Shown here one piece after another: positions 1 through 64,000 of a DNA stretch of 64,000 nucleotides; within the stretch, counting starts at the first letter, position 1, and the number at the start of each line of letters is the position of its first letter. The stretch comes from Chitiniphilus purpureus. Its GTDB lineage: Bacteria; Pseudomonadota; Gammaproteobacteria; Burkholderiales; Chitinibacteraceae. A program made the translations under genes and the position numbers. Under the pieces are notes generated by a model. The model did not search any database. It was not told the origin of the DNA and saw only the letters and a program-made list of their open reading frames with translations. The DNA lies in NCBI RefSeq assembly GCF_025642115.1, contig NZ_CP106753.1, positions 4,031,501 through 4,095,500 of the forward strand. Direction: 5' to 3'.

Positions 1-1935
1 GTGCTGGCCGCGGTCAATGCCGAGACCACGCTCCAGGTCGGCGCGGACGATCTGGAGGACCTGTACCGCCTGCTCGCCGGCCACCATCTGCTGGTGGGGC
101 ACGATGCTGCGTACACCGGCCGCCTTGCCGAAAGCGCCGCGGCACAGCGCATGTCCAAGACCATGTGGCTGCTCAAGCACTACCTGTTCTTCCGCGTGCC
201 GCTGCTGCGGCCGATGCCACTGCTCAAGCGGCTCGCCCCCCGGCTGGAGTGGGCCTTCACCCCCGCCTGCTGGTATGCGCTGGCCGCCATCGCCGTGTTC
301 GGGCTCTACCTGGCCTCGCGGCGTTGGGATGAATTCACCCACACCTTCTCGGCCTACGCCGGCCCCGAAGGGCTGCTGGGGATCGGCATCGCCCTGTCGT
401 TCGCCAAGGTGCTGCACGAATTCGGACACGCGCTCACCGCCTACCGCTGCGGCTGCCGCGTGCCCACCATGGGTGTGGCCTTCCTGGTGATGTGGCCGGT
501 GCTGTACACCGACACCAACGAAGCGTGGAAGCTCAGGCGCCGCGGCGAGCGGCTGCGCATCGGCGCGGCCGGCATGCTCAGCGAGCTGGCGCTGGCCGCA
601 CTTGCCACGCTGGCCTGGAGCTTCCTGCCGGACGGGCCGCTGCGCAGCGCGGCGTTCCTGCTCGCCACCAGCACCTGGCTGCTCACGCTGGCCATCAATG
701 CCAGCCCGTTCATGCGCTTTGACGGCTATTTCCTGCTGTCGGACTGGCTTGAGATGCCCAATCTGCACGAACGCGCCTTCGCACTGGCGCGCTGGCGGCT
801 GCGCGAGGCACTGTTCGGCCTGGGCGAGGCGCCGCCGGAGTCGTTCACCCCAGGCCGGCAGCGTTTCCTGCTGGCCTTCGCCTTCGCCACCTGGCTGTAC
901 CGGCTGGTGCTGTTCTTTGGCATCGCGCTGATGGTCTATCACCTGTTCTTCAAGGCACTGGGCCTGTTGCTGATGGTGATCGAGCTGGGCTGGTTCATCG
1001 TGCTGCCGATCTGGCGGGAGCTCAGGGTCTGGTGGTCACGCCGCGCTGCACTGCGCTGGCACAGGCAGACCCTGCGCACGGCGGCGGTGCTGGCGCTGCT
1101 GGCGCTGCTGGTGCTGGTGCCCTGGCAAGGCACGGTACGCGCCCCGGCGGTGCTGACCGCGGTGCGCAACCAGTCGCTCTATGCCGCGCAGGCCGGACGC
1201 ATCGTCGGTGATGCCGCGCGCGAAGGACAGCGGGTGCGCGCCGGCGAGCGCCTGGCGACGCTGGTCTCGCCGGAGCTGGAATTCCGGCTGCGCATGGCAC
1301 AGGCACAGGAGCAGGCATTGCGCTGGCAGGTCGAGCAGCAGCCGTTCGCCACCGAGCTGCAGGAAGCGGGCGACGTGCTGCGCCGCCGCTGGGCGGGGGC
1401 ACGCGAAGCGGTCCACGGCCTGATCGCGCAGCGCAGGCAGCTCGAAGTGCGGGCGCCGTTCGACGGCACGGTGGTCGAGACCAATGCCTTCCTTGCCCCG
1501 GGGGCCTGGCTCGCGCGCGGCGAGAAGCTGTTCCAGATCGTCGGCGCCGAGGGGGGACTCAAGGTCGAGGCCTTTGTCGGTGAGCGCGACCACGCGCTGC
1601 TGGACCGCAGCCAGGGGGGCCGCTTCATCGCCGACCTGCCCGAGGCCGGCACGCTGCGTTGCAGCCGGGCCGAGCCGGACGAAGTCAACATGACGGTGCT
1701 GCCGCAGCCCTATCTGGCCAGCAGCCACGGCGGACGTCTGCCGGTGGTGCGCAACGACCGTCAGGAACTGGTGCCGCTGCAGACCACCTTCCGCGTGCGG
1801 CTGACGCAGTGCGGGCACGCGGCTGTGGCGGGGGAGCTGCCCGGCGTGGCCATCCTGGTCCGCGAGCGCCACAGCCTCGCGCAATCGGCATGGACGGCGT
1901 TGCTGGACCTGTTGCAGCGCGAGCGCGGGCTGTAG
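1..1935 (+). CDS. Membrane M50-type metalloprotease fused to HlyD/biotinyl-lipoyl adaptor (5' end cut by window)
   Basis: The visible 644 residues join two modules. The first half is multi-spanning membrane protein with the zinc motif HEFGH at residues 139-143 and a later FDGYF (Asp241) that fits the third metal ligand of site-2-protease-like M50 peptidases. After a transmembrane segment near residues 360-380 comes an HlyD-like periplasmic part with paired lipoyl half-motifs (around 'AGRIVGDAAREGQRV' and 'APFDGTVVET'). Such fusions usually sit beside efflux or peptide-export genes and may process or export a peptide; that role is inferred. The first base is a GTG in frame, but the gene probably begins upstream of the window. 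It ends 75 bp before the next gene on the same strand. Confidence 0.8.
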   Translation: MLAAVNAETTLQVGADDLEDLYRLLAGHHLLVGHDAAYTGRLAESAAAQRMSKTMWLLKHYLFFRVPLLRPMPLLKRLAPRLEWAFTPACWYALAAIAVFGLYLASRRWDEFTHTFSAYAGPEGLLGIGIALSFAKVLHEFGHALTAYRCGCRVPTMGVAFLVMWPVLYTDTNEAWKLRRRGERLRIGAAGMLSELALAALATLAWSFLPDGPLRSAAFLLATSTWLLTLAINASPFMRFDGYFLLSDWLEMPNLHERAFALARWRLREALFGLGEAPPESFTPGRQRFLLAFAFATWLYRLVLFFGIALMVYHLFFKALGLLLMVIELGWFIVLPIWRELRVWWSRRAALRWHRQTLRTAAVLALLALLVLVPWQGTVRAPAVLTAVRNQSLYAAQAGRIVGDAAREGQRVRAGERLATLVSPELEFRLRMAQAQEQALRWQVEQQPFATELQEAGDVLRRRWAGAREAVHGLIAQRRQLEVRAPFDGTVVETNAFLAPGAWLARGEKLFQIVGAEGGLKVEAFVGERDHALLDRSQGGRFIADLPEAGTLRCSRAEPDEVNMTVLPQPYLASSHGGRLPVVRNDRQELVPLQTTFRVRLTQCGHAAVAGELPGVAILVRERHSLAQSAWTALLDLLQRERGL

Positions 1936-2009
1936 CGGCGCATGTCGATGCTGCCCCGGTCCTGTGTGCCACCCCCTGCTCCGGCCTGCGCCTTGCGGAA
2001 GGCGCGACG

Positions 2010-2522
2010 ATGAAGGCACGGCTGCTGCTCCTGCTGGTGGCAGGCCTGCTCCACGGCAACGCCTATCCGGGTGCCCGTCTGCCCAATCTACTGTTCATCG
2101 ACCTGGCCGGACGGCAGGACCTCGCCCCCCAGCTTCGGCGGTACTACGCCGCCGACCCTGCCGGCAGGGCTACGGCACCGTGCGCCTTCGGCGCCGAGGA
2201 AGGGCTGGGCGGGCTGCTGTACCTGAAGAAGCGCCCACCGGGTTTTTCGGATGCGCTCGCCGCCAAGGTCGCCAGCCGCGACCGCCACGCCATCGCCACC
2301 GCCAGGCGGCTGCTCTCCACCTTCAAGGACGACGACGGTACGCAGCTGGACGGCGCGCTGATCGCCACCCAGGCAGGTCGGCACATCGTGCTGACCGGGC
2401 TCAGCCCCTCCGGGCGGATCGCATCCGCCCAATTGCAGGGGCAGGAACTGCAACAGCTGCCCCGCTTCGGGCAACGGGTCTGCATCGCCCTGGGCAGCAT
2501 CCTTGGGGACTTCGCGCCCTGA
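2010..2522 (+). CDS. Small secreted hypothetical protein
   Basis: This 170-residue protein begins with a short basic stretch and a leucine-rich core ('LLLLLVAGLLHGNA') typical of a Sec signal peptide, so export to the periplasm is likely. The ATG at 2010 was chosen because it places the signal peptide at the N-terminus; longer in-frame versions would run back into the preceding gene. Two cysteines (in 'TAPCAFG' and 'RVCIALG') could form a disulfide. I recognise no domain. It follows the M50/HlyD gene on the same strand and may be co-transcribed with it. It converges on alkB, whose stop lies 48 bp further on. Confidence 0.6.
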   Translation: MKARLLLLLVAGLLHGNAYPGARLPNLLFIDLAGRQDLAPQLRRYYAADPAGRATAPCAFGAEEGLGGLLYLKKRPPGFSDALAAKVASRDRHAIATARRLLSTFKDDDGTQLDGALIATQAGRHIVLTGLSPSGRIASAQLQGQELQQLPRFGQRVCIALGSILGDFAP

Positions 2523-2570
2523 TCCGCCCTCCGCCGCCGGTTGCCCCGGCGGCCCCGGGTTCCCGCCGGC

Positions 2571-3221
2571 TCAGCGCGCGCGGCGCAGCGTCAGGTTATA
2601 GCGGTAGGGGCCGGTCAAGGGATGCGTGCCGGCGGCAAGCGGGGCGATGCCATGGTAGGCAAGGCGCGTGGCCCCGCCCCAGACCGCCACGTCGCCATGT
2701 TCCAGCCGGAAGCGCCGCGGCTTGTCGCTGCGCGCGGCCCCGCCGAACAGGAACACCGCCGGCAGGCCCAGCGAGATCGAGACGATGGGATGGGCAAAAT
2801 CGCGCTCGTTGCGATCCTGGTGCAGCGACAGCCGCGTGCCCCGCTCATAGCGGTTGATCAGGCAGGCATCGGGCTCGAACCCGGGATAACCCGCTGCCGC
2901 CGCCGCGGCGCGCGCCAGTTCGGCAAAGCACGGCGGCAGCGCCGGCCAGGGTGCGTTGCCAAGCGGGTCGATCGGCTGGTAGCGATAGCCGCGCGCATCG
3001 GATACCCAGCCGACCGGGCCGCAATTGCTCATCGCCACACCCAGGGTGTAGCCACCGGATGTCTGCCAGTGCCGCAGCGGCGCCTGGTCCAGCACCCCAT
3101 GCATCGCCGCCAGCAACGCCGGCGCGGCGTCACGGGCGAAGCCGTGCAGCAGCGATGCGCCCTCGCCCAGCGGCTCGGTCCCGGCAGGGCCAGGCAGATC
3201 CTGGAACAGGTCGTAGCTCAT
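2571..3221 (-). CDS. alkB: AlkB, DNA oxidative demethylase
   Basis: AlkB is an Fe(II)/2-oxoglutarate dioxygenase that removes methyl groups from 1-methyladenine and 3-methylcytosine in DNA. The 216-residue product has the same length as the E. coli enzyme and aligns along its whole length. Iron ligands are His134 and Asp136 in 'LHQDRNERDF' and His190 in 'AYHG'; the 2-oxoglutarate-binding 'RYNLTLRR' is at the C-terminus. 'DACLINRY' and 'LEHGDVAVWGG' are also conserved. The start at MSYDLF was preferred over a GTG-type start five codons upstream because it fits the family length. No ada-like gene is adjacent. Confidence 0.95.
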   Translation of the reverse strand: MSYDLFQDLPGPAGTEPLGEGASLLHGFARDAAPALLAAMHGVLDQAPLRHWQTSGGYTLGVAMSNCGPVGWVSDARGYRYQPIDPLGNAPWPALPPCFAELARAAAAAAGYPGFEPDACLINRYERGTRLSLHQDRNERDFAHPIVSISLGLPAVFLFGGAARSDKPRRFRLEHGDVAVWGGATRLAYHGIAPLAAGTHPLTGPYRYNLTLRRAR

Positions 3222-3428
3222 CGCGCCTGACCCCATATCCGGCCGCGACGCCGGGCATCAGGCCCGCTGCGCAGGCGTATCCCGGACAGCGCGACGACGC
3301 TGCCGGAATCGTCATGCCGGTGCCGGACCGGCCGTCGTCGCCGATCCGGAATGCTGTGGGTCACGCCGCCTCCGCCAGGTCCATTGCTTTTCCGAATCGT
3401 AGGGCGATGGCGGCCACGGCCGCAATGG

Positions 3429-5033
3429 TTATCCGGCCAGCAGCCGGCGCGACAAGGCCCACGGGTGCAGGCCCAGGATCAGCCGGTGCAGATCGAGCGC
3501 CGCCAACGGGCGCGGCACCTGTGCCAGCAGCGTGCCTTCAGGGCCGATCCGGCCCAGCAACGCGGACAGCGCTTCCTCGTGGCCGGTGTACAGCGAGGCC
3601 GGGCGTGCCGGATCGAACAACGTCATTGGCAAGGCGGGTGGGACGCCGCGCACCTCGAAGACCTCGCCGCGCGCATCGCGATAGATTTCGTTGGCGAACA
3701 CCACGGCAAAGTTGCCTGGCAGCCGTTTGGTGAGCGCATTGGACAACGCGCCGCTGGTGGGCTGCCCGACCAGCGTCACCTGCGGCAGCTCGCGCATTGC
3801 CAGCGCGAAGGTATCGCCGGCACTGACGGTGCGATCGCTGGTCAGCAGGTAGACCGGCTTGCGGTACTGACGCTCCCCCTTGGGCGCGATGTACCACGAC
3901 TGAGCATCCACGCCCTGCGGCCGATGCGCGATCTTGGTAAACGCCAGCCGGCGTTGGTCGGCAAAGCGCCCGGCGATCTCCAGCCCCACCGCGTCATGGC
4001 CGCCTTCGAGCAGCAGCGAGACGTCGACGATCATCGCCTTGGTATCGGCCAGCGCCGCCAGGACGCGGTCGACCTCCTGGCCGGCGGCCTCGACATCGGC
4101 CCGCAGATCGTTGCCCTGGCGGAACTCGGACAGCCGGCCAATCGCCAGATAGCCGACGTTGCCGGGCAACCGGCCCCAGATCAGGCCGTCGCCGAAGGCA
4201 CGCACCGCGCTTCCCTGCTCCAGGCGCTTGACCACCCGCTCCTGCAGTTGTGCGCGCCAGCGCTGCTCCAACGCCAGCAGCGCATCGCCGTCGGCGTGCG
4301 GCGCCTCGGCCTCGGCCTCGGCCTCGGCCTTGAGCATGCGCAAAGTGGGCGTGTCGCCGCCGATGAACCGGTAACGCGCACCGTTTCCATCCAACTGGAT
4401 CAGCGCCACGTGTTCATCCTTGAACCCGCCCAGCGCTTCGCTCAGCACCGCACCGAGCGCCTCGTCGTCGGCCGCCGCCGCGGCGCGCCCGGCATATTGC
4501 GCATGACGGGCCGGCCAGTCGATACCCCGTTCGTTGAAAAAGGCATAGTCCAGCTGCAGCATCTCCCACATCGCCTGGAAGGTGCGGGCGGGGCTGGATG
4601 CCGCCGGGTTGAGGCAGTGGGCCGGAATGCCGTCGATCCGCTCAAGCGAATAGCTTGCTGGCAGGCCGGGCATTGCATACAGCTCGACCCGCCGCGACTG
4701 CTTCGGGTCAAGCGTGCGGCGAAAGCGATAGCCGGAGAACACCTGCGGCGAATCGCGCTCCGGGTGCGGGTAGCACAGCGTCTGCGCCTCCTGGTAGCGC
4801 TGTAGGCCCTCCTCGGTCAGCGTCACCAGCCAGCCTTCGCCCAGCACCCGGTAGTTGCCGACCAATCTGGCGTCGATCCGCCCGTCCTGCACCACGTCGC
4901 CGGCCTGGACGAGCAAGGGGGGCTCGCCCTCCTCGCCGCCGCAGCCTGCCAGACCCGCCCCCAGCACCATGAGGCTTGCCCACCTGCGTGCCGGATACAG
5001 CCAACCCTGCTTTTTCTGAGAGAATTCCTTCAT
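3429..5033 (-). CDS. S41-family (C-terminal processing-like) peptidase lipoprotein
   Basis: The 534-residue protein starts with a signal peptide ending in the lipobox LAGC (Cys31), so it is probably anchored in the outer membrane facing the periplasm. The C-terminal half resembles S41 peptidases: 'LLTSDRTVSAGDTFALAM' carries the likely nucleophile Ser404, followed by 'LVGQPTSGALSN'. There is no clear PDZ domain, as in the retinol-binding-like/tricorn-like S41 branch. Four perfect hexamer copies (GCCTCG on the plus strand, 4303-4326) encode a short Glu-Ala repeat near residues 236-243. The gene is divergent from the AraC-type regulator at 5193 with 159 bp between them, so regulation by that neighbour is plausible. 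Confidence 0.8.
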   Translation of the reverse strand: MKEFSQKKQGWLYPARRWASLMVLGAGLAGCGGEEGEPPLLVQAGDVVQDGRIDARLVGNYRVLGEGWLVTLTEEGLQRYQEAQTLCYPHPERDSPQVFSGYRFRRTLDPKQSRRVELYAMPGLPASYSLERIDGIPAHCLNPAASSPARTFQAMWEMLQLDYAFFNERGIDWPARHAQYAGRAAAAADDEALGAVLSEALGGFKDEHVALIQLDGNGARYRFIGGDTPTLRMLKAEAEAEAEAPHADGDALLALEQRWRAQLQERVVKRLEQGSAVRAFGDGLIWGRLPGNVGYLAIGRLSEFRQGNDLRADVEAAGQEVDRVLAALADTKAMIVDVSLLLEGGHDAVGLEIAGRFADQRRLAFTKIAHRPQGVDAQSWYIAPKGERQYRKPVYLLTSDRTVSAGDTFALAMRELPQVTLVGQPTSGALSNALTKRLPGNFAVVFANEIYRDARGEVFEVRGVPPALPMTLFDPARPASLYTGHEEALSALLGRIGPEGTLLAQVPRPLAALDLHRLILGLHPWALSRRLLAG

Positions 5034-5108
5034 CGAACAACCTCGCCCTGCAGCACATTGAACACGGCATCAATGTCACGCCCGGGCGCTGCGGGTGCGC
5101 CCCGATCC

Positions 5109-5130
5109 ATCGGATCGGGCGCGATCCGAT
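5109..5130. promoter_or_regulatory. Inverted repeat in divergent promoter region, candidate operator
   Basis: ATCGGATCG at 5109-5117 and CGATCCGAT at 5122-5130 form a perfect 9-bp dyad with a 4-bp spacer. It lies in the 159-bp gap between the divergent S41 peptidase and AraC-type regulator genes. Further GATC-containing repeats flank it. Its position suits a regulator-binding site; AraC proteins more often bind direct repeats, so the binder is unknown. Confidence 0.4.
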
Positions 5131-5192
5131 CGGATGGAACGAGGCAAGACAATGCAATTTCCGCTGCCGGTCCGCTGCCGGCGGGCTGCCCG

Positions 5193-6371
5193 ATGATCAC
5201 CCCCTACGCCACGGAGCTTGCGACCGTGCTGGCCGGCATGGGCGTCGGCCAGAGCCTGCTGTTCGCCGTACTGCTGTGGCTGCGGCGCGAACGCCCGGCC
5301 AATGTGTGGCTGGCGCTGTGCCACCTGGCGATCGCGCAGGTGATGGCGCTGCTGCTGTTCAACAACGTGTGGAAGCAGCATCTGGATGGGCGGCTGACGG
5401 CGCACATGATGCTCAATCTGTTCTTCATCGGGCCGCTGCTGTGGGGCTACGCCCGTGCATTGACGGGCCGTCCGCTGTCGATGTGCTCACCCTGGCTGTG
5501 GTGCCATCTGCTGCCGGGCCTGCTGCTGCACCTGGGCACGCTGGCCGGCTGGATCACCATCGACCCACCGCCGGCCGATGAATCGGCCTGGTCGGCCGAG
5601 AACTACACACCGGGCAGCGACGCATCGGAAATCCCTTCGCTGCTGCTGGTGGGCATCCATATCGGCAGCTATTGCCTGGCGGTCTGGCTGCTGCTGCGCC
5701 GCCATCAGCAGACGTTGAAGACACAGTTCTCCCGGCTCGGGGTGCGCTCGTTGCAATGGCTGAGCACCTTGTCGCTGGCGCTGGCCGCCGCGATCGCGCT
5801 GTGGTTCGGCCTGCGCTGGCTGGCGCCGATGCTGGCCGACCTGATCGTCGCCGGCGCCTACCTGGTCCTCGCCGGCGTGGCCGGCCTGCGTGGCCTGCAC
5901 CAACCGGCGGCCATGGTGCAGCCGGAACCGGAAGCCGGGCCCGAGGCCAACGGGGCCAAATACGCAAAATCGGTGCTGGACGCCACGCAGGCGGAAACCA
6001 TCCGCCAGGCGCTGCTGCAGCTGATGGCCCGGGACAAACCCTATCTGGAAGAAGACCTGACGCTGTCCGGGCTTGCCGGGCAGCTGCGGATCAGCCCGCA
6101 TCACCTGTCGCAGGTGCTCAACGGCGCGATGGCGACCAATTTCTTCGACTACATCAACCGTCATCGGGTCGAGGCGGTCCAGCGTTGCCTCGTCGATCCG
6201 GCGTATGCGGAGCAGACGGTGCTGGACATCGGCCTGGCATGCGGCTTCAGCGCCAAGACCACATTCAACACCGTGTTCAAGCGCCTGACCGGCGTGACGC
6301 CCACCGCGTACCGGCAGCAGGCACGTGCCGCTGCCCCGCCCCATCCGGATCAGGCCGGCTTGACCGGCTGA
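5193..6371 (+). CDS. AraC-family regulator with N-terminal membrane domain
   Basis: The N-terminal ~230 residues form several hydrophobic helices (for example 'LATVLAGMGVGQSLLFAVLLWL'-like segments), and the last ~100 residues are an AraC/XylS double helix-turn-helix beginning near residue 289 ('LTLSGLAGQLRISPHHLSQV') and ending 'GFSAKTTFNTVFKRLTGVTP'. This architecture is known in membrane-anchored AraC regulators that sense envelope or extracellular signals. The ATG at 5193 opens directly on the first membrane helix; upstream codons are low-complexity and not family-like. It is divergent from an S41 lipoprotein protease and probably controls it or itself, which is inference from position. 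Confidence 0.8.
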   Translation: MITPYATELATVLAGMGVGQSLLFAVLLWLRRERPANVWLALCHLAIAQVMALLLFNNVWKQHLDGRLTAHMMLNLFFIGPLLWGYARALTGRPLSMCSPWLWCHLLPGLLLHLGTLAGWITIDPPPADESAWSAENYTPGSDASEIPSLLLVGIHIGSYCLAVWLLLRRHQQTLKTQFSRLGVRSLQWLSTLSLALAAAIALWFGLRWLAPMLADLIVAGAYLVLAGVAGLRGLHQPAAMVQPEPEAGPEANGAKYAKSVLDATQAETIRQALLQLMARDKPYLEEDLTLSGLAGQLRISPHHLSQVLNGAMATNFFDYINRHRVEAVQRCLVDPAYAEQTVLDIGLACGFSAKTTFNTVFKRLTGVTPTAYRQQARAAAPPHPDQAGLTG

Positions 6372-6538
6372 TGCAAGCAACTTCGGTAGCAGACCGCAGC
6401 GTGGGCCCATCGCCATTGCATATCGACCGGATCGGCATGACTGTGGCCGGCACCGTGCAGCTCAAGGTGGCTTTGCCACGCCGACGCCGGTGCGCCCCGA
6501 ATGGTCTGGTCCGTGCGCTGACCCGCCCCGCGGCCACC

Positions 6539-7672
6539 TCAGTCCAGCGTGCGCCGATAGAACCGCAACGCGATGCCCATCACCACCGCAGTGAACAGCA
6601 GCAGCGGCCAGACGCTGGGCCACAACTCCGGCCAACCACTGCCCTTGAGCAGGATGCCGCGGATCAGCCGGTTGAAATGCGTCAGCGGCAGCAGGTTGCC
6701 CAGCCATTGCGCCCACTGCGGCATGCCGCGGAACGGGAACATGAAGCCCGAGAGCAGGATGTTGGGCAGGAAATAGAACATGGTCAGCTGCATCGCCTGC
6801 AACTGATTGCGCGCCACCGATGACAAGGTGATGCCGACGGTGAGGGTGGCCGCGATGAACAGCAGCGTCGCCAGGTAGACGGCGATGAGGCTGCCGGCGA
6901 AGGGCACGTGGAACACGAAGCGGGCCGCCAGCAGGGTGATGGTGGCCTGGATCATGCCGATGGCGATGTAGGGCACGATCTTGCCGGTCATCACTTCGAG
7001 CGGCTGCACCGGCGTGGCGAGCAGGTTTTCCATGGTGCCGCGCTCGCGTTCACGCGTCATCGCAAGGCCCGTCATCATCACCATGGTCATGGTCAGGATC
7101 ACGCCCATCAACCCGGGCACGGTATTGAACTGGGTATTGCCTTCCGGGTTGTACAGCCGATGCACCCGGACTTCGAACGGCGCTGCCGCGGCACGCAGCG
7201 GAGCGAGCGGCCCGGTCAATTCGCGCTCGGCCACGCGCTGCGCCAGCTGATTGAGCGCGGCCAGCGCAAGCGAGGTCGCCGCCGGGTCGGATGCGTCGGC
7301 CTGCACCAGGAGGGCCGGGCGCTCGCCACGCAGCAGCCGACGCGTGAAATCCGCCGGCACCGTCAGCACGAATTGCACCCGCCCCTGCGCCAGTGCGCTG
7401 CGCGCCGCCGCTTCGTCGGGCAGCTCGCCGGTGATGTCGAAATAGCCCGAGGTTGCCATCGCCGCCACATAACCGCGGGTGAACTCGCTGCGGTCGGCCA
7501 TCACCACCGCGGTCGGCATATGCTTGGGATCGGCGTTGATGGCAAAGCCGAACAGCGCCAATTGCATGATCGGAAAGCCGATGATCATGCCAAAGGTGAT
7601 GCGGTCGCGCCGCAGCTGCAGAAACTCCTTGAGCACGATGGCCCACCAGCGTGCCAGCGAGAAGGCCTTCAT
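6539..7672 (-). CDS. ABC-2 type transporter permease (YbhR/YbhS/YhhJ-like)
   Basis: The 377-residue membrane protein has one N-terminal helix ('IIGFPIMQLALFGFAI'), a large periplasmic loop, and five C-terminal helices, the layout of ABC-2 drug/export permeases of the YbhS/YhhJ group. 'RERERGTMENLLATPV' is the conserved cytosolic coupling motif. It overlaps the ATPase gene upstream by 4 bp (ATGA) and is last in a TetR-HlyD-ATPase-permease operon. The E. coli cecR-ybhGFSR operon it resembles encodes two permeases; only one is present here, so a homodimer is likely. It converges with the AraC-type gene. Confidence 0.9.
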   Translation of the reverse strand: MKAFSLARWWAIVLKEFLQLRRDRITFGMIIGFPIMQLALFGFAINADPKHMPTAVVMADRSEFTRGYVAAMATSGYFDITGELPDEAAARSALAQGRVQFVLTVPADFTRRLLRGERPALLVQADASDPAATSLALAALNQLAQRVAERELTGPLAPLRAAAAPFEVRVHRLYNPEGNTQFNTVPGLMGVILTMTMVMMTGLAMTRERERGTMENLLATPVQPLEVMTGKIVPYIAIGMIQATITLLAARFVFHVPFAGSLIAVYLATLLFIAATLTVGITLSSVARNQLQAMQLTMFYFLPNILLSGFMFPFRGMPQWAQWLGNLLPLTHFNRLIRGILLKGSGWPELWPSVWPLLLFTAVVMGIALRFYRRTLD

Positions 7673-8610
7673 GGCCGGCCGCCGAAGTTGTCGGCCGCGT
7701 GGCTCATCATGTAGATGAACACGTCTTCCAGGCTGGTGGCCGCCGGCATCAGCCGATGGGCCCCTTCGGCGGCGATGGGACGCAGCGTGGCCTCAAGCAA
7801 GGCCGGGTCGCGCCCGCTGACATGCAGCGCCGTGCCGAACGCCACCGTCTGCGCCACGCCGGGCAACCCGCGCAGCCGCTGCGACAGCGTGGTGAGATCA
7901 CCGCCTTGCAGCGTCCAGGTGCTCAATCCCTGCTGCGCGATGATCTCGTCGGCGCGGCCTTGCGCCAACAGCCGGCCGTAGGCGATATAGGCAAGCTTGT
8001 GGCAGCGCTCGGCCTCATCCATGTAGTGGGTGGACACCAGCACCGAGATGCCGCGCGCGGCCAGCAGATGCAATTCCTCCCAGAAGTCGCGGCGTGCGGT
8101 CGGGTCGACCCCGGCGGTCGGTTCATCCAGCAGCAGCAGTTGCGGTTGGTGCAGCAGGCACGCCGCCAGCGCCAGCCGCTGTTTCCAGCCGCCCGAGAGC
8201 GAGCCGGTCAACTGGCCGGCGCGGCTGGCCAGCCCCAGCTCGGCAAGCGTGCGCTCGACCCGCTCACGCCGGTCGGGCATGTGATACACGCGGGCGACGA
8301 AATCGAGGTTCTCGCGCAGGGTGAGATCGTCCCAGTATGAGAACTTCTGCGTCATGTAACCGACCCGGCGCTTGATCTGGTCGGCCTGGGTCGCGATGTC
8401 GTATCCCAGGCAGGTGCCGCTGCCCGCATCAGGCGTGAGCAGGCCGCACATCATCCGGATCGACGTGGTCTTGCCGCTGCCGTTGGGCCCGAGAAAACCG
8501 AAGATCTCGCCGCGCCGCACCTGCAGCGACACGTCGTTGACCACGTGCTTGTCGCCGAAATGCTTGTTGAGCCCGCGCACGTCGATCGCGAGCGTTTGGT
8601 CCGCACTCAT
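7669..8610 (-). CDS. ABC transporter ATP-binding protein (YbhF-like, single NBD)
   Basis: This 313-residue ATPase has Walker A GPNGSGKT at residues 41-48, signature LSGGWKQRL near 138, Walker B 'LLLLDEPTAGVDP' ending near 170, and the switch His in 'VSTHYMDEAE'. It powers the adjacent ABC-2 permease. The start at 8610 overlaps the stop of the HlyD-like gene (ATGA), and its own stop overlaps the permease start, which indicates translational coupling. E. coli YbhF carries two ATPase domains, while this protein has one. The substrate is unknown; relatives export drugs and some cations. Confidence 0.92.
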   Translation of the reverse strand: MSADQTLAIDVRGLNKHFGDKHVVNDVSLQVRRGEIFGFLGPNGSGKTTSIRMMCGLLTPDAGSGTCLGYDIATQADQIKRRVGYMTQKFSYWDDLTLRENLDFVARVYHMPDRRERVERTLAELGLASRAGQLTGSLSGGWKQRLALAACLLHQPQLLLLDEPTAGVDPTARRDFWEELHLLAARGISVLVSTHYMDEAERCHKLAYIAYGRLLAQGRADEIIAQQGLSTWTLQGGDLTTLSQRLRGLPGVAQTVAFGTALHVSGRDPALLEATLRPIAAEGAHRLMPAATSLEDVFIYMMSHAADNFGGRP

Positions 8611-9545
8611 CGCAGGCCCACCGTCACCGGCTGGCCCGGCCGCAGCCGGGCGGTCTGCGGCGGCAGGCGCGCCTCGACCAGGAACACCAGCTTGTGCCGG
8701 GCATCGTTGCTGTAGATCACCGGCGGGGTGTACTCCGCCTGCGGCGAGACATAGTCCACCCATGCGGCGACCGGGACGCCGCAACCGTCGCAACGCACTG
8801 CCAGCGCCCGACCTGGCGCCAGCTGCGCCAGTGCCGCCTGTGGCACGAAAAAGCGGACCTTCACATTGGCCGGCGGCAACAGGCGCACCACCGGGCTGCC
8901 GGCCGGCACCCATTCACCCTCGCGGTACAGCGTGTCGGACACCAGCGCCGCCGCCGGAGCGCGCTGCGCGGTCTGGCGCAGCACCCAATCCGCCTGCGAC
9001 AACGCCGCGCGCGCGGCCTCCACCTGGGCCGCCTGTGCCCGCAACTGCGCGCTGCGGCCCGGCAGACGCGCCACCGTCAACTCACGCTGCAGCCGCCTTA
9101 CCTCGGCGGCAGCGGCAATCGCGGTGGCATGGCTTTGATCGAACTGCGCCTGTGCGATCGCACCGGCGCGCAGCCGGATCGCGTCGCGCTCGCGCTGCTG
9201 GGCGGCACGGCGCGCCTCGGCTTCGGCCGCGACCTGCCGCGCCTGCAGCACTTCGATTTCCTGGGGCCGCTTGCCGCTCTGCATATCCTGCAGCTGCGCC
9301 TGGGCTGCCGCCAATTGCTGCTGGTGTTGGCGGCGCACGGCATCCGCCTGGTCATTCTCCAGCGTGAACAACGCCGCCTTTGCCGCCACCTGCTGGCCGC
9401 GGCGTACCGCCAGGTGCGTCAACCGCCCCGCCTGCGGCGCGGCGATCGCCACGTATTCCCCTTCCACATAACCCGGGTAGCCCGGGGGCGTGTGTTCGGT
9501 GCACGCGGCAAGCAGAAGCGGCAGCAGCAACAGGCAACGCATCAT
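8607..9545 (-). CDS. HlyD/YbhG-family periplasmic adaptor lipoprotein
   Basis: The 312-residue product starts with a lipoprotein signal (lipobox LAAC, Cys15), followed by a lipoyl half-domain ('GRLTHLAVRRGQQV'), a long Gln/Ala/Arg-rich coiled-coil hairpin (about residues 75-190) and the second half-domain plus beta-barrel. It should link the inner-membrane ABC exporter to an outer-membrane channel. Start: tandem ATGs at 9545 and 9542; the first was used. The ATG overlaps the TetR stop codon and the 3' end overlaps the ATPase start. E. coli YbhG is not typically lipidated, so the anchor differs. Confidence 0.88.
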   Translation of the reverse strand: MMRCLLLLPLLLAACTEHTPPGYPGYVEGEYVAIAAPQAGRLTHLAVRRGQQVAAKAALFTLENDQADAVRRQHQQQLAAAQAQLQDMQSGKRPQEIEVLQARQVAAEAEARRAAQQRERDAIRLRAGAIAQAQFDQSHATAIAAAAEVRRLQRELTVARLPGRSAQLRAQAAQVEAARAALSQADWVLRQTAQRAPAAALVSDTLYREGEWVPAGSPVVRLLPPANVKVRFFVPQAALAQLAPGRALAVRCDGCGVPVAAWVDYVSPQAEYTPPVIYSNDARHKLVFLVEARLPPQTARLRPGQPVTVGLR

Positions 9546-10192
9546 GGCGGGCTCCTCAGACCGTGCGTCAGCACGGCACAGGCATGACGGACGATGGCAT
9601 CGGCATCCGGTGCGGCAAGGCCGGGCAGCTGCCGTATCAGGCCCAGCATGGCCAGTGGCAGCATGGTCAGGCCCAGCAGCGTCACCGGCAGCAGCTGCGG
9701 GACGATATCCGGATGCAGCGCACCGCGTGCCTGGGCAGCAGCGGCAGTGCCGATCAGCTGCTGCAGTTGTGCCAGCGGCAGATGGGCCAGCATGCGGGCG
9801 CGCAACAGGCCGCTCTCGTTGAGGATCTCGCCGATCCATAACGACGGCAGCCAAGGATTCCGCGCCACCTGCGCCGCAAGGCGCCGGACCACGCCCTGCA
9901 CCCGGATGTCCAGCGCATCCGCCTCGGCGGGATCGGGGGTCCAGACCTGCTCCACCAGTGGCGACAGGCGCTCCTGGACCACCGCGTCGAGCAGTTGATC
10001 CCGGTTGCTGAAGTAGTAATGCACCATCGCCGGGGTGACGCCGGTGCGCGCGGCGATCTGCGCCATGCTGGTCGCGGCGATGCCTTGCTCGGCGAACAGC
10101 GCCAATGCGGTGGCAAGCAGTTGGCCACGCACATCCTGGTCCAGCGCGGCGGCAGGACGGCCGCGCGTGCGGCGGGAACGGGGTGTCGTCAT
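9542..10192 (-). CDS. TetR/AcrR-family repressor, likely local regulator (CecR-like)
   Basis: The 216-residue protein has an Arg-rich N-terminal tail, then a TetR helix-turn-helix ('GIAATSMAQIAARTGVTPAM' followed by 'VHYYFSNRDQLLDAVV'). The C-terminal ligand domain is unremarkable. It is the first gene of a four-gene export operon and overlaps the HlyD gene by 4 bp, so it should repress its own operon. An AT-rich dyad lies 12-31 bp upstream of the start. The order regulator-HlyD-ATPase-permease matches cecR-ybhGF in E. coli, where CecR controls sensitivity to cefoperazone and chloramphenicol; the same ligand range is only an inference. Confidence 0.85.
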   Translation of the reverse strand: MTTPRSRRTRGRPAAALDQDVRGQLLATALALFAEQGIAATSMAQIAARTGVTPAMVHYYFSNRDQLLDAVVQERLSPLVEQVWTPDPAEADALDIRVQGVVRRLAAQVARNPWLPSLWIGEILNESGLLRARMLAHLPLAQLQQLIGTAAAAQARGALHPDIVPQLLPVTLLGLTMLPLAMLGLIRQLPGLAAPDADAIVRHACAVLTHGLRSPP

Positions 10193-10203
10193 CAGCCCAG
10201 ATT

Positions 10204-10223
10204 AATTAATTGAACATTTAATT
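10204..10223 (-). promoter_or_regulatory. AT-rich dyad upstream of the TetR gene, probable autoregulatory operator
   Basis: AATTAA at 10204-10209 and TTAATT at 10218-10223 form a dyad with an 8-bp spacer, starting 12 bp before the TetR start codon, in a strikingly AT-rich patch of otherwise GC-rich DNA. This is the expected place for a TetR operator overlapping the operon promoter. Confidence 0.45.
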
Positions 10224-10665
10224 TCAAGCCGGCCCACAGCAGTGCCGATGGGTTGGGCACCGGCCCCGCGGACGCCGTTGCCGCCCCGCGAGCATGCCCC
10301 GACCCCACGTAGTCCGGCCTGTGGATGCGGTTGGTGGGCAGTGGCCTGCGATGCGGTGCCGGCCGGAACGCGGCTCCGCTCCCATGGGGGCCGTCTGGTA
10401 TGCATGCCCCAAGCAAGCAGTCTGACCATGCAATGCCCACCATCCCGCACCCTGCAGCCCCCGACCGAAAGTCAACCACAGGGGGTATGGCAGGCAACGG
10501 TTGCAGATGCGTGCCCGCTTGCACCCACACCTGCGGCACGTGATGCCGCTCGATGGGATGGCTCTGGTGGCTCGGTCCGGACCATGGGCAGCAAGCACGG
10601 CAAAATCAGCGTACCCGTCCCCGTCGTTTCAAGGCCGATCAGGGATTTTTCGCAGCCCGGCGGCT

Positions 10666-10694
10666 TTGAGTCGTCACCCTTATCGCCTTACAAT
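10666..10694 (+). promoter_or_regulatory. Sigma-70-like promoter for the STAS-domain gene
   Basis: TTGAGT at 10666-10671 and TACAAT at 10689-10694 are separated by exactly 17 bp, about 50 bp upstream of the GTG start at 10745. A GAGG ribosome-binding sequence lies just before that start. Confidence 0.55.
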
Positions 10695-10744
10695 TGAAGT
10701 CTTCCGAAATCTAACGGTGTGCGTCGCGCACGCCGAGGTCTGCC

Positions 10745-11923
10745 GTGTTCTCCTTCTTCCGCAAGAAAGACAACGAGGCCGAAAAGCCTGAAGCACCGGC
10801 GTCGGCCCGCAAGCCGACGCCTGCGCCGTCTGTCCCTGCCGCGCCCGCGGGCGAGCCGCCGGCCTACGATCTGAGCGACCTCTCGATCGAGGTGGAAGAC
10901 ATCGGTGCCCACCTTTCGCCGGCCGAGGAAGAGGCGGTGGTGCTGTATGCCAACAACCAGGCCGAGGCCGCGGTGACGGCGCTCAAGGCCGCGCTGCCGG
11001 GCGTCCTTGGCACGCGGCGGCATGAAACCTGGGGCATGCTGTTCGAGCTGTACCAGCAGCTGGGCGACCGTCCGGCGTTCGACGACCTGGCGTTGCAGTT
11101 CGTCGTGGAATTCGAAGTCTCCCCGCCCGTCTGGCGGGATCTGCCCAAGGCCGCGCCGGCCCAGACCGGTGCCGCGGGCGGCGCCTATGTCAACTTCCCG
11201 GCGCAGCTCAAATCCGATGGTGCCGACCGTGAGGCGGCCAAGCTGGTGAAGGCCTGTGAGGGCGGCGGCCCGGTGCGGGTGGACTTCAGCCGGGTCACCG
11301 AGATCGAGAGCCTGGCTGCGGCCGAACTGCTCGCCGCCTGGGCGCGCGCCCGCAAGGCGCGCTCACCCTTGCAGCTGCTGGGCAGCGAGAATTTCATCGA
11401 GCTGCTGCGCAGCAAGATCGAGCCGGGACGCAAGGTGCCGTCCGAGGCACCGTTCTGGCTGCTGCTGCTCGAAGTGATGCAAAGCACCGGCGAGCAGGAA
11501 GCCTTCGACAATCTTGCCATCGTGTACGCGGTGACCTTCGAGGTCTCCCCGCCGTCCTGGGACACGAAGCTCACGCAGGGCGCGGCCCCCAAGCCAGCCC
11601 CCGCACCCAAGCCGGCCAAGGCCGCGGCCAAGACCAGCGCGCCCGACCACCTGCCGCTCTCGGGCGAGATCACCGGCGGCGCGAAGGGACTGGCGCCGAT
11701 CCGCGAATTCGCGAGCAAGCACGCCAAGCCGGTGCTCGATTTCAAGGCGGTGTCGCGCATCGACTTCGAAACGGCCGGCCAGCTGCTCAACCTGTGCATG
11801 GAGCTGATCCAGCAAGGGCATGGGCTGGTGATCCAGGACGCCAACGACCTGGTGGCGGGGCTGCTGCACCTGCTGGGCGTCAGCGAACTGGTCGAGCTGC
11901 GCTACAGCCACCCCCGCCACTGA
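10745..11923 (+). CDS. Protein with two STAS-like domains, function unknown
   Basis: The 392-residue protein begins MFSFFRKK, then a Pro/Ala-rich linker. It contains two STAS-like segments: around residues 176-218 ('[20 protein letters not shown]') and near the C-terminus ('[20 protein letters not shown]'). A repeated '[20 protein letters not shown]' / '[20 protein letters not shown]' motif shows internal duplication of a second element. STAS domains bind nucleotides or partner proteins in anti-anti-sigma and transporter regulation; no kinase or sigma partner is adjacent. The GTG start has a GAGG ribosome-binding site. It is cytoplasmic as far as can be seen. The gene stands alone, 122 bp before hslV. 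Confidence 0.65.
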
Positions 11924-12045
11924 GGCGGGTCCCCACCCTGGCAACCAGTGCCCCACTGGTGCCGCCGCGGCGGATGAGCGCACAGCGTCTTGATTCCAGC
12001 GCGGGCGCCCCCACCTGCCGGCTATCCTTTGCAGAGGCACCTTCA

Positions 12046-12606
12046 ATGCAGCAATTCGACGGCACCACCATTGTTTCCGTGCGCCGCGGGCGCCACGTGG
12101 CAGTCGGTGGCGATGGCCAGGTGACGCTGGGCAACGTGGTGATCAAGGGCACCGCGCGCAAGGTGCGCAAGCTGTACCACGACCGGGTGATCGTCGGCTT
12201 CGCCGGCGGCACCGCCGATGCCTTCACACTGTTCGAGCGCTTCGAGTCCAAGCTTGAGAAGCACCAGGGCCAGCTGACCCGCGCCGCGGTGGAACTGGCC
12301 AAGGACTGGCGCACCGACCGCATGCTGCGCCGGCTGGAGGCCATGCTGATCGTTGCCGACGAAACCGCCACACTCGTCATCACCGGCAACGGCGATGTAC
12401 TCGAACCGGAAGCGGGCATCGCCGCGATCGGCTCAGGCGGTGCCTTTGCCCAGGCGGCAGCGCGCGCGTTGCAGGAAAACACCGCGCTGCCCCCCGAGAC
12501 CGTGATCAAGAAAGCGCTCGAAATCGCCGGGGACATCTGCATCTACACCAATCAGAACCATGTGATCGAAACCCTCGGCGCCAACGAAGAAGCCACACCG
12601 GGCTGA
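12046..12606 (+). CDS. hslV: HslV (ClpQ), peptidase subunit of the HslUV protease
   Basis: HslV forms a proteasome-like double hexamer that degrades proteins unfolded by the HslU ATPase. The 186-residue product has the post-propeptide sequence '[10 protein letters not shown]', whose first Thr after the processed leader is the catalytic nucleophile. '[17 protein letters not shown]', '[19 protein letters not shown]' and 'GDICIYTN' are strongly conserved. The short leader before TTIV is the betaproteobacterial form. The ATG at 12046 was chosen for that leader. Unusually, no hslU follows: the next gene is birA, 44 bp downstream. Confidence 0.95.
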
Positions 12607-12650
12607 TGCCGCGGTGCACCACCGGACGGCCTACCGCTACAATCGCCGGC

Positions 12651-13613
12651 ATGTCGCACACCCTTGCCTGCCTTCGCTTCCTGTCCGCCGACGCATTCAC
12701 TTCCGGCGCGGCCATTGCGGCCGAGCTGGCCTTGTCGCGTGCCTCGGTCTCGGCCGCGCTGGCCGAGGCCGAGCAGTACGGCGTGACGCTGGAACGCCGG
12801 CACGGCGTGGGCTACCGGCTGGCGCAGCCGATCGCCTGGCTCGATGCGCAGCAGGTCCGCACCGGCTTCAATCCCGGCAGCCGACTGCAGCTGGACATCG
12901 CCACCCGTATCGATTCCACCAACCGTCGGTTGCTGGCCGAACCCGCCCACGGGCGCGTGCTCGCGGCCGAATGGCAGGACGAGGGCCGCGGCCGGCTCGG
13001 CCGACGCTGGCAGGCCCGCCTGGGCGGCTCGCTGCTGTTCTCGCTGTGCTGGCAGTTTCCCGGCGGGGCCGCCACGCTGGCCGGGTTGCCATTGGCAGTC
13101 GGCGTGGCGGTCTCCGAGACCTTGCGCGAGGCCGGCGTGGCCGGCATCGGGCTCAAATGGCCCAACGATCTGCTGCTGGCCACCCCGCGGGGCGATGCCA
13201 AGGCGGGCGGCATCCTGATCGAGATCGCCGGCGATGCCATCGGGCCAGTCTGTGCGGTGATCGGCATCGGTCTGAACCTGGCGGCGCCACAGCAGGTGAC
13301 CGACCAGCACGCCGCCGGATTGGCCGCGCATGGTCTGGCATGGCCTCGCAACCGGTTGCTCGGCCGCCTGCTGGGCGATCTGGAAACGGCGCTGACCACG
13401 TTCTCGGCCGATGGCTTTGCTGCTTTCCGCGCCCGCTGGGAAGCCTGCCACGCCTGGCAGGGCGCCCCGGTACGGCTGCTGGCACCGGATGGCAGTGCCC
13501 GTGATGGCATCGCCGCCGGGGTGACCGACAGCGGTGCATTGCGCCTGCAGACCGCGCAAGGGGAGTCGATCATCCATAGCGGCGATCTGAGCCTGCGCAG
13601 GGCCGCGGCATGA
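12651..13613 (+). CDS. birA: BirA, biotin-[acetyl-CoA-carboxylase] ligase and biotin-operon repressor
   Basis: BirA attaches biotin to the biotin carboxyl carrier protein. The 320-residue protein retains an N-terminal winged helix ('TSGAAIAAELALSRASVSAA', residues 17-36), so it may also act as a repressor. The ligase domain has the biotinyl-AMP loop 'GRGRLGRRW' at residues 112-120 and 'LKWPNDLLL' near 169. The C-terminal SH3-like domain is complete. Its stop overlaps the coaX start (ATGA), an arrangement common in betaproteobacteria. Confidence 0.95.
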   Translation: MSHTLACLRFLSADAFTSGAAIAAELALSRASVSAALAEAEQYGVTLERRHGVGYRLAQPIAWLDAQQVRTGFNPGSRLQLDIATRIDSTNRRLLAEPAHGRVLAAEWQDEGRGRLGRRWQARLGGSLLFSLCWQFPGGAATLAGLPLAVGVAVSETLREAGVAGIGLKWPNDLLLATPRGDAKAGGILIEIAGDAIGPVCAVIGIGLNLAAPQQVTDQHAAGLAAHGLAWPRNRLLGRLLGDLETALTTFSADGFAAFRARWEACHAWQGAPVRLLAPDGSARDGIAAGVTDSGALRLQTAQGESIIHSGDLSLRRAAA

Positions 13614-14365
13614 ACGGGGTGCATCTGTTGCTCGACCTTGGCAACACCCGGCTCAAGTGGGTGGCGGCGGCTGGGCCACGGCAGTGGCTGGAACAAGGCG
13701 AGGTGCCCATGACAGCGCTGGATGGCCTGGCGCACGCCTGGCAGACCTTGCCGCCGCCCGAGGCCATCCATGGCTGCTGCGTCGGCGACGAGACGCGCAG
13801 GGCCGCGCTGGATGCGCTGTGTTTGCGCCTGTGGCAACGGCCGGCCGTCTGGCTGGCCGTCACGCGCTCGGCACTCGGCGTGACCAATCGCTACCGGCAT
13901 CTCGAACAGCAAGGGCCGGACCGCTGGGCTGCGGTGCTCGGCGCCCATGCGCTCCACCCGGGGCATGCACTGGTGGTCGCCGGTGCCGGCACCGCGCTGA
14001 CGGTGGACAGCCTGGCCGCCGACGGCACCTTCCTCGGCGGAATGATCCTGCCCGGCTATCGCATGATGAAGGCGGCGCTTGCGGCAGGCACCGCGCGCCT
14101 GCCGCTCGCCGAAGGGCATTTCCACCATTTTCCGACGTCGACCGACGATGCGATCGAGACCGGCGTGCTCACCGCGCTCGCCGCCAGCATCACCACGGCC
14201 TTCGACCGGCTGGTGGCCCGTGGCGAGGAACCACTGGTGCTGCTGTCGGGCGGCGACGCCCCGCGTCTGGCCGAACGGCTCGACCTTCCGGTCAGCCTCA
14301 CTCCGAATCTGGTCCTGCATGGGCTTGCCGCCCTTGCCTACGCTCCGGGAGGCTCTGCCCCATGA
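13610..14365 (+). CDS. coaX: CoaX, type III pantothenate kinase
   Basis: CoaX catalyses the first step of coenzyme A synthesis, phosphorylating pantothenate with ATP in the cytoplasm. The 251-residue product has the ASKHA-fold phosphate loop 'DLGNTRLKW' (residues 9-17), 'GPDRWAAVLGA' and 'AGAGTALTVDSLAADGTFLGG', which contains the catalytic Asp and substrate-binding residues. It overlaps birA and the following SPOR gene by 4 bp each, so the three are translated as one unit. Type III enzymes need a monovalent cation and are not inhibited by CoA, which is family knowledge. Confidence 0.95.
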   Translation: MNGVHLLLDLGNTRLKWVAAAGPRQWLEQGEVPMTALDGLAHAWQTLPPPEAIHGCCVGDETRRAALDALCLRLWQRPAVWLAVTRSALGVTNRYRHLEQQGPDRWAAVLGAHALHPGHALVVAGAGTALTVDSLAADGTFLGGMILPGYRMMKAALAAGTARLPLAEGHFHHFPTSTDDAIETGVLTALAASITTAFDRLVARGEEPLVLLSGGDAPRLAERLDLPVSLTPNLVLHGLAALAYAPGGSAP

Positions 14366-15051
14366 AGTGGCTCGTCGCGCTGCTGGCGCTGCTCAATGCG
14401 GCCTTTTTCGGCTACACCCGCCTGATCCCGGCCGCGAGCACCACCGTGGTGCTGGCACCGGAAGTGAACGCCGGACAGGTGCGCATCGCCGATACGACGG
14501 TTGAAGCCAGCACTCCGCCGGCGCCAGCGCCGGCGGCCAGTGCCGTCGCTGCGGCGCCACCGGCTGCCGCAGCCGAACCCGCCGCCGCCCCGGCGGCAGC
14601 CTGCCTGCGCTGGCGGGTGCCGTCACAGGATCAGGCGCAGATCGCCGATGCGCGCATCAGGGCACTGTCGCTCGACGTCCAGGTGTTGCAAAGCGCCGAA
14701 CAGGCCAAGGTCTGGGTCTACATTCCGCCGCAGACCGACCTGGAGGCCGCCAGGAAAAAGGCGGCCGAACTGCAGACCTTGGGCGTGGAAGACTATTTCG
14801 TGGTGAACAACGCCGGCCGCTGGCAGAACGCAGTCTCGCTCGGCGTGTATTCGACCCGCGAGGCGGCCGAACGACGCCTGGCGGGCCTGCGTGCACAAGG
14901 CGTGCAATCGGCGGTGCTGCGCGAGCGCGACGACACCCTGCGCCCGGCCAGCTATCTGCTGCGCAATGTGAATGACAGCCAGCTGGCCGCCCTGAAACGC
15001 GCCAATGGCCAGTTGCGCGGTGCCGAACTCAGCGAGGTGCCGTGCCGCTGA
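14362..15051 (+). CDS. SPOR-domain protein with N-terminal membrane anchor
   Basis: The 229-residue protein has an uncleaved-looking N-terminal helix ('MKWLVALLALLNAAFFGYT'), an Ala/Pro-rich linker (about residues 50-82), and a C-terminal SPOR-like domain ('VWVYIPPQTDLEAARKKAAE', then 'GRWQNAVSLGVYSTREAAER'). SPOR domains bind denuded peptidoglycan at the division site. It is co-translated with coaX, a linkage seen across betaproteobacteria. Its 3' end overlaps the convergent flgT gene by 23 bp. Confidence 0.85.
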   Translation: MKWLVALLALLNAAFFGYTRLIPAASTTVVLAPEVNAGQVRIADTTVEASTPPAPAPAASAVAAAPPAAAAEPAAAPAAACLRWRVPSQDQAQIADARIRALSLDVQVLQSAEQAKVWVYIPPQTDLEAARKKAAELQTLGVEDYFVVNNAGRWQNAVSLGVYSTREAAERRLAGLRAQGVQSAVLRERDDTLRPASYLLRNVNDSQLAALKRANGQLRGAELSEVPCR

Positions 15052-16345
15052 GCACGGCGCTGCGGGCGTAGTCGCCCACCTCGGGCCGCCCCTGATCCGC
15101 GACGGCCACGGCGAACAACGGCTGCACCTGTACCACGGTCAGGCTGCCCGCCGGCTCCTCCGGCAGCCCCAGCGACACCAGTCCGCCGGTGCCAAGGCCG
15201 TCCAGCGGCAGGCTGCCCGGTCTGAGCCGGTAGCGCTGCAGCTTGTCTCCCGGCGCCAGCCCGGCAAGGCCGCCGGCATCCAGATAGACCTGCCCCGCAT
15301 CCACCCGCACCACCCGGGCCGAGAACGGCAGGCAGGCCAGCGTATCGCGTGCGGCGTGCACCATCGCATCGAGTTGCCCGGCCACCATGATGCCGTAGCC
15401 GCTGGCCAGGAACGCACCGCTGCCGAACGGCTCGTTGGTCCCGAACACCACCTGGCCGCCAGCCTCGCCGGCAAAGCGCCTGCGCGCCACCAGCGCACCG
15501 GAGATGCCGTCGAACAGCAGCAGATCCACGTCGAAGCGCCGACTGCGCGGCGTGGCCTTGAGCCCGGCGCGGGCGAATTCGAACAACGGCACGGTCAGCT
15601 CGGCCGTGCGCTCGCCGCTCCTGGCATCGTCCGCCCCGAACGAGAGGGCATACCGTTCGCCGTACGCACGCACATCGTTGACCACGCCGCCCAGCACGAA
15701 CTGCACCCCCTGCTGGCGCGCCAGCCGGCGTACCTGCTCGGGCTGCAGCCGCAGATCGCTGGTCAGTTCGATGGCGAACGGCACCTCGTTGCCGCCGCGC
15801 TGCGCCAGCAGGCCGGCCTGCGCCAGCCGCTCGGCGAGTGCCTCCTGCAGGCCCAGCTGGAACGGGCCGAGGTCGCGCGCCTGGCCGGGCTGGCGTAGAT
15901 GGAATGGCGTCACCAGCAGCTTGCGGCGATAGGGGTCGGTACACCGCGGCTGCGCCGCCGACGTGGAAGCCGCCTTGGGTTGCGGCGCCGGGGTCGGGGT
16001 GGGTACGGGCGCCGCTGCGGGGGCATCCCAGCGCGGTTCGATCTCGATCTGGTACAGGCCGCTGCCCTGCCATTCGCGCAGCACCCGGTAGCCCGACGGC
16101 CGGGCGCCTTCACGCAACTGGCCCTGCGCCAGCCGGCCCTCCCCGCCCTGTTCGAGCGCGTATACCTGCGCCCCCTCGGCCAGCGCGGCATTGGCCAGCG
16201 CGTCCTCCAGCGCCGCCTGCCGCGCCTGCGCCACGCTGCCCCCGGAGAGCGGCGCCACACCGATCACCGGCGCGGCCGACGCGTGCAGCGCCACCGTGGC
16301 CACCGCGGCCATGCCCAGGCGGGCCCATCCCGGCAGGCGCGTCAT
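15029..16345 (-). CDS. flgT: FlgT-like flagellar assembly protein (H-ring component)
   Basis: The 438-residue protein has a signal peptide ('LGMAAVATVALHASAAP') and the three-part layout of FlgT: an N-terminal domain ('ALEDALANAALAEGAQV'), a Pro/Ala linker, a middle domain ('QLGLQEALAERLAQAGLLAQ', 'GVQFVLGGVVNDVRAYGERY') and a C-terminal beta domain. In Vibrio, FlgT builds the H-ring around the basal body in the outer membrane and helps recruit stator proteins. Its start overlaps the flgP stop by 4 bp. Assignment rests on domain pattern and the flgP neighbour; the other known partner, flgO, is not beside it. Confidence 0.75.
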   Translation of the reverse strand: MTRLPGWARLGMAAVATVALHASAAPVIGVAPLSGGSVAQARQAALEDALANAALAEGAQVYALEQGGEGRLAQGQLREGARPSGYRVLREWQGSGLYQIEIEPRWDAPAAAPVPTPTPAPQPKAASTSAAQPRCTDPYRRKLLVTPFHLRQPGQARDLGPFQLGLQEALAERLAQAGLLAQRGGNEVPFAIELTSDLRLQPEQVRRLARQQGVQFVLGGVVNDVRAYGERYALSFGADDARSGERTAELTVPLFEFARAGLKATPRSRRFDVDLLLFDGISGALVARRRFAGEAGGQVVFGTNEPFGSGAFLASGYGIMVAGQLDAMVHAARDTLACLPFSARVVRVDAGQVYLDAGGLAGLAPGDKLQRYRLRPGSLPLDGLGTGGLVSLGLPEEPAGSLTVVQVQPLFAVAVADQGRPEVGDYARSAVLSGTAPR

Positions 16346-16899
16346 TGGGCGTAATAGAAGTTGCGCAGGTCCGCCTGCGCCGACACCGGCTGCAGTGGCG
16401 TGGTCTGCGCCGGCGCAGGAGCGGGCCGGGCCGGCTCGGGCTCCACCGCGACGGGCGCCGCCGTCACCACGGTCTCGCCGCCAGCCAGGGTGCGGATGAA
16501 TTCGGGTGCGAGCGTGAGTTCCACCTGGGTTTCGAAGCTGCCGTCGGCCAGCTCACGCGAGGACACCACGCGCGCGCCGCGCAGATAGCCTTCGACGAAC
16601 ACGCGCAGCCGGTCCTGCTGCATTGCCATCTGCGCCACCGTGCTCTGTCCGGAAAGACGCACACCCCATACCATTTCGGCCAATGCGCGATACGCGTCGA
16701 GCCGGGAGGCACGCAGTGCCATCAACCGCTTCTGTGCCGCAGTCAGCTCATTGCCGGCCGGCGGTGCGGCATGGCCCAGCACGGTGATGACCTGCGGCAC
16801 GACGACCGGCGGCGCGGCCTCGCCCGTCTGCGATTTGGAGAGCCCGGTACAGCCGGTGAGAAGCAGGCAGCAAAAAGCCACCACGGAACGCAGGATCAT
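16342..16899 (-). CDS. flgP: FlgP-like LPP20-family outer-membrane lipoprotein
   Basis: The 185-residue protein has a lipoprotein signal ending LLTGC (Cys17). The middle ('AQKRLMALRASRLDAYRALA' then 'EMVWGVRLSGQSTVAQMAMQ') is the conserved LPP20/FlgP segment, followed by 'DGSFETQVELTL'. FlgP proteins surround the flagellar outer-membrane rings in Vibrio and Campylobacter and are needed for motility. It is followed by flgT with a 4-bp overlap, which strengthens both calls. A 17-bp dyad lies between it and trmB. Confidence 0.8.
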   Translation of the reverse strand: MILRSVVAFCCLLLTGCTGLSKSQTGEAAPPVVVPQVITVLGHAAPPAGNELTAAQKRLMALRASRLDAYRALAEMVWGVRLSGQSTVAQMAMQQDRLRVFVEGYLRGARVVSSRELADGSFETQVELTLAPEFIRTLAGGETVVTAAPVAVEPEPARPAPAPAQTTPLQPVSAQADLRNFYYAQ

Positions 16900-16923
16900 G
16901 GGCAGAACGGCAGCAAGTGGGAT

Positions 16924-16940
16924 GCGGCTAGTCTAGCCGC
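16924..16940. other. Near-perfect dyad between trmB and flgP
   Basis: GCGGCTAG-T-CTAGCCGC is an 8-bp perfect inverted repeat with one central base, 25 bp upstream of the flgP start and just after the trmB stop on the same strand. No T-tract follows, so it could be an operator for flgP-flgT as easily as a weak terminator. Confidence 0.35.
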
Positions 16941-16951
16941 GCCCGCCCCGC

Positions 16952-17659
16952 TCAGCCAGCCCGAACCCGGAACACGATATCCCACACGCCGTGGCCCAGC
17001 CGGATGCCACGCTGTTCGAACTTGGTCAGCGGGCGGTAGTCCGGCCGCGGCGCGTAGCCGTCGGCCGTGTTTTCCAGCCGTGGCTCGGCGGACAGCACCG
17101 CCAGCATCTGGATCGCGTAGTCTTCCCAGTCGGTGGCCAGATGCAGGTAGCCACCCGGTGCGATGCGCGACGCCAGCAGCGCGACCAAGGCTGGCTGGAT
17201 CAGCCGGCGCTTGTGGTGACGCTTCTTGTGCCACGGATCGGGAAAGAAGATGTGCACGCCGGCGAGCGTGCCCGGCTGCAACATGTTTTCGAGCACCTCG
17301 ACCGCGTCGTGCTGCACGATGCGCAGGTTGGTCAGCTGCTGCTCGCCGGCCAGCTTGAGCAGGCTGCCCACGCCGGGCGTATGCACCTCCACGCCGAGGT
17401 AGTTGGTCTGCGGCCCACCTGCGGCGATCTGAGCGGTGGCGGTACCCATGCCAAAGCCGATTTCAAGCACCGTGGGCGCGCTGCGGCCGAACGCAGTGGC
17501 AAGATCGAGCGGGGCGGCGGTGTAGGGGATCAGGAATTGCGGACCGTATTCCGCCAGCGCCCGCTCCTGGCCCTTGGAAAGATGGCCCTGGCGCAGCACG
17601 AAGCTGCGGATGCGGCGCATAAACAGCGGATTGTCATCCTGCGAATGGTCGGTGGTCAT
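16952..17659 (-). CDS. trmB: TrmB, tRNA (guanine-N7-)-methyltransferase
   Basis: TrmB methylates G46 in the variable loop of tRNAs using S-adenosylmethionine. The 235-residue product has the N-terminal '[17 protein letters not shown]', the SAM-binding '[16 protein letters not shown]', '[16 protein letters not shown]' and the signature '[20 protein letters not shown]'. All catalytic regions are present. It is the only gene between the flgP-flgT pair and the GNAT terminator. Confidence 0.97.
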
Positions 17660-17677
17660 GGCTGGGCATTCAAGTGG

Positions 17678-17701
17678 AAAAGGCGCCGCGAAGCGGCGCC
17701 T
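17678..17701 (-). terminator. Rho-independent terminator of the thiS-thiG-GNAT unit
   Basis: AGGCGCCGC at 17681-17689 and GCGGCGCCT at 17693-17701 form a perfect 9-bp stem with a 3-base loop; on the minus strand it ends in TTTT. It follows the GNAT stop (17749) and precedes the trmB start (17659). Confidence 0.8.
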
Positions 17702-17748
17702 GCGAACGAGGGCGGATTATACCCGGGTGGCGCTTGCCGCAAGCGCGG

Positions 17749-18195
17749 CTACAGCGTGAGGCCGTAGTAGCGGAACACCGTATCGCGCTGGTAGCCCAGC
17801 GACTCGTACAGCGCCTGCCCCGCGAGATTGGTGTGCGCGGTGGACAACTCCAACCGGATCGCACCGCTGGCGAGCCCATGCTGGCGGGCCTTTTCCATCA
17901 ACGCGCGCGCCACACCGCGGCTGCGCGCCTCGGGCACGACGTACAGGTCCGACAGAATCCAGATGCGGGCGGCACCGATCGAGCAGAACGACGGATAGAG
18001 CTGGATGAAGCCGGCCGGCTCGCCATCCAGCTCGGCCAGCAGCAATACCGACTCCTGCCGTGCGAGACGCTCGTGCAGGAAGGCGTGCGCAGCCGGCAGA
18101 TCGTGGGGCTGTTCGTAGAACACGCGATAGGCGGCGAACAGCGGTGCAAGCCGCGCCAGATCGTCCAGGCTGGCGTAGCGGACCTCGGCACTCAT
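17749..18195 (-). CDS. GNAT-family N-acetyltransferase
   Basis: The 148-residue protein has the acetyl-CoA motif '[20 protein letters not shown]' (V/I-x-x-x-x-R-G-x-x/G-A pattern) and a typical ending '[17 protein letters not shown]'. The substrate cannot be told. The ATG overlaps the thiG stop by 4 bp, so it is translated with the thiazole genes, yet no role in thiamine synthesis is known for such proteins. The first ATG inside the overlap was chosen as start. Confidence 0.85.
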
Positions 18196-18986
18196 GCCTT
18201 GCCCCCGATCATGCCGGCAAGCGGGCTCGATGGATCGGCGCTGTAGAGCTTCCTCGGCATACGACCGGCCAGATACGCCTCGCGGCCCGCCTCGACCGCA
18301 AGCTTCATCGCCCGCGCCATGCGCACCGGATCGCGTGCGGCGGCGATGGCCGTGTTCATCAGCACCCCGTCGCAGCCCAGCTCCATGCCGACCGCCGCGT
18401 CCGACGCGGTACCGACGCCGGCATCGACCAGCACCGGCACCTTGGCCTGCTCGATGATCAGCCGCAGGTTCCACGGATTGAGGATGCCCATGCCCGAACC
18501 GATCAGGCTGGCAAGCGGCATGATGGCGCAGCAGCCGATCGCTTCCAGCTCGCGGGCGACAATGGGGTCATCCGAGGTGTACACCATCACGTCGAAGCCT
18601 TCCTTGACCAGCACCTCGGCCGCCTTCAGCGTCTCGCGCACATTGGGATACAGCGTGTCCGGATCGCCCAGCACCTCCAGCTTCACCAGCCGATGATCGT
18701 CCAGCAGTTCACGCGCCAGCCGCAGCGTGCGGATCGCCTCCTCGGCGCTGTAGCATCCGGCGGTGTTGGGCAGGTAGGTGAATTCGGAAGGCGGCAGGTA
18801 GTCGAGCAGGCTCGGTTCGCCGGCGTTCTGACCGATGTTGACCCGGCGGATCGCCACAGTGACGATCTGGGCTCCCGAGGCATCGATCGCGGCGCGGGTC
18901 TCGGTGAAATCCTTGTATTTGCCGGTACCCACCAGCAGGCGGGACGAATAAGGCTTGCCGGCGATCAGGAAGGGATCCTGGCTCAT
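18192..18986 (-). CDS. thiG: ThiG, thiazole synthase
   Basis: ThiG condenses deoxyxylulose phosphate, dehydroglycine and the sulfur carried by ThiS into the thiamine thiazole. The 264-residue product has '[10 protein letters not shown]', the Schiff-base Lys102 in 'VKLEVLGD', '[14 protein letters not shown]' and '[20 protein letters not shown]' for phosphate binding. It follows thiS by 84 bp, the usual betaproteobacterial order. No TPP riboswitch was visible upstream of thiS. Confidence 0.97.
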
Positions 18987-19070
18987 GCTTTTCCCCTTTT
19001 TGGAACGGATCGGGTCGTCAACCGGAGCACAGCGCGGATGCGCCGGCCGGGATGCACATGCAGGGCGCGT

Positions 19071-19274
19071 TCACCCACCGCCGACCGCGACGACGATTTC
19101 CAGCGTATCGCCGTCAGCCAGCGCGGTGCCCGCGTGCTGGCTTCTGGGCACGATCTCGCCGTTCAGTTCGACGGCCAGGCGCTTGCCGGCAAAGCCGAGC
19201 TGCTCGACGAGTTCGGCGACGCTCAGCGGCCGGGCAAAGGTCTGGGGATGACCATTGATGGAAAGCTCAAGCAC
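19071..19274 (-). CDS. thiS: ThiS, sulfur carrier protein
   Basis: ThiS is a ubiquitin-like carrier whose C-terminal Gly-Gly is adenylated and converted to a thiocarboxylate that donates sulfur to the thiazole. The 67-residue product ends 'VVAVGGG', which supplies the required di-glycine, and has the typical '[12 protein letters not shown]' start and '[12 protein letters not shown]'. It is the first gene of thiS-thiG-GNAT. The thiF/thiE partners are not in the window. Confidence 0.93.
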
Positions 19275-19446
19275 GGGCGTTCCTGCGGTTTTGCATGGGT
19301 CCGGATTCTACCACGCACCCCGCGCCGGTCCTTGATATGACGCAGCCCCGCCTAAACCGGGCGGTGTCCGTGGCCAGCTCAAGGAGCCGCCCGGGGGTGC
19401 ATGCAGTCCAGCCCGTCGGGCGGGCCGGGCAGTGGGCGGAGCGCTT

Positions 19447-21636
19447 CTAATTGTTGCGCGACCGGTGCAGCCGGTACACCGTGGGCAAGGCGCGCAGGCG
19501 CTTCATCACCTGGGCAAGATGCACCCGGTCCTGTACCTGCAGCGTGAACTGGATCTGGATGTAGCGCTCGTCACCGGCCTGTTCCTGGGTGGCGACCGAA
19601 GCGATGTTGGCGTTGGCTTCGGAAATCGATGCGGCGATCGCGGCGAGTGCGCCGCGCTCGTTGGCGGCCAGCACCCGGACCGGCACGTCGAACAGCCGCG
19701 CCACCTGCGGGTCCCACTCCACGTCGATCAGCTTGTCGCTGTCGACCCGCCCCCCGGAGAGCAACGGGCAGTCGTGGGTATGGATGATCAGCCCCTGATC
19801 CTTCTTGAAGAAGCCGATGATGGGATCGCCCGGAATCGGATTGCAACAGCGGGCGAACTGCAGCGCCATGCCCTCGGTACCACGGATGGTGACGGCGTTC
19901 TGGCGCTTGCCCGGCCCCGGCTCTTCCAGCCATTGGCCCGAGAGCTGCAACAGGCGCTTGGCCATCACCACCGGCAGCCGCTTGCCCAAACCGATCTCGG
20001 ACAGCGCCTCGTCGCGGTGACGTACGTTGTTTTCCTTGAGCCAGCGCTCCCAGACCTCTTCGTTGATCGGTTGCGCCGTCGGCACCAGCGAGGTGACCGC
20101 CTGTTGCAGCAGGCGCTCGCCCAGCAGGATCGCCTCCTCGAAACGCATGGTCTTGAGGAAATGGCGGATATGGCTGCGCGCCTTGCCGGTGGTCACGAAG
20201 GTGAGCCAGCTCGGATTGGGCTTGGCATGCGCCGCGGTGACGATCTCGACCTGGTCGCCGTTCTTGAGCTTGGTGCGCAGCGGCACCAGCTCGTGGTTGA
20301 CCTTGGCGGCAATGCAGCAGTTGCCGATGTCGGTATGCACGGCGTAGGCGAAATCGACGCAGGTGGCCCCGTTGGGCAGGCTCAGGATCTTGCCCTTGGG
20401 GGTGAAGACATAGACCTCTTCGGGGAACAGGTCCACCTTGAGGTGTTCCAGGAATTCGACCGCATCGCCCGACTCGGTCTGCAGCTCCAGCAGCGATTGC
20501 AGCCACTGGTGGGTCTTTTGCTGCACCTCGGAAAAGCTCTCGTCGCCGGACTTGTACATCCAATGGCTCGCGACCCCCGCATCGGCGATGCGATGCATCT
20601 CCTGGGTGCGCACCTGCACCTCGATCGGCGTGCCGTAGGGCCCGAACAACGTGGTGTGCAACGACTGGTAGCCGTTGGACTTCGGGATGGCGATGTAGTC
20701 CTTGAACTTGCCGGCGATGGGCTTGTACAGGCTGTGCAGCACGCCAAGCGCGAGATAGCAGGTCGGCACGTCCTTGACCAGCACCCGGAAACCGTAGATG
20801 TCGAACACCTCGGAAAAGCTCAGATGCTTCTCCAGCATCTTGCGATAGATGCTGAAGAGGTTCTTCTCCCGGCCATACACGTTCGCCTCGATACCCGCCT
20901 CGGCAAGCTTGAGCCGGATGCCATCTAGGATCTTGCCCACCACTTCGCGCCGGTTGCCGCGCGCGGCCTTGAGTGCCTTGGACAGCACGTCGTAGCGCCG
21001 GGGATGCAGGTACTTGAACGACAGGTCGTCCAGTTCCTGGTAGATGCTGTTGAGACCGATGCGATTGGCGATCGGCGCGTAGATCTCCATGGTCTCGCGG
21101 GCAATGCGCTTTTGCTTGTCCTCGCGCATCGCATCCATGGTGCGCATGTTGTGCAGCCGGTCCGCCAGCTTGATCAGGATGACCCGCAGGTCGCGCGCCA
21201 TCGCCAGCAGCATCTTGCGGAAATTCTCCGCCTGCGCTTCTTCCTTGCTTTGGAATTCGAGCTTGTCGATCTTGCTCATGCCGTCGACAAGCTCGGCGAC
21301 ATGCCGGCCGAATTTCTCCGTGAGCTCAAGCTTGGAGACGCCGGTGTCCTCCATCACGTCATGCAGCAGCGCGGCGGCCAGTGCCTGGGCGTCCAGATGC
21401 CACGCGGTCAGGATGGACGCGACCGCCAGCGGATGGGAGATGTACGGATCGCCGGTATGGCGCATCTGGCCGCGGTGCGCGGCCTCGGAGAACTTGAAGG
21501 CGCTCGCGAGGAACTGCCGATCCTCGGGACGCAGGTACGCGGTGTCCTGGGTCAGGAAGCGGTTGGCCGCGTCCAGGATCGCCGGGGCGAAGTGCGCGAG
21601 TTCGGGAACGTCAACCGCTACCAGCACCGGCTCCAT
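19447..21636 (-). CDS. spoT: Bifunctional (p)ppGpp synthetase/hydrolase (SpoT/Rel)
   Basis: The protein sets the level of the alarmone (p)ppGpp. The 729-residue sequence has the HD hydrolase domain (His54; 'LLHDVMEDT' with His92-Asp93), the synthetase domain ('YGREKNLFSIYRKMLEK', 'GYQSLHTTLFGPYG'), a TGS domain ('FTPKGKILSLPNGATCVDFA') and a C-terminal ACT domain. An intact HD motif means it can hydrolyse ppGpp. It is the last gene of gmk-rpoZ-spoT, the order found in E. coli and most betaproteobacteria; rpoZ ends 28 bp upstream. Confidence 0.96.
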   Translation of the reverse strand: MEPVLVAVDVPELAHFAPAILDAANRFLTQDTAYLRPEDRQFLASAFKFSEAAHRGQMRHTGDPYISHPLAVASILTAWHLDAQALAAALLHDVMEDTGVSKLELTEKFGRHVAELVDGMSKIDKLEFQSKEEAQAENFRKMLLAMARDLRVILIKLADRLHNMRTMDAMREDKQKRIARETMEIYAPIANRIGLNSIYQELDDLSFKYLHPRRYDVLSKALKAARGNRREVVGKILDGIRLKLAEAGIEANVYGREKNLFSIYRKMLEKHLSFSEVFDIYGFRVLVKDVPTCYLALGVLHSLYKPIAGKFKDYIAIPKSNGYQSLHTTLFGPYGTPIEVQVRTQEMHRIADAGVASHWMYKSGDESFSEVQQKTHQWLQSLLELQTESGDAVEFLEHLKVDLFPEEVYVFTPKGKILSLPNGATCVDFAYAVHTDIGNCCIAAKVNHELVPLRTKLKNGDQVEIVTAAHAKPNPSWLTFVTTGKARSHIRHFLKTMRFEEAILLGERLLQQAVTSLVPTAQPINEEVWERWLKENNVRHRDEALSEIGLGKRLPVVMAKRLLQLSGQWLEEPGPGKRQNAVTIRGTEGMALQFARCCNPIPGDPIIGFFKKDQGLIIHTHDCPLLSGGRVDSDKLIDVEWDPQVARLFDVPVRVLAANERGALAAIAASISEANANIASVATQEQAGDERYIQIQFTLQVQDRVHLAQVMKRLRALPTVYRLHRSRNN

Positions 21637-21664
21637 CGCTGCAGACCAACCCGCAAGAACGGCT

Positions 21665-21874
21665 TCAGGAGCGATTGCGCGTCAGGATGTCGCGCCCGAC
21701 CACGCCGGCCGCGACCTCGCGCAGTGCCAGGACCGTGGGTTTGTCCCGCCCGGGGCCGTCCACCTGCGGCGTGGCGCCGTTAGCGATCTGCCGCGCACGG
21801 TAGGCCGCGGCCAGGGTCAGGTCGAAACGGTTTTCAATACGATGCAGACAATCGTCCACGGTGATGCGGGCCAT
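21665..21874 (-). CDS. rpoZ: RpoZ, RNA polymerase omega subunit
   Basis: Omega assists assembly of RNA polymerase and forms part of a ppGpp-binding site. The 69-residue product has the conserved '[19 protein letters not shown]' start and '[10 protein letters not shown]' ending helix. It sits between gmk and spoT on the same strand, which agrees with its link to the stringent response. Confidence 0.96.
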
Positions 21875-21938
21875 AGGGATTCCTCGGTAGACATGATGCG
21901 CGAACGCGCCATGGCACGGATTGTAACAGAAGGCGGGC

Positions 21939-22553
21939 TCAACCCTTCAGGCTGGTCAGCAAGGCGCCGTGCCGCACGCGCTGCGTCGGCAGCTTCAGAC
22001 GCTCGGCCCGGACCACGGCCACGATGTCGCGCACAGCTTCGTCGATGTGCTCGTTGACGATCACGTAGTCGGCCTCGTCGAAGTGGCTCATCTCCTCGCG
22101 CGCGGCGGCCATGCGCTTGGCGATGATGTCGTCGCTGTCCAGGCCGCGGTTGCGCAGCCGCTGCTCCAGCGCGTCGATCGACGGCGGCAGCACGAAGATG
22201 CCGACCGAGTCGGGAAACAGCTGCTTGACCTGCTGCGCGCCCTGCCAATCGATCTCCAGCAGGATGTCACGACCGTTGTCGATCACCGACTCGATCCAGC
22301 GGCGGGAGGTACCATAGTAGTTGCCATAGACCTCGGCGTGTTCCAGCAGGTCGGCGGCGGCGATCATGGCCTCGAACTCGGCCCGATCGATGAAGTGATA
22401 GTCCTTGCCCTGGACTTCGCCTGAACGCGGCGCGCGCGTGGTGAAGGAAATAGACAGCTGCACATTCTGGTCGGCGGCCAGGAGCGCTGCGACCAAGGTC
22501 GTCTTGCCGGCGCCCGAAGGAGCCGTGACCACGAAGATATTGCCTCTCGCCAT
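21939..22553 (-). CDS. gmk: Gmk, guanylate kinase
   Basis: Gmk phosphorylates GMP to GDP. The 204-residue product has the P-loop APSGAGKT at residues 11-18, the GMP-binding '[19 protein letters not shown]' and '[12 protein letters not shown]', and the lid arginines. It is the first gene of gmk-rpoZ-spoT. The flagellin terminator lies about 100 bp upstream, so the operon has its own promoter in the 22554-22650 gap. Confidence 0.97.
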
Positions 22554-22651
22554 TACCGGAAATCCGTAAGAAAACTACACGCAGGTTAGCACATTCGCAC
22601 AACGCGTATACAGTGCCGGTCATGCCGTCAAAACCGGCCCCACCCATGCAG

Positions 22652-22673
22652 AAAAGGGCGGCCGAAGCCGCCC
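22652..22673 (-). terminator. Rho-independent terminator of flagellin
   Basis: GGGCGGC (22656-22662) pairs with GCCGCCC (22667-22673) around a CGAA loop, which reads TTCG on the minus strand, a stable tetraloop. It is followed by TTTTC on that strand. It lies 26 bp after the flagellin stop. Confidence 0.85.
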
Positions 22674-22698
22674 CTTTCCGCCAGCCCCAGCAGGGGGC

Positions 22699-24318
22699 TT
22701 AGCCGCCTTGCAGCAGACTGAGCACCTGCTGCGGCAGCTGGTTCGCCTGCGCCAGCATCGCGGTACCGGCCTGCTGCAGGATCTGCCCGCGGGTCAGACT
22801 CGCGGTCTCCTTGGCAAAGTCGGCATCCTGGATACGGCTGCGCGCCGCGCTCATGTTCTCGGAACCGGTCGCCAGATTGGCGATGGTGGCCGCGAAGCGG
22901 CTCTGCAACGCCCCGAACTTGGCACGCTGCTCGCCCACCGTGGTGAGCGCATCATCGACGATGCGCAGTGCCTGCGTCGCCTTCTCGACCGAGGAGACGT
23001 CCAGCTTCTCGACGGTCTTGAGATCAGCCTGATAAGAGCTGCCCGATGCGAACACGGCATTGGTGGAGCCGGCGGCGCTGAACAGCACACCCGAGGTGAA
23101 TGCGGCGCCGCTGGTGGTGACCGAGAACGACGTGGCCGAGTTGAGCACCACCTGTCCGGCGAACGTCGCCGAGCCCGAGGCGCCGGCGGAGAACACTGCG
23201 GCGCTGGCCAGATACTGGTTGGCACCGGTGGAGTTGGCGGTGTCGTAGTTCCAGACCGACATGGCGCCGCCAAAACCGCTGGCGATGCCGCTGGCCGAGC
23301 TGAGCGCGATGTTGGCGCCGTCCTCGGCCACGAGCTTGAGGCCATAGCGTGTCGCCCCGCCCGAATCCTGGAACACGCTCAGTTGCGCGGTCACGCCGGT
23401 CTGCGAGGATTTGGCGTTGAACGCCGTGATCGCCTGGGAGTACTCGTCACCGTCGATCTGACCGTTGCTGTTGCTATCGGCAACGTTGAACGTGACCGAC
23501 TGGAAGGTGTTGCTCTTGGAGGCGACCGCCAGCGTGAACGTGCCGCTGCCCAACGTCATCACCGACTCGGTGCGGGCCGACGCCTTCACCCCGGTGTTGG
23601 CCTGGTTGATCTTGGCGGCGATGTCACGCGCCATGTCGGTGCCGGTCACTGAAATGCTGATGCCGTTGATGCTGAAGGTGCCGGAATTGGAGACGGCCAC
23701 GCCGTTGGCGTTCACCGTGCCGCTGCCGCCGGGCGCATAGGTGCCGGCCCCGGTGACCACATTGCTGATCGACAGTGCACCGGTACCGGTACCGGCACCG
23801 ACCTGATAGCTGCCGTACTGGTTGGTGCGCAGGTTGGCGGTGGTGGCGGTGATGGTTTCGTTGGCATTGGCCCCGACCTGATAGGTCGCCGCGGTGAACG
23901 AGCCGTCGAACAGCTTCTGGCCGTTGAACTGGGTGGTCTGCGCAAAGCGATCCAGTTCGGAGGTCAGCTGCGATACCTCGGCATTGATGGCCAGCCGATC
24001 CGAATCGGTATTGGTCGCATTGCCGGCCTGCACCGCCAGCTCACGCACGCGCTGCAGGATATCGGTCATCTGCCCCAGCGCGCCCTCGGCGGTCTGCGCG
24101 AGCGAGATGCCGTCATTGGCGTTGCGCTGGGCCTGTTCCGAGCCGCGCACCTGCGAGGTCATGCGCTGTGCGATCGCCAGACCGGCGGCGTCGTCCTTGG
24201 CGCTGTTGATACGCAGGCCCGACGAAAGCCGCTGCAGCGACTGCTGCAGATCGCCTTGCGAGGTACCCAGGTTGCGCTGAGCATTCAGCGACGTGATGTT
24301 GGTGTTGATGACTTGCAT
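22699..24318 (-). CDS. fliC: Flagellin
   Basis: The 539-residue protein forms the flagellar filament. The N-terminal D0/D1 region ('[18 protein letters not shown]', '[20 protein letters not shown]') and the C-terminal D1/D0 region ('[20 protein letters not shown]', ending '[14 protein letters not shown]') are highly conserved. The variable middle (about residues 180-410) is Ser/Thr/Ala-rich and would form the surface-exposed D2/D3 domains. It has an AAGGAG ribosome-binding site, a sigma-54-type promoter about 100 bp upstream and its own terminator, so it is a single-gene unit. No second flagellin or fliD lies next to it. Confidence 0.96.
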
Positions 24319-24417
24319 GGCAGTTCTCCTTATCGCGCCGCCACACGCATGCCGTGCGGTTCACTCGATGCATCGAGCCACCGGGCAGACGCGCGCCGCG
24401 CCCCGATATCCAAATCT

Positions 24418-24436
24418 CCAGCAATCGTCATGCCAG
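24418..24436 (-). promoter_or_regulatory. Sigma-54 (RpoN) -24/-12 promoter of flagellin
   Basis: On the minus strand CTGGCATGACGATTGCTGG matches the consensus TGGCACG-N4-TTGCW with one mismatch and correct spacing. It starts about 100 bp before the flagellin ATG. No sigma-28-type promoter was noticed in that gap. Polar flagellin genes in Vibrio and some betaproteobacteria are RpoN-dependent. Confidence 0.65.
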
Positions 24437-24495
24437 GTACGGGGGCATTGCAGCGTGGATTTTCTTGCCGTCACCGCTGCATGGCGTGGGAGAAA

Positions 24496-24526
24496 AAGAC
24501 AAAGGGCGGCAAAACTTGCCGCCCTT
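24496..24526 (-). terminator. Rho-independent terminator of yicC
   Basis: AAGGGCGGCAA (24502-24512) and TTGCCGCCCTT (24516-24526) form a perfect 11-bp stem with an AAC loop. On the minus strand it continues into a T-rich run (TGTCTTTTTCT). It lies 54 bp after the yicC stop. Confidence 0.88.
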
Positions 24527-24579
24527 GGGTTGTAGCCCGGGCAGGCGGCAAGGTGCGCCGCCGGGCCGGAGGTCGCCGT

Positions 24580-25446
24580 TCATTCGATGTTCTGGATCTG
24601 TTCGCGCATCTGTTCGATCAGCACCTTCAATTCGATCGAGGCGCGGCTGGTCTCGGCCGAGACCGATTTGGAACCCAGGGTGTTGGCTTCGCGGTTGAGC
24701 TCCTGCATCAGGAAATCGAGCCGTTTGCCGACCGCGCCGCCTTTGGCAAGGATGCGGCGGATCTCCGAGAAGTGCGCCTCAAGGCGCGACAGTTCCTCAT
24801 CCACATCGATCTTCTGCGCAAAGACCACGATCTCCTGCCGGACCCGTTCGTCCTCCTGGCCTGCCAACGCTTCGAGGAACCGGGCCTTGAGCTTGGCCTC
24901 GTACTCGACGACCAGTTGCGGAATGCGCGGCTTGACCGCAGCGACGATGTCCTGCATGCCGTCGATCCGTTCGGTGAGGTGCGCCTTGAGCTTTTCGCCC
25001 TCGCGTGCCCGGGTAGCGGCCAGATCGGCAAGCGCGGCGTCCAGCAGCGCCAGCGCGGCCTCGCCCAGCGCCTCGCCGGTCGGAGCGGTCTGCGTGAGCA
25101 CACCCGGCCAGCGCAGCAATTCGCCCAGCCGTACCTCGCCGCCGGACGGCACCAGCGTGCGCGCCTCGTCGACCACCGTGACCAGTTGCGCCAACAGTGC
25201 CTTGTCCAGCACCAATTGTGCGGCCGCGGCGGCCTGGGCATTGAAGCCGACCCGGCATTCCACCTTGCCGCGCGCGATCGCGGCGGCGATACGCTCGCGC
25301 AACGCCCCTTCATGGGCGCGCAGCTCCTCCGGCAGGCGTACCGTCAGATCCAGATAGCGGTGGTTGACCGCCCGCAGTTCCAGATTGAGCGTGCCCTCGG
25401 GCAATTCGCGTTGGGCGACGGCAAAACCGGTCATGCTGAAAATCAT
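24580..25446 (-). CDS. yicC: YicC-family endoribonuclease
   Basis: The 288-residue protein has the YicC hallmarks 'MTGFAVAQRE', 'LRAVNHRYLDLTVRLPEEL', and the C-terminal 'LDFLMQELNREANTLGSKS'. E. coli YicC is a single-strand endoribonuclease that adapts degradation of some small RNAs. In many genomes yicC lies near gmk, and here only the flagellin gene separates them. The gene is divergent from a Ser/Thr kinase and ends in a strong terminator. Confidence 0.93.
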   Translation of the reverse strand: MIFSMTGFAVAQRELPEGTLNLELRAVNHRYLDLTVRLPEELRAHEGALRERIAAAIARGKVECRVGFNAQAAAAAQLVLDKALLAQLVTVVDEARTLVPSGGEVRLGELLRWPGVLTQTAPTGEALGEAALALLDAALADLAATRAREGEKLKAHLTERIDGMQDIVAAVKPRIPQLVVEYEAKLKARFLEALAGQEDERVRQEIVVFAQKIDVDEELSRLEAHFSEIRRILAKGGAVGKRLDFLMQELNREANTLGSKSVSAETSRASIELKVLIEQMREQIQNIE

Positions 25447-25583
25447 GGCGTCTCCTTGACTGGCGCGGACATCCTGGACGTCCAGGCGTGGATGGCGCCC
25501 GGATGGCGGGCGGCAGCTTTACAATTGCGCACCGCTGTATCCACAATGGTCCGAAAGCCCACCAGTATATAAACAATCCCCCG

Positions 25584-26552
25584 ATGCCGTCCCCGAGCAA
25601 TCAGCCACTGGCACGTGGCTACCAGTTGCAGAACTACACGATCGCCAAGCTGTTGTCCGCTGGCGGGTTCAGCATCGTCTACCTTGCGCACGACGAGAAC
25701 GACTACCCGGTCGCGATCAAGGAGTACCTGCCCAATTCGCTGGTGCTGCGCCAGGAGGGCTCGCAGGTGATGGCGACCAGCGAGGAGAACCTTGCGCTGT
25801 TCCGCCACGGCCTCAAGTGCTTCTTCGAGGAAGGCAAGACGCTAGCGCGCATCCAGCACCCCAACATCGTGCGCGTGCTCAATTTCTTCCGCGCCAACGA
25901 CACCGTCTACATGGTGATGGAGTACGAGCGCGGACGGACACTGCAAAAGGAAATCCAGCTCAAGCACACCCGCGAAGGGGTGGATGAGCGCCTGATCCGG
26001 CATGTGTTCTACCATCTGCTGCACGGTCTGCGCGAAGTGCACCTGAACAAGCTGCTGCACCTGGACATCAAGCCTGCCAATATCTACGTGCGACGCGACG
26101 GCTCGCCGGTACTGCTCGACTTCGGCTCGGCGCGCCAGGCCCTCACCAGCGAGCACTCGCGCCTCACCCCGATGTACACCCCGGGCTTTGCCGCCCCCGA
26201 GCAGTATCAGAAGAAGGAAGCGCTGGGGCCCTGGACCGACATCTACGGCGTCGGTGCCTCGATCTACGCCTGCCTCGCCGGCACCGCGCCGCCGCCTGCC
26301 GACCAGCGGCAGAAGGACGACAAGCTGCCCGACATCGTGGACCGCTGGGGCGATCGCTATTCGCCCGAGCTGCTGGAACTGGTGCAGCAGTGCCTGCAAC
26401 TGGAGCCGACCGCCCGTCCGCAAAGCGTGCCTCAATTGCAAAAGGCGCTGCTCGAAGCTGCCTCGCCGCCGGTCCGGCGCTCCGGGCTGATGAAGGCGTT
26501 GCGCCGTACCTGGCTGAACATCACCGCCAAGCCCACGCGAGTCCCCGAATGA
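25584..26552 (+). CDS. Bacterial Ser/Thr protein kinase
   Basis: The 322-residue protein is almost only a Hanks-type kinase domain: glycine loop 'SAGGFSIVYLA' (residues 25-35), ATP-anchoring Lys46 in 'VAIKEYLP', catalytic Asp161 in 'HLDIKPANIYV' and metal-binding Asp179 in 'DFGSARQ'. An APE-like 'GFAAPEQYQ' follows. There is no transmembrane segment, PASTA or FHA domain, so it should be cytoplasmic. Its stop overlaps the start of a PP2C phosphatase gene (ATGA), a classic kinase/phosphatase pair. The ATG at 25584 opens the domain without extra sequence. Substrates are unknown; T6SS post-translational control is one possibility, though no core T6SS genes are adjacent. Confidence 0.92.
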   Translation: MPSPSNQPLARGYQLQNYTIAKLLSAGGFSIVYLAHDENDYPVAIKEYLPNSLVLRQEGSQVMATSEENLALFRHGLKCFFEEGKTLARIQHPNIVRVLNFFRANDTVYMVMEYERGRTLQKEIQLKHTREGVDERLIRHVFYHLLHGLREVHLNKLLHLDIKPANIYVRRDGSPVLLDFGSARQALTSEHSRLTPMYTPGFAAPEQYQKKEALGPWTDIYGVGASIYACLAGTAPPPADQRQKDDKLPDIVDRWGDRYSPELLELVQQCLQLEPTARPQSVPQLQKALLEAASPPVRRSGLMKALRRTWLNITAKPTRVPE

Positions 26553-27460
26553 AGTTCACCATCTTTCAGGAAAGCCGCCAGGGCGGCCGCAAGTACAACC
26601 AGGACCGGATGGGCTATTCCTACAGCCGGGATGCCCTGCTGCTGGTGGTGGCCGACGGCATGGGCGGCCATCTGCACGGCGAGGTGGCGGCGCAGATCGC
26701 CGTCGAGCTGTTGACCGACCAGTTCCAGAAGAAGGCTGAGCCGGCACTGGCCAATCCGGTGCAGTTCCTGGTCGATGCGTTCCAGCGTTGCCACGAGGCG
26801 ATCTATCACTACGCGGCCAACCACCAGATGGTGGAGGTGCCGCGCACCACCTGCGTCGCCTGCGTGGTGCAGGACGGCATCGCCTATTGGGCCCACGTGG
26901 GCGATTCGCGGCTGTATCTGCTGCGGCAGCACCGCGTCGTGGCGCAGACGCGCGATCATTCCAAGGTGCGCAAGATGGTGGAGAACGGCGCGATCACCGA
27001 GGAGGAGGCGCGTACCCACGCCGAAAAGAACAAGATCTACTCCTGCCTGGGCGGCTCATACCCGCCCGAGATCGACGTGGGCGGCAAGATCGCGCTTGCC
27101 GACGGCGATACCGTGCTGCTGTGCACCGACGGCTTCTGGGGGCAGGTCGACGACGACGAGATCATGCATTTCCTGTCGGCGTTCCCGGTGCTGTTTGCCA
27201 TTCCACAACTGTTGGACAGGGCGGAACTGCGCGGCGGCAAGTTCGGCGACAACCTCACCGCACTGGCGATCAATTGGCACGAGGAAGACGACCGCGCCGG
27301 CGAGGACGCCTTCGTGTCCACCCAGAAACTCGACCATCACACCGTCGCCACTCACGTCAATCCGATCGACGCGAAGCGCAGCAGCGGCAGCATCACCGAA
27401 GACGACATCGAACGCGCCATCGCCGAGATCCAGGCCGCCATCGCCAAGTACTCCAAGTAA
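26549..27460 (+). CDS. PP2C-family Ser/Thr phosphatase
   Basis: The 303-residue protein has the PP2C metal-binding motifs: Asp19 in 'NQDRMGY', 'VADGMGGH' (Asp36), 'AHVGDSRLYLL', and 'LLCTDGFWGQV', with a final 'GGKFGDNLTAL'. It should reverse the action of the kinase it overlaps by 4 bp. A C-terminal tail of ~60 residues beyond the catalytic domain is rich in charged residues and has no recognised domain. It is cytoplasmic by sequence. Confidence 0.92.
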   Translation: MKFTIFQESRQGGRKYNQDRMGYSYSRDALLLVVADGMGGHLHGEVAAQIAVELLTDQFQKKAEPALANPVQFLVDAFQRCHEAIYHYAANHQMVEVPRTTCVACVVQDGIAYWAHVGDSRLYLLRQHRVVAQTRDHSKVRKMVENGAITEEEARTHAEKNKIYSCLGGSYPPEIDVGGKIALADGDTVLLCTDGFWGQVDDDEIMHFLSAFPVLFAIPQLLDRAELRGGKFGDNLTALAINWHEEDDRAGEDAFVSTQKLDHHTVATHVNPIDAKRSSGSITEDDIERAIAEIQAAIAKYSK

Positions 27461-27682
27461 CCGCCCATCGGACCCGCGCGCCGCCGCAGGCTGTTCAAGC
27501 AGCCGGCGCTGCTGCAGGTTGGCCCGACATGCCTTTTGCGTGAGCCGGCCGGCATCCACATGGTGCGCTCCCAAGCTGCATTGCCTCAGCCAATGCAGCA
27601 GACGTATGCGTCACCGCAGCGGCACGCAGGGACTTGCCTTCCCGGCAAGGCGGGCAGCCGGCCACCCCGGCAGCGGCTCCGG

Positions 27683-27712
27683 TATAATCCCTTGAATTTC
27701 CATCGGTTCAAG
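27683..27712 (+). promoter_or_regulatory. -10 box and leader dyad upstream of rph
   Basis: A perfect TATAAT at 27683-27688 lies 33 bp before the rph start; a -35 box at the right spacing is poor. Just downstream CTTGAA (27691-27696) and TTCAAG (27707-27712) form a dyad that would fall in the transcript leader. Confidence 0.5.
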
Positions 27713-27720
27713 GACTCTCC

Positions 27721-28437
27721 ATGCGCCCGTCGCACCGCCAACCCGGCGAGCTTAGGCCAGTCACGATCACGCGCCGCTACACCCGGCACGCCGAAGGCAG
27801 CGTGCTGGTGGCATTCGGCGACACCAAGGTGATCTGCACCGCCAGCGTCGAGGAAAGCGTGCCCTCCTTTCTGAAAGGCAAGGGCCAAGGCTGGGTGACC
27901 GCCGAGTACGGCATGCTGCCACGCTCCACCCACAGCCGGATAAAACGCGAGGCGGCACAGGGCAAGCAGTCCGGCCGCACCCAGGAGATCCAGCGCCTGA
28001 TCGGCCGTTCGTTGCGTGCGGTGGTCGACCTGACCATGCTGGGCGAGCGCCAGATCGTGATCGACTGCGATGTGCTGCAGGCCGACGGCGGCACCCGCAC
28101 CGCCAGCATCACCGGCGCCTTCGTCGCGCTGAGCGACGCCGTGGCCGGCCTGATCGCCAGCGGCAAACTGGCCACCAGTCCGATCCGCGAGCCGGTTGCC
28201 GCCGTCTCGGTGGGCGTCTTTGGCGATACGCCGGTGCTCGATCTGGATTACCTGGAAGACTCGGGCTGCGAAACCGACATGAACGTGGTGATGACCGGCT
28301 CCGGCCGTTTTGTCGAAGTCCAGGGCACTGCCGAGGGCCAGCCCTTTTCGCGCGAGGAAATGGATGCATTGCTCGATCTGGCCAGCGCCGGCATCCGCGA
28401 GCTGATCACACTGCAGCAGCAGGCCCTGGCCCGTTGA
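27721..28437 (+). CDS. rph: RNase PH
   Basis: RNase PH trims the 3' ends of tRNA precursors by phosphorolysis. The 238-residue product is full length with '[16 protein letters not shown]', '[18 protein letters not shown]', the phosphate-binding '[13 protein letters not shown]' and '[17 protein letters not shown]'. It has its own TATAAT and begins a same-strand run that continues through dusA to hemW; the rph-dusA gap is 33 bp. Confidence 0.97.
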
Positions 28438-28470
28438 CCCACCCCACCGCCCCGGCCCGATACCGGGCCC

Positions 28471-29489
<1,019 letters not shown>

Positions 29490-29493
<4 letters not shown>

Positions 29494-30131
29494 AACACGT
29501 CCTGCTCTGCCTGTCGCTGCTGCTTGCCGGCACCGGTGCCCTGGCCGAAGAGATCACCCTGCTTGCGACCATGGGCCAGAAGGCGCTGATCAGACTCGAT
29601 GGCAAACAGCAGACGCTATCGATCGGCCAGCAGCGCGGCAACATCAAGCTGCTGCGGCTGGATGCCGACAGCGCGGTCTTCGAGGTGGCCGGCAAACAGC
29701 GGCGTCTGACGCTGGGCGAGGGCTACGTGGTGCGGGGTGGCGGTGCGCCGGGCAGCGGCACCAGCATCATCCTCTCGCCTGACCAGCAGAAGCACTACTA
29801 CACCGAGATCGCCATCAACGGTCGCAGTGCCAATGGCGTGATCGACACCGGCGCCACGCACCTGTCGATGACCAGCGCACAGGCGCGCCATCTGGGCATC
29901 AACTACGAGAAGGGCATGCCGGCGCGCTCGCAGACCGCCAACGGGGTCGTGAAAGCCTGGATCGTGCAGATACCGGAGCTGCGCTTCGGCAACGTGCTGG
30001 TCTACAACGTGCCGGTAGCGGTGCGCGACAGCAACGAAGACATCCCGGTGCTGATCGGCGCGAGCCTGCTCAACCGCTTCCAGATGAAGCGCGAGCAGGA
30101 CACCATGATCCTCACCAAGAAAAACTACTGA
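29490..30131 (+). CDS. Periplasmic retropepsin-like clan AA aspartic protease
   Basis: The 213-residue protein has a signal peptide ('MKHVLLCLSLLLAGTGALAE') and a retroviral-type aspartic protease domain: Asp119 in 'NGVIDTGATHLSMTS', then 'VLIGASLLNRF'. Such proteins, seen in proteobacteria, contain a single active-site Asp and should work as dimers in the periplasm; substrates are unknown. The GTG at 29490 overlaps the dusA stop (GTGA), and the stop overlaps rdgB by one base. Confidence 0.82.
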
Positions 30132-30724
30132 TGCGCAGGATCGTCCTGGCCAGCAACAACGCCGGCAAGCTGCGCGAATTCCGCAAGCTGTTCGAAACGC
30201 TGGACCTGCAGCTCGTGCCGCAGGCCGAACTGGGGGTGGACGAGGCCGATGAGCCGCATGCCACCTTCGTCGAGAACGCGCTGGCCAAGGCCCGCCATGC
30301 CGCTCGCGCCACTGGCCTGCCCGCGCTGGCGGATGACTCGGGCATCTGTGTGGCCGCACTGGGTGGCGCGCCTGGCGTCCACTCGGCACGTTACGCCGGT
30401 GAGCCCAGATCGGATGCGCGCAACAACGACAAGCTGCTGGCCGAACTCTCCAGCCACAGTGACCGCCGCGCCTGGTATTACGCCGCGCTGGTGCTGGTGC
30501 GCCACGCCGACGATCCGCAGCCGCTGATCGCGGACGGGATCTGCCTGGGACAGGTGCTGCACGCGCCGCAGGGCGACGGCGGCTTTGGCTACGACCCGCT
30601 GTTCTGGCTGCCGCAGTTCGGCCGTACCGTGGCGCAGATCAGCGCCGACGAGAAGGCCGCCATCTCGCATCGCGGCCGCGCACTGCGTGCGCTGGTGGCC
30701 AAGCTGGAGGAAACCGGGCTATGA
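30131..30724 (+). CDS. rdgB: RdgB, XTP/dITP diphosphatase
   Basis: RdgB removes non-canonical purine nucleoside triphosphates (ITP, XTP) from the pool. The 197-residue product has the Ham1 motifs 'LASNNAGKLREFRKLF', 'ADDSGICVAALGGAPGVHSA' and 'GFGYDPLFWLP'. Its start shares a base with the preceding stop (TGATG), and its stop overlaps the next ATG. Confidence 0.96.
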   Translation: MRRIVLASNNAGKLREFRKLFETLDLQLVPQAELGVDEADEPHATFVENALAKARHAARATGLPALADDSGICVAALGGAPGVHSARYAGEPRSDARNNDKLLAELSSHSDRRAWYYAALVLVRHADDPQPLIADGICLGQVLHAPQGDGGFGYDPLFWLPQFGRTVAQISADEKAAISHRGRALRALVAKLEETGL

Positions 30725-30957
30725 GCGCCTGCAGCAACGAAGCACGCTATGCCATCTGGCGCCGCGACGACCAGAGCGTGGTCTCCTGCACCGAAAAGGT
30801 GAAGGTGATGAACGAGAACCTCGACGAGCTGTATCAGGCGATGCAGGATGCATTCGAGGATGGGCTGTTGATGGAGGTCTCCGAAGCGCAGATGAAGGCC
30901 GTGCTGCATCAATTGGTCGACACATTGCGCAATCCCTACCGGCGTGGCGGCGCGTGA
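30721..30957 (+). CDS. Small conserved-looking hypothetical protein
   Basis: This 78-residue acidic protein ('RYAIWRRDDQSVVSCTEKVK', 'LYQAMQDAFEDGLLMEVSEA') is predicted to be mostly helical and cytoplasmic. I recognise no named family with certainty; it resembles short proteins found beside rdgB or hemW in betaproteobacteria. It is very likely real because it is coupled at both ends: ATGA with rdgB upstream and GTGA with the phosphoesterase downstream. Confidence 0.7.
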   Translation: MSACSNEARYAIWRRDDQSVVSCTEKVKVMNENLDELYQAMQDAFEDGLLMEVSEAQMKAVLHQLVDTLRNPYRRGGA

Positions 30958-31691
30958 AGCTGGCGCTGCTTTCAGACATCCACGGCAACCTGCCGGCGCT
31001 GCAAGCAGTGATGGCCGACGCGCAGACACGCGGCGCCACCGCGTTCGCCAACCTGGGCGACAACCTTTCGGGCCCGTTGTGGCCGCGCGAAACCGCCGAA
31101 TATCTGATGCACCAATCCTGGCCCCAATTGGCGGGCAATCACGAGCGGCAACTGCTGCAGTTCGATCCCGCACGGCACGGCGCCAGTGACGCCTACGCCC
31201 ACACCCGGCTCACGCCGGCCATCATTGGGTGGCTGCAGAGCCTGCCGGCGACGTGCCGCCCAACGCCGGACATCCTGCTGTGCCACGGCACGCCGCATGA
31301 CGATCTGACCTACCTGCTGGAAACCGTATCCGCCCCGCAGACAATGGGGCTGGCCACCCCAGGGCAGATCCGGGCCCGGCTCGGCAGCACCGCTGCCTCG
31401 CTGATCGCGTGTGGCCACAGCCACGTGCCGCGGGTGGTGATGCTGGACGGCAGCACGCTGGTCAACCCCGGCAGCGTGGGGCTGCCAGCCTATCTGGGCG
31501 ATCACCCTTATCCGCATCGCGTCGAAAACGGTGCGCCCCACGCGCGCTACGCAATTGCCAGCCGTAGCGGCACGCACTGGGCAGTCGAGCTGATTGCCGT
31601 GCCCTACGAATACGAGCGCAGCGCTGCCAAGGCACAGCAGGAAGGCCGGCTCGACTGGCAGTGTGCGCTGACCAGCGGTTACCTGCACTGA
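30954..31691 (+). CDS. YfcE/MJ0936-like metallophosphoesterase
   Basis: The 245-residue protein has calcineurin-like metal ligands in order: 'LLSDIHGNLPAL' (Asp8, His10), 'NLGDNLSGP', 'LAGNHERQ', 'LCHGTPHDDL' and 'CGHSHVPRV'. The 'LVNPGSVGLP' motif is typical of this subfamily of small phosphodiesterases. The GTG start overlaps the preceding stop. Substrate unknown. hemW begins 8 bp after its stop. Confidence 0.88.
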   Translation: MKLALLSDIHGNLPALQAVMADAQTRGATAFANLGDNLSGPLWPRETAEYLMHQSWPQLAGNHERQLLQFDPARHGASDAYAHTRLTPAIIGWLQSLPATCRPTPDILLCHGTPHDDLTYLLETVSAPQTMGLATPGQIRARLGSTAASLIACGHSHVPRVVMLDGSTLVNPGSVGLPAYLGDHPYPHRVENGAPHARYAIASRSGTHWAVELIAVPYEYERSAAKAQQEGRLDWQCALTSGYLH

Positions 31692-31699
31692 TCCACGCC

Positions 31700-32872
31700 A
31701 TGCATCGTATTTCCCTGACCGCCCTGCAATCAGGCCTGACAACCCTGCCCCCGTTGTCGCTGTACATCCATTTTCCGTGGTGCGTCCGGAAGTGCCCGTA
31801 CTGCGACTTCAACTCACATGCGCAGAAAGGCGCCCTGCCGGAGGCGGCGTATGTGGAGGCACTGCTGCGCGATCTAGAATCGTGCCTGCCGCTGGTATGG
31901 GGACGGCCGGTATCGACCATCTTCATGGGCGGCGGCACGCCCAGCCTGTTCTCCGCCGAGGCGATCGATACCCTGCTGGCCGGCATCCGCGCGCGGGTAC
32001 GGCTGCTGCCCGAGGCCGAGATCACGCTGGAGGCCAACCCGGGCACGTTCGAAGCCGACAAGTTCGCCGGCTACCGTGCCGCCGGGATCAACCGGCTGTC
32101 GATCGGTATCCAGAGCTTTGACGATGCCAAGCTGGCAGCCCTCGGCCGCATCCATGGTCGCGCCGAAGCCCTGCGAGCCGTGGAGATCGCACATCGGCAC
32201 TTTGACAACTTCAATCTGGATCTGATGTACGCGCTGCCGCAGCAGACGCTGGCCGAAGCACTGGCGGACCTGGATCAGGCCATTGCGTTGGCACCGACCC
32301 ATCTGTCGGCCTACCACCTGACGCTGGAACCCAACACGCTGTTCCACCGTTATCCACCGCCCCTGCCGGACGACGACCTTGCTGCGGATATGCAGGAAGC
32401 GATCGAAGCCCGACTCGCCGCCGCCGGCTACCAGCACTACGAAACCAGCGCCTTCGCCCAGCCCGGCCGCCGCGCCCGGCACAACCTAAACTATTGGCAA
32501 TTCGGCGACTACCTGGGCATCGGCGCCGGTGCCCACGCCAAGATCAGCTTTCCTGATCGCATCATCCGACAGACGCGCTACAAACAGCCGGCCGAATACC
32601 TTGCGCGCATCGCCCAAGGCAACGCGGTGCAAAGCGACGCCCCCATCGCCCGCGACCAGCTGCCGTTCGAATTCATGCTCAACGCGCTGCGGCTGTGCGA
32701 CGGCTTCCCACTCCCGCTGTTCACCGAGCGCACCGGTCTGCCATTGACCCAGGTGATCCGCCAGATCGAGCGCGCCTGCGACGAAGGGTTGCTGACCCGC
32801 AGCCTTGATCACGTGCACCCCACCCCGCGGGGCCGACGCTTTCTCAATACGCTGTTGGAGCGTTTTTTGTAG
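31700..32872 (+). CDS. hemW: HemW, radical SAM heme chaperone
   Basis: HemW inserts heme into target proteins and was long misannotated as an oxygen-independent coproporphyrinogen oxidase. The 390-residue product has the iron-sulfur motif 'CVRKCPYCDFN' (Cys28, Cys32, Cys35), 'FMGGGTPSLFS', 'EANPGTFE' and 'SIGIQSFDDAKLAALGRIH'. The ATG at 31700 starts right after the previous gene and gives the usual length. It is commonly linked to rdgB, as here. It is the last core gene before the toxin island. Confidence 0.95.
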   Translation: MHRISLTALQSGLTTLPPLSLYIHFPWCVRKCPYCDFNSHAQKGALPEAAYVEALLRDLESCLPLVWGRPVSTIFMGGGTPSLFSAEAIDTLLAGIRARVRLLPEAEITLEANPGTFEADKFAGYRAAGINRLSIGIQSFDDAKLAALGRIHGRAEALRAVEIAHRHFDNFNLDLMYALPQQTLAEALADLDQAIALAPTHLSAYHLTLEPNTLFHRYPPPLPDDDLAADMQEAIEARLAAAGYQHYETSAFAQPGRRARHNLNYWQFGDYLGIGAGAHAKISFPDRIIRQTRYKQPAEYLARIAQGNAVQSDAPIARDQLPFEFMLNALRLCDGFPLPLFTERTGLPLTQVIRQIERACDEGLLTRSLDHVHPTPRGRRFLNTLLERFL

Positions 32873-33019
32873 GGCAAGGCGCGGCGAAGGCAATTTGGCG
32901 CAATAGATAGCTGGACCCAGGCTCTGGAATGTGGAGCTTTGCGTCCCTCGTTCCCAGCAACTTACTGGTGGCCCAAACTTCGTACTATTTGCGTCGAATG
33001 GCGCATTCGCCCGCCGACG

Positions 33020-33409
33020 TCACCCTGTGGCCGGGCCGATAAAGTAGGCGGCTTGGCGCAATTGAATGATGGCCGTGACGCGGCGAATGCTGACGCCGTA
33101 GGCATCGATCAGGAAATTCGCCAACCGGCGTCTGCGAGCCGGCTTCACAATTTTTTGGATGACCTCCTGCAGCAGCTGTTTGCCCAGGCTCAGGTCGGCC
33201 ACCATGCGTTTGAGGCGGGCGTTCTCTTCTTCCAGCTGCTTCAATCGGCGCAGCTCAGTCACGCCCAGTCCGCCGTACTTCTTCTTCCAGTTATAAAAGG
33301 TCGCTTCGCTCACACCCATCTTGCGGCAGACCTCTGCCACTGTCGTGCCTGACTCGGCCTGGCGCAGCGCAAACGCGATCTGCTCTTCGGTGAACTTTGA
33401 CTTTTTCAT
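33020..33409 (-). pseudogene. IS3-family transposase fragment (OrfA plus start of OrfB)
   Basis: The first ~90 residues are a complete IS3-type OrfA: helix-turn-helix 'TVAEVCRKMGVSEATFYNWK' and the leucine-zipper-like 'LRRLKQLEEENARLKRMVAD'. Without a stop they continue into 'KPARRRRLANFLIDAYGVSI', the beginning of OrfB, and break off after about 45 OrfB residues. The DDE catalytic core is missing, so the element cannot transpose by itself. In intact IS3 elements OrfA and OrfB lie in different frames, so the in-frame join is also abnormal. Confidence 0.85.
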
Positions 33410-33490
33410 GACAAATCTCCTGCCCGGAGGGGCATCAAATTTGCCAGAAATCTCTACTTTTGAACGCTACGGCTTTACGGGAGGAGGTCA
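33040..33490 (-). mobile_element. Truncated IS3-family element at the end of the Rhs array
   Basis: A candidate left terminal repeat starts 5'-TGACCTCCTCCCGTAAAG on the minus strand at 33490, about 80 bp before the OrfA start, as expected for the IS407/IS3 branch. The right end is lost: recognisable OrfB ends near 33040 and no matching inverted repeat was found before hemW. Confidence 0.55.
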
Positions 33491-33537
33491 GGGATTGGAC
33501 TCCAAAGCTGCGTGCTCCTCAAACTTGGGGGGACGTC

Positions 33538-33686
33538 GCAGCCACAGGTGTTCCAGCTTCGGCTGGCCGGCGGCGTCGTATTCGCCTTGCAGCTGGCCTT
33601 GCGGATCATAGGCGTACAGCGTGGTGTCGCTGGCGTTGTCGCTCTTCTGTACCCGCTGCCCGAGTGCGTTGTAGCGGTAGTGGCGC
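33538..33686 (-). repeat. Rhs core stub, copy of a segment of the main rhs gene
   Basis: These ~149 bp repeat almost exactly the sequence at about 36824-36970 and 39924-40070, encoding 'HYRYNALGQRVQKSDNASDT' and the following residues. Similarity stops abruptly on both sides, near the IS3 left end and 17 bp after the small ORF at 33703. It looks like the start of a further displaced Rhs module whose tip was removed. Confidence 0.85.
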
Positions 33687-33702
33687 CATGGGTTTTCTTA
33701 AA

Positions 33703-33852
33703 TTATTTTGACTTTTCTCTGTTTTTTGATTTTCTTGATGAACCAAAAGATCCCATAAATCCAAGCAGGGCCACAATTGGAATCGATATGACAATAAGAA
33801 ATATAATCTTTCCCAAGAAAACAGATGCCACCCAATGAAGAAATTCATCCAT
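33703..33852 (-). CDS. 49-residue single-span membrane protein, candidate immunity to Rhs tip E
   Basis: A GGAG ribosome-binding sequence precedes an ATG at 33852, and the frame runs 49 codons to TAA. It encodes a hydrophobic core ('KIIFLIVISIPIVALLGFMG') followed by a Lys/Ser-rich cytoplasmic-looking tail. It starts 12 bp after the stop of Rhs tip E, exactly where immunity genes lie in the other modules, and is AT-rich like them. A one-span inner-membrane immunity protein would suit a toxin acting at the membrane or in the periplasm. That role is inference; no family is recognised. Confidence 0.5.
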   Translation of the reverse strand: MDEFLHWVASVFLGKIIFLIVISIPIVALLGFMGSFGSSRKSKNREKSK

Positions 33853-33864
33853 TATCGTCACTCC

Positions 33865-34541
33865 TTACCTAAATCCAGCGGCGTTGTTTGCAATCGTATC
33901 CATGGGATCAACATACTGATAATCTTTGTCGCAACTTTTGCTTTCTGCTTTGCATATTTTCTTGCAAATTATATTGCCGCCCACTTGAGTTCCGACCCAG
34001 GAGGCTACTTGAGCCACCCTAAGAGGAATAATTGGTCCTGGAAATAAAACACCACAAGCAGTTGTACACATGCTTTTCTCAATTTCTGAGTTTGTACGTG
34101 ATTCCACTGGTGCGGGTGGAAGTCCGGCTGCACATTCTGCTGTAATGCATTTGGCCGAAGTCTTCGGCCCATCGCCTGTTCCATCGTCGCATACTGTTCC
34201 CAATGGAAGTCCTGGAGGGCATGGCATTGGCTTTAAACCTTGGGGGTCGTAGTAACTAACCGGGTTCCCCCCCACATACCCATACGTATTAATCCCCCCC
34301 GCCAAGCCAATCGGATCGCTCTGAATATACCGCCCGATCCGCGGATCATAATCCCGGAAGTAGTTGTAGAACCGTCCCGTCTCCTTGTCGAAGTACTGCC
34401 CCGGGAAGCGCTGGTTGTAGGCGATCTTGACGCCGTCACCATCCGGGTCTTCGTTGGGCTGGCTGTGGCCGAACGGTTCGCCAATCGGCCAGTCTCACAC
34501 CACCTTGCGGCGGACCGGGTTGCTCAGCTAGCGTGAGGTGC
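33865..34541 (-). pseudogene. Displaced Rhs module E: decayed core plus Cys-rich tip
   Basis: The core part (about 34541-34290) is a divergent allele: it reads '[20 protein letters not shown]' where the main gene has a different sequence. It contains two in-frame nonsense codons, one of them TGA at 34495-34497 replacing a conserved Trp of 'VVWDWP'. After the junction '[20 protein letters not shown]' comes a ~125-residue tip with about ten cysteines and a hydrophobic stretch, ending '[10 protein letters not shown]'. I do not recognise the tip as a named toxin. It has no start of its own except internal Met codons, so it is probably silent unless recombined into the main gene. Confidence 0.7.
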
Positions 34542-34736
34542 CCAGGTGGTTCTACAACTACCATTTCGCCGCAGAGTTCAGGCTCTAGGGTGCTGGCAAA
34601 TGACCTTATCCTCAGCTATTCTCCGAACCGATAAAGAGTCGCCTGAAACCTGATACCTAGGTGTCTCTCGATAAATCACAGTCGGGTGCGACTTCAAAAT
34701 CCGTTTGTAACAGAGCCAGCCCCGGTATTTCGATTT
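34542..34736. other. 195-bp junction without a gene
   Basis: This stretch between the immunity gene at 34737 and the decayed core of module E has no coding frame and no match to the Rhs core. It may be the scar of a lost insertion or of the recombination that created module E. Confidence 0.4.
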
Positions 34737-35204
34737 TCAAAGAAAATTTTTTATTTCTCTAAATTCATTCAATACGGCGGAGAAAGCTTTAATTGGGACA
34801 GCTGAAGTCTGAAGCCCTTCTGGATAATTATCATGCTCGAAGAAATGTTCACTAAGGAGCTCCCATATGAATATCACTTCAGCTCCGGAACAAAACGCAA
34901 CCACCGAAAAATCGTCAAAAGAATCACCTAGAGATAAGAAATATTTCCCAGCGTCGTCAATTTCCCCGTTCTTTATCAAATCATACACGCCAAAAATATC
35001 GGTCTTCTCGGAATAAAAATCCATATTCTTGGAAACAATGCTTTCCAGTTGCGCCAAAACGAGAGAATAGACAGATGTATCATCAAGAGTCCCTATTTTC
35101 TTCCCGCCCAACCAAATTTGTAATGGGCCACTCCTCTGCTTCAAATCTTGCCTAGAGGAGAACTCTATTGCAAACACTTTTGCATCACCTAAGAATTCAC
35201 TCAT
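34737..35204 (-). CDS. Probable immunity protein of Rhs tip D (Imm42-like)
   Basis: The 155-residue acidic protein ('MSEFLGDAKVFAIEFSSRQD', 'LQIWLGGKKIGTLDDTSVYS') resembles in outline the Imm42 family of toxin-immunity proteins, which share a 'FAIEF ... lWInGkkiG' pattern; this is from memory and moderately certain. Its ATG shares one base with the stop of tip D (TGATG), so it was translated coupled to the toxin. It is AT-rich compared with the chromosome. Confidence 0.6.
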   Translation of the reverse strand: MSEFLGDAKVFAIEFSSRQDLKQRSGPLQIWLGGKKIGTLDDTSVYSLVLAQLESIVSKNMDFYSEKTDIFGVYDLIKNGEIDDAGKYFLSLGDSFDDFSVVAFCSGAEVIFIWELLSEHFFEHDNYPEGLQTSAVPIKAFSAVLNEFREIKNFL

Positions 35205-35745
35205 CACCAAGCCTTGACATCTTTAGGGATATTGTTCGAACTGATATTCCGTGGCATTCCATTAGATGTTCTGCCATTGGTCGATCCATTCCAATGCCAA
35301 TTCCCATTCCCATCGTTTTGAAAGCGGTGGTATTCAACTCTTTTCCCCTCCCCTAATTTCGTCCATCTATTCCCATCAGAACCAGGTCGGCTATTTTTTC
35401 CATAGTTCTTCATGATTTTTAGGAAGGGTGCTTTTTGAGCTGTTGTAAGGATTACTGCCTTTATTTGATGGGTCATGATGGCCTGGGTTTTCATAGCTAT
35501 CGATACGACAGCTGTCGTCACAGACACACACCTCTCCATTTATAAGCCCTAGATTCACCGATGAGCATGACTTCACAGTCAAACCATCTGCGCTGCATTT
35601 TGCCTGACATAAAGAAAACGACTGACTCGGACAAGACACCAAACCAAATGGGTCGCTAAAATTTAGCGGGCTTCCCCCCACATACCCATACGTATTAATC
35701 CCCCCCGCCAACCCAATCGGATCACTCTGAATATATCGCCGGAGT
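35204..35745 (-). pseudogene. Displaced Rhs module D: minimal core and frameshifted toxin tip
   Basis: Only about 50 bp of core remain ('[20 protein letters not shown]'). The tip starts with a Cys-rich segment ('[17 protein letters not shown]') and reaches '[11 protein letters not shown]', where the frame ends at 35391. Removing one base from the A6 run (T6 at 35394-35399 on the plus strand) restores reading into '[17 protein letters not shown]' and onward to the stop at 35204. The C-terminal ~60 residues ('VEYHRFQNDGNGNWHWNGST') look like a small toxin domain I cannot name. It is therefore inactive as sequenced unless slippage restores the frame. Confidence 0.7.
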
Positions 35746-35758
35746 GCGTTAGTTTCGC

Positions 35759-36139
35759 TTATGCCTGAAGCTGATCAATATCAATGACAGCCCCAACATA
35801 TCCAGCAAATGCTGACATTTCCACAGGGATTTGAATAGAAGGAACTCTAATTCCACCTTTAATAATGATGGACAAGCGAGCAATGCCGGTCTCAGCTATT
35901 TGACGAATAACATCTTGATTCCCATGCAATCTATCTTGCAGCCCCCTCCAATGATCAGATACTTCATCAGATTCAATTTGCGACTGCACTGACCATATAT
36001 TTTGTCTGGGCAGATCTCGAGCTTTGTTGCGCTCGCCGCGCATTAAGGCAACAGAAGGAATTATTCCAGTAATTTTTGATATTTCAGATGGCGAAATATC
36101 TGTGCCAAGCAACTGAAAATCAATCTTAATTAAATCCAT
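35759..36139 (-). CDS. Probable immunity protein of Rhs tip C (DUF4279-like)
   Basis: The 126-residue protein ('[20 protein letters not shown]', '[20 protein letters not shown]', '[20 protein letters not shown]') fits the DUF4279 family, whose members are often found directly after toxin genes. It starts 3 bp after the stop of tip C, preceded by AAGGGG. Base composition is AT-rich like the tip. Immunity function is inferred from position and family. Confidence 0.65.
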
Positions 36140-36142
36140 GGA

Positions 36143-37078
36143 TCACCACCCCTTGACATTCATATTAAGATACTGAGGAATCCCTGTGCCTTTTCTAGGG
36201 CCAGAATACATGTTCCCATTTTTATCTGAAAAAATATCGCCTTTTGAGTCTAATCCTAAGTCCCGCTTCATGTCGTGAGCATCTTTATACCCATTATTTT
36301 TACATGCTCTATCAAGCTCTTTATCAGACATTCTCGTTGCATCTTTAGCATCTTGTTCACTAGGGCTCTGATCATCTTTTGTACATGCTTGAATATCAAA
36401 ACCGGGCAGTTTTAGGAATGTTTTGCATTTAATAGCAAGGCCATAAGGGTCAACTAGGGAAATCGGGTTCCCATTAACATACCCATACGTATTGACCCCG
36501 CCCGCCAACCCAATCGGATCGCTCTGGATATACCGCCCGATCCGCGGATCATAATCCCGGAAGTAGTTGTAGAACCGCCCCGTCTCCTTGTCGAAGTACT
36601 GCCCCGGGAAGCGCAAGTTGTACGTCACCAACTTGCCGTCCAGGTCCGGGTCCTCGCGCACCCCACTATGGCCGAACGGCTCGCTGATCGGCCAGTCCCA
36701 CACCACCTTGCGCCGGGCCGGGTCGCTCAGCTGGCGCGTGGCCCCCAGGTGGTCCGCCCAGGCGTAGTACAGCTGCGCCGTGCCCTGGCTGTGCTGCACC
36801 GTACCCACCGGCAATGTGCCCAGCCACAGGTGTTCCAGCTTCGGCTGGCCGGCGGCGTCGTATTCGCCTTGCAGCTGGCCTTGCGGATCATAGGCGTACA
36901 GCGTGGTGTCGCTGGCGTTGTCGCTCTTCTGTACCCGCTGCCCGAGTGCGTTGTAGCGGTAGTGGCGCGCCGGGGTGCTGCTGCTGCGGATCAACCGGCC
37001 GGCGTTGTTGTACTGCCGTGCGCCTGGAACCGGCTTGGCCAGCAAAGCATTTTGTCCATCGGAGGCAAAAAGCGGCAA
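36143..37078 (-). CDS. Displaced Rhs module C: core fragment plus toxin tip
   Basis: This 311-residue frame begins in unrelated sequence ('MPLFASDGQNALLAKPVPGA'), joins the Rhs core at 'YNNAGRLIRSSSTPARHYRY', keeps ~175 residues of near-identical core, then leaves at 'GLAGGVNTYGYVNGNPISLV'. The tip ends 'KNGNMYSGPRKGTGIPQYLN', similar to what is annotated as polymorphic toxin type 33; that name is from memory and uncertain. Lacking the signal peptide and the rest of the YD shell, it should not be secreted. It can serve as a donor of a new tip through recombination in the core. Confidence 0.75.
   Translation of the reverse strand: MPLFASDGQNALLAKPVPGARQYNNAGRLIRSSSTPARHYRYNALGQRVQKSDNASDTTLYAYDPQGQLQGEYDAAGQPKLEHLWLGTLPVGTVQHSQGTAQLYYAWADHLGATRQLSDPARRKVVWDWPISEPFGHSGVREDPDLDGKLVTYNLRFPGQYFDKETGRFYNYFRDYDPRIGRYIQSDPIGLAGGVNTYGYVNGNPISLVDPYGLAIKCKTFLKLPGFDIQACTKDDQSPSEQDAKDATRMSDKELDRACKNNGYKDAHDMKRDLGLDSKGDIFSDKNGNMYSGPRKGTGIPQYLNMNVKGW
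36488..37014 (-). repeat. Rhs core repeat, copy in module C
   Basis: About 525 bp are almost identical to 39593-40118 in the main rhs gene, differing at a handful of bases. The match stops sharply at both ends. It is long enough for homologous recombination. Confidence 0.9.
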
Positions 37079-37335
37079 GCCAGGAATAAACCGCTTTTTG
37101 CGTTACGCCCAGAATGCCGGCAACTTCTTTGACCTTAAACCCGCTTTTGTACTGCCTGAACTGCGCGCTGCCGCATCATTTGCAACGTGTGGTGATCAAT
37201 TGCGCGGCCATATTTTTGATGGTTTTATTCAGGGCGGAATTATACCAGAATTTCACCAAACCTAAATTAAAGGTTAGTAAGGTTGGCGCGCATATTGATC
37301 ATCTATTTCCGATAAAAATCCATAAAATTCGATAG
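37079..37335. other. 257-bp region between modules B and C with an 11-bp inverted repeat
   Basis: No convincing gene was found. GCAAAAAGCGG at 37065-37075 and CCGCTTTTTGC at 37091-37101 form a perfect inverted repeat with a 15-bp loop, straddling the start of the module C frame. It could be a terminator remnant or the end of a lost insertion element. Confidence 0.4.
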
Positions 37336-37869
37336 CTATTCAAGCGGTTTTCTCTGGCACATGGCAATTGGAATTTCCGGGTGCAGTTCTTCCAAAAAAT
37401 TTGGAGCTGCAAATGATACGGAGCCTGGCGATTCACCGACGGCAACAATGAACTCCAACCCCGATTGTGAAGAAAAGGCTATTCCATTTTCTGCTATGAC
37501 ATCTTCATCTTCGTAAATAATTTTCTCAACACTTTCTATATAAAACCCACTAACTGAATGCTTTTCAAATTCAATATTTATAGAATTTTCCAATGCTTCG
37601 CCTGGAAAGAATTCTATAACCAAACTGCCGATCTCGTGCCAATCCTTGATTTGCGTGCAAACTGAAGAGAGCCTAATAAAAGATTTGTTCAAAAAAAACA
37701 ATTCTAAAATCCAGCAGGCTCTGGGGGAGTGTCCGATTGGAAATTTGTACCCTACAATCGAATTTCCAACAAACACCTTCTGAAGAAGCTCCTGTTTCGC
37801 AATGCCATCAATCTTGAATTCCAAAATCGGTCGCCTGCCTTCAAAACTCTCAGTAGTGGAGGGTTTCAT
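37336..37869 (-). CDS. Probable immunity protein of Rhs tip B
   Basis: The 177-residue acidic protein ('[20 protein letters not shown]', '[20 protein letters not shown]') has no family I recognise. The ATG at 37869 lies inside the last codons of tip B in another frame, giving a 20-bp overlap; an alternative ATG five codons upstream (37884) is possible. The overlap and AT-rich composition mark it as the partner of tip B. Confidence 0.6.
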
Positions 37870-38750
37870 GGGGTTTTTTTCCATTGGGTGGAATATCAAT
37901 ACTTTTTCCGCCTGAGCTGTTTGTTGGGCGACCAAAGATGCCATTTGCACCAACTTGACTACCAGGAGGCGCTTTGTCACCAGGCTTCCATGGGCGAGTG
38001 CCTCCGGTTAACCTCTGCAAATCTTCGTCATAGTCTCCAGTTCCCCCATGTTCAGGGCTTAATGGTCCGCTAGTATGCCTTTTCCCACCTTTATTTGGCC
38101 CGGCTCTAGGGTCACTTTGATCTCCAACTAAATCGGTTGGCACTGGAGGGCATGTAGTGTTTTCGTCTTGCTGGCTATCTATTTCCTCATTCAGATTGCA
38201 AACCCCAGCCACAAGACAAGCTGCAATCATTCCACCCATAGGCCCCAAAGCCCGCTTCGCTAAGGCGCCTACAGCTGCAGAAGCAGCTCTTCCACCAACC
38301 ACACGGACACCGACCCCTACCACGACCTGCCATGCCAGGCCTTTGGGGTCGGAGTAAGACAGCGGATCGCCTCTTACGTAGGCATAGGTATTGATTCCAC
38401 CATTGAGGCCAATCGGATCGCTCTGAATATACCGCCCGATCCGCGGATCATAATCCCGGAAGTAGTTGTAGAACCGTCCCGTCTCCTTGTCGAAGTACTG
38501 CCCCGGGAAGCGCAAGTTGTACGTCACCAGCCTGCCATCGACGTCCGGGTCCTCGCGCACCCCACTGTGGCCGAACGGCTCGCTGATCGGCCAGTCCCAC
38601 ACCACCTTGCGCCGGACCGGGTCGCTCACCTGGGCGCGCAGCGCCCAGGTGGTCCGGCCAAGCGTAGTAGAGCTATGCAGTGCCCACCAGCACGGTGCAC
38701 AAGCACAAGTTTTCCAACTTGGGCTGGTCGGCGTTGTTTTATTTCAGTAT
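37850..38750 (-). pseudogene. Displaced Rhs module B: decayed core, shared linker and toxin tip
   Basis: From 38629 an open frame of 259 codons runs '[20 protein letters not shown]' through the core end '[20 protein letters not shown]'. Upstream (38630-38750) the core is degraded: 'QPKLEN' is still readable but a TAG and a deletion follow. After the core comes the same Gly/Ala/Val-rich linker as in the main gene ('[20 protein letters not shown]'), then a distinct tip ending '[17 protein letters not shown]'. The tip family is unknown to me. Core breakage means it is not a complete secreted Rhs. Confidence 0.75.
38241..38390 (-). repeat. Linker repeat shared by tips A and B
   Basis: About 150 bp are nearly identical to 39444-39590 in the main gene (three or four mismatches). 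They encode the hydrophobic linker after the core, so tips A and B can exchange through the linker as well as through the core. Confidence 0.85.
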
Positions 38751-38762
38751 TTAAAAAGAGTC

Positions 38763-39143
38763 TTACCTAAGAAAATAAATGTCAATATTCTTTTTGTCGC
38801 TCTCATCAACATCCAATTCTTTGGAGTTGCGCATAGAGTATAATCTTCGCTCAAATATGCGCTGCACTTCTTCAGCTCTGATTTGCTCGGTTTTTATCGA
38901 GGTAACAAAAATTGCAGCCGCGTGCAATACCTCATATATAGATAAATGCAAGCAACGCAGCATAATTTCATCTTCGCGCCCTATGCTTTTCCATTCAATT
39001 GAATCGGAAAGAACTCCAAGACCGGAAACAGTATAGCTGCCTCTCTTATCTTTATATCGAATCTCGGACAGATCTATAGTATCCGGCCATTCTTTTCTAT
39101 TTTCTTCAAAAAAATCAAAAAATTTAGATTTAAAAATACTCAT
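38763..39143 (-). CDS. Probable immunity protein of the expressed Rhs tip A
   Basis: The 126-residue protein ('MSIFKSKFFDFFEENRKEWP', 'EIMLRCLHLSIYEVLHAAAI') has no recognised family. The ATG at 39143 overlaps the rhs stop (ATGA) and is preceded by GAGGA, so it is translated right after the toxin. A longer form beginning inside rhs is less likely. AT-rich composition contrasts with the core of rhs. Confidence 0.65.
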   Translation of the reverse strand: MSIFKSKFFDFFEENRKEWPDTIDLSEIRYKDKRGSYTVSGLGVLSDSIEWKSIGREDEIMLRCLHLSIYEVLHAAAIFVTSIKTEQIRAEEVQRIFERRLYSMRNSKELDVDESDKKNIDIYFLR

Positions 39144-41335
39144 TTCCTCACCCTGCCGTCTGGCCAAACGCTGTTTGGCACTTTTCCTTTTTCCCAGGAT
39201 TTTTTATCAGACCACCGTTTCCACTGATCTCCACCGTGACTTGATGTGTCCCGTTCCCATACAGAACCATCCGTCTTGCATCGCTTTCCTTTTGAGCCTT
39301 TTATTGGCTCAAAATCATCCGGCGCAGTATCTGGGTTGTCTGGGTAAACAACTTGGTCACTTTCGTCATTACTAGAACTATCATCACTTTCATTTAAGGT
39401 GCAAACACCAGCAAGCACACAGGCTGTTACCATGCCAACGGTCGGCCCCAAAGCCCGCTTCGCTAAGGCGCCTACAGCTGCAGAAGCAGCTCTTCCACCA
39501 ACCACACGGACACCCACCCCTACCACGACCTGCCATGCTAGGCCTTTGGGGTCGGAGTAAGACAGCGGATCGCCTCTTACGTAGGCATAAGTATTAATCC
39601 CCCCCGCCAACCCAATCGGATCACTCTGGATATACCGCCCGATCCGCGGATCATAATCCCGGAAGTAGTTGTAGAACCGCCCCGTCTCCTTGTCGAAGTA
39701 CTGCCCCGGGAAGCGCAGGTTGTACGTCACCAACTTGCCATCGACGTCCGGGTCCTCGCGCACCCCACTGTGGCCGAACGGCTCGCTGATCGGCCAGTCC
39801 CACACCACCTTGCGCCGGGCCGGGTCGCTCAGCTGGCGCGTCGTGCCCAGGTGGTCCGCCCAGGCGTAGTACAGCTGCGCCGTGCCCTGGCTGTGCTGCA
39901 CCGTGCCCACCGGCAATGTGCCCAGCCACAGGTGTTCCAGCTTCGGCTGGCCGGCGGCGTCGTATTCGCCTTGCAGCTGGCCTTGCGGATCATAGGCGTA
40001 CAGCGTGGTGTCGCTGGCGTTGTCGCTCTTCTGTACCCGCTGCCCGAGTGCGTTGTAGCGGTAGTGGCGCGCCGGGGTGCTGTTGCTGCGGATCAGCCGG
40101 CCGGCGTTGTTGTACAGGTTGGCGCCGTAGTTGACCATGTTGCCGGCGGCATCGTAGCTGTACTTGCCGTCCAGGCCGGCCCCGGCGACGCTGAGCACCT
40201 GGTTGTTGGCCGGATGGTGGGTGAGCAGGTTGATGGCGGCGCCGGTGTGCTTCTCGGTGCGGTTCCCATTCAGGTCATAGCGGTAGCTGTACTGGGTGGT
40301 GCCGATGCTGGCCTGGGCCAGCCGGTCCATGCGGTCGTAGCCATAGCTGCGCAGCGCGGCGGTGCCCGGGTCCTGGCGGATGAGGTTGCCGACGGCGTCG
40401 TAGCTATAGCTGAACTGGCTGTCGGCCAGCGTGAGGCCGGCGACACGGCCCTGGGCATCGCCGGGGGCCTGGCGCAGTTGGCCATTGCCCCAGCGCCAGG
40501 CGAGAGGGCGACCGTCGGTGCTGTAGTGCAGCTGGTCCAGCAGTGGCTGGCCGTTGACGCGCATGGCGCTGACCTGACCATGCTGCCAGTCGTATTCGAC
40601 AATGGTGCCGGAGGGGTAGGCGATGCGGTTGAGCTGGCCGGCGGCGGTGTAGCCGTACCGGGTGACCAGGGTGGCGTTGCCGAGCTGGCGGGTCACCTGC
40701 GCCAGGCGGCCCTGCGGGTCGTAGCTGTACTGGGTGCTGCCGCTGGCGTCGCTGAAGCCGGCCGGCTGGCCCGTGCCGTTGGGCGGGTCGTAGCTGAACT
40801 GGTGGGTCTCGTCGCCGAAGGCGATGCGGGTGGGCCGGCCCAGGTCGTCGCGGGTGACGCTGGCGGTCTTGCCGCGGGCGTCGGTCCTGCTCTGGGGCAG
40901 GCCACTGGCGTCGTAGGTGGTAGTGCTGCTGCCGCTGTCGGGGCTGAGCAGGCGGATCAGGTCATCGAAGCCGTTGTAGGTGTAGGTGGTGGTGAAGCCG
41001 AGGGCATCCTTGACGGAGACGAGGTTGTCGCGGGCGTCGTAGCGTAATTCGACGATGCCGCCGTCGGGATGGGTGATGCGTACCAGGCGGTTGAGGGGGT
41101 CGTAGGCGTAGCGGGTTTCGCGGCCGAGGGCGTCCTTGCGGCTGGTGCGGTTGCCGTTGGCGTCATAGGTGAAGGTGGTCTGGTGGCCCTGGGCATCCAT
41201 GATGCGTTCGAGCCGGCCGAGCGCATCGTAGTCGTAGAAGGTGCTGACAGTGGCCTGATGGGCCGGCAGTGCGGCGTGGGCCAGGCTGCCGGCCAGGGCC
41301 AGCCCGGCCAGCAGCAGGGGGCGGAACAAGGTCAT
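39140..41335 (-). CDS. Secreted Rhs/YD-repeat protein 2 with toxin tip A
   Basis: The 731-residue protein starts with a Sec signal peptide ('LLLAGLALAGSLAHAALPAH', cleavage near residue 21), followed by about 20 YD repeats ('GRLERIMDAQGHQTTFTYDA', 'GNRTSRKDALGRETRYAYDP') and the Rhs core ending '[20 protein letters not shown]'. YD repeats build a closed shell around the C-terminal toxin, which is released after the core. Tip A (~130 residues) has a hydrophobic Gly/Ala linker, an acidic spacer and a basic Trp-rich end ('SSHGGDQWKRWSDKKSWEKG'); similar ends occur in contact-dependent toxins, but I cannot name the activity. It starts 33 bp after the stop of YD protein 1. Confidence 0.85.
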   Translation of the reverse strand: MTLFRPLLLAGLALAGSLAHAALPAHQATVSTFYDYDALGRLERIMDAQGHQTTFTYDANGNRTSRKDALGRETRYAYDPLNRLVRITHPDGGIVELRYDARDNLVSVKDALGFTTTYTYNGFDDLIRLLSPDSGSSTTTYDASGLPQSRTDARGKTASVTRDDLGRPTRIAFGDETHQFSYDPPNGTGQPAGFSDASGSTQYSYDPQGRLAQVTRQLGNATLVTRYGYTAAGQLNRIAYPSGTIVEYDWQHGQVSAMRVNGQPLLDQLHYSTDGRPLAWRWGNGQLRQAPGDAQGRVAGLTLADSQFSYSYDAVGNLIRQDPGTAALRSYGYDRMDRLAQASIGTTQYSYRYDLNGNRTEKHTGAAINLLTHHPANNQVLSVAGAGLDGKYSYDAAGNMVNYGANLYNNAGRLIRSNSTPARHYRYNALGQRVQKSDNASDTTLYAYDPQGQLQGEYDAAGQPKLEHLWLGTLPVGTVQHSQGTAQLYYAWADHLGTTRQLSDPARRKVVWDWPISEPFGHSGVREDPDVDGKLVTYNLRFPGQYFDKETGRFYNYFRDYDPRIGRYIQSDPIGLAGGINTYAYVRGDPLSYSDPKGLAWQVVVGVGVRVVGGRAASAAVGALAKRALGPTVGMVTACVLAGVCTLNESDDSSSNDESDQVVYPDNPDTAPDDFEPIKGSKGKRCKTDGSVWERDTSSHGGDQWKRWSDKKSWEKGKVPNSVWPDGRVRK
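39593..40118 (-). repeat. Rhs core repeat, copy in the main gene
   Basis: This ~525-bp GC-rich segment of the main rhs gene recurs at 36488-37014 (near identical), 38404-38640 (partial), 34290-34541 (diverged), 35697-35745 (short) and 33538-33686 (internal piece). The copies define the boundaries of the displaced tip modules. Confidence 0.9.
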
Positions 41336-41368
41336 GGTAGGGATCCGGGTAAGCATGGGGACGGGGCC

Positions 41369-43648
41369 TTATTGCGCTTGGGGCGTGCCGGGCAGCTGCT
41401 GCGCGGCGGTGACGGCCTGCTGGGCCCCGGCCAGGGTACCGGCCGGGTCGTAGCGGTCTTCGCGTTTGCGGTTGCCGGCGTTGTCCAGGGTGTAGTCGAT
41501 GCGGCTGCCGTCGCTGTGGTCGATGCCAATCAGGCGGTGGGCCGGGTCGTAGCGATAGCTGAGCCCGCTGCCATCGGGCAGGGTGACCTTGCTGAGCAGG
41601 CCGGTGGGCAGATAGTCGAAGCGGGTCTGGCCTTCCGGAGCGCTGCGCAGGATAAGGCGCTGGCGCAGGTCGTAGCCGAAGGTGGTGCTGCGGTTGTCCG
41701 GGTCGATCTGCTCCAGCAGGTTGCCGTGGGCGTCATAGCGGGGATAGCGGGTGACCTGGTTCAGCGGGTTGGTCACGGTGGCGAGGTTGCCCTGGGCGTC
41801 GTAGCTGTAGCGGGTGAGCTGGCCCAACGGATCGGTCGCGGTCTCCAGCAGGCCATTGGGCAGATAGGTCCAGCGCCAGGCGCGGGTGACGCCGTCGGCG
41901 GTGATCTGCTTTTGCAGCAAGTGGCCTTGGTCGTCATAGCTGAAGGTAGTGACGCGGCCGGGTTCGGTGAGGGTGGCGGGCAGGCGGAAGGTGGGGTGCC
42001 AGGTGGTGGTGACGGTGCGGGCCTGCGGGGTGCCGGCGGCTTCGGTGCGGGTGGTTTCGAGGTTGCGGGTCAGGTCGTAGCCGTAGGTGGTGCTCACGCC
42101 GTTGAAGTCGGTGCGGGACTGGACGTTGCCGTTGGCGTCATAGCCGAGCGTGGCACTGGCCGGGCCGCAGCCGGCGCCGCCGGGCTGATCCTGGCCGGTG
42201 AGCAGCCAGCGCTTGCCGATCTGGGTGAAGTGGTAGCGGCGGTTGGTGCCGAGGGGATCGGTCTCGGTGGTGGTGCGGGTGCTGCCGGCCTGGGTGAAGG
42301 CGAGGCCGACCTTGTCGATGCCCCCGGCGTGCTCGGAGGAGATGGCCTCGCCATCGGCGTTGTAGCGCCAGGTGGCGTAGCGCACCCCGGCTTCGTCGGT
42401 GATGCCGGTCAGGAGGTAGGGGTTGGGGTCTTCGTAGTGGTATTGGCGGCTGGTCTGGTCAGGGTGGGTGACCGAGACCAAGCGACCCTGCGTGTCGTGC
42501 GTGAACCGAATCTCCGTGCCATGCTGGACTTCGACTTTCTTCAACTTCAACCCACTGTCGTAGTGGAACAGGAGATTGGCGCCATTCGGGGTCTCGACCC
42601 AGTTCAGGGGCCCGTCGTCGCGATAACCCAGCTTGGTGCTGCGGCCGTTGTCATCGATCCGGATCAGGCGGCCCAGCGTGTCATAGTATTCGGCCTTGTT
42701 GCCTTCGATGATCCGGAAGCCATCCTGATTCACCACGAAGCGGTAGCGCGCCGCGGCCGGGTCCAAGGGTTGCCCGGTCAGGCTGAACGGATAGGCGCGC
42801 CCGTCCGGCCGTTCCAGCCGGTAATTGGCCGGCATGGCCATGGTCGCCTCGGAGAAATGGGCCACCCAATCCGGATCGATATCCACCTGCATTTGCTGGG
42901 ATGAAGCAGGTGCGGCTGGCAAGTGCTCGTGCAGCGGCCATGCTACCGGATCGTCTGCCCGCACAATGCGCGATTGGAACGCATGGCGCCAGCCGATGCC
43001 CAGCCCCAGGTCCTGCAACAGCATCGAGTTATAGGCCCTGAAGAAACCAAGCGGGACCGAGGTATCGTTTTCAAGTTGGTATTTGTTTGCCACATGCAAC
43101 GCCACCGGATTGCCGGTCTTGGGGCAAGCCTCGCCGACATTGGGATCGGGGCATTCGCCGAATACACAGTGCCCACGGTATGCCTGGCGGCAGCCATTGA
43201 CGCTCTTGCTCAGATAGGCACCCCGCGGACAGATCGGGCGGCAGGACTGGCTGACCGAGCCCAAATAGCTTCCGGGCGGGCAGGAAGGCGTGACTTTCGC
43301 GACTAAATCATAAGAGGCCACATAACGGCCGGGGGGAGCCCGCTCACGTACCGATACCCCGTAGGTTTGTACCAATATTGTTCCGCCCCAACTATTACAT
43401 GAAGCCTCCCAATCCGGACGTGCATGGACCGTTTTAAGTGCCAGCTCACACACTGGGTGATCAACACTGATGTAGTTTCCTTCAGCGCTGCCAATGTAGT
43501 GATATTCCGGGCCTGAATCATTTTTTCGCATTTCCACACTCCACCGCTCAGCAAAAGCCGCCGGCATCAGAAACGCAGCGATCAAGAACATCCAAAGGAC
43601 CCCAAGCTTTTTTTGGGGAAACCCGTTTTTATCGAGATGAATACGCAT
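41369..43648 (-). CDS. Secreted YD-repeat protein 1 with Cys-rich/DUF6531-like N-terminus
   Basis: The 759-residue protein starts with a signal peptide ('KKLGVLWMFLIAAFLMPAAF', cleavage near residue 33). Residues ~35-180 hold a Cys-rich region ('CPPGSYLGSVSQSCRPICPR'), followed by 'GNPVALHVANKYQLENDTSV', which matches the start of DUF6531 in Rhs proteins. From ~350 on it is YD repeats. It ends without a core or toxin at 'LPGTPQAQ', and rhs 2 begins 33 bp later, so the usual Rhs shell appears split over two exported proteins. The ATG at 43648 was chosen because it sets the signal peptide near the N-terminus. A PAAR domain is absent. Confidence 0.8.
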   Translation of the reverse strand: MRIHLDKNGFPQKKLGVLWMFLIAAFLMPAAFAERWSVEMRKNDSGPEYHYIGSAEGNYISVDHPVCELALKTVHARPDWEASCNSWGGTILVQTYGVSVRERAPPGRYVASYDLVAKVTPSCPPGSYLGSVSQSCRPICPRGAYLSKSVNGCRQAYRGHCVFGECPDPNVGEACPKTGNPVALHVANKYQLENDTSVPLGFFRAYNSMLLQDLGLGIGWRHAFQSRIVRADDPVAWPLHEHLPAAPASSQQMQVDIDPDWVAHFSEATMAMPANYRLERPDGRAYPFSLTGQPLDPAAARYRFVVNQDGFRIIEGNKAEYYDTLGRLIRIDDNGRSTKLGYRDDGPLNWVETPNGANLLFHYDSGLKLKKVEVQHGTEIRFTHDTQGRLVSVTHPDQTSRQYHYEDPNPYLLTGITDEAGVRYATWRYNADGEAISSEHAGGIDKVGLAFTQAGSTRTTTETDPLGTNRRYHFTQIGKRWLLTGQDQPGGAGCGPASATLGYDANGNVQSRTDFNGVSTTYGYDLTRNLETTRTEAAGTPQARTVTTTWHPTFRLPATLTEPGRVTTFSYDDQGHLLQKQITADGVTRAWRWTYLPNGLLETATDPLGQLTRYSYDAQGNLATVTNPLNQVTRYPRYDAHGNLLEQIDPDNRSTTFGYDLRQRLILRSAPEGQTRFDYLPTGLLSKVTLPDGSGLSYRYDPAHRLIGIDHSDGSRIDYTLDNAGNRKREDRYDPAGTLAGAQQAVTAAQQLPGTPQAQ

Positions 43649-44259
43649 AACTGCCCGGTGAAATAAGGGTTGATTCTTGTCTGGCTGTTTCAGCTCATCC
43701 ATGCGCGCGGCAATGGCACTTGCGATGGGATTGAAGGATTGGAACAGGCCAACAATACAGTCCGAAAAATATCTTCAAGCCAGAAAGCCAAGCATTTGAT
43801 TGCCCTGCCGTATCGGTATGGAAAATCGACATGCCGCAGCCTGCACGAAGCACACCCCAGCCGGGTAGTATCCGGAACAGTGACAGCAGCCACCGTATCC
43901 ATGACCTGCACAGCACAGGCTTTCAAACCAGACAGGGCATGACATTCGCCCGAAAAACAGAGGCGAACGTCAGATTAAAGACAACCACAGGAAAAATCCA
44001 GAAAGAAAACTGCAGCCCTTGTCGTTTGCCTTGCGATTGCCGGGCAGTTGCGCAGCGATGGGCAGCACCGGAGGCGAACACCCAGGGCCACCTCAGTGGT
44101 GCCTGGCAGGTACGCGGCAGGCGTGGCTATGAAACCTTGCCCTGCAGCGGCCTACGCGCTTGCGCAGCCACGGCTTTCCGCCTGCCTTGGGGCGGCAGTC
44201 AACGATGCGTTGCTCAGCCTGCAACCGGCGTCATCCGGCGTCGGTGGACAGCAGGTGAC
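43649..44259. other. 611-bp intergenic region upstream of the Rhs operon
   Basis: No gene, RNA or clear terminator was recognised. It separates two minus-strand units: the MscS channel gene ends at 44260 and the Rhs pair starts at 43648. Composition shifts from AT-richer near the Rhs side to GC-rich near mscS. The Rhs promoter must lie here but no consensus stood out. Confidence 0.4.
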
Positions 44260-45369
44260 CTACCCCCTGCCCTCCCCCGAGTTGCCGGCGGGTTGCTCGG
44301 GCTGGGGTTGTGGCGGCTGCATCAGGTCGCCGCCGGCATAGCGCAGCCGTTGGATCGGCGTGGCGAATTCGATGTCTTCGCGCTCGAACGCCGAGACCAG
44401 CTCCAGGTTGATCTGCTGCTGGATATCCATATAGAGGTTGAAATCCGGGTCCAGCACGAAGTAGACCACTTCGAAGGTGAAGGCGGCATTGCCAATGCCC
44501 TGGAAGTGGGCGCGATCCAGCCGCACCTTGTCGCGCGCGCCGATGATGTCGCGCAGCATGCCCGGGATGCGTTCGAGCTTGTCGCGCGGGGTGTCGTACG
44601 GCACCGCCACGCTGAATACCACGCGCCGCTCGCGCAGTTTCTGATAGTTGCGGATGCGGCTCTTGAGCAGATCGTCGTTGGAGAACACCAGCTGCTCGCC
44701 CGAGAGGCTGCGCACCCGCGTGGTCTTGAGTCCCACCCGCTCGATGTTGCCCATCATGTCGCCGACGATGATGAAGTCACCCACCACGAACGGCTTGTCG
44801 AGCACGATGGCAAGCGAGGCGAACAGGTCGCCAAGGATGTTCTGCACCGCCAGCGCCACCGCCACGCCACCGATGCCCAGGCCCGCGACCAGGCCGGAGA
44901 TGTTGAAGCCCAGCTGATCGAGCACGATCAGCAGGATCATGCTCCACAGCACCACGCGCGCGATGAAGCCGAGCACGGTCATCGCCGTGGCCGCTTCGGC
45001 ATCCAGGCTGCGCCGCCGTTCGGTTTCGGCATTGAACCAGGCGACAAGCCCGCGGTTGAGCCATAGCGCCAGCTGCAGGATGAAGGCGATCAGCGCGACG
45101 ATGGAGAGCGTGCTGTCCACCTTGCCCGGCAGCGTCAGACCGTTGGAGCCCACCTTGAGCGCGATCGGCAGCAGCAGCCAGAAGCGGGTGGCCGAGAACG
45201 AGGCGGCCCAGGCCTGGGCCAGCACTGAGCTGCGCGCCTGCAGGCGTGGTGCCACATAGCGGGTCAGCACCGCGCGCAACAGATAGATCGCCAGCAGTGT
45301 CGCGACCGTGATGGCCAATGCCACCAGAAGATCGTGTTGATTGTTGGCGCGCAGGATCTGACGAAGCAT
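44260..45369 (-). CDS. MscS-family mechanosensitive channel
   Basis: The 369-residue protein has several N-terminal helices and the MscS pore helix region 'VAGLGIGGVAVALAVQNILG', followed by 'DKPFVVGDFIIVGDMMGNIE' of the beta domain and a cytoplasmic 'VFSNDDLLKSRIRNY'. Such channels open under membrane tension and release solutes during hypo-osmotic shock. Its start shares a base with the stop of the AsmA-like gene (TAATG), so it is part of the trehalose gene cluster, which fits osmotic balance. The last ~20 residues are Pro/Gln-rich. Confidence 0.9.
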   Translation of the reverse strand: MLRQILRANNQHDLLVALAITVATLLAIYLLRAVLTRYVAPRLQARSSVLAQAWAASFSATRFWLLLPIALKVGSNGLTLPGKVDSTLSIVALIAFILQLALWLNRGLVAWFNAETERRRSLDAEAATAMTVLGFIARVVLWSMILLIVLDQLGFNISGLVAGLGIGGVAVALAVQNILGDLFASLAIVLDKPFVVGDFIIVGDMMGNIERVGLKTTRVRSLSGEQLVFSNDDLLKSRIRNYQKLRERRVVFSVAVPYDTPRDKLERIPGMLRDIIGARDKVRLDRAHFQGIGNAAFTFEVVYFVLDPDFNLYMDIQQQINLELVSAFEREDIEFATPIQRLRYAGGDLMQPPQPQPEQPAGNSGEGRG

Positions 45370-47438
45370 TACTGGGGTCTCCGGGTGGGGGTGTCGGCGG
45401 GCAGCGGTGCGCGGTTCCAGGTGCCTCGGCGTTCCTGGATCCCGGTGGGTGTGGTACGCGCCCGGGCGGGTGGCTGTGGTGCGGCGTCGGCTTTGCCGGC
45501 CTGCTCGGCCTTGCCGGCCGCGCGGGGATTCTTGAGCAACGCGGCGCAGGGGGTGTCTTCCGCACCGCCCAGATCGATCAGCGGCAGCAATGCCAGCGGC
45601 GGCGCCACGGCGGCGAGTGCCGCGGCGATGGCGGTACGGCCGGTGGGCTGCGGCAGGCTGGGGCGTACCTGCGGCTTGCCCAGCGGTCCGGACAGCACGA
45701 TGGGCCCGCGCAATGCGGCAAGGCTGATGTCCTTGGGACGGGCGCGCAGCCGCAGGTCGATCTGCTCGTTCTTCAGATCGATCTGGCCTTCGCCGCGGAT
45801 CACCTGCTTCTCGGTGTCGAGCACCAGCGTGCGTGCCAGGAGCTTGCCTTGTCTTGCCTCGAAGTCGGCCACCATGCAGCGGATCTCGATCTGCTCGTCG
45901 CCGGTCAGCAGGATGCCCAGGGTATTGGCCACATCCAGGTTTGCCAGCCGCATCAGCAGCTTGCTGGTACTGCCACCATGCATCAGCAACGCCACGTCGC
46001 CGTCGGCCGAGCCCAGCATGCCGGCGACGGCATTGCCGCGCATGTCGAGCTTGGCCCAGCCGCCCAAAAGGCCGGTGGTGGCGCGCTCACCCAGATCCAG
46101 CTTGGGCATGAGTTCGGTCAGCTTGAGCCGGCGCACCTTGAGATCCGCCCGGGTGCGGATCGGCCGCACCGTGCTGTCGAGCCGGATGGTCGAGCGCACA
46201 TCGCCGCCGGCCACGCCGAAGTTGAGCGGATCGAGCGTGGCCACGCCATCCTTGATCACCAGATGCGCTTCGAAATCGTCCAGCGGCAGCCGGGCGGTCT
46301 GAATGCGGCGCCCTTTCAGGTGGACATCGGCATTGGCCGTGCGCATCTTTTCCACGTTGAACGGCGTCTGCGGCAGCACCCGGCTGCCCGGCACCGCGAT
46401 GGTCTTGCCGCTCTGTGCATCGCGCGCACCGATGAAGCCGGACAGATCCTTCAGGTCCAGGCGCCGCGAGACCAGATCCGCCTGCACGAACTGTGGCTTT
46501 TGCCCACGATCGACCCTGAACTCGCCACCCAGGTCGCTTGCGCCCACCTTGCCGGCAATCCGGGTGAGGTGCCACACCAGGCCGTTGTGCCGCAACTCGC
46601 CCTCGACCGAATAGGCCGGCGTGGCCGGCAGCGGCACGCCAATCAGGGGATAAAGCTCACCCAGGCTGCGGCCGGACAGCGCAAAGCTCACGGCCAGGCC
46701 GTCGAACTGCCGCAGGTCGCGCACCGTGCCGTCGGCGTACACCTGGGTGGCGCCGATGCGCCCACGGGCGCGTACCGGATAGGGTTGACGTCCCTCGGCC
46801 AAGGTCTGCTGCAGCTGCATCACCGAGCCGATCTCGCCACGCAGCGACAGCGGCAGCGCCTCGTAGCGCCCGTCGGCGCGGATACCGAGCCGGCTGTCGC
46901 GCGTATCTGCATCGGGCGCCGTGGAATCGGCCAGTACAGTCACGTCGCTGCGGCGCTGCGGGTCCAGGTAGCGCAACCTGCCTTGCGCGATGCGCAATGC
47001 CTCGATCCGCCAGGGCTCGCCTTGGTCCGGCTCGCGGGCAGCGCGGTCTTCGAACATCCAGTTGCCCTGCCCGCGTGGGTTGCGCTCCAGCAGCACCTGC
47101 GGCGCCTCCACCGCCAGCAGCGGCAGCACCCGCTCGCCGGTGAGCAGGCGCCACAGATCCAGCTCCACGGTCAGGCGTCGTACCCGGACCATGGTCGGCT
47201 CACGGCTCCAGGGCGCGTTGCCCAGCACCAGGTCGTGGGCGGTCACGCGTGGGCGCAGCGCAAGCGCCACGTCCAGATCGCCGTTGATGGCAAAGGTGCG
47301 CCCGGTCGCGGCGCTGACGCGCTTGGCGATCGGCCCGCGCAGCATGTTCCAGTCAAAGACGATCCATACGATCACCAGCACGGCCAACAGCCCGCCGCCC
47401 ACGGCCAACCCGGTGCGGTGACGCCTGGCCCAGCTCAT
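45369..47438 (-). CDS. AsmA-family protein
   Basis: The 689-residue protein has an N-terminal membrane helix ('GLAVGGGLLAVLVIVWIVFD') and a long periplasmic AsmA domain ('AATGRTFAINGDLDVALALR', 'PRVTAHDLVLGNAPW'), with the C-terminal 'GTVMDRF/LGEQI'-type region represented by 'NTLGILLTGDEQIEIRCMVA'. AsmA-like proteins are thought to bridge the envelope and move phospholipids to the outer membrane. The start overlaps the treY stop by 4 bp and the stop overlaps mscS, so it is co-translated with both. The C-terminal ~100 residues are Ala/Pro-rich. Confidence 0.85.
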   Translation of the reverse strand: MSWARRHRTGLAVGGGLLAVLVIVWIVFDWNMLRGPIAKRVSAATGRTFAINGDLDVALALRPRVTAHDLVLGNAPWSREPTMVRVRRLTVELDLWRLLTGERVLPLLAVEAPQVLLERNPRGQGNWMFEDRAAREPDQGEPWRIEALRIAQGRLRYLDPQRRSDVTVLADSTAPDADTRDSRLGIRADGRYEALPLSLRGEIGSVMQLQQTLAEGRQPYPVRARGRIGATQVYADGTVRDLRQFDGLAVSFALSGRSLGELYPLIGVPLPATPAYSVEGELRHNGLVWHLTRIAGKVGASDLGGEFRVDRGQKPQFVQADLVSRRLDLKDLSGFIGARDAQSGKTIAVPGSRVLPQTPFNVEKMRTANADVHLKGRRIQTARLPLDDFEAHLVIKDGVATLDPLNFGVAGGDVRSTIRLDSTVRPIRTRADLKVRRLKLTELMPKLDLGERATTGLLGGWAKLDMRGNAVAGMLGSADGDVALLMHGGSTSKLLMRLANLDVANTLGILLTGDEQIEIRCMVADFEARQGKLLARTLVLDTEKQVIRGEGQIDLKNEQIDLRLRARPKDISLAALRGPIVLSGPLGKPQVRPSLPQPTGRTAIAAALAAVAPPLALLPLIDLGGAEDTPCAALLKNPRAAGKAEQAGKADAAPQPPARARTTPTGIQERRGTWNRAPLPADTPTRRPQ

Positions 47439-50242
47439 CGTGCCGCTCCGGCGGTGCCGCGCTGCAGGATCGCGAACGGCATCGCACCCAGCAGCCCGGC
47501 CACGGCGCAATGCGGGGTCAGGCGCATCGCGCGCCCGTCCAGCACGTCGTGCCAGTCGCCGACCAGCTCGTCGGGCAAGGCGAGCGCGGTATCCCCCCAG
47601 ACTGCGGGTGGCAGTGCCGGCTGCATGGCACCATCGAGCAATGCCTGCATCCGCAGCGGCACCACCACCAGCAGTTGCGCTTCGCCGTGGCTGCGGCAGA
47701 AGGCCAGCGCATGGCCGGCGCAGGTGCCGCTCAGCGTCAGCGGCAGGTAGCGCCCGATGGTGAACAGCTCGGGTGCCGCCTGCCGCGCGGCGAGCAGCCG
47801 GGCGATCAAGGCCTGTTTGACCCGGCCGTCGCGCCAGCGTGCCAGCAGCGTCGACCACGGTGCGCCTGTGCCGCCGCGCTCCAGCAGGGCCAGCGCCGCT
47901 TCGCGCGAAGCGAAGTCGACCGGCCGGCGGTTGTCCGGGTCCACCAGGCTGTGGTCCCAGAATTCGCAGCCCTGGTAGAGATCGGGCACGCCGGGCACCG
48001 TCAGGCGCAGCACGGTCTGCGTCAGGCCGTTGAGCGCCCCGGCGGCGGCGATGCGGCCGACGAAGGCCGCCAGCCGTGCCACGAACTCCGAGTCGGGCAC
48101 CAGCAACGCGGCGACGAAGGCGCGGCTGGCGGCTTCGTATTCCTCATGCGGCGACAGCCAGTCGGTTTCCTGCTTGGCTTCGCGCTGGGCTTTCTCCAGC
48201 CACTGCATCACCCGGTCGCGCAAGGCCGCAAGGCCGGCTGCATTGCCCGGTGTCAACGTCGGGTGCCAGGCGCCGATCAGCGTCTGGTACAGCATCAGCT
48301 CAGCCGCCCGGCTGGGCGCCTCGCGCCCGTTCACCAGCCCCTTGAACGGGGCATTGGCCTTGCACCAGGACGCCAGCTCGGTCAGCGTGTCCTGCGCAAT
48401 CTCGCTGAGCACCGCCAGCCGGGCGCGAGCGTCCTCGCCGCGCTTGTGATCATGTGTGGCGCTGGCCAGTTGCGAGAACGGCATCCGTTCGGCCCGTTCG
48501 ACCATCGCCTCATGGAACTGCGCCGGGCTGTCGGCAAAGCGTGCCGGATCGCCCCCGACCTCGTTATGGGACAGCAGACGGCCGTAACGGTAGAAGGCCG
48601 TATCCTCCAGCGCCTTGGCTGCGACCGGCGAAGTCAGCTGCTGGAAGCGGCGCCGGGCCACATGCAGCTGTGCATCGCCCAGCGCCGGTTCGCGCCCCAG
48701 CCAATTGGCGATGCGCAGCAGCGCCGGCCGGTCGAGCGGCCGCAGCACTGCCTGCGCCCGTGCCACCGCTTCGTCCAGTTGCCGCATGTCCTCTTCGTCC
48801 AGCGCCGCATCGCCGGCATACAGCCGATAGACCGGGAACTGCACCACCAGCTCGGTGAGCACCCGATGCAAGGCGCGGGGCGGATAGTCACGCGTGACCG
48901 GATCGGCCGCGGCCACCACGGCCAGCGCCTGCGCCGCAGCCGCAAGTTCGCCGGAGAACGATTCGGTCAGCGTCTTGCGACGGCAGGCGCTGCGCACTTC
49001 CTCGAAATCGCCATCCTGCGGCCGGCCGCATTGCGCGGCCCAGCCGGCACTGAGCGGCAGCTCGCCGGCAGGGTCATGCAGCAGACGCCCGACCTCGTTC
49101 ATGAAGTCGTAGCCGGTGGTGCCATCCACCGGCCAGGGGCGCATGCGCTCGTCCGGGCCCAGGATCTTTTCCACCACCAGCCACGGCGCCTGCCGCGGTG
49201 CGTCGGCAGGACGCCCGGCAGTCAGCACATCCAGCCGTTCGCGCAGCATCGCGCAATAGCCGGCCGGATCGGTCAGGCCGTCGACGTGATCGACACGCAC
49301 ACCGTCGATCAACCCCTGCTCATACAGGCGCAGGATCAGCGCATGCACCGCGTCGAATACCTCGGGCTCCTCGACGCGCACGGCAGCAAGGGTATCGATG
49401 GCGAAAAAGCGCCGCCAATTGATGGCATCGGCGGCGGTGGTCCAACTGGCAAGCCGGTATGCCTGTTGTTCCAGCAGGTGATGCAGGCGTTCGGTGGTGG
49501 CCGGGCTGCGCGCGTCGTGATTGACCAGCGCAGCCAGTACCTCGGCGCGACCCGCTGCCGTGCCGGCGTAGTCGCGCAACCGCGCAAAGGCCACCTGTGC
49601 CGCGGCGGCCAGCGCTTGCGGCGCATCCTGGCCGCCCAGCGCCTCGAACAGCTCGGCCAGTGCCAGGCCATCGGGTTCATCCAGCCCATGACGCAGCAGC
49701 AGCGCATGACTGGCGGGGCATAGCGGCAGCCGCTGCTCGTGATAGCTCAGGTAGAAGCAGCCATGGTCCCAGTCGAAGCGCGGCAGCAGTTCGCCCGCCC
49801 GCAGCACCGTGCCGTAGTGTCCGCCGAGGATGGGCAGCAGCACCTTGCCGGCCAGCCCGGGAGTGCTGGATTCCCAATCGATGTCGAAATAATGCGCGTA
49901 GCCGCTGCGCCGCCCCCAGGTGAGCACATCCTGCCACCAGGGGTTGTGGCCGCCGGCGATCCCCATGTGATTGGGCACGATATCGACGATCAGACCCATG
50001 CGCTGCCGACGCAGCGCCGTCACCAGTTGCGCCAGCCCGGCCTCGCCGCCCAGCTCGGGGTTGACCTGGGTCGGATCGGTGACATCGTAGCCGTGCAATG
50101 ATCCGGGCACCGCGGTGGTGATCGGCGAGACATAAAGATGGCTGATGCCCAGGCGTGCAAAGTGCTCCACCAGATCGGCGGCGTGCCGGAACGTGAAGCC
50201 CTTGTGCAGTTGCAGGCGGACGGTGGCGCGGACGTCAGGCAT
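47435..50242 (-). CDS. treY: TreY, maltooligosyl trehalose synthase
   Basis: TreY turns the reducing-end glucose of a maltodextrin into an alpha,alpha-1,1-linked (trehalose) unit. The 935-residue GH13 enzyme has 'FARLGISHLYVSPITTAVPG', 'GLIVDIVPNHMGIAGGHNPW', the nucleophile Asp in 'IDGVRVDHVDGLTDP', and the acid/base region 'APWLVVEKILGPDERM'. The ATG at 50242 gives the family N-terminus. It lies 195 bp after treZ and overlaps the AsmA gene by 4 bp. Confidence 0.95.
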   Translation of the reverse strand: MPDVRATVRLQLHKGFTFRHAADLVEHFARLGISHLYVSPITTAVPGSLHGYDVTDPTQVNPELGGEAGLAQLVTALRRQRMGLIVDIVPNHMGIAGGHNPWWQDVLTWGRRSGYAHYFDIDWESSTPGLAGKVLLPILGGHYGTVLRAGELLPRFDWDHGCFYLSYHEQRLPLCPASHALLLRHGLDEPDGLALAELFEALGGQDAPQALAAAAQVAFARLRDYAGTAAGRAEVLAALVNHDARSPATTERLHHLLEQQAYRLASWTTAADAINWRRFFAIDTLAAVRVEEPEVFDAVHALILRLYEQGLIDGVRVDHVDGLTDPAGYCAMLRERLDVLTAGRPADAPRQAPWLVVEKILGPDERMRPWPVDGTTGYDFMNEVGRLLHDPAGELPLSAGWAAQCGRPQDGDFEEVRSACRRKTLTESFSGELAAAAQALAVVAAADPVTRDYPPRALHRVLTELVVQFPVYRLYAGDAALDEEDMRQLDEAVARAQAVLRPLDRPALLRIANWLGREPALGDAQLHVARRRFQQLTSPVAAKALEDTAFYRYGRLLSHNEVGGDPARFADSPAQFHEAMVERAERMPFSQLASATHDHKRGEDARARLAVLSEIAQDTLTELASWCKANAPFKGLVNGREAPSRAAELMLYQTLIGAWHPTLTPGNAAGLAALRDRVMQWLEKAQREAKQETDWLSPHEEYEAASRAFVAALLVPDSEFVARLAAFVGRIAAAGALNGLTQTVLRLTVPGVPDLYQGCEFWDHSLVDPDNRRPVDFASREAALALLERGGTGAPWSTLLARWRDGRVKQALIARLLAARQAAPELFTIGRYLPLTLSGTCAGHALAFCRSHGEAQLLVVVPLRMQALLDGAMQPALPPAVWGDTALALPDELVGDWHDVLDGRAMRLTPHCAVAGLLGAMPFAILQRGTAGAAR

Positions 50243-50437
50243 GGGGGCGCTCCGGAACAGGCGTGGATACGAGGCCGGATGACACCCCGCCTCTTGGACC
50301 GCAGAGGACACCGGGCCGCATGGCAAACCCCACTTCAGGCGGTGCAGGACACCCGTCGTGCTCGACCGCCCGCCGTGTTCTCTGTCTGCGCGGTGTTTCA
50401 GGATGGGGTGAATGGGGGAGCCGGCACGGGTTGCCCT

Positions 50438-52228
50438 TCATCGCAGTGTCTCCCCCTGATCCAGCCAGACAAGGCAGCTGTGGGCCGGGATGCGGCCGGC
50501 AGCGAGGTCGGCCGTGGCGTCGAGCGGGGTCTGGAACAGCAGCGCCTGCTCGGGCAACGGCGCAGGCAGGGCGGACTCGGGCTGCGCCGGGCCGAAGTTG
50601 GCCAGCACCACCAGCACCCGGCCATCGCGCAGCTGCCAGCGCGCCAGCACCCCCTGCCCGCCCACCGGCGCAGCACCCAGCGGGCGCGCGCCAGGCAGTG
50701 CCGGCACCAGATAGTCGCGGCGCAAGGTCAGCAGCAGCCCTACCAGCGACAGCCGCTCCCGCTCGGCCGCCCCGTGCGCGCCACCCGGGCGACTGCGCTC
50801 GAAGGTCGCCACGTCCTGTGGGTCCGGAATGGCCTCGCGTGCCTTGGGATCGCTGAACCGGGCGAAATCGGCGAACTCGCGCCGACGCCCTTCACGCACG
50901 GCGGCAGCCAGCTCCGGTTCGTGGTCGATGAAATAAAGAAACGGCGCGGTCTCGCCCCACTCCTCGCCCATGAAGAGCAGCGGCACGGGCGGCGTGAGCA
51001 GCAGCAGCGCCAGCGCCGCCGACAGCGCCTGCGGATCGGCCAGGGTGGTCAGTCGTTCACCCAGCGCGCGGTTGCCGACCTGATCGTGGTTCTGCAGAAA
51101 GTTGATGAACGCCAGCGGCGGCAGCTGTGCACTGGGCTCGCCGCGCGACCGGCCCTGCCAGGGCTCGAATGGCTGCCCCTGGTAGATGAAGCCTTCGCTG
51201 AGCATGCGCGCGAGCAGCACGGCCGGCTCCTCGGCATAGGCGGCGTAGTAGCCGTCCGCTTCGCCGGTGAGCAGGTGGTGCAACACATGATGCGCATCGT
51301 CGTTCCACTGGGCGACGAATGCATCGCCCTGCAGCAGGCTCGCCTTGTTCTCGGCGTTTTCCATGATCAGGTGCACGTGCCGGCGTGCATCCACCCCTTT
51401 GCGGACCTGCTGGGCGAACGTGCGCAGCCAGTCGTCATCCCCGATGGCGTGCACCGCGTCCAGCCGCAGCCCGTCAAAGCGGAACTCGTTGAGCCAGTAG
51501 CACGCATTGGCGACGAAGAACGCCGTGACCTCGGGGGCGCGGGTATTGATGGTGGTGCCCCAGCCGGTGGTATCGGTGTGGAAGAACCCCGCGGCATAAC
51601 CGGGAATGGCATTGCCGGCCGGGCCGAAGTGGTTGTACACCACGTCCAGGAACACCTGTACCCCATGACGGTGTGCGGTGTCGATCAGCGCCTTCAGCTC
51701 GTCGGGCGTACCGTAGCTGGCGTGCGGGGCGAATTGCAGCACGCCGTCGTAGCCCCAGCCGCGTTCGCCGGCAAAGGCGGCGATGGGCATCAGCTCGATC
51801 GCGGTGATGCCCAGCTGCGCCAGCGCCGGAATGCGTTCGCGCACGCCGGCAAACCCGCCGCAGACGCCGGCATGCAGCTCATAGATCACCGTTTCGTGCC
51901 AGGGCCGCCCCAGCCAGTCCGCGCTTTGCCAGGTGTAGGCATTCGGATCGGTGAGCACACTCCAGCCGGTGACACCGCCATCCTGCTGGCGCGAGGCCGG
52001 ATCGGGCACCGGCTGGCCGTCCACTTCGAAGCGATAGCGGGCGCCGGGCCGCGCGGGCGCGTCCACCTCGTAGACCCCACCATACAGGTCGGCCATGGCC
52101 AGACGACGGCCATCGGCCAGTTGCAGCACCACCCGTTGCGCATCGGGCGCCCACAGCCGGAAGCGCACCAGTCCATCGTCGAGCCGTTCGGCACCGAACG
52201 GCATGATGGGTACGTGCGGCGCGTTCAT
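50438..52228 (-). CDS. treZ: TreZ, maltooligosyl trehalose trehalohydrolase
   Basis: TreZ cuts trehalose from the end made by TreY. The 596-residue GH13 protein has an N-terminal beta-sandwich ('VRFRLWAPDAQRVVLQL'), 'VIYELHAGVCGGFAGVRERI', 'GVQVFLDVVYNHFGPAGNA', the nucleophile in 'EFRFDGLRLDAVHAI' and the acid/base in 'HLIMENAENKASLLQG'. Its ATG overlaps the glgX stop by 4 bp. The 195-bp gap to treY shows no gene. Confidence 0.95.
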   Translation of the reverse strand: MNAPHVPIMPFGAERLDDGLVRFRLWAPDAQRVVLQLADGRRLAMADLYGGVYEVDAPARPGARYRFEVDGQPVPDPASRQQDGGVTGWSVLTDPNAYTWQSADWLGRPWHETVIYELHAGVCGGFAGVRERIPALAQLGITAIELMPIAAFAGERGWGYDGVLQFAPHASYGTPDELKALIDTAHRHGVQVFLDVVYNHFGPAGNAIPGYAAGFFHTDTTGWGTTINTRAPEVTAFFVANACYWLNEFRFDGLRLDAVHAIGDDDWLRTFAQQVRKGVDARRHVHLIMENAENKASLLQGDAFVAQWNDDAHHVLHHLLTGEADGYYAAYAEEPAVLLARMLSEGFIYQGQPFEPWQGRSRGEPSAQLPPLAFINFLQNHDQVGNRALGERLTTLADPQALSAALALLLLTPPVPLLFMGEEWGETAPFLYFIDHEPELAAAVREGRRREFADFARFSDPKAREAIPDPQDVATFERSRPGGAHGAAERERLSLVGLLLTLRRDYLVPALPGARPLGAAPVGGQGVLARWQLRDGRVLVVLANFGPAQPESALPAPLPEQALLFQTPLDATADLAAGRIPAHSCLVWLDQGETLR

Positions 52229-54456
52229 ACGGGCTCCGCTTCGTCGATCGTCAGGCTGTCCTGCAGCGGCTCGTCATCGGCCTGCGCAAGGTCCACCGGC
52301 GCCGGATCGGGCTCCGCGGGGGGCTTGCGCCGGCGCGGCCCGGGCATGGCATCGATGCGTACGCTGGCCAACAACAGCGCCATGCTGTTGCCCGGCACCT
52401 CCACCCCGTCCGCATCGCCCAGCGGGCGGGCCGGATGCTCGTGGAAGGCACTTTCGATCTCGATCTGCCATGGCAGATCTGGGCCGGGCGGCAATGTGAA
52501 ATAGATCGACCCGCTGCCGCCGTTGAGCAGCACCAGCGAGACCGAGCCGTCGCCTTGCGCATCCACACCGGAGCGGCGCACTGCCAATGCCTTGGCGTCG
52601 CCGTTGTGCCAGTCCGCCTCGGACAGCGGCTCGCCACGCTCGTCGAAGAAGGCAAGGTCAGCCACGCCGGGCAGCGTTTCGGTCTCGCCATGCGGGAACC
52701 CAGGCGCGCCAAGCGACTTGCACTGGCGCCGCAGGTTTACCAGCCGGGCCACGTAGCGGGTGAGCGCACGGCCCTCCTCGCTGTTGGCCTGGCTCCAGTC
52801 GTACCAGGAGAGTCCATTGTCCTGGCAGTAGGTGTTGTTATTGCCTTGCTGACTGCGCCCGAACTCATCCCCGCCCAGCAGCATCGGGGTGCCAGTGGAC
52901 AACAGCAGCGTGCCCAGCAGCGCGCGTTGCACCCGCTCGCGCAGGTGCAGCACCGCCGGATCGTCTGTCTCGCCTTCGACGCCCCAGTTGTTGCTGCGGT
53001 TGTCGCTGTGGCCGTCGCAATTGCCCTCGCCATTGGCCTCGTTGTGCTTGTCGTTGTACGACACCAGGTCGGCCAGCGTGAAACCGTCATGCGCGGTGAT
53101 GAAGTTGATCGACGCCCACGGCTTGCGGTGGCGCTTGTCGAAATAATCGGCCGACCCGGCCATGCGTGCCGCCAGTGGTGCGCGCGTACCCGAATCGCCA
53201 CGCCAGTAGGCCCGCACGGTATCGCGGAACTGGTCGTTCCATTCGGCAAAGCCGGGGGGATGCTGGCCCAGCACGTAGCCGCCCGGGCCGCAGTCCCACG
53301 GCTCCGAGATCAGCTTGACGTGCTGCAGCTGCGGATCCTGCTTGAGCGCATCGAAGAAACCGCAGCCCGGATCGAAGCCCCAGGCTTCGCGCCCCAACGT
53401 GCAGCCCAGGTCGAAGCGGAAGCCGTCGACGTGATAGGCATCGACCCAGTGACGCAGCGAATCCATCACCATCTGCAGCACACGCGGATGCGACAGGTTG
53501 AGCGTGTTGCCGCAGCCGGTGTCGTTGATGTAGTAGCGGCGCTCATCCGGCAGCAGCCGGTAGTAGCTGGCGTTGTCCAGCCCGCGCCAGCTCAGCGTGG
53601 GACCAAGCTCGTTGCCTTCGCAGGTGTGGTTGTACACCACGTCCAGGATCACCTCGATGCCGGCGGCGTGCAGCCGGCGCACGGCGCTGCGGATCTCGTC
53701 GAGCGAACCGTTGGACAGATAGCGCGGCTCGGGCGCGAAGTAGCTGAGCGTGTTGTAGCCCCAATAGTTGGCGAGGCCCTTGTCCTTCAGATACGAATCC
53801 TGGGTGAAGGCCTGCACCGGCAACAGTTCGATCGCGGTGATCCCCAGCTTGTGCAGGTGATCGATGAAACGCGGGTCGGCCAGCGCGGCGAAGGTGCCGC
53901 GCTTATGCGGCGCGATGTCCTGCCGCTGTTGCGATACACCACGCACATGCGTCTCATAGATGATGGTGTCGCGCCACGGTACCGCGGGCGCACGGTCGCC
54001 GCTCCAGTTGAAACCGCCGCCCTCGACCATGCACTTGGGCATCGACGCGGCGCTGTCGCGCTTGTCGAAGGTCAGGTCGGCGCGATGCGAGCCCAGCTTG
54101 TAGCCGAACACGGCCGGGTTCCATTTGATCTCGCCGACGATGCGCCGTGCGTAGGGGTCGAGCAGCAGCTTGTTGGGATTGAAGCGATGGCCGTTGCCCG
54201 GATCGTAGGGGCCATAGGCGCGGTAGCCATACAGCAGGCCCGGCTTGGCATCGGGCAGGTAGCCATGCCAGATCTCATCGGTGCAGGCCGGCAAGGCATA
54301 GCGCGCCACTTCCTTGCGGCCGCGCTCGTCGAATACGCACAGCTCGATCAGATGCGCACTCGCCGAGAACACGGCGAAGTTCACTCCCTGGCCATCCCAG
54401 TGCGCGCCAAGCGGAAATGGGCGGCCTTCTTCCAGACGGTCGGGTAACGAGAGCAT
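52225..54456 (-). CDS. glgX: GlgX/TreX, glycogen debranching enzyme
   Basis: GlgX hydrolyses alpha-1,6 branches of limit-dextrin glycogen, providing linear maltodextrins for TreY. The 743-residue protein has 'GAHWDGQGVNFAVFSASAHL', 'VILDVVYNHTCEGNELGPTL', the nucleophile Asp in 'VDGFRFDLGCTLGRE', and Glu in 'LISEPWDCGPGGYVLGQHPP'. An Arg/Pro-rich C-terminal tail of ~40 residues is extra. It starts 31 bp after glgA and overlaps treZ. Confidence 0.95.
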   Translation of the reverse strand: MLSLPDRLEEGRPFPLGAHWDGQGVNFAVFSASAHLIELCVFDERGRKEVARYALPACTDEIWHGYLPDAKPGLLYGYRAYGPYDPGNGHRFNPNKLLLDPYARRIVGEIKWNPAVFGYKLGSHRADLTFDKRDSAASMPKCMVEGGGFNWSGDRAPAVPWRDTIIYETHVRGVSQQRQDIAPHKRGTFAALADPRFIDHLHKLGITAIELLPVQAFTQDSYLKDKGLANYWGYNTLSYFAPEPRYLSNGSLDEIRSAVRRLHAAGIEVILDVVYNHTCEGNELGPTLSWRGLDNASYYRLLPDERRYYINDTGCGNTLNLSHPRVLQMVMDSLRHWVDAYHVDGFRFDLGCTLGREAWGFDPGCGFFDALKQDPQLQHVKLISEPWDCGPGGYVLGQHPPGFAEWNDQFRDTVRAYWRGDSGTRAPLAARMAGSADYFDKRHRKPWASINFITAHDGFTLADLVSYNDKHNEANGEGNCDGHSDNRSNNWGVEGETDDPAVLHLRERVQRALLGTLLLSTGTPMLLGGDEFGRSQQGNNNTYCQDNGLSWYDWSQANSEEGRALTRYVARLVNLRRQCKSLGAPGFPHGETETLPGVADLAFFDERGEPLSEADWHNGDAKALAVRRSGVDAQGDGSVSLVLLNGGSGSIYFTLPPGPDLPWQIEIESAFHEHPARPLGDADGVEVPGNSMALLLASVRIDAMPGPRRRKPPAEPDPAPVDLAQADDEPLQDSLTIDEAEPV

Positions 54457-54487
54457 TGAGACTCCTTGGCTGTGAATCGCGGAAAAA

Positions 54488-55969
54488 TCAGGCGGTCGCC
54501 TGGTGCAGGTCGTCCACGGCGTGGCCGAGCAGGTCGCGGTACAGCGCGAGGTACTCGGGCACCGCGGCCTGCCAGCCCAGCTCGGCGCTCATCGCGTTGC
54601 GCTGCAACTGGCGCCACACCTTGGGTTGGGCAAAGGCGGCCAGTGCGCGCTCGACGGCCTCGACCATCGCCTCCGGCGCAGCGCCGTCGAACAGGAAACC
54701 ATTGGCAGGCGCATGCTGCGGATCGTGCTCGGCCGGATCGACGATGGTGTCGGCCAGCCCCCCCACCCGCGAGGCGACCGGAATCGTGCCGTAGCGCATC
54801 GAATACAACGGAGCGAGCCCGCAAGGCTCGAAACGGCTGCCATGCAGCAGGACATTGGCACCGGCATGCAGCAGATGCGCCAGCTCCTCGCTGTACCCGA
54901 TATGCACCGCCACCCGGCGCGGCAGTGTCTGTTGCAGCGCACGGAAGCCGCGCTCGTATTCCGGCTGGCCGCAACCGAGCACCGCCACCTGCAGCCGCGG
55001 ATGGCGATTGAGCAGCGATGGCAGTGCCTGCAGCGCGACGTCGGCCATCTTCTGGTGTGTCAGACGGCTGCCCAGTGCCACCATCGGTGCAAAGGCGTCT
55101 TCCGGCAGGCCAAAACGCCGCTGCAGGGCAGCCTTGCAAGTGTGCTTGCCAGCGGGATCGCCGGCAGTGAAGGCAGTCGGCAGTGCCTGGTCGGTCGCCG
55201 GGTTCCACAAAGCGGTATCGATGCCGTTGCGGATGCCGCGCAGCACATGTGCGCGTTCGCCCAGCACCCCTTCCATGCCGCAGCCGGCCGCCTCGGTCAG
55301 GATTTCGCGCGCATAACGCGGGCTGACCGTGGTGAGCCGGTCGGCATACACCAGCCCTGCCTTCATGAAGCTGAGCTGCGCCCAGAACTCCACGCCGGCG
55401 GCATCGCAGGCATGTGCGGGAATGCCGATCCGTGCCATCCACTCCTTCGGATAGTTGCCCTGGAATGCAAGATTGTGGATGGTGAACACGCTTCTGGCGG
55501 TGACGCCGGCTTCGCGCATCAGCAACGGCACCAGACCCGCATGCCAGTCATGCGCATGCACCAGTCCGAAGCGCGGCAGGCCGGGCAGGCCGGCCGCCAC
55601 ACGGGCCGCGGCATGGCACAGGGCACCGAAGCGCAGCGGATTGTCCGGGTGCTCCCGCCCTTCGGCATCGGCGTACAGCGTGCCGTCGCGTGCAAACAGC
55701 GCATCGTTGCGCAGCAGCAGCACCGGCACGTCGCTGCCGGGCAGCACGCCGCGCAGCAAGGTGGCCGGCCCACCGGGCAGGTTATCCAGGCAGGCAATCG
55801 GTTGCGGGTCGGCGACCGCCAGCGCGGCGGGGTAGCCCGGCAGCATCAGCGTCACCGACACGCCGGCTTCGCTCAATGCCGGCGCCAAGGCGCCGACGAC
55901 GTCCCCCAGCCCACCGGTCTTGGCCAGCGGCACTGCTTCGGCAGCCACCATCAATACATCGAGCGTCAT
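54488..55969 (-). CDS. glgA: GlgA, glycogen synthase
   Basis: GlgA extends alpha-1,4-glucan from ADP-glucose. The 493-residue GT5 enzyme has the ADP-glucose motif 'PLAKTGGLGDVVGAL' (about residues 14-28), 'LVHAHDWHAGLVPLLM', 'GIRNGIDTALWNPATD' and 'GSRFEPCGLAPLYSMRYGTI' near the C-terminus. The start at 55969 has an AAGGAA ribosome-binding site; the upstream extension lacks family sequence. It heads glgA-glgX-treZ-treY-asmA-mscS. glgC and glgB are not in the window. Confidence 0.96.
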   Translation of the reverse strand: MTLDVLMVAAEAVPLAKTGGLGDVVGALAPALSEAGVSVTLMLPGYPAALAVADPQPIACLDNLPGGPATLLRGVLPGSDVPVLLLRNDALFARDGTLYADAEGREHPDNPLRFGALCHAAARVAAGLPGLPRFGLVHAHDWHAGLVPLLMREAGVTARSVFTIHNLAFQGNYPKEWMARIGIPAHACDAAGVEFWAQLSFMKAGLVYADRLTTVSPRYAREILTEAAGCGMEGVLGERAHVLRGIRNGIDTALWNPATDQALPTAFTAGDPAGKHTCKAALQRRFGLPEDAFAPMVALGSRLTHQKMADVALQALPSLLNRHPRLQVAVLGCGQPEYERGFRALQQTLPRRVAVHIGYSEELAHLLHAGANVLLHGSRFEPCGLAPLYSMRYGTIPVASRVGGLADTIVDPAEHDPQHAPANGFLFDGAAPEAMVEAVERALAAFAQPKVWRQLQRNAMSAELGWQAAVPEYLALYRDLLGHAVDDLHQATA

Positions 55970-56374
55970 CGTTGCCTGTTCCTTGCGTAGTGTCCGGGAC
56001 GAACTGCCGGGAGCGTTTGGGCGAAGCCGGGACCCGTATCGTCGCAACCGGCAATGCCGGCGGGGCAGTCCACAGCAAAGGAAAGGCGCGGGTCTACACC
56101 GGAGCCGCGTTCATGCAGACGGCGTTATTGGATTTCGGACTGCGGCACGAGCCTCCCCATCCCCAGCAAGGTAATCCCCGCACCCAAGTCGGGTGGTTAG
56201 AGCCAACACTGATATTGCTGTAGGAAATAAACCGGCGTGGATGTAGGAAGCGGATGGGGGGACACGGGCGGCACACAGATCGCCGCAATGGCGGCATGGG
56301 ATCGGCCCGGAACAGCGGTCCACGGTGCGGGATGCGACGCCCTCTGAGGCCGATGCCGCACCAAAGCCCAGGAA
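55970..56374. other. 405-bp intergenic region upstream of glgA
   Basis: The region lies between glgA (minus) and the terminator of the DUF3309 gene (minus). It must hold the promoter of the glycogen/trehalose operon, but no consensus pair stood out. An AT-richer patch at 56205-56235 is the likeliest place. No gene was recognised. Confidence 0.4.
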
Positions 56375-56420
56375 AAGCAAAGGCCGGAAGCCGCACAGCA
56401 GAGCGCGGCTTCCGGCCTTT
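56375..56420 (-). terminator. Strong 16-bp-stem terminator after the DUF3309 gene
   Basis: AAAGGCCGGAAGCCGC (56379-56394) and its exact complement GCGGCTTCCGGCCTTT (56405-56420) form a hairpin with a 10-base loop; on the minus strand it runs into TTTGCTTTTCC. It is 23 bp after the stop of the DUF3309 gene. Confidence 0.88.
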
Positions 56421-56443
56421 GCCCAGGGTCTGGGCTGCAAGCG

Positions 56444-56602
56444 CTATAGATACCCTGCCAGCATCAGTACGATCAGCACGATCAGCAGTACACCGACGAT
56501 GCTGGTCGGGCCGTACCCCCAGGCACGGCTATGCGGCCAGGCCGGGAAGGCGCCGACCAAGAGCAGGACAAGGACGATCAATAGAATCAGGCTGAGGGAC
56601 AC
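56444..56602 (-). CDS. DUF3309 small membrane protein
   Basis: This 52-residue protein has the DUF3309 pattern: two hydrophobic helices joined by 'AWPHSRAWGYGPTSIVGV'. It starts at GTG 56602, which is preceded by AGGAG at ideal distance. Proteins of this type are widespread in proteobacteria, often stress-induced, and of unknown function. It is a single-gene unit with its own terminator, divergent from the 66-residue gene at 56850. Confidence 0.85.
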   Translation of the reverse strand: MSLSLILLIVLVLLLVGAFPAWPHSRAWGYGPTSIVGVLLIVLIVLMLAGYL

Positions 56603-56849
56603 GGTGTTCTCCTTTTGTTCTTGAATTTGAAGATCCGATTGGGCCCGTATCGACTGGGCGGCAATTTGCATGGCGTATCCCAGCAGGTTCCATGCCAGGG
56701 ATGGAAAGTGTCGGGACCGGGCTTGCAATTTGCTTTATCCGGATGGACCGATCCATAGGGCGCCACCAAGCGCTGCTCCTGCTGCCCGGCAAGAGGCTGA
56801 ACGCCATCGGAAGCCCTCGCGCCGCAGCAGGCCGACAAGGAACAACACG

Positions 56850-57050
56850 ATGAGAAACCATACCCTGCATGCAGCCGCGCATAGCGGTACCGACACCGCC
56901 GGTGGCACACGGCGCACGCATTCGCTCTTCTATTTCCTGCTGTTTGTGCTGCTGGCTGCGGCCAGTGCATTGCAGGCCCCCGATGCGCATGGTGCCGCGC
57001 CGTCAAATTTGCATGGCGATGCAATTCCTACATGGCAGGTACAGCACTGA
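56850..57050 (+). CDS. 66-residue single-span membrane or secreted peptide
   Basis: The frame starts at an ATG preceded by AAGGA. It encodes a His/Thr-rich N-terminus, one hydrophobic stretch ('LFYFLLFVLLAAASALQAPD') and a short hydrophilic end. It could be a signal-anchor or a secreted peptide after cleavage at 'ASA/LQA'. Its stop immediately precedes the mgtC-type ATG (TGA-ATG), so it belongs to the same operon; leader-peptide control of mgtC genes is known in Salmonella, but no equivalence can be shown. Confidence 0.55.
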   Translation: MRNHTLHAAAHSGTDTAGGTRRTHSLFYFLLFVLLAAASALQAPDAHGAAPSNLHGDAIPTWQVQH

Positions 57051-57605
57051 ATGGGCGAGGCAAGCGTGGACCAGCTCGCCATCCTTGCGGAAGTGGCGCT
57101 CGCCATGCTGCTGGGTGGTCTGATCGGCTGGGAACGGGAGGCGGCCGACAAACCCGCCGGGCTGCGCACCCATATGCTGGTGGCCGGGGCGGCAGCGTTG
57201 CTGGTGGGGCTGGGCGACACGCTGCTGCTGCACTACCGCGGGGAGATGCGTGATCTGGTCAACACCGACCCGATCCGTATCATGGGGGCGGTCATCACCG
57301 GGGTCAGCTTTCTGGGGGCCGGCACCATCTTCCGCAACCATGAAGGCACCGGCATCCAGGGCCTGACCACCGCTGCCGGGCTGTTGATGGCTGCCACGGT
57401 CGGTATCGCCGTTGCATTGCGCCAGCACCTGCTGGCGATTTCGGTCACGCTGCTGATCCTGCTGGTGCTGTATGTGGTGCAGGCGCTGGAACGCCGGATC
57501 GCATGCTGGCGGCGGTCACGTCAGCCGTCGTCGCCATCCACCGCAGCAATGCCGGATACCACGGACGAGCAGCCGCAGCGCAAGCGCCAGATCGATCCGA
57601 CCTGA
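57051..57605 (+). CDS. MgtC/SapB-family membrane protein
   Basis: The 184-residue protein has the MgtC N-terminal pattern 'LGGLIGWEREAADKPAGLRT', 'GVSFLGAGTIFRNHEGTGIQ' and 'GLTTAAGLLMAATVGIAVAL' over four or five transmembrane helices, then a basic cytoplasmic tail. Family members are linked to magnesium limitation and to control of F-type ATP synthase. It follows a 66-residue peptide gene with no gap. Confidence 0.9.
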   Translation: MGEASVDQLAILAEVALAMLLGGLIGWEREAADKPAGLRTHMLVAGAAALLVGLGDTLLLHYRGEMRDLVNTDPIRIMGAVITGVSFLGAGTIFRNHEGTGIQGLTTAAGLLMAATVGIAVALRQHLLAISVTLLILLVLYVVQALERRIACWRRSRQPSSPSTAAMPDTTDEQPQRKRQIDPT

Positions 57606-58025
57606 CATGCGCGTCACCCGAGGGCATCGCCACGGTAGGCTGCCATTACGGTGCCTCGTTGGGGTGGTTCAAGCCCCGAGCTGCGCGTAAGCCAACCCGC
57701 CCCCTCCGGTTGGCAATGGGATTCTGATGCCGGCTTGATGTTGGGCACTGCCCGCATGCGACGCCCCGACCCCACGCTGCCACCGCTGTGACAGTGGCAT
57801 GGCAATCGACCCGCCGGGACAGCAATGCCGACCTGCATTGCCCACCCTTTGGCAGCCCCTGAGCGGCATTCCTTCGGCGACAGGCGATACCGGGCATCCA
57901 CTCAGCCCCGGGATATGGGGGGTTTCCTCAACCAGGTGATGCGTAGCCGCGGCCCTGCCCAAGCCGCATTCGGCCCCCATCCATGCGCGTCTGTCGAATT
58001 GTATTGCGCGTCCCTCTTATGTCCT
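57606..58025. other. 420-bp intergenic region before vgrG
   Basis: No gene was recognised. Most of it is GC-rich and resembles the other long intergenic spaces; composition turns AT-rich only in the last 60 bp, where the vgrG promoter begins. Confidence 0.45.
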
Positions 58026-58054
58026 TTGAGTAGAGAATATTCGGCTGTTATGAT
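58026..58054 (+). promoter_or_regulatory. Sigma-70 promoter of vgrG
   Basis: TTGAGT (58026-58031) and TATGAT (58049-58054) are separated by exactly 17 bp, with the -10 box ending 31 bp before the vgrG ATG. Confidence 0.65.
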
Positions 58055-58085
58055 TTCGCCTTTCTGACACCGAGCCTCAACTTCC

Positions 58086-60941
58086 ATGGACTTCGCCACC
58101 CTGCTGTCCTCGTTCGCCAGCGCCTTCACGCAGGACCAGCGGCTGGTCACGCTGCAGCTGGGCGACGGGGCGCACTGGGGCGGGACGCTGCTGCCGCACA
58201 GCGCCACCGGCAGCGAGGCGCTGTCCCAGCCTTACCGCTATCGCGTTGAATGCCTGTCGCCGTCGGTGGACCTGGAACTGAAGGCGCTGCTCGGCCTGCC
58301 GGCGCAGCTGGGCCTGGCGACCGCCGACGGCGGTGAGCTGGTGCGCGGTGGCCTCGTCACCCGCGCCGAGGCGCTGCCCGCCGATGGCGGCTTCGCCCGC
58401 TATGCGCTGACCATCGAACCCCCGCTCGCGCTGCTGGCCCACCGCCGCACCAGCCGGGTGTTCCAGGACCGCACCGTCCCCGACCTCGTCCGCGCCGTGC
58501 TCGATGAACACCTGGCCGGCAACCCGGTGTTCGCCGCCGGCTTTGCCGTGCGCTTCGAACTGCGCGAGACCTACCCGCTGCGCTCCTATTGCCTGCAGTA
58601 CCGCGAGACCGATCTCGCCTTCGTCAGCCGGCTGCTGGCCGAGGAAGGGCTGGCCTATCGCTTCGAGCACGCCGCCGGTGACCCGCCCAAGGTGACGCTG
58701 GTGGTGTTCGACGACCCCTATGCGCTGCCGCAGGCCCAGCAGGGCAGCGTGCGCTTCCATCGCGCCGATGCCACCGAGACCGAGGACAGCCTTACCGGCT
58801 GGACCAGCGCCCGCCAGCTGGGCACCGCCCAGGTGGCGCTGGCCAGCTTCGACTACCGGCCGGTGGCGACGCTGCAGGCCCAGGACGGCACGGGGATCGA
58901 CCAGGGCGACGGTGGCGCGCAGGCCGAGCGCACCTTGGCGGACTACGACGCGCAGACGCTGTACTACGCCAGCGACGACGACGCGCTGGCCCGCTATGCC
59001 CGGCTGCGCCAGCAGGCGCTGGATGCGCACAAGAAGGGCTTTGCCGGCAGCGGCACACTGCGCAGCCTGCGGGTGGGCGAATGGTTCCAGCTGCGCGACC
59101 ACCCACACCACGACGCCGACGCGCCCGAGCAGCGCGAGTTCGTCGCCACCCGGCTCACCTTCCGCGCCCGCAACAACCTGCCGGGCGGATTGCTGGCCCA
59201 GTTGGGCGAATCCGCTGGGGAGGCCGCGCCGTTCCAGGTCGACTTCGACGCCCAGCGCCGCGGCATCCCGCTGCCGCCTTTATACAGCCACACCGAGCAT
59301 GCCAGGCCCACCGCCCCCGGCGTGCAGACCGCCACCGTGGTCGGCCCGGCCGGCCAGGAAGTGCATACCGACCCCTACGGCCGGATCAAGGTGCAGCTGC
59401 ACTGGCAGCGCCGCCCGGAACACCCGGACTTCGGCGCCAACCAGGACGAGCGTTCCAGCTGCTGGCTCCGCGTCGCCTACCCCAGCGCCGGGGCGCAGTG
59501 GGGCCACCAGTTCATCCCGCGCATCGGCCAGGAAGTGCTGGTGGACTTCGTGGAGGGCGACATCGACCGGCCGCTGGTGGTCGGCACCCTCTACAACGGC
59601 AGCCACCTGCCGCCCACCTTCTCCGGCGCCGGCAGCCTGCCGGCCAACCACACCCTGTCCGGCATCAAGAGCCAGGAGTTCGGCACCACCCGCTACAACG
59701 AGCTGCTGTTCGACGACACCCAGGGCGAGCTGCGCCTCAAGCTCTCGTCCGAACACGGCAAGACCCAGCTCAACCAGGGCTACCTCGCCCACCCGCGCCG
59801 TGATGGCAAGGCTGAACCCCGTGGCGACGGCTTCGAACTGCGCACCGACCACGCCGGCGCCCTGCGCGCCGCGCACGGGCTGCTGCTCAGTACCGAAGCC
59901 AAACCCGGCGCCGCCGGCCGGCAGCTGGACCGCGAACAAGCACAAAGCCAGCTCGAAGCCGCCCAGCAACTCGCGCAGACGCTGTCGGACACCGCACAAC
60001 ATCAACTGGCCGACCCGGCTGAACTCGGCCCCCAGACCCTCGACCTGGACGGCCAGCCGCAGGGTGAAGCCCGCCAGGGCCACCTGGATCACCTGAACGA
60101 AGCGCTCAAGGCCTGGGAAGCCGGTTCCAACACCGACGAACAAGGCAAGACCGCGAAGGAGCAGCCCGGCCAGCAACCCATCCTGCTCGCCAGCGCCCCG
60201 GCCGGCATCGCGCTGACCACTGCCAACGCCCTGGTGCTGAACAGCGGGCAGAACCTGGACACCCTCAGCCAGCGCGACACCCAGCAGAGCACCGCCCGGC
60301 GTTGGATTCACAACGTCGGCAGCCGGATCAGCCTGTTCGTGCAGGGGGTGGCGGACAAGGTGAACCTGAAGCTGATCACCGCGAAGGGCCATGCGCAGCT
60401 GCAGGCACAGTCGGGGGATGTGGAGATCGTCGGTGACCAGAATGTGCGGCTGCACGCCAACAAACAGACCTTCACCCTCGCAGCCGGGCAGGAACTGCTG
60501 CTCACCTGCGGCGGGGCGTATATCCGGCTCAAGGGCGGCAACATCGAAATCCACGCCCCGGGCAAGGTGAGCTTCAAGGGCAGCGGGTTCGATTGGAGCG
60601 GGCCGGCGAGCCTGCAAGCAGACTTCCCCTTTATGCCGAAGGTGGAAGACAAGCCAAATTGGCTTGATCTGGATCTGAATGGTTATAAAGGCGCCCCCAT
60701 GAAGGGCGTTGAATACACGTTGCACTTTGCCGACGGCGGGAAAAAGAAAGGCGTATTGGACGACAACGGGTACGCAAAAGAAAAATCGATACCACCAGGT
60801 GCCGTACGCGTGCAATACCACAATGATCCAAATGCCAAAGATCCCGAGAGAAATCCTTTAGGAACACTATTTGATACAGTACAGTCGCTGACCGACGAAG
60901 ACGAAGCAACATTTGGGGGGCGGAATGGCAATCGCCAATGA
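58086..60941 (+). CDS. vgrG: VgrG (TssI), T6SS spike with DUF2345 and transthyretin-like extension
   Basis: VgrG trimers form the tip of the type VI secretion tube and carry effectors. The 951-residue protein has the gp27-like part (residues ~1-380, 'LRETYPLRSYCLQYRETDLA'), the OB-fold/gp5 region (~400-510, 'HTDPYGRIKVQLHWQ', 'GHQFIPRIGQEVLVDFVEGD'), and DUF2345 (~700-840, ending 'GGNIEIHAPGKVSFKG'). Residues ~845-951 ('LNGYKGAPMKGVEYTLHFAD') look like a transthyretin/Ig-like domain, a known effector-docking site. GC content falls in this last part. It is followed by an effector gene that overlaps it by 17 bp. Confidence 0.93.
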   Translation: MDFATLLSSFASAFTQDQRLVTLQLGDGAHWGGTLLPHSATGSEALSQPYRYRVECLSPSVDLELKALLGLPAQLGLATADGGELVRGGLVTRAEALPADGGFARYALTIEPPLALLAHRRTSRVFQDRTVPDLVRAVLDEHLAGNPVFAAGFAVRFELRETYPLRSYCLQYRETDLAFVSRLLAEEGLAYRFEHAAGDPPKVTLVVFDDPYALPQAQQGSVRFHRADATETEDSLTGWTSARQLGTAQVALASFDYRPVATLQAQDGTGIDQGDGGAQAERTLADYDAQTLYYASDDDALARYARLRQQALDAHKKGFAGSGTLRSLRVGEWFQLRDHPHHDADAPEQREFVATRLTFRARNNLPGGLLAQLGESAGEAAPFQVDFDAQRRGIPLPPLYSHTEHARPTAPGVQTATVVGPAGQEVHTDPYGRIKVQLHWQRRPEHPDFGANQDERSSCWLRVAYPSAGAQWGHQFIPRIGQEVLVDFVEGDIDRPLVVGTLYNGSHLPPTFSGAGSLPANHTLSGIKSQEFGTTRYNELLFDDTQGELRLKLSSEHGKTQLNQGYLAHPRRDGKAEPRGDGFELRTDHAGALRAAHGLLLSTEAKPGAAGRQLDREQAQSQLEAAQQLAQTLSDTAQHQLADPAELGPQTLDLDGQPQGEARQGHLDHLNEALKAWEAGSNTDEQGKTAKEQPGQQPILLASAPAGIALTTANALVLNSGQNLDTLSQRDTQQSTARRWIHNVGSRISLFVQGVADKVNLKLITAKGHAQLQAQSGDVEIVGDQNVRLHANKQTFTLAAGQELLLTCGGAYIRLKGGNIEIHAPGKVSFKGSGFDWSGPASLQADFPFMPKVEDKPNWLDLDLNGYKGAPMKGVEYTLHFADGGKKKGVLDDNGYAKEKSIPPGAVRVQYHNDPNAKDPERNPLGTLFDTVQSLTDEDEATFGGRNGNRQ

Positions 60942-62469
60942 GGAAAAAGAAGCGCTAACGCTGATCAATGGGTCGCCCAAACCAGAAGATGAAGGTTGGG
61001 GCAGCTGGATGTGGCAAGCGTTGCAAGGTGATTTCAACGAAAACCGATCTGCCGGGCAGATTGGTTTCGATATGGTTGTATCGTTTATTCCTATCGTTGA
61101 TACCATATGCGACATTCGGGACCTTTGCGCCAATATCAGTGCATTGCGTAAGGACCCCAAGAACAAAATGATCATGTTCATGATCGTTTTGACGGTTATT
61201 GGCTTCTTCCCCGAAATCGGCTCCCTTATCAAGGGGGTGATCAAGATCATCTTCGTTTATCTCAAGCGGTACTTGAAAGATATCTCTGAGTTGACGAACG
61301 CTGCGAAACTGGTCAAAGCCGTTGACAAAACAGTCGACGCAGCGCTACCGAAGATCATGGAGTTCCTGCAAAACAGCGATGTATTGAAGTGGGCAACGAA
61401 AGATCGCGTTCCGGATCTGCTGTCTCGCGTTGCCAAGGAATTTTATGATCTTGAGAAACTGGTCAATGTCCAGAAATTGAAGGATGCGCTGAATAAAGGG
61501 CTGGACGAGGTCGTCAGGGTGCTAACCCGCTTGCATGGCTACGTGCCTGCGGCCGCGGCAGACCGGATCGAGATGATCGTTGATACTGTCAACAAGCAAA
61601 GAAAAACACTGAACGATGCTGTACAGGAATTTGTTTCACCGATTCGGACCATTCTGCTTCGAACTGCAAAGCGTCTGGATGATCATGTATGGATCGCAAA
61701 CAGCCGGGTGGTAAACAAGGGTTGGATTGCTCCTGTCAGTGAGGCAGGCGCAGCCAAGTTGATGAATCGTGAAAAACCGGTTTGGGCAAAAGTTAGAGGC
61801 AAAAAATTGCCATTTCCTTCTGCCGAGTACGATCTATTAGAAAGGCAAATTAAGGCATGGGAGAAGGAGCATCCAAGCTTGCCGAAGCTTAATGCTCATA
61901 GTGTAAGTACTTTCCACAAGCTAAACCCTCAGTTTTATCCAGAGGGCACGGTGCTCTATCGTATTGTCGACCCTGCAAGTGGCGGTGGTGGGCAATTCTG
62001 GGTCACGAAAGATGTATTCGACAGCCTGAAGACTCGAGCAGATTGGCGAGAAAAATTGGCGGTCAAGCCCGATTGGAATCAGAATGGCCAATATGTAACC
62101 TATACCGTACCAAAGGGCGGTCTGCATGCCTATGAAGGACCGGCCGCCTCGCAAGAGCTGGCAGGCACCCCGTATATGATGACCGGGGGCGCAAACCAAG
62201 TGTTCTTCCAGCCCAAGCCGGATACGTTCTCATCCGGGCTGCCCCGTGTCGACAAGAATACCGGCGAGAAATTGCCGGGCCGTGGCCCCAATGGAGAAGA
62301 CACCCGGTACGAATGGAAGGATGTCGGTGGCGAAGATGCAGTCACTGCGTTGCGTGTCAAAATCAACGATCCCAACATCAAAGGCCCGTTTGCCACAAAC
62401 TGGGGTTTTACCGATTGGACGCCGCAGCAGGCGGAACGAATTTTGATTTCCTTTCCAAAGCAGGATTGA
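60925..62469 (+). CDS. Putative T6SS cargo effector with C-terminal toxin domain
   Basis: The 514-residue protein follows vgrG with a 17-bp overlap and a GGGGCGGA ribosome-binding site. Residues ~48-112 contain two hydrophobic helices around 'DTICDIRDLCANISAL', the arrangement seen in translocation segments of T6SS effectors. A helical stalk follows. The C-terminal domain (~340-514: 'GTVLYRIVDPASGGGGQFWV', 'GQYVTYTVPKGGLHAYEGPA') resembles ADP-ribosyltransferase-like polymorphic toxins, in which an Arg after 'LY' begins the NAD site; this is inference and moderate at best. Immunity gene begins one base after its stop. Its composition is clearly less GC-rich than the chromosome. Confidence 0.7.
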   Translation: MAIANEEKEALTLINGSPKPEDEGWGSWMWQALQGDFNENRSAGQIGFDMVVSFIPIVDTICDIRDLCANISALRKDPKNKMIMFMIVLTVIGFFPEIGSLIKGVIKIIFVYLKRYLKDISELTNAAKLVKAVDKTVDAALPKIMEFLQNSDVLKWATKDRVPDLLSRVAKEFYDLEKLVNVQKLKDALNKGLDEVVRVLTRLHGYVPAAAADRIEMIVDTVNKQRKTLNDAVQEFVSPIRTILLRTAKRLDDHVWIANSRVVNKGWIAPVSEAGAAKLMNREKPVWAKVRGKKLPFPSAEYDLLERQIKAWEKEHPSLPKLNAHSVSTFHKLNPQFYPEGTVLYRIVDPASGGGGQFWVTKDVFDSLKTRADWREKLAVKPDWNQNGQYVTYTVPKGGLHAYEGPAASQELAGTPYMMTGGANQVFFQPKPDTFSSGLPRVDKNTGEKLPGRGPNGEDTRYEWKDVGGEDAVTALRVKINDPNIKGPFATNWGFTDWTPQQAERILISFPKQD

Positions 62470-62470
62470 A

Positions 62471-63520
62471 ATGTCACGTCGTGATCTGAGCAAAGAAGCG
62501 TGGTGCTGGTACCACTTGACCTCTGAAGCGTTTTACCGCGGCGCGGTCGAGTCTTGCCGCATGGTACTTGCGTTCTTCAAGGAAGAAGCGCTGACACGGG
62601 GGCTGCAGGATTACGGCCGCAACAACCAGATTTATGATGCGTGGAAGAAACACGCACAGGATCTTGAGAGCGGTATTGCACTGGCCAAATTTGGTGACTA
62701 TGCCAAGCTGGATGACGCTGCCGCCGGGATTTACAGCACGAATCGTGGCGTTACGCAGCATGTTTGGATGGGTTGGCTTGGGGATGCAGAAGAAAAGTAT
62801 CATGAGTTGACAATGATACCCGGGCGTTATGCGACAAGAATTCGCACAACTCTAGCCCCGGGCCTCCGTGGCGGGTTGTATTGGATTGAAGATGCAGCGA
62901 CTGACTCGCCTGAAAGTAAAAATCAAGATTTCGGTCCAACCGGAGACGATATCTTGTTGCTTATTCAATCTGGCTCAGAGGAAAAATATCCTCACTTGAA
63001 AGCAACACCAGTCCCTAGTCATTTTCCTGGTTATGCCCCTGATACCTCTCGCCCGGTAAGAACAGGGGAGCTGGTACCTTGGACAGGGGTATGGATCCCT
63101 GCAGCTGGGCTGGAAAACCATAGCTTGACATTTGCAATCGAAGGCCTACCCATGCCACCTTCTTGGCGCATCATCAAAACCGCTGAGCAGCTTGAGCAGG
63201 AGTGCGTTGATAGTGGAAAAGGCAAGCGCAATAAAAATGGATTGGTATTTGACGACCAAGGGGAGTTATTGACCTTTCTCGACGATGAGCTCGAAATCAC
63301 CGAGATGACTTGGTATCCGTTATTGCAGGTCGATGAGGTCGAGCGGGTGGTTCAGCGTGGCCGTGTTGAGGCGAATCAACCATGCCCGGTCCGCGGTTAT
63401 TGGTATACCCCGGCCAAACAAAACAGCCGGGCCTTATTCGAGCATGGTGCGCGTATGCCGGATTTTCCAGGGTCTACCTACGGCGCAACAATCTGGTATT
63501 GGGATGACAATCAAGGATGA
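62471..63520 (+). CDS. Immunity protein, Imm71/Imm72-like
   Basis: The 349-residue protein has an N-terminal helical domain ('AFYRGAVESCRMVLAFFKEE') and a C-terminal domain ('CPVRGYWYTPAKQNSRALFE', 'TYGATIWYWDDNQ') that I associate with the Imm71/Imm72 immunity families; this is from memory. Several of these occur as tandem copies beside T6SS effectors in betaproteobacteria. It begins one base after the effector stop, so it should neutralise that effector in the cytoplasm. A near-identical second copy starts at 63808. Confidence 0.7.
   Translation: MSRRDLSKEAWCWYHLTSEAFYRGAVESCRMVLAFFKEEALTRGLQDYGRNNQIYDAWKKHAQDLESGIALAKFGDYAKLDDAAAGIYSTNRGVTQHVWMGWLGDAEEKYHELTMIPGRYATRIRTTLAPGLRGGLYWIEDAATDSPESKNQDFGPTGDDILLLIQSGSEEKYPHLKATPVPSHFPGYAPDTSRPVRTGELVPWTGVWIPAAGLENHSLTFAIEGLPMPPSWRIIKTAEQLEQECVDSGKGKRNKNGLVFDDQGELLTFLDDELEITEMTWYPLLQVDEVERVVQRGRVEANQPCPVRGYWYTPAKQNSRALFEHGARMPDFPGSTYGATIWYWDDNQG
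62488..62663 (+). repeat. Direct repeat, immunity gene copy 1
   Basis: These 176 bp match 63825-64000 with three mismatches, at an offset of 1,337 bp. The repeat continues past the window edge. Confidence 0.95.
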
Positions 63521-63533
63521 GGCTGAAAGGGGG

Positions 63534-63617
63534 ATGAAATTCGTCTCCCTATTATTGCGTAATTACAAAGACTCGAGGTGGGTCTGTACTGAGCGTGATG
63601 GCATTCCCATCCTGTAA
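63534..63617 (+). CDS. Possible 27-residue peptide
   Basis: An ATG after AAAGGGGG opens 27 codons ('MKFVSLLLRNYKDSRWVCTE'...) to a TAA. It may instead be a remnant of a longer gene lost at the duplication junction. There is no independent support. Confidence 0.2.
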   Translation: MKFVSLLLRNYKDSRWVCTERDGIPIL

Positions 63618-63689
63618 AAAAGGACACTGGGGAGAAACAAGCGGCCCGTGCTCTAATCTAAATAAAGAAAATGCGTGTTACGCGTGACA

Positions 63690-63821
63690 GACGCCGGCGG
63701 CGTAAATACCGTGACTGTATTGCGTGTCAAAACATCCCTCAACCTTAAAGGCCCTTTTGCCAAAAAGTGGAGATTGGCCGCTTGGGTGCCTCATCAGGCG
63801 GAACGAATTGTCACATCGTAA
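63690..63821 (+). pseudogene. C-terminal remnant of a second, diverged effector
   Basis: The 43 codons read 'VTVLRVKTSLNLKGPFAKKW' and '...WVPHQAERIVTS', clearly matching the end of the effector at 60925 ('VTALRVKINDPNIKGPFATN', 'WTPQQAERILIS') but with about half the residues changed. No start or upstream domain is present. Confidence 0.8.
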
Positions 63822-64000
63822 TTTGAGTAAAGAAGCGTGGTGCTGGTACCACTTGACCTCTGAAGCGTTTTACCGCGGCGCGGTCGAGTCTTGCCGCATG
63901 GTACTCGCGTTCTTCAAGGAAGAAGCGCTGGCACGGGGGCTGCAGGATTACGGCCGCAACAACCAGATTTATGATGCGTGGAAGAAACACGCACAGGATC
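63808..64000 (+). CDS. Second Imm71/72-like immunity gene, 3' end outside window
   Basis: From a TTG at 63808 the frame reads 'SHRNLSKEAWCWYHLTSEAF' and continues through the window edge; it matches the immunity protein at 62471 with few substitutions. It overlaps the effector remnant by 14 bp. The TTG start is the only one that fits the first copy's N-terminus. Confidence 0.75.
   Translation, partial: MSHRNLSKEAWCWYHLTSEAFYRGAVESCRMVLAFFKEEALARGLQDYGRNNQIYDAWKKHAQD
63825..64000 (+). repeat. Direct repeat, immunity gene copy 2
   Basis: This is the second copy of the 176-bp repeat starting at 62488, with three mismatches, truncated by the window end. Confidence 0.95.

Follow-up and report, generated by a model that had tools for sequence, protein, structure and literature searches.

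A two-gene, signal-bearing Rhs pair and its train of displaced tip/immunity modules in Chitiniphilus purpureus

Displacement of Rhs toxin tips is known from enterobacteria. In the part of their paper drawn on here, Jackson et al. (2009; PMC2935791) described C-terminal displacement in this group, treating arrays of displaced tips, long ones included, as typical, placing attached and displaced cores in one clade, and reporting little evidence for tips obtained from other loci of the genome. In Salmonella, orphan rhs-CT/rhsI modules share core DNA with the main gene (95% over 522 bp), which permits fusion (Poole et al., 2011, PMC3150448; Koskiniemi et al., 2014, PMC3967940; both in excerpt), and an orphan tip can join the main gene by core recombination, according to the same excerpt of Koskiniemi et al. 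(2014). Proteins combining a signal peptide, RHS repeats and a polymorphic tip form a Sec/T2SS-type trafficking class in the excerpt used of Zhang et al. (2012; PMC3482391).

The island described here lies in a window of 64,000 nucleotides of the Chitiniphilus purpureus chromosome (the whole stretch of DNA that was analyzed, to whose numbering positions refer). The original prediction, which had cited the enterobacterial precedent correctly, proposed a secreted Rhs pair followed by its immunity gene, by four displaced modules (B to E), each made of a core fragment, a tip and a small gene, and by a bare core stub. All these elements were found, on the minus strand and with the proposed composition. 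As in the arrays presented in the cited part of PMC2935791, an intact core with one tip is followed downstream by an AT-rich array of core fragments and unrelated tips with a sharp boundary, and, as for the orphan rhs-CT/rhsI modules in the excerpts of PMC3150448 and PMC3967940, toxin/immunity modules sharing core DNA lie downstream of the main rhs. Unlike the system in those excerpts, the main system here consists of two genes, bears signals and has no PAAR by Pfam; it is accompanied by four orphans plus a stub, and is known from sequence alone. It also differs from single-gene Rhs proteins of the Sec/T2SS type in having two putatively exported halves, a split that goes unmentioned in the excerpt of PMC3482391. 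In the open-access literature searched (listings and abstract starts, most subscription papers lying outside), no description of a split, two-gene or chitin-binding Rhs was recognized. The module train is a further, well-preserved case of a known displacement; less expected is a shell divided between two putatively exported proteins.

Gene 1 (41369..43702, minus strand, as for all features below) codes for the N-half of the shell, a protein of 777 aa with a signal-like N-terminus, a variable cysteine-containing head, DUF6531 and YD repeats; no PAAR or VgrG fusion was found in it (Pfam, E 0.1). Gene 2 (39140..41356) starts 12 nt past the gene 1 stop and codes for the C-half, of 738 aa, with its own signal-like N-terminus followed by YD repeats, the Rhs core end and tip A (39140..39585), the toxin end on the intact core. 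The RHS/YD repeats were recognized by Pfam in both proteins (PF05593, E 1e-55 in gene 2 and 2e-46 in gene 1). The start of immA (38763..39143), candidate immunity gene of tip A, overlaps the tip A stop. Module B (37850..38733) consists of a damaged core start (38733-38680), a core fragment (38685-38383) and tip B, which ends at 37850 and within whose 3' end lies the ATG of immB (37336..37869). It is followed by module C (36143..37013), a core fragment with tip C (Ntox33, below the Pfam cut-off), and immC (35759..36139; DUF4279), by module D (35204..35743), 57 nt of core with tip D, and immD (34737..35204; Imm42 match below cut-off), and by module E (33865..34550), a mosaic core of two lineages, with in-frame stops upstream, and tip E. 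The immE candidate (33703..33852), coding for 49 aa with one hydrophobic stretch, precedes the tipless core stub (33539..33686), which adjoins a remnant of an IS3-type transposase orfA (33020..33490, ORF 33409-33020). The model TIGR03696 for the Rhs-associated core end passed its cut-off in gene 2, B and C; its match in E fell short. The GC content was 67.5% in core A, 63% in gene 1, 40-53% in the tips and 33-41% in the immunity genes. PADLOC gave no match at E 0.1 for ten proteins, and a promoter and terminator scan detected no excess of sites (5 promoter-like and 12 terminator-like, against 6.4 and 11.8 expected from shuffles). Between immB and module C, a stretch of ~320 nt that is not Rhs core (37014-37335) gave by eye a short helix-turn-helix-like reading and is possibly an insertion remnant.

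We consider it likely that the locus is a Sec-exported two-polypeptide Rhs weapon with a silent tip reserve. The products of gene 1 and gene 2 would each be exported through their own signal, and outside the cytoplasm both halves would together enclose tip A in a single Rhs shell; the tip would be released at the conserved core end while immA shielded the producer. Antibacterial activity, toxicity of the tips and neutralization by the product of the next gene are putative. Export would proceed by Sec, perhaps then through the T2SS encoded by the host (GspD scored above cut-off); as the host also has T6SS sheath genes, T6SS delivery is conceivable as a route. Modules B to E would be former or imported tip/immunity pairs that homologous recombination, acting in the final 100-250 nt of the core, has moved downstream; this zone is nearly identical among the A-type copies of this genome. 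Since the modules have neither an export signal nor an N-half, their toxins would not be delivered; the displaced immunity genes may remain protective, and a stored tip could return to the shell through a new crossover.

At every tip, a variable end past a fixed boundary was found to be followed by a small ORF. The tips had been described as unrelated, which held for nine of the ten pairs (no similarity in tblastx at E 1e-3, leaving out the first 30 nt of each tip) but not for A and B, the first 186 nt of tip A, a pretoxin stretch, being common with tip B at 91%. Tip D was present as proposed, but its reading is divided between two frames, one with ORF 35391-35711 and the other with ORF 35204-35539. 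In two species the toxin frame of D breaks at roughly the same position (35391-35407 in the window, L045:3505-3641 in the sister genome G001). The 49-codon immE ORF is below the 60-aa limit of the ORF scan, and an ORF stretch in another island of the chromosome (L002) is 55% identical to it over 47 residues. The end of tip A is common to ten other proteins at 49-78% identity, among them proteins of Nitrospira sp., Pseudomonas cavernae and Paraburkholderia sp., and tip A can therefore be regarded as a travelling toxin end; neither tip A nor tip B was detected elsewhere in the family (0/42 genomes at E 1e-3). From all fetched loci, 70 tips were extracted, 44 of them of the displaced type as called by frame length with contig-end cases included. 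After dropping the six of 45 aa or shorter, comparison of the 64 longer ones all against all yielded 12 similar pairs at E 1e-4.

The proposed reserve of immunity genes exists as a set, and comparison of immD with its counterparts in two sister species (G001 and G002, of the same genus, both draft genomes) gave a dN/dS of ~0.30 (dN 0.38-0.42 and dS 1.26-1.37 in the window pairs, dS exceeding 1), indicating selection on this gene. A train that is an immunity island for protection only, with displaced toxins as dead weight never to be re-used, is possible but doubtful. It would account for an interrupted tip D frame beside a conserved immD and for the in-frame stops in the E core, but tips B, C and E are still open frames joined to core DNA, and the last 64 codons of tip D have changed little in protein (dN ~0.1, dS saturated).

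Comparison of the core copies agreed with the proposed displacement of tips through recombination in the core. Homology to intact gene 2 in blastn extended over 38685-38197 in module B (91.0% of 489 nt, reaching 186 nt into the tip), 37013-36484 in module C (97.0% of 530 nt), 35743-35687 in module D (93.0% of 57 nt, E 5e-18), 34550-34238 in module E (82.9% of 316 nt) and 33686-33539 in the stub (100% of 148 nt, corresponding to core A nt 1287-1434). Core DNA had been expected to be almost identical among copies; this was so for A, C and the stub, but not for the mosaic E or for D, of which only this short piece is left. The readable history of tip replacement that had been anticipated was not recovered: core identity does not drop with distance from the intact core, so the module train is not a time series. 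A chronological stack of tips was ruled out by this non-monotonic identity together with the mosaic cores.

The same chromosome contains three further islands of the two-gene system (L001, L002 and L003). The cores of L001 and L003 are 98.1% (nt 1-1771) and 96.9% (nt 109-1771) identical to the window core, and their homology to it ends at core nt 1771, in agreement with the sharp boundaries predicted; that of L002 is 72% identical. Displaced modules are also borne by L001 and L003. The module L001d belongs to the other core lineage, beside an A-type main core, and L003d1 is of L002 type up to one point and of window type thereafter (73/77 vs 1/37, at the lineage-informative sites of the core-end alignment; p 5e-5, the floor of the permutation test). 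The core of module E switches from window type to L002 type and back to window type (single-split p 0.002). For the stub, p was 0.005 in the single-breakpoint test, a value due to two sites at its edge; the test gave no signal in B, D and L003d2 (p 0.16-0.28), and lineage-b sites are absent from module C. In the final 104 aligned core columns, B matches E at 100%, and both match A at 97%; A, the L001 main core and L003d1 are mutually 100% identical. Since E and L003d1 switch lineages, and since the joints of B and E are fully alike and less so to A, exchange has overwritten module age. The core end is, to judge from these alignments, the crossover joint, kept alike among A-type copies.

Among the 62 cores placed in a tree, the own genome's three A-type cores clustered, and likewise the four cores of genome G013 and, with database relatives, the two of G008. 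This clustering within genomes points to exchange inside each of them. Across L001-L003, L056-L058 and L060, cores of one genome were mostly far more alike than cores of different genomes, L002 being an exception, which suggests concerted evolution. Two core lineages (72% DNA identity) are mixed among the islands of one genome and inside single modules, which would differ from the single clade stated in the excerpt of PMC2935791 if they count as two clades in the sense used there. Such mixing would exceed the enterobacterial description given in that excerpt, and the module train adds evidence for exchange across islands and core lineages.

The proposed comparison of the tip beside the intact core in sister strains was carried out with G001 and G002, but no orthologous main tip was seen at this place in either draft genome. 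The gene hemW lies at 31661-32872; in both genomes it is followed by other genes and not by an Rhs island, the block after it being the 69.5-77.6 kb region of the own chromosome (window numbering). No Rhs core match over 150 nt was found in stretches L092-L094, which hold hemW and an mscS-like gene in G002 and an mscS-like gene in G001. G001 does have Rhs modules on the far side of that other gene block, ~11 kb from hemW. The comparison of window 32870-44330 with L091-L094 showed a chromosome rearranged relative to both same-genus genomes, the 44.3-77.6 kb block (window numbering) standing in opposite order relative to hemW in G002. One rearrangement breakpoint, between hemW and the mscS-like gene, is the site of the Rhs island. 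Module D is present in both sister species at other places: in G001 it is displaced, inside another module train (72% DNA identity over 958 nt), and in G002 it lies at a contig end, where the piece starts, with an unbroken tip D. In addition, one main tip of G013 resembles a tip of G001 in a piece that starts at a contig end.

It seems unlikely that the modules are cassettes imported by other means, transposition included, with core fragments serving as landing homology only. The IS3 remnant at the end, the non-core stretch before module C, the other sites of module D in the sister species and the occurrence of tip A relatives in other genera and phyla would fit such an origin, but in every module there is core DNA from this genome's own lineages, all of it on one strand and in register, reaching as far as a common core/tip boundary region. 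Displacement by homologous recombination in the core remains our preferred origin for the reserve.

The division of the shell between two genes was then followed through related loci. Loci L001-L007 and L038-L074 contained 18 distinct C-half genes in eight genomes (four in the own genome, four in G013, three in G007, two each in G008 and G024, and one each in G018, G014 and G036). This count leaves out L043 and L044, which are copies of the window, L038, which shares its contig with L059, L065, truncated by a contig end, the gene 1/gene 2 pair L051 of G002, also at the end of a contig and with the C-half in two frames, and the short loci L008-L037, including L014 of G016, longer versions being used where fetched. 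A signal-like start was present in 17 of the 18 C-halves by a home-made rule that allows alternative starts and has no control set; the C-half of L002 fails it as it has no K/R. An N-half gene lies directly upstream in 17 of the 18 loci, at a spacing of -4 to 42 nt (16 measured, at the starts chosen); the one before L063 is short (398 codons), the one before L064 is cut by a contig end, and C-half L060:4425-6806 stands alone, with no neighboring N-half. A CBM5/12 module above the Pfam cut-off was found at the split in seven of the 12 C-halves scanned. In gene 2 of L003, for example, the signal is followed by this chitin-binding module (E 3e-14) and then by the core. Protein identity to G013 was 59-63% for gene 2 and 42-57% for gene 1, with long open frames kept in both halves.

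Database relatives were also inspected. Near the split, 32 of 118 gene 1 relatives come to an end, 31 of them 12-19 residues past the N-core. The 120 gene 2 relatives listed comprised 19 short-headed proteins with a signal, 25 short-headed without, four truncated and 72 long ones. In the tree of 62 cores, which included 36 of these 120 proteins chosen by hand, 30 of the 34 split rows fell in one group (92/94, branch not starred), 25 of them at 100/100. The split label needed five changes on the tree, at least three forced by starred branches, and no bootstrap tree had one; the changes are needed because four database proteins of unlisted context, counted among the 34 (P0102, P0108, P0109 and P0116), fall elsewhere. 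Six near one-chain homologues (L039-L042, L069 and L070) carry both half-matches joined within eight residues at the same place, the gene 1 match being weak in L039 and L040 and L040 being cut at its 5' end. Distant one-chain Rhs proteins showed no such joint, the best local matches lying 46 residues apart in L004/L005 and 567 in L055. A broken single Rhs gene or an assembly error, in a decaying locus without exported product, is highly improbable: fused homologues do exist, nearby displaced pieces have decayed and the G002 C-half lies in two frames, but breakage can hardly be the cause of a pattern repeated in 18 loci of eight genomes, mostly with a signal-like start and often with CBM5/12 behind it, with both frames kept long and open at the identities given above and with so many gene 1 relatives stopping at the same point.

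The two-polypeptide shell was further examined by structure prediction. In separate single-chain predictions, gene 1 folded as the N-half and gene 2 as the C-half of one Rhs shell, resembling TcB and TcC of the Tc toxins, which likewise divide one shell between an N-half and a toxin-bearing C-half. Both the layout (two genes, toxin on the second) and the separate folds agree with the Tc B-C pair, and assembly itself may follow this model. On the single-chain shell 8h8a, the models covered residues 149-688 and 580-1131; their overlap of ~100 residues implies that the joint shell would be larger or that the repeat register is shifted. By sequence, one-chain Rhs (8h8a) matched the two halves at E 8e-50 and 3e-31 and TcC at 1e-8 at best, so that both stand much nearer to the former. 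In contrast to the TcB head, gene 1 had no SpvB or propeller match in Pfam, and fold alignments placed the start of gene 2 ~20-40 residues before that of TcC. Duplicated N-halves and binding modules on the C-half, both of which occur in this system, are a further difference from TcB/TcC.

From these comparisons, we lean somewhat towards a separate delivery class, which would have arisen in Chitinibacteraceae/Neisseriales: Rhs shells of two separately Sec-exported subunits, split nearly at the TcB/TcC position, with exchangeable N-halves (tandem in five loci), C-halves headed at the split by chitin- or glycan-binding parts, and tips shuffled among islands through a homogenized core end. If true, a closed Rhs cocoon can be built from two exported chains, a split of the TcB/TcC kind arose within Rhs proper, and the pair would offer a two-protein in vitro system for studying how the toxin is sealed in and let out.

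Other arrangements were also observed among the loci examined. Tandem N-half genes precede one C-half in five loci (four in G013 and one in G014, L056, L057, L058 and L067 among them); both N-halves end at about the same point, three of the first ones being cut by the fetched stretch, and they may be read as alternative or additional shell halves. In the C-half L066:4064-9544, of 1826 aa, the Rhs core is preceded by a head of ~1,100 residues that contains CBM5/12 as well as crystallin-like, peptidase-inhibitor I36 and laminin-G-like domains. Finally, L004 and L005, located ~17.6 kb apart, are one-gene Rhs proteins with open frames of 2015 and 2008 aa; the two are nearly identical, and each has a stretch near its end that we take to be Hint-like.
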